Shown here in pieces: positions 1-28,391 of a DNA stretch of 28,391 nucleotides. The notes below the pieces were generated by a model, which had not been told where the DNA came from, searched no databases, and saw only the letters and a list, made by a program, of their open reading frames with translations. Source of the stretch: an uncultured bacterium (lineage in GTDB: Bacteria > CAIJMQ01); contig CAIJMQ010000111.1 in NCBI GenBank assembly GCA_903821905.1, positions 1-28,391 on the forward strand, in the 5' to 3' direction. Each line of letters opens with the position of its first letter. The first letter of the stretch is position 1. The translations under genes were made by a program, and so were the position numbers.

Positions 1-1
1 A

Positions 2-1789
2 CCGTCCCTCGAAGTAGCACACTGGCCAGAGTCTCCAACTGCTACAAATATACTACCGTTTGAACAGACAGCTCTTTTGGGTTTTGGTTTTGGAGGTACG
101 CTATTGGCTTTATTTATGCGTGTCGGTGGAGGTATCTATACTAAAGCAGCTGATGTTGGCGCTGATTTGGTTGGAAAAGTAGAGAAAAACATTCCTGAAG
201 ATGATCCCAGAAATGCTGCGGTTATTGCTGACTTAGTAGGTGATAATGTCGGCGATTGCGCAGGTATGGCTGCTGATATTTTTGAATCCTACGAGGTTAC
301 GATTGTTTCCGGCTTGATATTAGGTCTTGCGCTTGTTGCGATAACACACGAGATAAAATGGATTATTTTTCCTCTTCTTGTACGCGGTATAGGTGTTATA
401 TCTTCTATTATCGGAACTTATTTGGTGAAAGGTCAAGAAGGAGAAAAAAGAGGAGATGCTTTTGTAAGTATCAATCGCGGTTTCTATGCTTCTGCTGCAA
501 TTTCCTTGGTAGCATTTATGTTCTTGGCACATTTCTATATGCACGAATGGAGGGCTTTTTTCTCGGTAGCGGCAGGTATTCTATTAGCTATTGTTATAGA
601 TGAAATAACGAAGTATTTTACTCATACATCTCATGCACCGGTAAAAGAAATCGCCGAAGCTTCTAAAACAGGTCCAGCTACTTTGATTTTACGCGGGCTT
701 TCAGTCGGCTTTGAAGCTTCTACCTGGCAGTTTGTAGTTATTGCCGTAACAATCCTTGTTGCAAATTTACTTTATTGGGGACAGCCAGTAGTCTTTATAC
801 TTTATGGTGTAGCTATGACCGGCATAGGGATGCTTACTTTGACCGGCAATAACGTAGCTATGGATTCTTTTGGTCCTATTGTTGATAATGCCAACGGGAT
901 AGGAGAGATGACTCATCTTGAACCTGAAGCGCGCCAGATTATGGCTGACCTTGATGCCGTAGGCAATACCACAAAAGCTATTACCAAGGGAGTAGCAATC
1001 GGTTCTGCCGTAATAGCAGCAGTATCTCTGTTTGGTTCATTTCTTGCGGATGTGACTAAAGTTCAGATACAGATGAATGTTGCCGAGAATTTACGACTTC
1101 TTGTTACCGGCATACGTGTTTCTGAACCTATAGTCTTTGTAGGACTGCTTCTCGGCGGAGCAATTCCTTGTTTATTTTCATCTTTGACCATTAATGCTGT
1201 AGCTAAAGCAGCTTCTTTGATTGTAGAAGAAGTGCGTCGCCAATTCCATATACCTGGAATAATGGAAGGCAAAGTTAAACCTGACTACAAAAAAGTAGTT
1301 AGTATTTGCACTATTTCCGCGCAGAAAGAGTTGGTTGGTCTGGCGTTAATTGCTGTCGTAAGTCCGCTTTTAATAGGTATGCTCATAGGAGTAGAAGCTT
1401 TGGGCGGATTTTTAGCTGGAGTAATTCTTTCCGGTCAGCTTTTAGCGGTATTTATGTCAACGGCTGGCGGTGCTTGGGATAATGCTAAGAAAACCATTGA
1501 AGATGGTTTGTACGGTGGCAAAGGTTCTGATGCACATAAAGCATCAGTTGTCGGAGATACCGTAGGAGATCCACTAAAGGATACTTCTGGACCGGCTCTA
1601 AACCCGATGATTAAAGTTATTAACTTAGTTTCTCTTTTAGCTGCGCCTATTTTGATACACTACAAACGAACAGATATTAGTGTAATCTTCGCTATCGTGA
1701 TATGCGCTCTTTTGATCTTTGGAGCAATACTATATTCTAAAAACGGAGCGTTGAGTTTTAAGAAAGTAAAGACAGGTTCTATTTCTTAA
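2..1789 (+). CDS. hppA: membrane-bound proton-pumping pyrophosphatase, 5' end outside window
   Basis: This integral membrane enzyme couples pyrophosphate hydrolysis to ion export across the cytoplasmic membrane. The frame is open from base 2, so the start lies upstream; the TTG at 77 is internal. The catalytic core reads GGGIYTKAADVGADLVGKVE, then IPEDDPRN and DNVGDCAGMAADIFES, giving the Asp/Lys/Glu pyrophosphate-Mg2+ site. The C-terminal partner motif GDTVGDPLKDTSGPALN is also intact. The GNTTKAIT segment (962-985) has Lys and Thr at the positions that separate subfamilies. K..T is the K+-independent, H+-pumping signature, while K+-dependent and Na+-pumping enzymes carry Ala there. Roughly 100-170 N-terminal residues are missing compared with full-length family members. 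The next gene starts 6 bases after the stop, suggesting co-transcription. Family assignment is very secure; ion specificity is inferred from the signature. Confidence 0.96.
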   Translation, partial: PSLEVAHWPESPTATNILPFEQTALLGFGFGGTLLALFMRVGGGIYTKAADVGADLVGKVEKNIPEDDPRNAAVIADLVGDNVGDCAGMAADIFESYEVTIVSGLILGLALVAITHEIKWIIFPLLVRGIGVISSIIGTYLVKGQEGEKRGDAFVSINRGFYASAAISLVAFMFLAHFYMHEWRAFFSVAAGILLAIVIDEITKYFTHTSHAPVKEIAEASKTGPATLILRGLSVGFEASTWQFVVIAVTILVANLLYWGQPVVFILYGVAMTGIGMLTLTGNNVAMDSFGPIVDNANGIGEMTHLEPEARQIMADLDAVGNTTKAITKGVAIGSAVIAAVSLFGSFLADVTKVQIQMNVAENLRLLVTGIRVSEPIVFVGLLLGGAIPCLFSSLTINAVAKAASLIVEEVRRQFHIPGIMEGKVKPDYKKVVSICTISAQKELVGLALIAVVSPLLIGMLIGVEALGGFLAGVILSGQLLAVFMSTAGGAWDNAKKTIEDGLYGGKGSDAHKASVVGDTVGDPLKDTSGPALNPMIKVINLVSLLAAPILIHYKRTDISVIFAIVICALLIFGAILYSKNGALSFKKVKTGSIS

Positions 1790-1795
1790 CTTTCG

Positions 1796-3790
1796 ATGGA
1801 AGAACAATCTTTAAGGCAGCGTATAAAAAATTTAGTTATCGGTGTTTCCCGCAATCCGCAAGATACTAGTATTTTCCATAAGATTTCCTTGATAGCTTTT
1901 TTCGCATGGATTGGATTAGGTGCTGATGGTTTATCTTCTTCCTGTTACGGTCCTCAAGAAGCTTTCCTGGCATTGAACAGTCATATCTATTTAAGCATAT
2001 TTGTTGCGCTGGGAACAGTCATTACGATTTTCCTCATAACTGCCAGCTATTCACAGATTGTGGAACTTTTCCCGCACGGAGGAGGAGGATATCTCGTTGC
2101 CAGTAAATTGTTATCTCCTACCGTAGGTATGGTTTCCGGCTGTGCTCTTCTTATTGACTACGTACTTACTATTACCGTATCTATTGCCAGTGGTGCAGAT
2201 GCTATATTCAGTCTTCTACCAATGCAATGGCATTCTTACAGACTTACATTTGCTATCTTAGTACTTCTGGTGCTAATGCTATTGAACATGAGAGGAGTAA
2301 AAGAATCAGTTTTGTTTCTTATGCCTATTTTCCTTATTTTTATCGTCACACATTTTTTTATAATTACATACGCTTTATTCAAACACCTTCCAGCCTTATC
2401 AGATATAGTTACTTCCACTAAGGTTGACCTTCATGATACTGCATCTCAATTGGGTATTTTCGGAATGCTGTTTCTGATGATGCGCGCTTACAGTATGGGA
2501 GCCGGAACATATACAGGTATAGAAGCAGTAAGTAATGGCATACCTGTTTTAAGGGAACCAAGAGTACAGACTGCCAAACATACAATGCGCTATATGGCTA
2601 TCTCGCTGGCATTTGTGGTTATGGGTTTAATGTTAGCTTATATCTTTTATGGTGTCGGACACGAAGCAGGTAAAACTTTAAATTCAATTCTTTTCCAACG
2701 GGCTACTGAAAACTGGAACAGTCAACTAAGTTATACTTTTGTTCTTATAGCATTAATTTCGGAAGCTGCTCTACTTTTTGTTGCGGCCCAAACTGGTTTT
2801 ATAGATGGACCCAGAGTATTGTCGAACATGGCAGTTGACCGGTGGTTTCCCACAAGATTCTCTATGCTTAGTGATAGATTAGTCACACAAAATGGAATTT
2901 TTATAATGAGTGGTATGGCATTTGCCTTGATGCTTTTAACTAAAGGTTCTGTTCGGTTCCTTGTTGTGCTTTACAGTATAAACGTTTTTATTACCTTTTC
3001 TTTTTCTCAACTAGGTATGGTTCGTCATTGGTGGAATTATCGTATGAAAGTTAAAAGTTGGTTGAAAAAATTGTTTGTCAGCGGCGCAGGATTACTTCTG
3101 ACTTCTTTCATACTCATAGCAATGATTATTTTTAAATTTAATGAAGGAGGATGGATAACCTTACTTATTACCAGTACCCTGGTGATTCTATCTATTCTGG
3201 TGAAACAACACTATTTAAGTACCCAATTGCTTTTAAGTAGGCTTGATAGTTTAGTAGAAGCAGTTGAAACTTCGGATGGGAATATTTTAGAGGGGGGAAA
3301 AGCAGGAGTAAAGCATATGCCTAAATTGGATTCCAAAGCTAAAACCGCGGTTTTAGTGGTAAGTGGTTTTAACGGTATAGGGTTGCATACGCTTTTAGGG
3401 ATTATAAGATTATTCGGGGGAACTTTTAAAAATTTTATTTTCCTTCAGGTGGGTGTGGTGGATGCCGGTAATTTTAAAGGTATTCAAGAGGTTGAACACT
3501 TGGAATTTGATGTAAAACATAGTATAGACCGCTATGTAAAATTTATGAAAAACCAAGGCTATTATGCCGAAGGATTCCATGTCCTTGGCATTGATGTGGT
3601 GGAAGAAGTTACAAAAATAACTCCTCAAATACTAAAACGTTTTCCAGGAGCTGTATTTTTTGGAGGACAGTTGATTTTCCCGCAAGATTCATTTGTTACA
3701 CGCCTTCTTCATAACTACACGGTTTTTACACTCCAGAAAAAGTTATATCGTCAAGGTGTCCCCTTCGTTATTTTACCTATCAGAGTATAG
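1796..3790 (+). CDS. KimA-like APC-superfamily permease, probable K+/H+ symporter
   Basis: The product is a 664-residue transporter with about 12 membrane segments in the first 490 residues and a soluble C-terminal domain of about 150 residues. The N-terminal part follows Bacillus KimA (YdaO) closely: GADGLSSSCYG matches the SSDALSSVAYG segment, PHGGGGYLVAS matches PQGGGAYIVS, and IDYVLTITVSIASGADAI matches the next helix. KimA is a c-di-AMP-controlled potassium symporter, so K+ uptake is the best guess, but generic amino-acid permease is the safe alternative. The tail (residues about 510-664) contains the segments TAVLVVSGFNGIGLHTLLG and VFFGGQLIFPQDS, and resembles a USP-like alpha/beta fold. 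No good Shine-Dalgarno precedes the ATG. The gene sits 6 bases after hppA, so translational coupling is likely. Confidence 0.8.
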   Translation: MEEQSLRQRIKNLVIGVSRNPQDTSIFHKISLIAFFAWIGLGADGLSSSCYGPQEAFLALNSHIYLSIFVALGTVITIFLITASYSQIVELFPHGGGGYLVASKLLSPTVGMVSGCALLIDYVLTITVSIASGADAIFSLLPMQWHSYRLTFAILVLLVLMLLNMRGVKESVLFLMPIFLIFIVTHFFIITYALFKHLPALSDIVTSTKVDLHDTASQLGIFGMLFLMMRAYSMGAGTYTGIEAVSNGIPVLREPRVQTAKHTMRYMAISLAFVVMGLMLAYIFYGVGHEAGKTLNSILFQRATENWNSQLSYTFVLIALISEAALLFVAAQTGFIDGPRVLSNMAVDRWFPTRFSMLSDRLVTQNGIFIMSGMAFALMLLTKGSVRFLVVLYSINVFITFSFSQLGMVRHWWNYRMKVKSWLKKLFVSGAGLLLTSFILIAMIIFKFNEGGWITLLITSTLVILSILVKQHYLSTQLLLSRLDSLVEAVETSDGNILEGGKAGVKHMPKLDSKAKTAVLVVSGFNGIGLHTLLGIIRLFGGTFKNFIFLQVGVVDAGNFKGIQEVEHLEFDVKHSIDRYVKFMKNQGYYAEGFHVLGIDVVEEVTKITPQILKRFPGAVFFGGQLIFPQDSFVTRLLHNYTVFTLQKKLYRQGVPFVILPIRV

Positions 3791-3829
3791 TGTTTGAAAG
3801 ACAAATCCAATAGAAAGGAATCTCTGTTT

Positions 3830-3838
3830 TGGTATAAT
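3830..3838 (+). promoter_or_regulatory. extended -10 promoter before dedA
   Basis: TGGTATAAT is a perfect extended -10 element (TGn-TATAAT). No good -35 is seen 17-18 bases upstream, which extended -10 promoters can tolerate. It lies in the 113-base gap after the KimA-like gene and would start a transcript near 3845, with a leader of about 60 bases before the dedA ATG. It suggests the dedA-cstA-ATPase-DUF47-pit block has its own promoter. Called from sequence only. Confidence 0.5.
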
Positions 3839-3903
3839 TTTATATCAAAGATAATGCTATTTTTGGAGAACCTTTGCTAATTGTTGTAAAATAGAAAAAT
3901 ACC

Positions 3904-4557
3904 ATGGAATTTATTCGCACTATTATCGGATTCATTTTTCATATCGATAAATATATCCCCGGGATTATCCAGAATTGTGGAACTTGGTCATATGCAGTTC
4001 TCTTCCTGATTATCTTTATAGAAACCGGACTTGTAGTAATGCCGTTTCTGCCGGGGGATTCTTTGCTTTTTGCCGTGGGTACTTTTGCTGCGCAAGGCTG
4101 GTTTAATATATTTTGGCTTTTTGTTACTTTGTCTTTAGCGGCGATAATCGGCGATAGTGTTAATTATGCAGTTGGTAAATACTTCGGAGAAAAATTATTT
4201 CGGAACGAGAAATCACGGATTTTTAAGAGAGAATATTTAGAACGCACACATAAATTTTATGAGAAACACGGGGGTAAAACCATTGTTATTGCACGCTTTG
4301 TTCCCATAATCCGCACCTTTGCCCCGTTTGTTGCCGGGATAGGGAAGATGAGTTATTTTCATTTTATCCTTTACAATATTAGCGGTGGTTTATTGTGGGT
4401 AGCAATTTTTGTCTTCGGCGGATTTTATTTTGGTAATATTCCTCTTATTAAAAATAATTTTACGCTGGCAATATTTGTTATAATATTCCTATCAATACTG
4501 CCAGGAATATTCGAATTTATAAAAGAATATAAGCACAATACCTGTTTTAAAAAATGA
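3904..4557 (+). CDS. DedA family membrane protein
   Basis: This 217-residue polytopic membrane protein belongs to the DedA/SNARE-associated (VTT) family. Members act in the inner membrane in proton-dependent transport, lipid-carrier flipping and envelope homeostasis. Family marks are visible: FIETGLVVMPFLPGDSLLF at residues 38-56, with the conserved Glu40 and the PGDS re-entrant loop. RFVPIIRTFAPFVAGIGKM at 131-149 carries the two conserved arginines and the re-entrant proline. A stop codon just upstream in frame fixes the ATG as the earliest start, although no clear Shine-Dalgarno is seen. The stop overlaps the cstA start by 4 bases (ATGA). The exact substrate cannot be read from the sequence. 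Confidence 0.93.
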   Translation: MEFIRTIIGFIFHIDKYIPGIIQNCGTWSYAVLFLIIFIETGLVVMPFLPGDSLLFAVGTFAAQGWFNIFWLFVTLSLAAIIGDSVNYAVGKYFGEKLFRNEKSRIFKREYLERTHKFYEKHGGKTIVIARFVPIIRTFAPFVAGIGKMSYFHFILYNISGGLLWVAIFVFGGFYFGNIPLIKNNFTLAIFVIIFLSILPGIFEFIKEYKHNTCFKK

Positions 4558-6227
4558 ATATATTACTTTTGGTAGTTTTGGGTATAATTTTGCTTCTCTC
4601 CGGTTATTTTTTATACGGATTTATCTTAAGTAAATTGCTTCGCTTGAATCCAAATGTTGAAACACCTGCCTATAAGTTTAAGAACGATGTTGATTTCACG
4701 CCGACAAATAAAATCTATCTTTTGGGCCAGCATCTTTCTGCTATTGCCGCTGCAGGACCTATCGTAGGTCCCATTCTTGCAGGAATGTGGTTTGGTTGGC
4801 TTCCCACTTTTTTATGGATTATTATCGGCGGCATATTTATTGGCGGTGTACATGATATGGTTGCTCTCGTCGCATCAATACGGCACAAGGCGAAATCCAT
4901 AGCCGAAGTTATCAAAGAAAATATGAGCAATAAAGCGTTCATATTATTTCTATTATTCCTCTGGTTTTCGCTGATTTACATTGTTACTGCGTTTACGGAT
5001 ATAACCGCAGGCACGTTTGTAGAAGCAACAAGAGGAGCTTCCGTTGCTTCTTCCTCTATGATGTATTTACTGCTGGCGTTGGTTATGGGTATAGTTTTAA
5101 AAGTTTTTAAAACCCCGCTGTTACTTTCCACCTTGATATTTTTGCCGCTTGTTTTTGTATGTATATGGCTTGGTCAGATTTTCCCGTTGCAACTTGTGCC
5201 TCTTTTGGGAATGGATATTCGTATGACATGGGATATTGCATTACTAGTTTATTGTTTTTTCGCGGCGGTTATTCCCGTCTGGTTACTTTTACAGCCAAGG
5301 GGATACTTGGGAGGTTTCTTCCTTACTGTTACTGTAGGTTTAAGTTTTGTAGGTATAGTTATAGGAAGCTTTACTCAGAAATTTGCGATTCAATATCCCG
5401 CATTTGTTGGGTGGGTTAATCCTGAAGGATTACCGCTTTTCCCGCTTCTTTTTACCACAGTTGCATGCGGGGCGGTTTCAGGTTTTCATGCTATTGTTTC
5501 TTCCGGAACTACTTCCAAACAAATAGCAAAAGAAACCGATGCTAAACTTATTGGTTACGGGGGCATGCTTTTGGAGAGTTTTGTTGCCATCATTGCCTTA
5601 GCAACGCTTTTATTAGTAAGTTCAACCCAAACCCAACAGTTAAAAGACCCTAATTTGATTTATGCTAATGGCATTGCCACCTTTTTAAATTCCATGGGAA
5701 TAAATAAGGAATTTGCTTTTAATTTTGCACTCCTGGCTTTTGCAACATTTGTATATGATACTTTAGATGTGGCCACCAGGTTAGGACGTTATATTTTCGA
5801 AGAACTTACCGGCTGGCGCAGCAGATTTAGCCAATACATTGCATCCCTGGCAACGTTAATAATTCCTGCAATTTTGGTTACCAGAAAAATAGTCGATTCA
5901 CAGGGCAATGTTGTTCCCGCATGGAAAGCTTTCTGGACTATTTTCGGTTCGAGTAATCAACTTTTGGCTGCTATGGTGCTTTTGGGTTTAAGTGTTTGGT
6001 TATTTAAAAAGAAAACAAAATATTTATTTACGTTATTACCGGCAGTCTTTATGATATTCGTTGCCATATTCTCTCTTTATCTTATTTTACAACCCATATT
6101 TTTGAAAATGTTATTGCAAGGAAAGCTTTATTTTGATCCATTTATAATAACAAGTTTAATATTATTGTTATTGGCTTTCTTGTTAATATTTGAAGTGTTT
6201 AGCATACTTGAAAAAGGTCGAAAATGA
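4554..6227 (+). CDS. cstA: CstA family transporter, short form
   Basis: The product is a 557-residue carbon-starvation protein A homologue with about 15 hydrophobic segments. CstA proteins import peptides and/or pyruvate and are linked to carbon limitation. Characteristic segments include AAAGPIVGPILAGMWFGWLP, GGVHDMVALVASIRH, GAVSGFHAIVSSGTTSKQI and FGSSNQLLAAMVLL. It is shorter than E. coli CstA (701 residues), as is usual for the compact form found in many anaerobes and candidate phyla. It overlaps dedA by 4 bases upstream and the P-type ATPase gene by 4 bases downstream, so all three are probably translated from one mRNA. The family call is secure, but the substrate (pyruvate or peptides) is not determined. 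Confidence 0.92.
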   Translation: MNILLLVVLGIILLLSGYFLYGFILSKLLRLNPNVETPAYKFKNDVDFTPTNKIYLLGQHLSAIAAAGPIVGPILAGMWFGWLPTFLWIIIGGIFIGGVHDMVALVASIRHKAKSIAEVIKENMSNKAFILFLLFLWFSLIYIVTAFTDITAGTFVEATRGASVASSSMMYLLLALVMGIVLKVFKTPLLLSTLIFLPLVFVCIWLGQIFPLQLVPLLGMDIRMTWDIALLVYCFFAAVIPVWLLLQPRGYLGGFFLTVTVGLSFVGIVIGSFTQKFAIQYPAFVGWVNPEGLPLFPLLFTTVACGAVSGFHAIVSSGTTSKQIAKETDAKLIGYGGMLLESFVAIIALATLLLVSSTQTQQLKDPNLIYANGIATFLNSMGINKEFAFNFALLAFATFVYDTLDVATRLGRYIFEELTGWRSRFSQYIASLATLIIPAILVTRKIVDSQGNVVPAWKAFWTIFGSSNQLLAAMVLLGLSVWLFKKKTKYLFTLLPAVFMIFVAIFSLYLILQPIFLKMLLQGKLYFDPFIITSLILLLLAFLLIFEVFSILEKGRK

Positions 6228-8926
6228 AGAACTGGTGGCACCTAAGTACTAAAGAAATAGAAGAATCTCTAAAGACAAACTTATCCGGCGGTATTTCTTC
6301 TGTTGAAGCAGGGCTAAGATTGCAGAAGTATGGTCCAAATCAGCTAAAAGAAAAAAAAGGCCGTTCTCCTCTGTCTATATTTTGGGAACAATTTAATGAT
6401 TTTATTATTTGGGTTTTAATAGCTGCAGCTTTAGTTTCCGGTTTCCTGCAGGAATGGATAGATGCCTTTGCGATTATAGCGATTGTTATATTAAATTCAA
6501 TTTTAGGATTTATTCAAGAATATCGTGCCGAGAAATCTCTCGCCGCTTTAAAAAAACTTTCCAGTCCCAGTTCCAAAGTTATCCGTAATCACCAGCATAA
6601 TATTATCCCGTCCTCCGAATTAGTACCGGGTGATTTAATTGAGCTTGAAGCGGGGGACAGTATACCTGCCGATAGCCGTCTGGTATGGGTTAGTTCCAAT
6701 TTTAATGTTCAGGAAGCGAGTCTTACCGGAGAATCTCTCCCTGTAGCTAAGACTGTATTGGTTTTGGATAAAAAAGAAGTTTCTCTGGCTGACAGAATCA
6801 ATATGGTATATATGGGCACTTTTGTTGCTTCCGGAAAAGCAAAGGCGATAATCGCCGAAACCGGCATGCAAACAGAGCTTGGCAAGATTGCCGATATGGT
6901 TCAGGAGATCGAACAGGAAGATACTCCATTACAGAAGAAACTAAACCAATTTGGGAAATGGATTGTATATTTGTGTTTTGGTTTGGTGGGATTAGTATTT
7001 TTACTGGAATGGATTAGAGGCGGAAAGCTTATAGATGTATTTTTGACAGCAGTTAGCCTTGCAGTTGCCGCTATACCTGAAGGGTTACCCGCAGTAGTTA
7101 CAATTGCCTTAGCGCTCGGTGTTCACAGAATGGTCAAGAGGCATGCTCTCATCAGAAAATTGCCGTCAGTGGAAACGTTGGGTTGTACAACAGTGATTTG
7201 TTCGGATAAGACAGGCACCTTAACTAAAAACGAGATGACGGTTAAGGTAATTTTTGCCGGCGGAAAACTTTTTGATGTAACCGGAGTTGGCTATACTCCT
7301 AAGGGCGAATTTTTATTTAATAAAGAACGGATCAATCCTTTAGAAGAGCCGGATTTAAAAGAAACACTGCGTTGTGCTGTCTTGTGTAATGCGGCGCAAC
7401 TGACAGCAACCGGAGATACTTACAAAGTAATTGGCGACCCGACTGAAGGAGCGCTCTTGACTGCTGCCGCCAAAGCTAATATCTGGAAAGAAGGATTGAG
7501 TAAAGAATTTTCTTTTATTGACGAGATACCTTTTGATTCCGACCGCAAGAAGATGACCATAATCCGACAAAACAATAATAAAGTTATAGCTTTTGTAAAA
7601 GGCGCGCCGGATGTTCTTTTACACGACTGTACCAATATAGAAGAAAAAGGTGTCAGCAGAACTTTGACAGGTCAGGATAAAACCAATATACAAAAAATTA
7701 ATGATGATTTGGCTTACAAAGCAATGCGCGTATTGGCAGTTGCATATAGGATTCTTGATAAAACTTCGGATAAATATCATGCAAAAGAAATAGAACAAGG
7801 ACTTACTTTTGTAGGTCTTATCGCTATGATAGACCCTCCCAGGGAAGAAGTGAAAAAGGCGATAGAAGAATGTAAGACAGCCGGCATAAAAACAGTAATG
7901 ATTACAGGCGACCACAAAAATACTGCGATAGCTATTGCGCGGGAACTAGGGTTTTTTAACGACGATTCCTTGGCATTAAGCGGCGAAGAACTGGATAATC
8001 TAACTGATAATGCGCTTTACGACGGAGTACAGCGTGTTGCCGTATATGCCCGCGTTTCGCCGGAACACAAGTTAAGAATTGTACGCGCCTGGCGAGGCCA
8101 TGGTGAAATCGTAGCCATGACAGGGGACGGTGTCAATGATGCCCCTGCAGTCAAAGAAGCAGATATCGGTATAGCTATGGGTATCACCGGTACGGACGTT
8201 ACCAAAGAAGTTTCGGATATGGTGATTACCGATGATAATTTTGCTTCGATAGTTGCCGCGGTTGAAGAAGGGCGGGGCATCTACGATAACATCAAAAAAT
8301 TCATTCATTATCTTTTATCCTGTAACAGCGGTGAAATATTGGTGATGTTTGTTTCTTCGTTAATAGGATTCCCAGTACCATTACTACCTGTACAAATTCT
8401 CTGGGTTAATATCGTAACCGATGGTCTGCCTGCACTTGCTTTAGGAGTTGACCCTATTGATCCCAATGTCATGCATAGGCCTCCTTATAAATCCAATGAA
8501 GGAGTTATAACAAAAGAGAGGGGACTCCTGATGTTGCTTCAAGGTTCCTTTATTGCTTTCTGTTGTTTGCTTGCTTTTGTTTTTGTTCTATTTATCGAGA
8601 AAAGCGGCATTGTACGTGCAAGGACAGCGGCATTTATCGTTCTTTCATGCAGCGAGTTGTTTCATTCTTTCAACTGCAGAAGCATGACCAAGTCTCTGTT
8701 TAAAATAGGAATATTTACAAACAAAAAATTAATCCTCGCGAATCTTATTTCCTTTCTCCTGCAAATGGCGGTAGTGTATATACCTTTTGCGCAGAAGATA
8801 TTCAAAACCGAAGCATTGGGCTTTACTGATTGGCTGCTTGTAATAGGTATTTCCTCGCTTCCTTTATGGGCAATGGAAATTTGGAAAGCTGTAAATAAAA
8901 AAGTCAAAATGATAAAATCAGAATAA
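6224..8926 (+). CDS. P-type (P2A, SERCA-like) Ca2+-transporting ATPase
   Basis: This 900-residue cation-pumping P-type ATPase has the usual order: N-terminal cation-ATPase domain, actuator domain with TGES at 168-171, TM4, phosphorylation site CSDKTGTLT with Asp328, nucleotide domain (KGAPD), and hinge TGDGVNDAPAVKEADIGIAMG. The ion-binding residues known from SERCA are all present: TM4 VAAIPEGLP with Glu286; TM5 SCNSGE with Asn701 and Glu704; TM6 LWVNIVTDG with Asn729, Thr732 and Asp733; and TM8 SCSELFHSFN with Glu811, aligned to SERCA Glu908. That supports two Ca2+ sites, unlike bacterial pumps that lack site I. It probably exports Ca2+ from the cytoplasm. The start overlaps the cstA stop (ATGA). 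Na+ or Mn2+ as substrate is less likely but possible. Confidence 0.94.
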   Translation: MKNWWHLSTKEIEESLKTNLSGGISSVEAGLRLQKYGPNQLKEKKGRSPLSIFWEQFNDFIIWVLIAAALVSGFLQEWIDAFAIIAIVILNSILGFIQEYRAEKSLAALKKLSSPSSKVIRNHQHNIIPSSELVPGDLIELEAGDSIPADSRLVWVSSNFNVQEASLTGESLPVAKTVLVLDKKEVSLADRINMVYMGTFVASGKAKAIIAETGMQTELGKIADMVQEIEQEDTPLQKKLNQFGKWIVYLCFGLVGLVFLLEWIRGGKLIDVFLTAVSLAVAAIPEGLPAVVTIALALGVHRMVKRHALIRKLPSVETLGCTTVICSDKTGTLTKNEMTVKVIFAGGKLFDVTGVGYTPKGEFLFNKERINPLEEPDLKETLRCAVLCNAAQLTATGDTYKVIGDPTEGALLTAAAKANIWKEGLSKEFSFIDEIPFDSDRKKMTIIRQNNNKVIAFVKGAPDVLLHDCTNIEEKGVSRTLTGQDKTNIQKINDDLAYKAMRVLAVAYRILDKTSDKYHAKEIEQGLTFVGLIAMIDPPREEVKKAIEECKTAGIKTVMITGDHKNTAIAIARELGFFNDDSLALSGEELDNLTDNALYDGVQRVAVYARVSPEHKLRIVRAWRGHGEIVAMTGDGVNDAPAVKEADIGIAMGITGTDVTKEVSDMVITDDNFASIVAAVEEGRGIYDNIKKFIHYLLSCNSGEILVMFVSSLIGFPVPLLPVQILWVNIVTDGLPALALGVDPIDPNVMHRPPYKSNEGVITKERGLLMLLQGSFIAFCCLLAFVFVLFIEKSGIVRARTAAFIVLSCSELFHSFNCRSMTKSLFKIGIFTNKKLILANLISFLLQMAVVYIPFAQKIFKTEALGFTDWLLVIGISSLPLWAMEIWKAVNKKVKMIKSE

Positions 8927-8943
8927 TTCAAGGAGGTATTATA

Positions 8944-9567
8944 ATGTTTAATTTTCTTCCCAAAGGATTCAATTTCTTCGACCTTTTTGATAAACAGGTT
9001 GACTATGCCGTTGAAGCAGCAAAATGTTTTAAGGAATTAGTGGCAAAGGGAAACATAGATGATGCATCTTTGAAGAAAATAGAAGACATCGAACATCAGG
9101 GAGACGAAGTCGCTCACGACATCTTCTTGCATTTGAATCAAACATTTATTACACCTTTTGACAGAGAAGATATCCACGCCTTAGCCAAAGAACTGGACAA
9201 TATCACCGATATGATTAATACCATCGTCAGCCGCTTAGTAATTTATAAACTCACCGCTGTAGATAAGAACCTTATAGAATTTGCTGTGGTAATCGAAGAA
9301 TCAGTCAGTGCCGTCTCCTGTGCAGTTAAGGGCTTGCGTCAAATGAAACATTCCCAATCTATTATGAATTCCTGCGTAGAGATTAACCGTCTTGAAAATG
9401 TAGGCGATGCAATGAGAGACAAAGTGCTGGCAGAACTTTTCGAAACGGAAAAAAATCCCATTACCGTAATTAAACTAAAAGAAATATATCAGGATGCCGA
9501 AACAATTCTTGATGTATGTGAAGACGTAACCCATGTGGTAGGAGCAATTCTCTTAAAGCAGGCATAG
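8944..9567 (+). CDS. DUF47 family PhoU-like protein, partner of Pit
   Basis: This 207-residue, helix-rich cytoplasmic protein belongs to the DUF47/YkaA family, which is related to PhoU and usually encoded beside Pit phosphate permeases. The family signature is clear: IEHQGDEVAHDIFLHLNQTF followed by ITPFDREDIHALAKELDNIT, with acidic and His residues of the PhoU-like metal-binding E/DxxxD type. A strong Shine-Dalgarno, AAGGAGG, lies 7 bases before the ATG. The pit gene starts only 7 bases after its stop, supporting a role in controlling phosphate uptake. Its biochemical activity is not established. Confidence 0.92.
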   Translation: MFNFLPKGFNFFDLFDKQVDYAVEAAKCFKELVAKGNIDDASLKKIEDIEHQGDEVAHDIFLHLNQTFITPFDREDIHALAKELDNITDMINTIVSRLVIYKLTAVDKNLIEFAVVIEESVSAVSCAVKGLRQMKHSQSIMNSCVEINRLENVGDAMRDKVLAELFETEKNPITVIKLKEIYQDAETILDVCEDVTHVVGAILLKQA

Positions 9568-9574
9568 TTATAAT

Positions 9575-10564
9575 ATGACCAGTATATTAGTTTTAATAGC
9601 CCTTGCGCTTCTCTTTGATTTTTTAAACGGATTTCACGATTCCGCAAATTCCATTGCCACGGTCGTTTCAACCCGCGTACTATCACCCCGCCTCGCCGTT
9701 ATCTGGGCTGCTTTTTTCAATTTCATTGCGTTCCTCGTCTTCGGACTGCATGTCGCAAACACAATCGGCAAAGGAATCATAGATATAGCCATTATAGATA
9801 AAAGCATAATCTTCGGAACTCTTATCGGTGCCTGCGGCTGGAATATCATCACCTGGTATTTAGGACTACCTACGAGCTCTTCCCACGCATTAATCGGCGG
9901 TATGATAGGTGCTGCTCTCGTAAAAGTCGGGCCAAGCGCTCTGGTATGGAAAGGCATTTTAAAAACCGTCACATTCATATTTGTTTCACCTGTCATGGGG
10001 CTTATCCTTGGATTGGGGTTTGGCATTGCAGTATATTGGATATTTCAAAAAAGTGCTCCGTTAAAAGTAGACCATATCTTTAGAAAAGGTCAATTAGTTT
10101 CAGCGGCATTCTATAGTTTAGGCCATGGCGGTAACGATGCGCAAAAAACAATGGGTATTATCGCCAGTCTTCTTTTCAGCGCGGGACTATTGGGTAAAAC
10201 ATTCCATATTCCTCTTTGGGTCGTGCTCGCGTGTCACGCTGCTATCGCATTAGGTACAATGTTCGGCGGTTGGCGCATAGTCAAAACAATGGGGCAGAAA
10301 GTTGCCAAGCTCAAGCCCGTTGACGGCTTCTGCGCCGAATCCGGCGCAGCTATTACATTATTCATCTCTTCTGCATTCGGTATCCCCGTAAGCACTACAC
10401 ATACCATCACCGGTGCTATCATGGGCGTTGGTTCTATTAGACGTATTAGCGCAGTCCGATGGGGAGTTGCAGGTCAAATCCTCTGGGCTTGGGTTCTAAC
10501 AATTCCCTGTTCCGCAATAATATCTGCAGTAGCGTATATCTTAGTAAGACAGTTAGCCCGTTAG
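9575..10564 (+). CDS. pit: Pit-family inorganic phosphate permease
   Basis: This 329-residue member of the PiT family (PF01384) is a low-affinity phosphate:cation symporter of the inner membrane. Both halves of the inverted-repeat fold carry the family motif: GFHDSANSIATVVSTRVLSP at residues 19-38 and GHGGNDAQKTMGII at 183-196. GLPTSSSHALIGG near residue 97 is mirrored by GIPVSTTHTITGAIMG later. The length is that of the short bacterial form, without the large central loop seen in E. coli PitA. It is coupled to the upstream DUF47 gene. Phosphate may enter as metal-phosphate or with H+ or Na+; the sequence does not decide this. A hairpin with a T-run begins at its last codons. Confidence 0.95.
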   Translation: MTSILVLIALALLFDFLNGFHDSANSIATVVSTRVLSPRLAVIWAAFFNFIAFLVFGLHVANTIGKGIIDIAIIDKSIIFGTLIGACGWNIITWYLGLPTSSSHALIGGMIGAALVKVGPSALVWKGILKTVTFIFVSPVMGLILGLGFGIAVYWIFQKSAPLKVDHIFRKGQLVSAAFYSLGHGGNDAQKTMGIIASLLFSAGLLGKTFHIPLWVVLACHAAIALGTMFGGWRIVKTMGQKVAKLKPVDGFCAESGAAITLFISSAFGIPVSTTHTITGAIMGVGSIRRISAVRWGVAGQILWAWVLTIPCSAIISAVAYILVRQLAR

Positions 10565-10626
10565 CGGGTATACCAGTTCAATGATTCACTACTAACACGT
10601 TTACTCGCTGACCCGTTAACCTTTTT
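10560..10626 (+). terminator. probable terminator after pit
   Basis: GTTAGCGGGT (10560-10569) can pair with ACCCGTTAAC (10611-10620), giving 10 base pairs with one G-U wobble, followed directly by CTTTTT. The loop is long (about 41 bases), so folding efficiency is uncertain. A competing short hairpin, CCCG-TTAG-CGGG, overlaps the stop region. The position fits the end of the transport operon. Confidence 0.5.
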
Positions 10627-10659
10627 ACTCTGTTGCCAATTCATAGTTGGGGGAATATA

Positions 10660-10782
10660 ATGAATTTTAGTAGAAGCGGATTATTGGAAGAGTTGACATC
10701 ATTTAGCATTAAAATACTAATTAAGAGAATCGGTTTACTTTTTAAGGAGTTAGAGCAATGTCACGAGAAGAAACAAAGTTGA
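10660..10782 (+). CDS. possible 40-codon leader ORF overlapping the SIR2-STAND start
   Basis: An ATG at 10660, with the purine-rich GGGGGA about 5 bases upstream, opens a 40-residue frame beginning MNFSRSGLLEEL and ending CHEKKQS. It overlaps the start of the downstream SIR2-STAND gene by 25 bases in another frame. The predicted peptide is amphipathic and matches no family I recognise. It could be a translated leader that couples or tunes expression of the big gene, or a chance frame. A second promoter-like element lies inside it, which argues slightly against it. Low confidence. Confidence 0.25.
   Translation: MNFSRSGLLEELTSFSIKILIKRIGLLFKELEQCHEKKQS
10693..10720 (+). promoter_or_regulatory. 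promoter-like element before the SIR2-STAND gene
   Basis: A perfect -35, TTGACA (10693-10698), is followed after 16 bases by TACTAA (10715-10720), a poor -10. It would start transcription near 10727, about 30 bases before the gene, leaving room for the AAGGAG ribosome site at 10744-10749. It suggests the gene is transcribed independently of pit. Confidence 0.4.
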
Positions 10783-13700
10783 AAGCGATTGAATTAATTT
10801 GTGGAAAACTTTTAGAAAGGAATGCTGTATTATTTTTGGGTGCAGGTATAAATGCTGGGATTAAAAATAATAAGCATGAAAATGCTCCTCTTGGACAAGA
10901 ACTTAGTAATTGGATTGCGAAAGATTTATTGGGAAGTAATTCTCTGAATGTTACTTTAGATGAAGCAGCAGAAATGGCACGTCATCGAGTTGGAGAAGAG
11001 GAATTAAACAGATATTTATTCCAATTGTTTAACTCTTTCAAACCTGGAACAGCGCATTTAACTCTAGTACAGTTGCCATGGGATATTATATATACGACAA
11101 ACTTTGATTTACTAGTTGAAGAGGCATCAAAAAATAAATCAATTACTTCTGCTGGCACTATTCGATCAATATTCTCTAATAGCACCATCCTTTCGCCTTT
11201 TAGCGAAAACGATATACTTTATTATAAATTACATGGAAGTATCGATTATGCAAACAACGATGGCAAGTTAATTCTTACGAAAGAAGACTATAGACACTAT
11301 ACGATATATAGAAAACCTTTGTTCAAAAGACTTGAGCGAGATCTTTTGAACCGAACTTTTGTATTTGTGGGGTATGCATTAAAAGACCCAAATTTTAGGG
11401 AAATTTTAGAAGATTGTAGAGAAATTCTTGGAATGAAAACCTTCCCTATTAGTTTTGCAATAAAAGATAACTTCGAAGATGTCGAAGCGACTTTTTGGAA
11501 AGACAAATATAATGTTCAGTTGATAGAGGCAGATGCGAGCGAGTTTCTCCAGCTTCTCAAGAAAACTTGGACTGAACAAAATTTACAAGTTATTCCATTT
11601 GACACGCGTAAAGAAAGGAAATATATGCAGATTGGTCATGGCACAAGATTTCCCAAAGTTGGAGAATCGTTTTACCGTATTGATACCCATGTAACTACAG
11701 AGAAAAGTGATCCGAGCTTATTTTTTCGCGGAGCTGAGCCAAGTTGGGGTGATATCTTTGAAAAAATTGCTCCTGAACGAGATAGATATTGGACACTCTT
11801 TGAAACGATTTTTCCAGAATTGTCTACCCCTGCCAACACCCCCAGTGTTTATATTATTACTGGTGCAGCTGGAACAGGAAAAACTACTCTTATTTACTCC
11901 TTAGGATACGATATAGCAAAAGGATTTGAATTGCCCGTTCTTGTTCATATTCCCAGTACTCCTTTAGATATAAATTTAATAAGTCCACTCATAGACCAAA
12001 AGAATCCCAAAAGAATAATAATTTTAATAAAACATGCAGCAGAATGCATATCTTATATAGAAAATTTCCTTGTTGAGGCAAAACAGAAAGCTTTACCAGT
12101 AACTTTGATTCTAGAAGAACGTAAAAATCAATGGGAGTCAGCAATAGCAACTACAAAACGTCATCTTTCTCCACCGGAATTTGAATTAAGTACGCTTTCT
12201 ACTCAAGAGATTGAAAAAATATTAGATGCTTTAAGTAAATATAATATGTTAGGAAAGTTAACTGGATGTGAAAGAGAATATCAAACGAGACATTTTGTTG
12301 CTCTCGCAGATAAAGAATTACTTGTTGCACTTAGAGAGCTTACGAGCGATGGGAAATTTGACGATATAGTTCGCGATGAATTTAATAAAATTCCATCAGA
12401 TATTGCAAAAAAAGTTTATCTTTATGTCTCTGCCCTTAGTCAAATTGATCTGCCAATTCGTTATGAGACGATTATTCGTATTCTTCATTTAAAGATTGAA
12501 CAGCTTAAAGAAGTATTTTTAACAACAAAAGGAGTTTTGATTTCTGGAGAAGAAATGGGTACTTCCCGACATAATTCTGGATTTAGACTATCAACTAGGC
12601 ATCCAATTATTGCCTCAATAATTTTTTCGTCAGAGGCTTCCGATGATGATTCAAAGTTTAAGATTTTTAATGATATTATTTCAACTTTAGATCCGGGGTA
12701 CAATGAAGATAGAAGATTACTTCAGGAGATTACACGAAATAGGCAGTTGGTAGGGGTTTTTGTTTCTCCTGAAAAAAGGCGTGCTATATATGAACGACTC
12801 GAATCGGTTCTTCCGGATAACCCTTATGTACTTCAACACCGATCTCTTTTAGAAAAAGATCTTGATAGTCCAAAGCTTGCTGTGGAGTATGCCCGTAAGG
12901 CTGTAGCTTTAGATACCCAAAATATAGCGTTACTAAATACACTCGGAATAGTTTTAGAATATGCAGCAAGAGATACTACAGACCCGCTAAAATATAAATC
13001 TTTAGTTACAGAAGCTTCAGATATATTTGAGATTGGTATTAAAGCTGATCCTGCGGATCCATATGGTTATATTGGAAAAGTATTGATTTTAAGACAACAA
13101 ATTTTTAAACAAGCCAATGAGGAACAAAAAGCAATATTGCAAGCAACTGCTCTTTCTTTTCTTGAAGAAGCTTACGAAAAAACTCAAAAATCTACAATAA
13201 TAGCTGGAGAATTAGCTGTGCAACGAGATCAACTTGGGGATCCAAAGAATGCGATTCAAATACTAAAAATTGCCATAAATAAACGCCCAGATGATGAACG
13301 ATTGCGAGACATTTTAATTCGGCTCGAATTAAAAAATGATTCTCCATCTGCAATTAGAACTGCTGAAGATGGCGTAAAGTTAATGCCTACTTCTTGGAGA
13401 ATGCAGCTTCATGTAGCTCGTATAAAACGTAAGGCAGGAAAACCTCTCGATAGTGTGAAAGGTCATTATGAGGCAGCTATCCGAAACCATAGGGGTGATA
13501 TAGATATAATGGTTGAATTAGCAGCTTATCTTTTTATGAATGGAAAGAAACCCGAAGCGAATACAATATTTAATGATACTCGTCAGTTACCCATAGCTAG
13601 TTATGAAAAACAAAAACCCCGTCAGTCTTGGAGAAATGATAAACATCAAAATATTTTATTTTCAGGACAGATAAAAAGAATAGTTGGCGCAAGTGCACAT

Positions 13701-13838
13701 GTAATAGCAATTCCTCAGAATTTTGAAGCGTTTTTCTATAGAACATCAGATGCCTTGGCAAAACTAAAAGAACGAGATAGTGTTAAGTTTTATGTGAGCT
13801 TTAATGCTTATGGTCCAGTGGCAAAGATTATTAACTAG
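10758..13838 (+). CDS. SIR2-STAND NTPase-TPR-cold-shock-like protein, candidate antiphage defence gene
   Basis: The product is a 1026-residue multidomain protein. Residues about 15-275 are a SIR2-like NAD-binding domain: FLGAGINAG at 26-34, YTTNFDLL with Asn115, KLHGS with His159, and GYALKDPNF at 205-213. Residues about 325-640 are a STAND-type NTPase with Walker A GAAGTGKTT at 369-377. The strand expected to end in Walker B acidic residues reads RIIILIKHAAE, with no Asp. ILEERKNQW near 451-459 looks like the sensor strand. Residues about 670-940 are helical TPR-like repeats. Residues about 966-1026 resemble a cold-shock OB fold (FSGQIKRIV, EAFFYRTSD, VSFNAYGPVA). SIR2-STAND-TPR is the layout of Avs5-type defence proteins, in which target sensing by the repeats triggers NAD+ destruction. 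The ribosome site AAGGAG is 8 bases upstream. The gene looks more AT-rich than its neighbours. The defence role is inference. Confidence 0.85.
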   Translation: MSREETKLKAIELICGKLLERNAVLFLGAGINAGIKNNKHENAPLGQELSNWIAKDLLGSNSLNVTLDEAAEMARHRVGEEELNRYLFQLFNSFKPGTAHLTLVQLPWDIIYTTNFDLLVEEASKNKSITSAGTIRSIFSNSTILSPFSENDILYYKLHGSIDYANNDGKLILTKEDYRHYTIYRKPLFKRLERDLLNRTFVFVGYALKDPNFREILEDCREILGMKTFPISFAIKDNFEDVEATFWKDKYNVQLIEADASEFLQLLKKTWTEQNLQVIPFDTRKERKYMQIGHGTRFPKVGESFYRIDTHVTTEKSDPSLFFRGAEPSWGDIFEKIAPERDRYWTLFETIFPELSTPANTPSVYIITGAAGTGKTTLIYSLGYDIAKGFELPVLVHIPSTPLDINLISPLIDQKNPKRIIILIKHAAECISYIENFLVEAKQKALPVTLILEERKNQWESAIATTKRHLSPPEFELSTLSTQEIEKILDALSKYNMLGKLTGCEREYQTRHFVALADKELLVALRELTSDGKFDDIVRDEFNKIPSDIAKKVYLYVSALSQIDLPIRYETIIRILHLKIEQLKEVFLTTKGVLISGEEMGTSRHNSGFRLSTRHPIIASIIFSSEASDDDSKFKIFNDIISTLDPGYNEDRRLLQEITRNRQLVGVFVSPEKRRAIYERLESVLPDNPYVLQHRSLLEKDLDSPKLAVEYARKAVALDTQNIALLNTLGIVLEYAARDTTDPLKYKSLVTEASDIFEIGIKADPADPYGYIGKVLILRQQIFKQANEEQKAILQATALSFLEEAYEKTQKSTIIAGELAVQRDQLGDPKNAIQILKIAINKRPDDERLRDILIRLELKNDSPSAIRTAEDGVKLMPTSWRMQLHVARIKRKAGKPLDSVKGHYEAAIRNHRGDIDIMVELAAYLFMNGKKPEANTIFNDTRQLPIASYEKQKPRQSWRNDKHQNILFSGQIKRIVGASAHVIAIPQNFEAFFYRTSDALAKLKERDSVKFYVSFNAYGPVAKIIN

Positions 13839-13845
13839 AAAAGGT

Positions 13846-13891
13846 AGGGGCACAGATCATTGCGATTGTAGTGTCTGAACTTGCCCTTTTT
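13846..13891 (+). terminator. probable bidirectional terminator after the SIR2-STAND gene
   Basis: AGGGGCA (13846-13852) pairs with TGCCCTT (13882-13888) with one wobble, and a T-run follows on the + strand. On the - strand the same hairpin is followed by CCTTTTCT, so it could also end the transcript arriving from the kdp side. The loop is about 29 bases and contains a further CAGA/TCTG pairing. The convergent arrangement of the two flanking genes fits. Confidence 0.5.
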
Positions 13892-13924
13892 AGTTAACCA
13901 GTTACCAGTATTCGTTCACCTTTC

Positions 13925-14017
13925 TCTATCCTATCCTGAAAAATTCACCGATTCTCTTTGACACGATTTTGGAAGCAATTGCAAAAGATATTCCCGATAA
14001 GGTCATCGGTTATTCTT
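13925..14017 (-). pseudogene. broken second copy of the ABC permease 3' end
   Basis: Bases 13925-13994 match 20950-21019 at 68 of 70 positions, with no gap. After a skipped block the match resumes: 13997-14017 against 21059-21080, with one mismatch and one missing base. The missing block of about 38 bases lies between two ATAAG repeats in the intact copy, so it looks like slippage deletion. Read on the - strand, the fragment encodes the same last 22 residues as the permease (GISFAIASKIVSKRIGEFF, then RIG) and the same TAG stop. Everything upstream of this tail is absent. The fragment fuses to the 3' end of kdpD, overlaps its stop codon, and lies in the same frame as kdpD after that stop. The two copies are direct repeats 7025 bases apart, flanking kdp. 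Confidence 0.92.
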
Positions 14018-16187
14018 TCGATTCTATTATTTGAATCATTTCAGAGGATAAACTATTCAAACGTTCTACTTCTTTTACGATAGTCTTTATTAACTTTTCG
14101 CGTTTTGGTTTATTATCGGAGTTCTCGGGTTTTAATAAATCCGATGTGGCTTCTGAAATAGCCCGCAGTGGTTCGGGGAGGTCTAAAGAAAACGTGGTTA
14201 ACAGCATATTGCGTAGGCGTTCGCTTCCTATCTTTGCTTCTGCGTCAAGGGTAGCTGCAGCAAGTTGTGCTCCTTCCACAGCCAAAGCCGTCTGGCTGAC
14301 AAACATTTCCAACATATGAAACTGCTCCGGGTCAACAAACTGTTTGTCCTCGCTGGAGAAAATCCCGATTACGCCCACTGTCTTTTCTGTAGCGACAAAA
14401 GGCAAATAAATTCCGCTTGACCCCGGCAAAGTATCGGTATCCTTACCGGCAACTTTTTCATTTTCATATACCCACTGAGCAACTGCAATCTCGTTATCAG
14501 AAAGCTCCTCTTTAGTATATCCCAATCTGGCATTGAGTTTATTGTTGGGGTCCGGAACAAAAACAATAACCTGACACTTAAAAAATTCCTGAATGTGTCG
14601 GATTGCAATCTTAAATAGCTCATCAGGATAAGAACTTTTTGATAAGTCACGGCTTAGAGCATAAAGGATTTGTGTTTTACTTTCCCTGATGCGTGTTGTA
14701 GTGGTTTGGCGGCGGAGCTGACCGGTAAGATTTGCTATAGCTAATCCTACTGTAAGCATTACTGCAAATGTTACCAGATGCTGAACGTCTGCCACCGCAA
14801 AAGTATAATACGGGTGGGTAAAGAAAAAATCAAAAAGCATTACACTAAGGAATGAAGCCATAATTGACATTCCGCGTCCATAACGAAAAGCAACCCACGT
14901 TACTCCGATTAGATAAATCATTGCCAAATTTGCAAGGGCTAAATGCCGGAATAAAAGTGAGTCTATAACGGTGCACAAAATGACTATGGTTATAGTGTTA
15001 AAGAAAAATTTCTTGGGGAAAGGAGCCACATCGGGCGTGGTAACCTTAACAGGTTCTTCCTGGGATTCTCCGCTTAAGAGATACAAATCTATTTCCTTAC
15101 ATTTATGGGCTAATTTGTCTATCACGGAACCAAAAATAAACTCATACCATTTGGGCTTTTCCGGCTTACCTACAATTATTTTCGTAATATTATTTGAGCG
15201 GGCATATGAAATTAAGGTTTCTGCAATATCTTGGCCGCTAAGTGTAACAATTTCGGCGCCCAGCTTTTCAGCAATACGCATCATTTCGGATAATCTGGTC
15301 CTGTCTTTTTTAGCTAACTGCAGAGAAGTTTCTACATGTGCAACACTCCACTTGACCCCCAGGTCCGAAGCTATGCGTTTCCCTGCGTGAATTAAACGAA
15401 CGGAATTTGGGCTTTCGCTTATGCAAACCAAAAATTTATCTCTGGCTCCTAATATTTTGAAAGTAGCATGTGTCTGTTTGTAGGAAAGTAATTTTTCATC
15501 TACGTTATGTGCTGTATAACGCAGTGCCAGCTGTCTCAGTGCAATCAAATTCCCGGGTTGGAAGAAATTTTGTTCTGCATGTTTGGCCATTTCTCCAAGA
15601 TAAACTTTGCCTTCTTTAAGACGTTTCAGGAGAGTTTCTGTTGGAAGGTCAACGAGTTCTATCTCGTCTGCTTTTTCAACAAGGGTATCAGGTACTGTTT
15701 CGCGGACGATTATCCCGGTAACTTGTGCTACTACATCGGTTGCGCTTTCACAATGCTGGACATTGAGAGTTGTATAAACATCGATACCTTTATCCAGAAG
15801 CTCTTCTACATCCTGCCATCTCTTCGGATGACGTGAGCCGGGTGCATTTGTATGTGCTAATTCATCAACCAGAATCAGTGTCGGTTTTTTATTCAATGCG
15901 GCATCAATATCAAATTCGCTAAGTTCTATATTTTTATATTTAATAATCTTAGGGGGAAGAATTGGAAGCCCTTCTAAGAGCGCTTCCGTTTCCACACGTT
16001 TGTGAGTTTCGACCCAGCCGATAATGACATCAATGCCTTCTTTTTTCTGCAGTCTTGCGGATTCAAGCATTGCATAGGTTTTGCCAACGCCTGCGGCTGC
16101 GCCAAAGAAAATCTTAAGTTTGCCACGGTGTGATTCTTGTGCTTTAGCGTTTGCTAAAATCTGTTCTATATCTGATTTCTCTTCCAT
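14010..16187 (-). CDS. kdpD: KdpD sensor, truncated and lacking kinase activity sites
   Basis: This 725-residue K+ sensor is about 170 residues shorter than E. coli KdpD (894). The N-terminal KdpD domain is intact (GAAAGVGKT at 29-37; VDELAHTNAPGSRHPKRWQD near 110-130). It is followed by a USP domain (about 250-375), the four-helix DUF4118 membrane region (about 390-490) and a GAF domain (about 510-640). The last 70 residues match a HisKA dimerisation domain, but the H-box reads FSLDLPEPL where SHDLRTPL is expected, so the phospho-acceptor His is Leu668. The protein ends SEMIQIIESKE, exactly where the HATPase domain should begin. No kdpE is seen. The UAA stop comes from adjoining permease-tail DNA. 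It may act as a ligand-binding or scaffolding protein rather than a kinase. The start is 17 bases after kdpC. Confidence 0.93.
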   Translation of the reverse strand: MEEKSDIEQILANAKAQESHRGKLKIFFGAAAGVGKTYAMLESARLQKKEGIDVIIGWVETHKRVETEALLEGLPILPPKIIKYKNIELSEFDIDAALNKKPTLILVDELAHTNAPGSRHPKRWQDVEELLDKGIDVYTTLNVQHCESATDVVAQVTGIIVRETVPDTLVEKADEIELVDLPTETLLKRLKEGKVYLGEMAKHAEQNFFQPGNLIALRQLALRYTAHNVDEKLLSYKQTHATFKILGARDKFLVCISESPNSVRLIHAGKRIASDLGVKWSVAHVETSLQLAKKDRTRLSEMMRIAEKLGAEIVTLSGQDIAETLISYARSNNITKIIVGKPEKPKWYEFIFGSVIDKLAHKCKEIDLYLLSGESQEEPVKVTTPDVAPFPKKFFFNTITIVILCTVIDSLLFRHLALANLAMIYLIGVTWVAFRYGRGMSIMASFLSVMLFDFFFTHPYYTFAVADVQHLVTFAVMLTVGLAIANLTGQLRRQTTTTRIRESKTQILYALSRDLSKSSYPDELFKIAIRHIQEFFKCQVIVFVPDPNNKLNARLGYTKEELSDNEIAVAQWVYENEKVAGKDTDTLPGSSGIYLPFVATEKTVGVIGIFSSEDKQFVDPEQFHMLEMFVSQTALAVEGAQLAAATLDAEAKIGSERLRNMLLTTFSLDLPEPLRAISEATSDLLKPENSDNKPKREKLIKTIVKEVERLNSLSSEMIQIIESKE

Positions 16188-16204
16188 TTTTATCTCATAA
16201 TATA

Positions 16205-16783
16205 CTATCTCTTATAAGTATCCAACTCTAAATTTACCTGTAATACATTTACAACCGGTTCGCCGATTAAACCCAACAAACGGCTGCGAGTGTTTTTAAT
16301 AATAATTTCTTTGACTTCTTTCTGCTCTAATTTTCTAAGTTGCGCAATGCGCGGAACCTGGTAATACGCAGCTGCTAAACTGATATGCGGGTCTAATCCG
16401 CTGGCTGAAGAAGTAACTAAATCTACAGGGACAGGTTTGGAATTATCGGGCTCGGATGTTTTTAATGCGTTAAGACGTGTCTTTACCATCTCGATTAACG
16501 CAGGATTTAAAGGTCCCATATTAGAACCGGATGAAGATGCCGCATTAAAAGAAACCGGAGATGTTGCAGAAAGTCTGCCCCAAAGATATTTTGGGTCATC
16601 GAACGTCTGGCCGATAAGAGTTGAACCTACCGGCTTGCCGTTTTGAAAAATTATACTTCCATTTGCCTGGTTTTTAAAAAATAGCTGCGCAACCACAGTA
16701 ACAAAAAGCGGATAAATGATGCCGGTAATAAGTGTTAATGCTGTGAAACACAAAACTGCCGGTTTAATTTGTTCCCGATTCAT
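16205..16783 (-). CDS. kdpC: KdpC, potassium-transporting ATPase subunit C
   Basis: This 192-residue single-span subunit of the KdpFABC K+ pump stabilises the complex and raises nucleotide affinity of KdpB. It has an N-terminal membrane helix (residues about 10-33), then the typical periplasmic motifs GSTLIGQTFDDPKYLWGRLS, FNAAASSGSNMGPLNP and SASGLDPHISLAAAYYQVPR. Length is normal for the family. It starts 9 bases after kdpB and ends 17 bases before kdpD. No anomalies are seen. Confidence 0.96.
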   Translation of the reverse strand: MNREQIKPAVLCFTALTLITGIIYPLFVTVVAQLFFKNQANGSIIFQNGKPVGSTLIGQTFDDPKYLWGRLSATSPVSFNAASSSGSNMGPLNPALIEMVKTRLNALKTSEPDNSKPVPVDLVTSSASGLDPHISLAAAYYQVPRIAQLRKLEQKEVKEIIIKNTRSRLLGLIGEPVVNVLQVNLELDTYKR

Positions 16784-16792
16784 CTTATTCCT

Positions 16793-18871
16793 TTACCTTA
16801 CTAAATTTAAAGCAACCAAAATCATATCAATCAATTTTATACCTATAAACGGCGCAATAATACCTCCTACGCCGTAAACCAAGAGATTATCCCTTAAAAG
16901 ACGATTTGCCGGCATTGGTTTATATTTTACTCCGCGTAACGCCAGAGGTATTAAAAATACGATAATAAGTGCGTTAAAAATGACTGCTGACAAAACTGCA
17001 CTTTCCGGCGTAGCCAGATGCATAATGTTGAGGACCTTTAATGCCGGATAGGTTCCGGCAAAAGCTGCCGGGATAATTGCAAAGTATTTCGATATGTCGT
17101 TAGATATGCTAAAGGTGGTGAGTGAGCCGCGAGTTATGAGAAGCTGTTTACCTATTTTTACGACTTCGATAAGTTTAGTGGGATTGGAATCAAGGTCAAT
17201 CATGTTGCCGGCTTCTTTGGCAGCTTGTGTTCCCGTGTTCATAGCAACTGCAACATCTGCCTGTGCCAGTGCCGGTGCATCATTTGTGCCGTCGCCGGTC
17301 ATAGCAACAAGCCTGCCGCCTGTTTGCATGTCGCGGATAAGTTTAAGTTTGGTTTCGGGTGTAGCTTGGGCTAAAAAATCATCCATACCTGCTTCAACGG
17401 CAATAGCTGCAGCAGTCAAAGGATTGTCTCCGGTAATCATTATGGTTTTAATCCCCATACTGCGCAGTTCCGCAAAACGTTCTTTAATGCCACCTTTTAC
17501 AACATCTTTTAATTGAATAACACCGAGGACATTCTTCTGTTCTGTCACCACTAAAGGAGTGCCTCCATTCCTGGCTATAGATGCGATTTCAGTTTTTAAA
17601 TCCTCGGGGAATGAGCCATCGAGTTTTTTTACATATTCCTCAATGGCATCGCTTGAGCCTTTTCTGATTTGTCTGCCGTCTCCCAAGTCCACTCCGCTCA
17701 TTCGTGTTTGTGCGCTGAATGGAATAAATCTTGCATTAAGTTCATGAATCTGCCGTTCACGGATTCCGTATTTCTCTTTAGCTAATATGACCACACTTCT
17801 TCCTTCAGGAGTTTCGTCGGACAAGGAAGCAAGTTGTGCTGCGTCTGCTAATGCTTTAACGCTTATGTTTTTGGTTGGAATAAAACTAACAGCTTGTCTG
17901 TTACCAAGAGTAACTGTTCCGGTCTTATCCAAAAGTAAAACATCTACGTCTCCGGCTGCTTCTACAGCACGGCCGCTTGTTGCAATAACATTGGCTTGAA
18001 TCATTCTGTCCATGCCTGCGATACCGATAGCCGGCAGTAAACCCCCTATGGTGGTTGGAATAAGACATACGAGTAATGCGACCAATACAGTGACTGTAAC
18101 TTGTGCTCCATGGCCTGCCGATGTGATGCTATAGATAGAAAATGGTAAAAGTGTTACGGTTGCCAAAAGAAATATAAGTGTAAAGACTGCCAAGAGAATA
18201 CTAAGGGCGATTTCGTTTGGGGTCTTCTGGCGTTTAGCTCCCTCTACCATAGCAATCATATGGTCCAGAAATGTTTCGCCGGGATTTGCACTTACACGCA
18301 CAATTATCCAGTCAGAAAGCACGCGCGTTCCGCCGGTAACAGCGCTGCGGTCTCCGCCACTTTCGCGTATAACAGGAGCGCTTTCTCCGGTAATGGCGCT
18401 TTCGTCAACAGAAGCGATTCCTTCTATAATCTCTCCGTCCATCGGAATAATATCTCCTGCTTCAACAATGACTATATCCTGTTTACGGAGTTTTGAAGCT
18501 GGAATTTTTTCATAGGCAGAACCATGCTCCGGTTTTGACAATTTTTTTGCCAAGATGTCTTTTCGGGCCTTTCTTAAAGAAGCTGCTTGAGCTTTGCCTC
18601 GTCCTTCAGCCATAGCTTCGGAAAAATTGGCAAAAATAAGCGTAAACCATAGCCATAAAGTTATACTTAAAATAAAGCTAGCCGGTGCTTCTCCGTGTCC
18701 TAATAAAGCTTGAATATATAAGCCGGTTGTAAAAATACTGCCGACCAGGACTACAAACATTACCGGGTTCTTAATATGATGCCTCGGGTCTAATTTTTTT
18801 ATCGAATCAATAATCGCCGGTCCAACAATAGAAGGCTCAAATAAAGATTTCGATTTATGTAGTGTATCCAT
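16793..18871 (-). CDS. kdpB: KdpB, catalytic P-type ATPase subunit
   Basis: This 692-residue ATPase subunit of the high-affinity K+ pump shows all core elements. These are the actuator motif [10 protein letters not shown] (including the Ser whose phosphorylation inhibits E. coli KdpB), TM4 [19 protein letters not shown], phosphorylation loop [14 protein letters not shown], nucleotide domain [12 protein letters not shown] and KGSSDA, and hinge [20 protein letters not shown]. Length is standard (E. coli 682). It starts 10 bases after the kdpA stop. It hydrolyses ATP to drive K+ through KdpA. There is no sign of damage, so the pump itself looks functional even though KdpD is degraded. Confidence 0.97.
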
Positions 18872-18881
18872 AGTAAATATA

Positions 18882-20627
18882 TTAAGTTCCTACCAACATG
18901 AGATGCTCAACAATCGGTCCTAAAGCCAATGCCGGTAAAAAAGTCAGTGCGCCTACAATCAAAACAATCATAACCAGGAATATGATAAAAAGCAGTGTAT
19001 GTGTGGGTAGCGTTCCTTGCGTTGCGGGCACAAGTTTTTTCTTGGAAAGTGAGCCTGCGATGGCAAGTGTAGGTATTGCAAGCCAATATCGCGCAAAAAA
19101 CATTGCTATTCCCAAAGCAATGTTGTAAAAAATATTGTTTGTTGAGAGTCCCGCGAATGCGCTTCCGTTATTATTTCCTGCCGAAGAAAAGGCATAAAGC
19201 ACTTCGCTAAAACCGTGTGGTCCGGGATTTAAAATTGCTTGTCGACCCTGTGTCAAAATAACTGCGGTTGCTGTTCCTACAAGTACTATGATCGGAGGAA
19301 TTAAAATCATAAGAGAAGCCATCTTCATTTCATAGGATTCTATTTTCTTGACTAAATATTCCGGAGTACGGCCGATCATAAGACCGGCGATAAATACGGC
19401 AATTATCACGAAAGCAATCATACCGTATAATCCGGAGCCCACCCCTCCGAAAATAACTTCTCCTAATTGCATAAGCCACATCGGGATCATGCCGCCTAAA
19501 GGCATATAAGAGTCGTGCATAGAATTAACCGAGCCGTTTGATGCTGCGGTTGTAGCAGTTGCCCAAATTGCAGAGCTTGCTATTCCAAATCTGGATTCTT
19601 TGCCTTCCATATTGCCGCCTGATTGCAAAGCACTTGTTTTTTGGTTAATCCCTAAATTGTTTAAGAGAGGATTTCCGTTTTGTTCCATATGTATGCAAAA
19701 CAATAAACACGGAATAAAAATTATAAGCATTGCGGCTAACAAAGCCCAGCCCTGGCGTTTATCTCTAACTATGACTCCAAAGGTATAACACAACGCAGCC
19801 GATATGAGCAGTATTGCCAGAACCTCTAAGAAATTCGATAAAGCAGTTGGATTTTCAAATGGATGCGCAGAATTTACATTAAAGAACCCGCCGCCGTTTG
19901 TACCTAATTGTTTTATTGCAACCTGTGAAGCAGCAGGTCCGAGCGCAAGGACTTGTTCCTCAATCATATTACCGTTACTATCTTTTACTGGTTGCAGAAC
20001 TGTTACTTTTGTATAAGGTTTAAATGTTTGAACCACGCCTTGAGAAACCAAAACAAGGGATAGAATAAGTGCAAGCGGTATTAATATATATAAAGTTGAC
20101 CGGACCAAATCAACCCAAAAATTTCCTATTGTTTCAACTTGTTTCTGAACAAATCCTCTGATTAATGCCACCAGAACAGCCATTCCGGTTGCAGCGGATA
20201 CAAAATTTTGTACTGTAAGACCCACCATTTGGCTGAAATAACTTAAAGTTGTTTCACCGCCATAACTTTGCCAGTTCGTATTCGTAGCAAAACTCACCGC
20301 AGTATTGAATGCTAAGTCCGGCGCAACTGAAGATATGGACATTGGATTTAACGGCAAAATGGACTGAAGACGCTGGAGGACATAGACGACTAATATACCG
20401 AACATGTTGAAGAACATCATTGCCACGGCATATGTTTTCCATGACATGCTTATTTCGGGGTTAATATTTGCAAAACGGTAAATCCATCTTTCTAACCATC
20501 CAAACCATGTGTTAATGCCTGCGGGTTTGCCTTCGTATATGCGTGCCATATAAATCCCAAGCGGTTTGGCAGCTAAAACCAAAACAAACAAGAAAATACC
20601 GCTCTGGATTATGTTGTTTGAGATCAT
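18882..20627 (-). CDS. kdpA: KdpA, K+-channel-like subunit
   Basis: This 581-residue K+-binding and translocating subunit belongs to the SKT superfamily with four pore loops. Filter-region sequences are present: [50 protein letters not shown] and [11 protein letters not shown]. The C-terminal [18 protein letters not shown] is also typical. It is slightly longer than E. coli KdpA (557), mainly from an insertion in the loop carrying [17 protein letters not shown]. The ATG overlaps the kdpF stop (ATGA), so translation is probably coupled to kdpF. Confidence 0.97.
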
Positions 20628-20716
20628 GAAAACTTCTCCGGCTTAAGTAGTGCGATTACCAGATAAACAAAGAGAAGAAATGAAATAATACCTCCAACCC
20701 AATAAATAACCGTCAT
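20624..20716 (-). CDS. kdpF: KdpF, small stabilising subunit of the Kdp pump
   Basis: This 30-residue single-span peptide starts MTVIYWVGGIISFLL and ends with the diagnostic ALLKPEKFS (E. coli-type KdpF and relatives end in ...PEKF or similar). A purine-rich ribosome site, AGAGGGGGA, lies just upstream. The stop overlaps the kdpA start as TCATGA. KdpF sits in the membrane against KdpA and stabilises the complex, acting somewhat like a lipid. Position, size and C-terminal motif make this secure. Confidence 0.92.
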   Translation of the reverse strand: MTVIYWVGGIISFLLFVYLVIALLKPEKFS

Positions 20717-20727
20717 ATTTCCCCCTC

Positions 20728-20811
20728 TTACAACTTGTCACATAACATTATGAAAACAAAGGAGACAAGTCCAAGTATTCCTATAATTCCTATAAATAAG
20801 ATATCTGTCAT
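20728..20811 (-). CDS. 27-residue membrane peptide at the head of the kdp operon
   Basis: An ATG on the - strand at 20811 opens a 27-codon frame beginning MTDILFIGIIGILG and ending FIMLCDKL. It is one hydrophobic helix with a polar Cys-Asp-Lys-Leu end. It ends 11 bases before kdpF, in the position where some other kdp operons carry a similar short frame ending in a C-(D/E)-(R/K)-L motif (from memory, not searched). The Shine-Dalgarno is weak. It may be an extra small subunit or regulator of the Kdp complex. Expression is not proven, but compact spacing and helix composition support a real gene. Confidence 0.6.
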   Translation of the reverse strand: MTDILFIGIIGILGLVSFVFIMLCDKL

Positions 20812-20837
20812 TGTTTTACTAATATTTATTTTTATTA

Positions 20838-20945
20838 AGTATACTATAAAAATAGTTAATGCATAAGTACATAAAAGTAGAAAAGCCTCTTCTTTGGTAA
20901 CTTTATTTATATATGTTCATTTTTACAAAATATTTATGCATTGAC
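20838..20945 (-). promoter_or_regulatory. kdp promoter region with paired ATGCAT dyads
   Basis: The 138-base gap between the permease stop and the kdp operon is very AT-rich. On the - strand TATACT (20843-20838) is a good -10; the -35 position 17 bases upstream holds only TTATGC (20866-20861), which is weak and suggests activator control. GTTAATGCATAA (20855-20866) and TTATGCATTGAC (20934-20945) are inverted copies with 11 of 12 bases matching, centres 77 bases apart. One covers the -35. They look like paired operator sites for an unknown regulator. Chance similarity in AT-rich DNA is possible. Confidence 0.35.
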
Positions 20946-20949
20946 AATT

Positions 20950-21080
20950 TCTATCCTATCCTGAAAAATTCACCGATTCTCTTTGATACGATTTTGGAAG
21001 CAATTGCAAAAGAGATTCCTATAAGAATCATACCTAAAACTCCCAAGGCGCTGGCAACATAAGGTCCGTCGGTTATTCTT
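20950..21080 (-). repeat. intact copy of the 3'-end direct repeat flanking kdp
   Basis: This segment is the 3' end of the ABC permease gene. Its outer parts, 20950-21019 and 21059-21080, recur in the same orientation at 13925-14017 beside kdpD. The middle block here contains ATAAG at 21021-21025 and again at 21059-21063, which are the probable endpoints of the deletion suffered by the other copy. Homology starts one base outside the permease stop codon. Confidence 0.92.
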
Positions 21081-22651
21081 CCTGCAAGTGTATAGATTAC
21101 TTTTGAGATGGGGAAGAATTTCTCTTTATAAGCAAGGATAAGGGTGCTGCTTACCTCAAGCATTGAAAATGCAAAGACGAGAATTCCTCCTGCAAATAAA
21201 CCTGGACTTATGAGGGGTAGGGTTATTCTCCTGAATGTTGTGAAGTGGTTTGCTCCGAGATTATACGATGCCTCTTCCAGATTTTCATTTAATTGCTGGA
21301 AACTGGAATATGTAGTTCTTACAAGATACGGAAGCCGTCTGATGCTGTAACTAATAATCAACAGAAGTATAGGGTTATACCTTGGATCAAGTATTGTATT
21401 TGAGAAAGAAAATGTTCTCCCTAAAAAGGAGAACGTTATACCTGAAAAAGCCGTGAAGTAGCCGAAAGCGATTATAATCCCCGGAATAACAAGAGGCAGC
21501 ATTGAAAGAATATCAAGAAGCCCTCTCCCCTTGAACTTTGTCCGTGCCAGAACAAATCCTATTGAAAATCCTAAACATATAGTTAAAAGGGTGCTTAATG
21601 TGCTGTAAAAAAGACTGTTGAAGATTCCAGTTTTTGTAAGTGGGTGTGTGAATACTGTTTGATAAAACCTGGTTGAATAGTCCTGCGGGAGAATCGAGAA
21701 GAACCACTTTTCCGAAAAAGATGTAAGAATAATACTGATATGCGGGATGAGACTTAAAAACAAAAGGAAAAACATTCCTGCATATGCAAGAATTAATTTT
21801 TTCCCTTGCAGCTGGGTTATCTGGAATCTTAAAGACGACTTCTGGGTTACATAGGGTGTTTTCTCGATGTATCTTTTTGTGAATGTAAAAAGAACCAAGG
21901 TCAAAACTATTACAATGATTACCAGACCATACCCCATGGGATTTATATTGATGTTGGTCAGGGCTTGGAAAATCTGCACGGAAATTAGTTTGGGAAATTC
22001 AAAAACAAGAGGTGTTCCAAGGTCAGTCAATGCCCATATGAATATTATAGAGCTTGCCGCAAAATATCCGGGCAGAAGCAGAGGAAAAGTGATTTTCCTG
22101 AATGTCTGCCAGAAGGTTGCGCCTAAACTATAAGATGCTTCTTCGCAGCTTGTATCAAAATTATTAAGTGTTGCTGAAATATTTAAGAACATAATCGGGT
22201 AAAGATGAAGAGTTTCAAGTATCAAAATACCCCAGAATCCTGAGCCCAACCAGGATACGGGATAATGCAGAATACCAAGTTTCATTAGTATGAGATTGAC
22301 AGATCCAAAGCGGGAGAGTATCTGCCTCATACCGATTGCTCCGACAAAGGGGCTTACAATCATCGGCAAAAAGAACAAAATTCTTAGTGCGTTTTTGGCG
22401 GGGAACTCGTATCTGTAAAACAGAAATGCAAGCGGAAAACCTATTATTGTTGTAAATATGACAGCAAGAAATCCCAGCAGGAAACTATTTGTAACGGATT
22501 CTCTTATCAGGTAATTGGATGCCAGACTTTTGAAAATCTGAAGTGAGAATACACCTTTGGCGGAGAAACCGTGCGAAAATATATAGCCCAGAGGAAAGAT
22601 TAGAAATATCGCAAGAAAAACAAAGGATATGATGAATAATGTTCTTTTCAT
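20951..22651 (-). CDS. ABC importer permease, two fused FbpB-type domains
   Basis: This 566-residue inner-membrane permease has about 12 membrane segments, made of two binding-protein-dependent transport domains in tandem as in FbpB/ThiP/PhnU-type systems. Each half carries the EAA coupling loop: EEASYSLGATFWQTFRKITF in the first and EEASYNLGANHFTTFRRITL in the second, each followed by a P-L-(L/I) segment and Pro-Gly. The start overlaps the ATPase stop by 4 bases, and no separate ribosome site is evident. The substrate cannot be fixed from the permease; Fe3+, thiamine, polyamine and phosphonate systems share this layout. Its last 131 bases are partly duplicated beside kdpD. Confidence 0.93.
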   Translation of the reverse strand: MKRTLFIISFVFLAIFLIFPLGYIFSHGFSAKGVFSLQIFKSLASNYLIRESVTNSFLLGFLAVIFTTIIGFPLAFLFYRYEFPAKNALRILFFLPMIVSPFVGAIGMRQILSRFGSVNLILMKLGILHYPVSWLGSGFWGILILETLHLYPIMFLNISATLNNFDTSCEEASYSLGATFWQTFRKITFPLLLPGYFAASSIIFIWALTDLGTPLVFEFPKLISVQIFQALTNININPMGYGLVIIVIVLTLVLFTFTKRYIEKTPYVTQKSSLRFQITQLQGKKLILAYAGMFFLLFLSLIPHISIILTSFSEKWFFSILPQDYSTRFYQTVFTHPLTKTGIFNSLFYSTLSTLLTICLGFSIGFVLARTKFKGRGLLDILSMLPLVIPGIIIAFGYFTAFSGITFSFLGRTFSFSNTILDPRYNPILLLIISYSIRRLPYLVRTTYSSFQQLNENLEEASYNLGANHFTTFRRITLPLISPGLFAGGILVFAFSMLEVSSTLILAYKEKFFPISKVIYTLAGRITDGPYVASALGVLGMILIGISFAIASKIVSKRIGEFFRIG

Positions 22652-23712
22652 TTTTTGAAAATGACGATATCTGACGAAGATATCGAAAAGGTTATCGTAT
22701 CTGCGCGCTTCAAGCCCTTTTCTTTACCCGCGAGAATATTAACTATGAAAGAATTGTTTTTGGTGGTGTTGATTTTTAACTTGACTATTTCTCCTCCGTA
22801 TTCGATTTCCGAGATTTTCCCTGTTATATTATTAACGTTTCCTTCTTTGATAACCGGTATCTCAGGACGGAAGCCGATTTCAATTTCGTCCCCTTTTTTA
22901 ACACCTTCTTTTTTAGAACTTAGCATTTTGCCTTCAGAGGTATCCAGTTCTATGGAATCATTTTTCACATCTGTCACTTTTGCTTTTAAGAAGTTCATCG
23001 TTCCTATGAAGCTGGCTACGAACCTGTTTTTTGGCTCAAAATAAAGATTGAATGGAGTGCCTGTTTGAATAATCTCACCGTTATCAATAACAGCTATTCT
23101 GTTCCCAAGGGTTAGCGCTTCTTTCTGGTCGTGAGTTACATAAATCATAGTAATTCCGATTGCCTTCTGGATTTTCTTTATTTCCTCTCTCATCTGGTCC
23201 CTAAGCTTGGCATCGAGATTACTCAAAGGTTCATCCAGAAGCAGGATTTTTGGCTCGGTTACAAGAGCCCTTGATAATGCCACTCTCTGCTGTTGTCCTC
23301 CCGAAAGCTGGTTTGGAAACTTATCTTTATGGGATAGGAGTTGAGTTATATTAAGTATCTTCTCAACGCTTTCTTGAATATTTTTTCCCGATGCTTTCCT
23401 TACTTTCAACCCATATGCTACATTTTCCCAGACATTCATATGAGGCCAGAGAGCGTAATTCTGGAAGACCATCCCGATATTTCTCTTGTTAGCCGAAAGG
23501 TCTGTTATGTCTTTTCCGTCAAGTATTATTTTGCCTTTATCGGGCTCGCAGAAACCGCTTAGGATTCGTAGTAGTGTTGTTTTACCACATCCCGAGGGAC
23601 CGAGAAGAAAGAATATTTCTCCTTCCTGAACTTCAAAATTGATATTTTTTAGAACTTCTGTGCTGCCGAAACTTTTCCATATATTTTCACAGACCAAAAT
23701 CGTTTTACTCAT
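22648..23712 (-). CDS. ABC importer ATPase (FbpC/PotA-like)
   Basis: This 354-residue nucleotide-binding subunit has Walker A LGPSGCGKTT, Q-loop VFQNYALWPH, signature LSGGQQQR, Walker B ILLLDEPLSNLDA and switch His in YVTHDQKEA. It is followed by a C-terminal TOBE-type domain (about residues 235-354, FRPEIPVI). I place the start at the ATG ending at 23712, not the TTG at 23721. AAGGAG lies 11 bases before the ATG but only 2 bases before the TTG. With this start there is a 5-base gap after the binding-protein gene. It energises the downstream permease. The CUT1/Fbp/Pot subfamily is clear, the substrate is not. Confidence 0.93.
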   Translation of the reverse strand: MSKTILVCENIWKSFGSTEVLKNINFEVQEGEIFFLLGPSGCGKTTLLRILSGFCEPDKGKIILDGKDITDLSANKRNIGMVFQNYALWPHMNVWENVAYGLKVRKASGKNIQESVEKILNITQLLSHKDKFPNQLSGGQQQRVALSRALVTEPKILLLDEPLSNLDAKLRDQMREEIKKIQKAIGITMIYVTHDQKEALTLGNRIAVIDNGEIIQTGTPFNLYFEPKNRFVASFIGTMNFLKAKVTDVKNDSIELDTSEGKMLSSKKEGVKKGDEIEIGFRPEIPVIKEGNVNNITGKISEIEYGGEIVKLKINTTKNNSFIVNILAGKEKGLKRADTITFSISSSDIVIFKK

Positions 23713-23717
23713 AAGAT

Positions 23718-25037
23718 TCAATTCTCCTTGTAAATTTCCTTAAATTTATTTCTTGAAAAATTCAGCCACTTATTTGTATGCTCATTCCTATAAATAGGGT
23801 CTTTCCAGCTTTCCCATATCTGTTTCTGCATATTCTCCTCAAAGGGTAGTTCAAAAAACTTTTGTTTTAAATTATCTTCTTCGGGCAAATCTTTTATCCG
23901 GCTCCAAGCTTTCTTTAATTCACCGTGACAATCAATGATACAGGAACCTATTATATCGTTTAGGATTTCCCAGCGTTTGGATGCAAGTTCGGAATTATAG
24001 GGAAGCGTATCTTTGGACTCGTAGGGATTTACTTTTTTAAAGAGGATTTCAGGGTTGTCATAAACATCAGGCCTTATGCTTAATCTGTTTAAAGGGAACT
24101 GGGTCGGCCCATACTTTGCTCCTTTGGGCAACATCCAGATTAGCTGACTGTCATAAGAAAGAAGGAAATCGATAAACTTTTGCGCATTATCCAGATTGGA
24201 AGCTCCTTTTAGGATTCCTATCGCATCAGGATTTATTACAGTTGCGCCTTTGGGCATAATAAACCCCATATTTTCTTCGCCATTTACCTGTATTTGTGCA
24301 AGCGCATAAGAATCAATACACAGGGAAAGAGCAACTTCTCCGATTGAAGTATCTTTTGCAACCTGGCTGGCGCTTGCCGAGAAATATTTCGTGTTTCCTG
24401 CAAGAGAAAATATTGCTTTCCATCCTTTTTCCCATCCGTATGCCTGCAAGATAATTTCATACATCATATGCATACTTCCGCTGTGGCTGGGGTCTGCTGT
24501 CCCTACCCAAGAAAAATAACCGCTATTTCCTAAATCCGCCCAACTTTCAGGGTAGGGGAGTTTAAGATAATCAAGCGCTTTCTTATTATATAAAACACCG
24601 AAACCGCTAAGCACGACACCATACCAGTAAAATTCCTTGTCATAGTTGGGTATTCCCCCGCATAAGGCAGGGATTTTTTCTAAAATCTCTTTTGGGACTT
24701 CATATTTCTGTAAAAGCCCTTTATCTTTCAATCTAAGATATGGGTCCATTCCTCCACCAAAGAAAAGGTCGATATCAATACCTTTAGGAGTTTTGGCAAA
24801 TAGGGATTCTACGAACCTTAAATCATCCGAAGTTCCGCCTTGGTCAATCCATTCAAGATTAATTTCTTTGCCGTAGTTTTTTAAGTACCACTCCTTAAAA
24901 GATTTGGTTAATTCTGTCTGAACCCCTTCCCAATGCGGGGAGATGATAATGAGTTCTTCTTTGGAGTAGGCGAGAGGAGATGAAATAGGGGGAAATGATA
25001 TTAACAATAGAAGAATGGCAAAAATTCTTATCTTCAT
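23718..25037 (-). CDS. ABC importer periplasmic substrate-binding protein
   Basis: This 439-residue extracytoplasmic solute-binding protein is of the type-2 (iron/thiamine/phosphonate/spermidine-like) class. It has a signal peptide (residues 1 to about 22; hydrophobic FAILLLLISFPPISS) and then the mature start KEELIIISPHWEGVQTEL. Family-like segments include IDLFFGGGMDPYLRLKDKGL, GVLYNKKALDYLKLPYPESW and LSYDSQLIWMLPKGAKYGPT. It delivers ligand to the fused permease. No Tyr cluster typical of Fe3+-binding FbpA is obvious, so ferric iron is only one option. AAAGG precedes the ATG. It is first in the operon and transcribed away from the LolA-like/DUF1266 gene. Confidence 0.9.
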   Translation of the reverse strand: MKIRIFAILLLLISFPPISSPLAYSKEELIIISPHWEGVQTELTKSFKEWYLKNYGKEINLEWIDQGGTSDDLRFVESLFAKTPKGIDIDLFFGGGMDPYLRLKDKGLLQKYEVPKEILEKIPALCGGIPNYDKEFYWYGVVLSGFGVLYNKKALDYLKLPYPESWADLGNSGYFSWVGTADPSHSGSMHMMYEIILQAYGWEKGWKAIFSLAGNTKYFSASASQVAKDTSIGEVALSLCIDSYALAQIQVNGEENMGFIMPKGATVINPDAIGILKGASNLDNAQKFIDFLLSYDSQLIWMLPKGAKYGPTQFPLNRLSIRPDVYDNPEILFKKVNPYESKDTLPYNSELASKRWEILNDIIGSCIIDCHGELKKAWSRIKDLPEEDNLKQKFFELPFEENMQKQIWESWKDPIYRNEHTNKWLNFSRNKFKEIYKEN

Positions 25038-25055
25038 CGGTGCCTTTTCAGTGGA

Positions 25056-25061
25056 ATTATA
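25056..25061 (-). promoter_or_regulatory. -10 element of the ABC importer operon
   Basis: TATAAT on the - strand lies about 19 bases before the binding-protein ATG. The -35 position (GGAAAA) is poor, which suggests an activated promoter. The resulting leader would be only about 12 bases but still contains the AAAGG ribosome site. It lies close to the divergent consensus promoter of the next gene, so the two may influence each other. Confidence 0.4.
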
Positions 25062-25068
25062 TCATCTT

Positions 25069-25097
25069 TTGACAGCGGTTTTCCCCTTATCTATAAT
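25069..25097 (+). promoter_or_regulatory. perfect sigma-70-type promoter before the LolA-like/DUF1266 gene
   Basis: TTGACA (25069-25074), a 17-base spacer, then TATAAT (25092-25097): both hexamers match consensus exactly with ideal spacing. Transcription would start near 25104, and AGGAGA at 25112-25117 is a good ribosome site before the ATG at 25124. Strong constitutive expression is expected. Confidence 0.85.
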
Positions 25098-25123
25098 CAA
25101 CAAAGAATAATAGGAGAGCGAAT

Positions 25124-26581
25124 ATGAAATTGACTTTGAAGGTTTTAGTTGTACTGCAAATCCTTACCTGTTTTTGGAATGAAGGAGCATTTGCAGGAGT
25201 TGGAGAAAAAGTTCAATCTGAAAATCTTTCTAAAAGCCAGGGAATAATTACCAAAGCTGATAGCTTCAATTCTTCGATTCAGCTTTTAGATAAAAAGATG
25301 ACAAAGATTATCTTTAAGGAAACAACTATTAACGGGAAAGATATTCCTTCTTCTGAAATTGTATCTGTGACTATTTATAGGCTGGGAGATAGATATGCAA
25401 GGGTAGAAACCAGCGTTCCTTCTTTAAAATTTCCTTTGGTTATGATTATTAAGGAGCCCGATGGATGGATGGTTGACCTTTATAATAAAAAAGCTCTACA
25501 TATGGTTGATCCAGATCTTACGGCTAAAGTACAATTCCCGATAACATATGCTTTTTCAGAACTTGAATTTGGAAATGAATTTGATTTTATGAAAGCTAAA
25601 AAAGCGGCTAAGTCATCTATTAAATTAGAGGCAAAAGAATATGATTTGCTTTCTGTAGAGATGTATGGTGTTAAGATAGAATTAATTTGCGAAAAGGACA
25701 AACAACTTCCTCACTTAATAAGATTCTTAGAAGCAGGCAAAATTGTTAGTTCATTCCTTTATGATGAATATAAGTTGGACTTAGAACCCGATTTGTCTCT
25801 TTTGGAAGTTTCCCAAGACCTTACTACAACTGAAGCCTCTTCTTCAGAACCCATAGAAAACATGACATCAGCAAAACACCAGAAAGATAAAGTATCAACT
25901 GAAGCAAAAGCATGGGCTTTGGGTTGTGCGGCGGTACCGACTGAAACAACTAACGAGCGACATGATTTGCTAGCATCATGCAAGATAGACGAAAAAAATA
26001 TAGAGAACGATAGAGAATCTCTGGAGGACTGGTGGGGGATATCTGGACGATTGAGTTTTTTTGAGCAAATTGATGGGCTTGATAAGGGGGGGCATAGTAA
26101 AGCATTCTACAATTGGGCAGAAAAAATTGCGTATTTGAGTGAACAAGGATATGAAAAACTTCTGGAAGACAATAAAGATAAAGCACAAACACTTAACGAG
26201 ATAAAAGTTGTGAAGGAATATTACAAAGAGATAGGAGAAAAGTATCTCCTTGGGTGGGATTATGCTAGGTATATTAATCTTTGCAGAATGGCATATGTTG
26301 TTGGCTATATTACTGAAGAGGAAGCGTGGCAAATGATAATGCCTATTGCAGAAATGCTCCAGAAGACTTTTGATTCATGGGAAGATTTGGGGAAAAACTA
26401 TATTATCGGACGAAAATTTTGGTCGCGTGAACAAACTGAAAAAAATGGCTATATGTATGAAGATGCTTATCAAAGATTGATTGATATGCCTTCAAGTCCA
26501 TGGAATAAATATCAATGGAATATGGATTTGCGTGGAACCATAGTTTCTGACACTGGAATAAAGGTGCAATCAAAACAATAA
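25124..26581 (+). CDS. secreted LolA-like plus DUF1266 protein, function unknown
   Basis: This 485-residue protein has a signal peptide (1-24, cleaved after AFA). Residues about 35-225 are rich in beta strands, with a LolA/outer-membrane-lipoprotein-sorting flavour (VTIYRLGDRYARVE, IIKEPDGWMVDLYNKKALH, SSFLYDEYKLD). A polar linker follows. Residues about 258-435 match DUF1266: AKAWALGCAAV, LEDWWGISGR, GWDYARYINLCRMAYVVGYI, EEEAWQMIMPIA and SWEDLGKNYIIGRKFW. DUF1266 proteins, such as E. coli YbeU, are of unknown function and usually cytoplasmic, so an exported fusion with a LolA-like domain is unusual. A consensus promoter precedes it, and the beta-helix gene follows 18 bases later. The DUF1266 call is firm; the N-terminal fold is tentative. 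Confidence 0.8.
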   Translation: MKLTLKVLVVLQILTCFWNEGAFAGVGEKVQSENLSKSQGIITKADSFNSSIQLLDKKMTKIIFKETTINGKDIPSSEIVSVTIYRLGDRYARVETSVPSLKFPLVMIIKEPDGWMVDLYNKKALHMVDPDLTAKVQFPITYAFSELEFGNEFDFMKAKKAAKSSIKLEAKEYDLLSVEMYGVKIELICEKDKQLPHLIRFLEAGKIVSSFLYDEYKLDLEPDLSLLEVSQDLTTTEASSSEPIENMTSAKHQKDKVSTEAKAWALGCAAVPTETTNERHDLLASCKIDEKNIENDRESLEDWWGISGRLSFFEQIDGLDKGGHSKAFYNWAEKIAYLSEQGYEKLLEDNKDKAQTLNEIKVVKEYYKEIGEKYLLGWDYARYINLCRMAYVVGYITEEEAWQMIMPIAEMLQKTFDSWEDLGKNYIIGRKFWSREQTEKNGYMYEDAYQRLIDMPSSPWNKYQWNMDLRGTIVSDTGIKVQSKQ

Positions 26582-26599
26582 TAAAACATAGGATAAAGT

Positions 26600-28108
26600 G
26601 TGAATAAATTCAGAGCAATAATCCCTTGCATAATAATGACAGCTTTAATTTTGGGTTTTTTCCTTGATTCACAGGCAGCAAACGAACTAATTGTGCCTGA
26701 TCAGTATAATACTATTCAGCAAGCTATTGACCAAGCAATGGCAGGAGATACAGTGTTTGTTAAAAGTGGTTTTTACAATGAATCCCTTCGTCTCAAGGAT
26801 GGTATTGGACTTATCGGCGAGGGAATGGATGTAGTAACAATTCAAGGTCATTATGGTGAAAATGTAATCTTTGCCCAAAATTGTAATAGCAGCTCTATCT
26901 CTGGTTTTACATTGGAACAAGAGGAGAATGCAGATACTCAATCGCGACTATCAGGTGTAAGTGTTGAAGGAGGAGCCGTAAAAGTTACAGAATGTAAAAT
27001 TAGAAATATCACTGGTTATGGTATAGTTTTTTATCGTGGTGCAAGAGGTGCAATAGAAAATAATATTTGTGAGGGCAATAAAAAAGGTGGTATTTATATA
27101 AGCGAAGAAGGAACAAATATAACGGTGAAAAATAATCAGTGTCACAATAATGGAGAAAATGAATATAGCGGTATATGTTTTTACAATGGAGCCTGTGGGA
27201 CAGTTTTTGATAATGTATGCGAAAGAAATGGAGGTGGAATCAGAGTGGCTGGGCAGGGAACAAATGTTACAGTAAAGAATAACCGTTGTATAGAAAACAA
27301 AGTAAATGGAATATGGATTGCCGACAAATCAATAGGAATAGTAGAAAAGAATACATGCGAAGGAAATGGGAATAATGGTATAACTGTAATTGATGCAGGT
27401 ACAAGCGCAGTTATAACAGAAAACCAGTGCAAGATGAACAAGGGAACAGGAATATTCTTTCAGTATGATGTGCTCAATATTCTTGCGGATGGGAATATAT
27501 GCGAGCAGAATCAAAATTCTGGAATTTCTGTATATAAAACGAAGAGTTTAGTGAGTCTCAGTAACAATATATGTCAAGATAATTATTCTTATGGTATTAA
27601 AATTGACCAGACAGGAGAAGTTATAGCAGAAAATAATACTTGTGAGGAAAATGGAAAAAGTGGCATATTAGTATGGGGAGGGAGTAATGCGGTGAACTTG
27701 AAAAACAATACTTGCAATGACAATTGTACTTATGGAATATGGTTTTATGGAGATGCGAAAGGTATGGCTGAAAAGAATGTGTGTGAACGAAATAGTTATC
27801 CTGGGATTTCTGTTGAAGGTAAAGAGGTAATAGTTACGGTAAAGAATAATAAATGCAGTGGGAACTATCCTTCAGGAATAGTTTTCAGTCAAGGAGCTGG
27901 AGGTAAAGCAGAGAATAACATATGTGAAAATAATCCTTGGAGTGGAATCGCAATACGTGGAGAAGGTACTAATCCCGCATTGACTGCTAATTATTGTGAC
28001 AACAATGGTGTTTGGGGAATTATCTATTGGGCTGGAGCGGAACCGAGTATAACAGAAGGTAATATAACTCAAGGGAATGGTAAAGAGGGAATAAAGAAAA
28101 GAGATTAG
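26600..28108 (+). CDS. secreted right-handed parallel beta-helix protein (NosD/DUF1565-like)
   Basis: This 502-residue protein starts at GTG 26600, with AGGAT just upstream. It has a signal peptide (1 to about 26), then a DUF1565-like cap (YNTIQQAIDQAMAGDTVFVKSGFY). About 15 helix coils follow, each with an N-x-C-x-x-N ladder (NICEGN, NQCHNN, NVCERN, NRCIEN and so on). Coils alternate between two types, GIxFYxGAxGxxENNxC and GIxVxGxGTNVTVKNNxC, implying growth by duplication of a two-coil unit of about 46 residues. Such folds serve as polysaccharide lyases, adhesins or periplasmic scaffolds such as NosD; no catalytic Asp cluster is evident. It lies 18 bases after the LolA-like/DUF1266 gene and is probably in its operon. 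The run of exported Cys is unusual. Confidence 0.9.
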   Translation: MNKFRAIIPCIIMTALILGFFLDSQAANELIVPDQYNTIQQAIDQAMAGDTVFVKSGFYNESLRLKDGIGLIGEGMDVVTIQGHYGENVIFAQNCNSSSISGFTLEQEENADTQSRLSGVSVEGGAVKVTECKIRNITGYGIVFYRGARGAIENNICEGNKKGGIYISEEGTNITVKNNQCHNNGENEYSGICFYNGACGTVFDNVCERNGGGIRVAGQGTNVTVKNNRCIENKVNGIWIADKSIGIVEKNTCEGNGNNGITVIDAGTSAVITENQCKMNKGTGIFFQYDVLNILADGNICEQNQNSGISVYKTKSLVSLSNNICQDNYSYGIKIDQTGEVIAENNTCEENGKSGILVWGGSNAVNLKNNTCNDNCTYGIWFYGDAKGMAEKNVCERNSYPGISVEGKEVIVTVKNNKCSGNYPSGIVFSQGAGGKAENNICENNPWSGIAIRGEGTNPALTANYCDNNGVWGIIYWAGAEPSITEGNITQGNGKEGIKKRD

Positions 28109-28187
28109 CAAAATTAAAAATCGAAAATGTCAAATCTTAATAAAACAATTTCTTTCTCTTAACTCTCAACTGCTATATTAATTCAAC

Positions 28188-28216
28188 TTGTTATTTTTCA
28201 CCTCTCTTGTTAGAAT
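28188..28216 (+). promoter_or_regulatory. promoter-like element near the right edge
   Basis: TTGTTA (28188-28193), a 17-base spacer, then TAGAAT (28211-28216), a 5-of-6 match to the -10 consensus. Transcription would start near 28223, ahead of the ribosome site AGGAAGGG at 28233-28240. The stretch 28109-28187 otherwise holds nothing recognisable. Confidence 0.45.
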
Positions 28217-28246
28217 TGCCCCTTAGAAAAACAGGAAGGGAAAACC

Positions 28247-28312
28247 ATGGAAGAATTAAAACATTTTCAGCAAGGCGCTAATTTGAACTTTAGGAATACA
28301 GACCAGATATGA
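28247..28312 (+). CDS. possible 21-codon ORF
   Basis: The ATG at 28247 follows AGGAAGGG by 6 bases and opens a 21-residue frame starting MEELKHFQQGANLNF. Its stop overlaps the next ATG (ATGA). Good ribosome site and coupling suggest translation, perhaps as a leader; alternatively it is the front of a frameshifted gene continuing at 28309. No family recognised. Confidence 0.35.
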   Translation: MEELKHFQQGANLNFRNTDQI

Positions 28313-28391
28313 CCGAATATAGCTATCAACCCCAACAGAGCCACGAAGAATATATAGTCGACATCAGGTATGAACAAATAATAAAATCTGG
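28309..28391 (+). CDS. start of an unidentified gene, runs off the window
   Basis: An open frame starts at ATG 28309 (MTEYSYQPQQSHEEY, then IVDIRYEQIIKSG) and is still open at the last base. It overlaps the preceding short frame by 4 bases. Only 27 codons are visible, so nothing can be said about function. Confidence 0.4.
   Translation, partial: MTEYSYQPQQSHEEYIVDIRYEQIIKS

What the first reader, a model, noticed from the sequence alone, without database searches (positions are those of the whole stretch)
10758..13838. SIR2-STAND-TPR protein with a C-terminal cold-shock-like domain: candidate new antiphage system variant
A single large gene with its own promoter-like element and terminator sits between two transport blocks. 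The SIR2 residues (Asn115, His159) and Walker A are intact, and TPR-like repeats follow, as in Avs5-type defence proteins. The last 60 residues look like a cold-shock OB fold, with strand pattern GQIKRIV, EAFFYRTSD, VSFNAYGPVA but a degraded RNP1 motif. That would add a nucleic-acid or protein sensing module that I do not know from described Avs proteins. The defence role and the CSD assignment are inferences.
Basis: partly seen in the sequence, partly recalled or inferred. Interest (0 to 1): 0.8.

Follow-up and report, generated by a model that had tools for sequence, protein, structure and literature searches.

The report
SIR2-STAND-TPR defence protein with cold-shock domain
This gene encodes a bacterial immune-receptor-like protein that probably destroys the cell's NAD+ when it senses a phage, and it belongs to a horizontally spread family whose members nearly all end in a cold-shock (nucleic-acid-binding-type) domain, the same domain order as the core of the human antiviral protein SAMD9.

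Summary
ORF 10758-13838 (+, 1026 aa) is intact and is predicted to fold as SIR2, STAND NTPase with winged helix, a TPR superhelix and a five-stranded cold-shock OB domain. The cold-shock domain (CSD) is not a one-off: about 30 full-length relatives from several phyla, plasmids and proviruses end in it. Pfam CSD matches 21 of 27 of these C-termini, though not the window's own; their joint profile hits Unr and CspA in the PDB (E 1e-12, 1e-9). SIR2 Asn/His and the Walker A lysine are invariant in 22 of 22. One relative lies between psu and int of a P4-like satellite, a published defence hotspot; others adjoin restriction systems. PADLOC models essentially only the SIR2 part. The STAND domain is related to Avs5 (E 6e-11), but the Avs5 model does not fit. 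The domain order matches the SAMD9 core, yet SAMD9's Walker A change is absent. Best reading: a new variant of Avs5-like NADase abortive-infection proteins. In the window's copy the RNP1 stacking aromatics are lost, so its CSD may no longer bind RNA or DNA. Defence activity is inferred, not shown.

The parts
10633..10661 (+). promoter-like element TTGCCA-17-TATAAT (weak evidence)
   Evidence: 11 of 12 consensus positions; total number of sites not above chance
10744..10749 (+). Shine-Dalgarno AAGGAG, 8 nt before ATG
   Evidence: read
10758..13838 (+). SIR2-STAND-TPR-CSD gene, 1026 aa
10758..11573 (+). SIR2 NADase-type domain, residues 1-272; Asn115 at 11100-11102, His159 at 11232-11234
   Evidence: SIR2_2 E 2e-23; alignment to ThsA; VIA Z 26.9 to BcThsA, rmsd 2.8 over 257; Asn and His invariant in 22/22
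11703..12188 (+). STAND P-loop NTPase (nSTAND_NTPase5), residues 316-477; Walker A 11862-11885
   Evidence: E 1e-21; Lys375 invariant; EfAvs5 STAND E 6e-11
12189..12632 (+). helical and winged-helix (ARC/WHD-like) region, residues 478-625, with invariant Arg614-His615
   Evidence: best conserved part of the family
12633..13592 (+). TPR superhelix, residues 626-945
   Evidence: TPR families; continuous helical hairpins with pLDDT about 90
13638..13835 (+). cold-shock OB-fold domain, residues 961-1026, RNP1 aromatics lost
13846..13888 (+). terminator-like hairpin that runs into TTTTT
   Evidence: -20.5 kcal/mol, z -3.07

Best explanation
A single-gene, NLR-like antiphage receptor. The TPR superhelix is the likely sensor of a phage product. 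Sensing releases the STAND module to bind ATP and oligomerise, which brings the N-terminal SIR2 domains together (filament or tetramer, as in Avs5, ThsA and DSR2); they then hydrolyse NAD+ and the cell stops growing or dies before phage release. The conserved C-terminal cold-shock domain follows the TPR superhelix as a cap. In most members it keeps aromatic RNP1/RNP2 positions and probably binds single-stranded RNA or DNA as a co-sensor or a tether; in the window protein it has lost both RNP1 aromatics and is more likely a structural or protein-binding cap. Shown here by computation: the four domains, invariant catalytic and Walker A residues, conservation of the CSD across phyla, mobile and defence contexts of relatives. 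Inferred: phage defence, NAD+ hydrolysis, the trigger, oligomerisation, and nucleic-acid binding.
For: SIR2 Asn115 and His159 invariant in 22/22 and aligned to ThsA; VIA Z 23-27 to ThsA, KomC and DSR2 SIR2 domains. STAND profile to EfAvs5 E 6e-11; Foldseek full-length top hit EfAvs5 E 1e-24, then SAMD9 and DSR2. CSD: 21/27 members hit Pfam CSD (best 1.9e-11), profile to Unr 1e-12 and CspA 1e-9, CTD model pLDDT 94.5, VIA Z 9.2 to YB-1 and 8.2 to CspA. Aromatic at the first RNP1 site in 26/31, Phe at the second in 27/31, Phe/Tyr at RNP2 in 28/31. Context: E. coli relative between psu and integrase of a P4-like satellite, type I RM beside the Psychrobacter plasmid copy, type IIG RM beside L052 and L063, an HmaB-like methylase beside L046, nine relatives in IMG/VR contigs, 9 integrases and 4 resolvases among 150 neighbours against at most 1 of each among 128 recA-neighbourhood controls. 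Patchy: one full-length homologue besides the window in 386 sampled genomes, none in six same-class genomes. Compositional outlier in its contig (GC 0.348).
Against: No activity data. No defence gene adjoins the window's own copy. Walker B acidic residue is Lys425 in the window, so ATP hydrolysis may be impaired. The window's CSD alone does not match Pfam CSD. Type II methylases and other PADLOC hits also occur among controls, the control is a housekeeping locus, and 8 of the 29 neighbourhoods were taken from a viral collection, which favours integrases.
Confidence: 0.72

Rival explanations
1. Prokaryotic branch of the SAMD9 core: the family descends from the same SIR2-STAND-TPR-OB ancestor as animal SAMD9/SAMD9L and keeps an active SIR2 where SAMD9 relies on its added AlbA-type tRNase.
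For: Same order of four domains as the published SAMD9 core, whose C-terminal OB is described as most similar to cold-shock proteins and which has bacterial members (PMC5445408). Foldseek full-length hits to SAMD9 structures over about 1170 columns at E 1e-22, TMq 0.40-0.41 against 0.29 for EfAvs5; SAMD9 appears among CTD matches at E 0.044.
Against: Walker A keeps Lys in 22/22 whereas SAMD9 family proteins carry GGT/S (PMC5445408). No AlbA domain. SAMD9 is not among the 60 listed sequence-profile matches of the STAND, CSD or full alignments, while EfAvs5 is listed for STAND and full. VIA gives SAMD9 Z 16.9 at rmsd 30 over 636 residues, below Avs5. Avs5 itself resembles SAMD9 (PMC12931631).
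Confidence: 0.3
2. The CSD is a protein-protein or structural cap with no nucleic-acid role in the family.
For: Low sequence conservation of the CSD (25% mean pairwise identity, as low as the TPRs); the window and L043 lack RNP1 aromatics, some members have near-neutral or negative CSDs; a sister subfamily has a degenerate OB and another none.
Against: RNP1 [YF]xF[IV] and RNP2 [IL][FY] positions are kept in about 26-28 of 31 members, which a purely structural role would not obviously require.
Confidence: 0.35
3. A NAD-dependent regulatory or stress protein without antiviral role.
For: The window copy stands alone between ion-transport genes with its own promoter-like element and terminator.
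Against: Sporadic distribution, plasmids, P4 satellite hotspot, RM and integrase neighbours of relatives; absence from same-class genomes.
Confidence: 0.1
4. The window copy is a decaying, inactive member.
For: Lys at the Walker B acidic position and lost RNP1 aromatics.
Against: Intact 1026-codon frame, all invariant SIR2 and Walker A residues, and a 47-50% identical relative in a planctomycete that shares the CSD changes, so the CSD changes were fixed in a lineage that kept the gene.
Confidence: 0.12

Closest known systems
Avs5 (AVAST type 5, SIR2-STAND; EfAvs5 9jap, PaAvs5)
   Same: N-terminal SIR2, homologous STAND domain (E 6e-11), C-terminal helical repeats, single gene; best Foldseek hit
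   Different: Avs5 structures align only to model residues 2-828, so a shorter repeat region and no CSD in them; the PADLOC Avs5 model does not fit
SAMD9/SAMD9L family (animals and some bacteria)
   Same: SIR2-like, STAND P-loop, TPR, OB-fold similar to cold-shock proteins, in the same order (PMC5445408)
   Different: SAMD9 has an AlbA-type tRNase domain and SAM or death-fold domains, a variant SIR2 and a Walker A Lys-to-Gly change; this family starts at SIR2 with intact Asn/His and keeps the Lys
SIR2-STAND-repeat proteins of P4 satellites (Rousset et al. 2022, PMC9122126)
   Same: An E. coli family member lies between psu and int of a P4-like satellite; the paper reports SIR2 versions of STAND-repeat proteins there
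   Different: The passages read describe no CSD; whether the paper's proteins are this family was not tested
DSR2 and ThsA (SIR2 NADases of defence)
   Same: SIR2 domain with the same catalytic Asn/His
   Different: Sequence similarity limited to SIR2; ThsA has a SLOG sensor (known)
Cold-shock domains (CspA, Unr/CSDE1, YB-1)
   Same: Fold and RNP1/RNP2 pattern in most members; closest by profile to Unr, which also has a short loop before SYGFI
   Different: Fused to a STAND-TPR NADase-type protein; RNP1 aromatics missing in the window copy

Membership tests
Avs5 | full-length match to the PADLOC Avs5 model | tested here: not met
   SIR2 residues 98-208 only, E 1.4e-4; none in 8 relatives at E <= 0.001
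Avs5 | SIR2 plus Avs5-type STAND domain | tested here: met
   EfAvs5 STAND E 6e-11; VIA Z 20.9, 664 residues aligned (rmsd 26.9, domains differently placed)
Avs5 | defence activity with NAD+ depletion by filaments | not testable with these tools
   needs phage challenge and biochemistry
SAMD9 family | order SIR2, STAND, TPR, OB (cold-shock-like) | tested here: met
   definition from PMC5445408
SAMD9 family | Walker A Lys replaced by Gly (GGT/S) | tested here: not met
   GKT/S in 22/22
SAMD9 family | AlbA_2 domain before SIR2 (lost in some members) | tested here: not met
   SIR2 fold starts at residue 1-3; no AlbA match
SAMD9 family | specific sequence similarity | tested here: inconclusive
   SAMD9 chains not among the 60 listed profile matches
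Cold-shock domain (PF00313) | profile match of the family's C-terminus | tested here: met
   21/27 members, best 1.9e-11; PDB CSDs 1e-12; the window's own copy alone does not match
Cold-shock domain (PF00313) | five-stranded OB fold of CSD type in the window copy | tested here: met
   pLDDT 94.5; Z 9.2 to YB-1, rmsd 1.6 over 65
Cold-shock domain (PF00313) | RNP1 aromatic residues in the window copy | tested here: not met
   ASAHVI in place of [SG][YF]xF[IV]
nSTAND_NTPase5 (PF25199) | score above curated cut-off | tested here: met
   77.7 bits against 34
DSR2 | NCBIfam full-length match | tested here: not met
   59 bits against cut-off 1400, SIR2 only

The most novel reading that the evidence does not exclude
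A widespread, unnamed antiphage receptor family in which a cold-shock domain reads single-stranded RNA or DNA and licenses a STAND-driven SIR2 NADase, and which preserves in bacteria the SIR2-STAND-TPR-OB core from which animal SAMD9 was built.
Probability: 0.25. Interest if true: 0.85.

Novelty: new variant of a known kind. Interest (0 to 1): 0.62.

Why it matters
It defines a cross-phylum SIR2-STAND family that PADLOC-DB 2.0.0 recognises essentially only by its SIR2 domain, gives it a constant C-terminal domain of nucleic-acid-binding type, and places one member in a known satellite defence hotspot of E. coli, so activity can be tested at once. Its domain order equals the SAMD9 core, so it offers a tractable bacterial system for the open question of what SAMD9's OB domain and STAND module sense.

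Tried and rejected
The window protein alone against viral contigs found no relative; the family alignment did. Phage records hold no full-length relative. Searches for the STAND-TPR-CSD core with another effector found only relatives of the SIR2 proteins on plasmids (some annotated as split or hypothetical genes) and only weak TPR-region hits besides G054 and the window in 386 genomes, so effector swapping of this core was not seen in the samples searched. PF25199 alone rings in nearly all genomes through other P-loop ATPases; only 11 of 386 are above cut-off. Looking for genuine Avs5 in 376 genomes to compare found nothing, so no Avs5 sequence was aligned directly apart from the PDB chain. 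The empty-site comparison failed: kdpD was not found and Pit is only about 30% identical in same-family genomes, so insertion could not be shown or dated, and mis-binning of the contig is not fully excluded (its composition outside this gene resembles other contigs of the genome). VIA on the full model does not list every SIR2-STAND family; absence there is not used as evidence. The careful phylogeny did not finish; the quick tree is used. Papers on EfAvs5 filaments and on NLR-like recognition were not held.

Full report
Observation. The ORF at 10758-13838 (+) is real, intact and 1026 aa long. Pfam finds SIR2_2 (110-253, E 2e-23), nSTAND_NTPase5 (322-465, E 1e-21) and TPRs, but no domain over the last 80 residues. 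Catalytic Asn115 and His159 align with the ThsA NADases. A promoter-like site (11 of 12 bases, though the region has no more sites than shuffles), a Shine-Dalgarno and a downstream hairpin with a T run (z -3.1) suggest a monocistronic gene between the PhoU-like/Pit block and kdpDCB.

The C-terminal domain. tblastn and profile scans gave full-length relatives of about 1030-1060 aa on plasmids (Psychrobacter, Vibrio, Klebsiella, Methylobacterium), in genomes of several phyla, in one E. coli chromosome and in IMG/VR contigs. Those of the close group nearly all end in the same domain of about 65 residues. Scanned one by one, 21 of 27 match Pfam CSD, best E 1.9e-11; the window copy does not. Their profile finds Unr (1e-12), CspA (1e-9) and other cold-shock proteins in the PDB. 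AlphaFold2 gives the window's last 86 residues as five strands at pLDDT 94.5; Foldseek and VIA put cold-shock domains on top (Z 9.2 YB-1, 8.2 CspA). RNP1 reads [SG][YF]xF[IV] in most members, and GFGFV in the E. coli allele, but ASAHVI in the window and AVGHVI in its nearest relative L043.

The rest of the protein. The full model (mean pLDDT 83) has SIR2, STAND with winged helix, a long TPR superhelix and the CSD. Asn115, His159 and Walker A Lys375 are invariant in 22 of 22; the Walker B acidic residue is Lys in the window and Asp or Glu in the other 21. Foldseek ranks EfAvs5 first (E 1e-24), then human SAMD9 (E 1e-22, about 1170 columns) and DSR2. By sequence, the STAND profile hits EfAvs5 at 6e-11 and then only generic P-loop proteins from about 1e-4.

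Family history. A quick ML tree of the SIR2-STAND part groups 31 CSD members at 99% SH-aLRT, with window and L043 (a planctomycete MAG, 47-50% identity) as a separate deep pair. A subfamily of about 810 aa without the CSD and one with a degenerate OB branch beside them. The CSD label needs three changes on this tree, so one gain with losses is possible but not shown; long branches (L066, L082) make the deep order unsure. Only one full-length homologue besides the window was found in 386 sampled genomes and none in six same-class genomes. The gene is the compositional low point of its contig: GC 0.348, tetranucleotide correlation with the rest 0.51 against 0.54-0.87 for segments of the same length that do not overlap it. 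An 8.2 kb stretch with this kind of gene is 99.9% identical in Parvibaculum and Rhodopseudomonas contigs, beside a TniQ gene: recent transfer or cross-contamination.

Defence context. The E. coli N18-04097 member lies between psu and the integrase of a P4-like satellite, the hotspot in which Rousset et al. 2022 found antiphage systems and noted SIR2 versions of STAND-repeat proteins (PMC9122126). It occurs in one of 5,426 E. coli genomes. The Psychrobacter copy adjoins a type I RM system; L052 and L063 adjoin type IIG RM enzymes, L046 an HmaB-like methylase, and L043 is followed by a gene with a TIR/ThsB-like domain. Among 150 neighbours of 29 loci there are 9 integrases and 4 resolvases; among 128 recA neighbours of the same kinds of genomes at most one of each. 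Caveats: 8 of the 29 loci come from a viral collection, only the top 25 families are listed, and RM genes also appear in the control.

How it most likely works. Known for relatives from the literature: Avs5, ThsA and DSR2 use SIR2 assembly to destroy NAD+ upon sensing phage products. With the same catalytic residues, a homologous STAND module and TPRs, this protein most likely does the same (0.72). The CSD probably adds nucleic-acid contact in most members (about 0.6) but perhaps not in the window protein (about 0.3). Trigger, oligomer and activity are inferred.

What it is a member of. It belongs to PF25199 and, as a family, to the CSD fold. It is not Avs5 by PADLOC's model, nor DSR2 or ThsA outside SIR2. 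It has the SAMD9 core order (PMC5445408) but lacks the Walker A Gly and AlbA; affiliation with SAMD9 is open. No paper found in the searched library described a cold-shock domain on an Avs5-like SIR2-STAND protein; the library is incomplete, so priority is not claimed.

Verdict. Real, conserved, horizontally spread, probably antiphage; a new variant of a known kind, with a testable link to SAMD9.

Noticed in passing
L051:6015-14176 and L053:1-8162: Parvibaculum indicum and Rhodopseudomonas sp. AAP120 contigs share 8,162 bp at 99.9% identity including the SIR2-STAND-TPR-CSD gene and a TniQ gene: recent transfer on a Tn7-like element, or cross-contamination of assemblies.
   Followed up: partly
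window 14010-16187 (-): KdpD here has KdpD, DUF4118 and GAF domains but no histidine-kinase domains at E <= 1e-10, and no kdpD was found in six same-class genomes.
   Followed up: partly
L043:13302-16292 (-): Gene beside the closest relative encodes 997 aa with a C-terminal TIR/ThsB-like domain (E 3e-37), possibly another defence protein.
   Followed up: no
L065, L067-L072, L117 and L076, L078-L080, L089, L094: Two sister SIR2-STAND subfamilies: one of about 810 aa without the CSD, one of about 1055 aa with a degenerate OB-like tail (KLHFYLYGVMAEI).
   Followed up: partly
window 12030-12032 (Lys425): Walker B acidic residue replaced by Lys in the window protein while Walker A is intact.
   Followed up: partly
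L009:7986-11120 (CP043374.1): A family member lies on a conjugative plasmid (pKPC2_090249) of Klebsiella pneumoniae about 4 kb from qnrS1, so the family circulates on clinical resistance plasmids.
   Followed up: no
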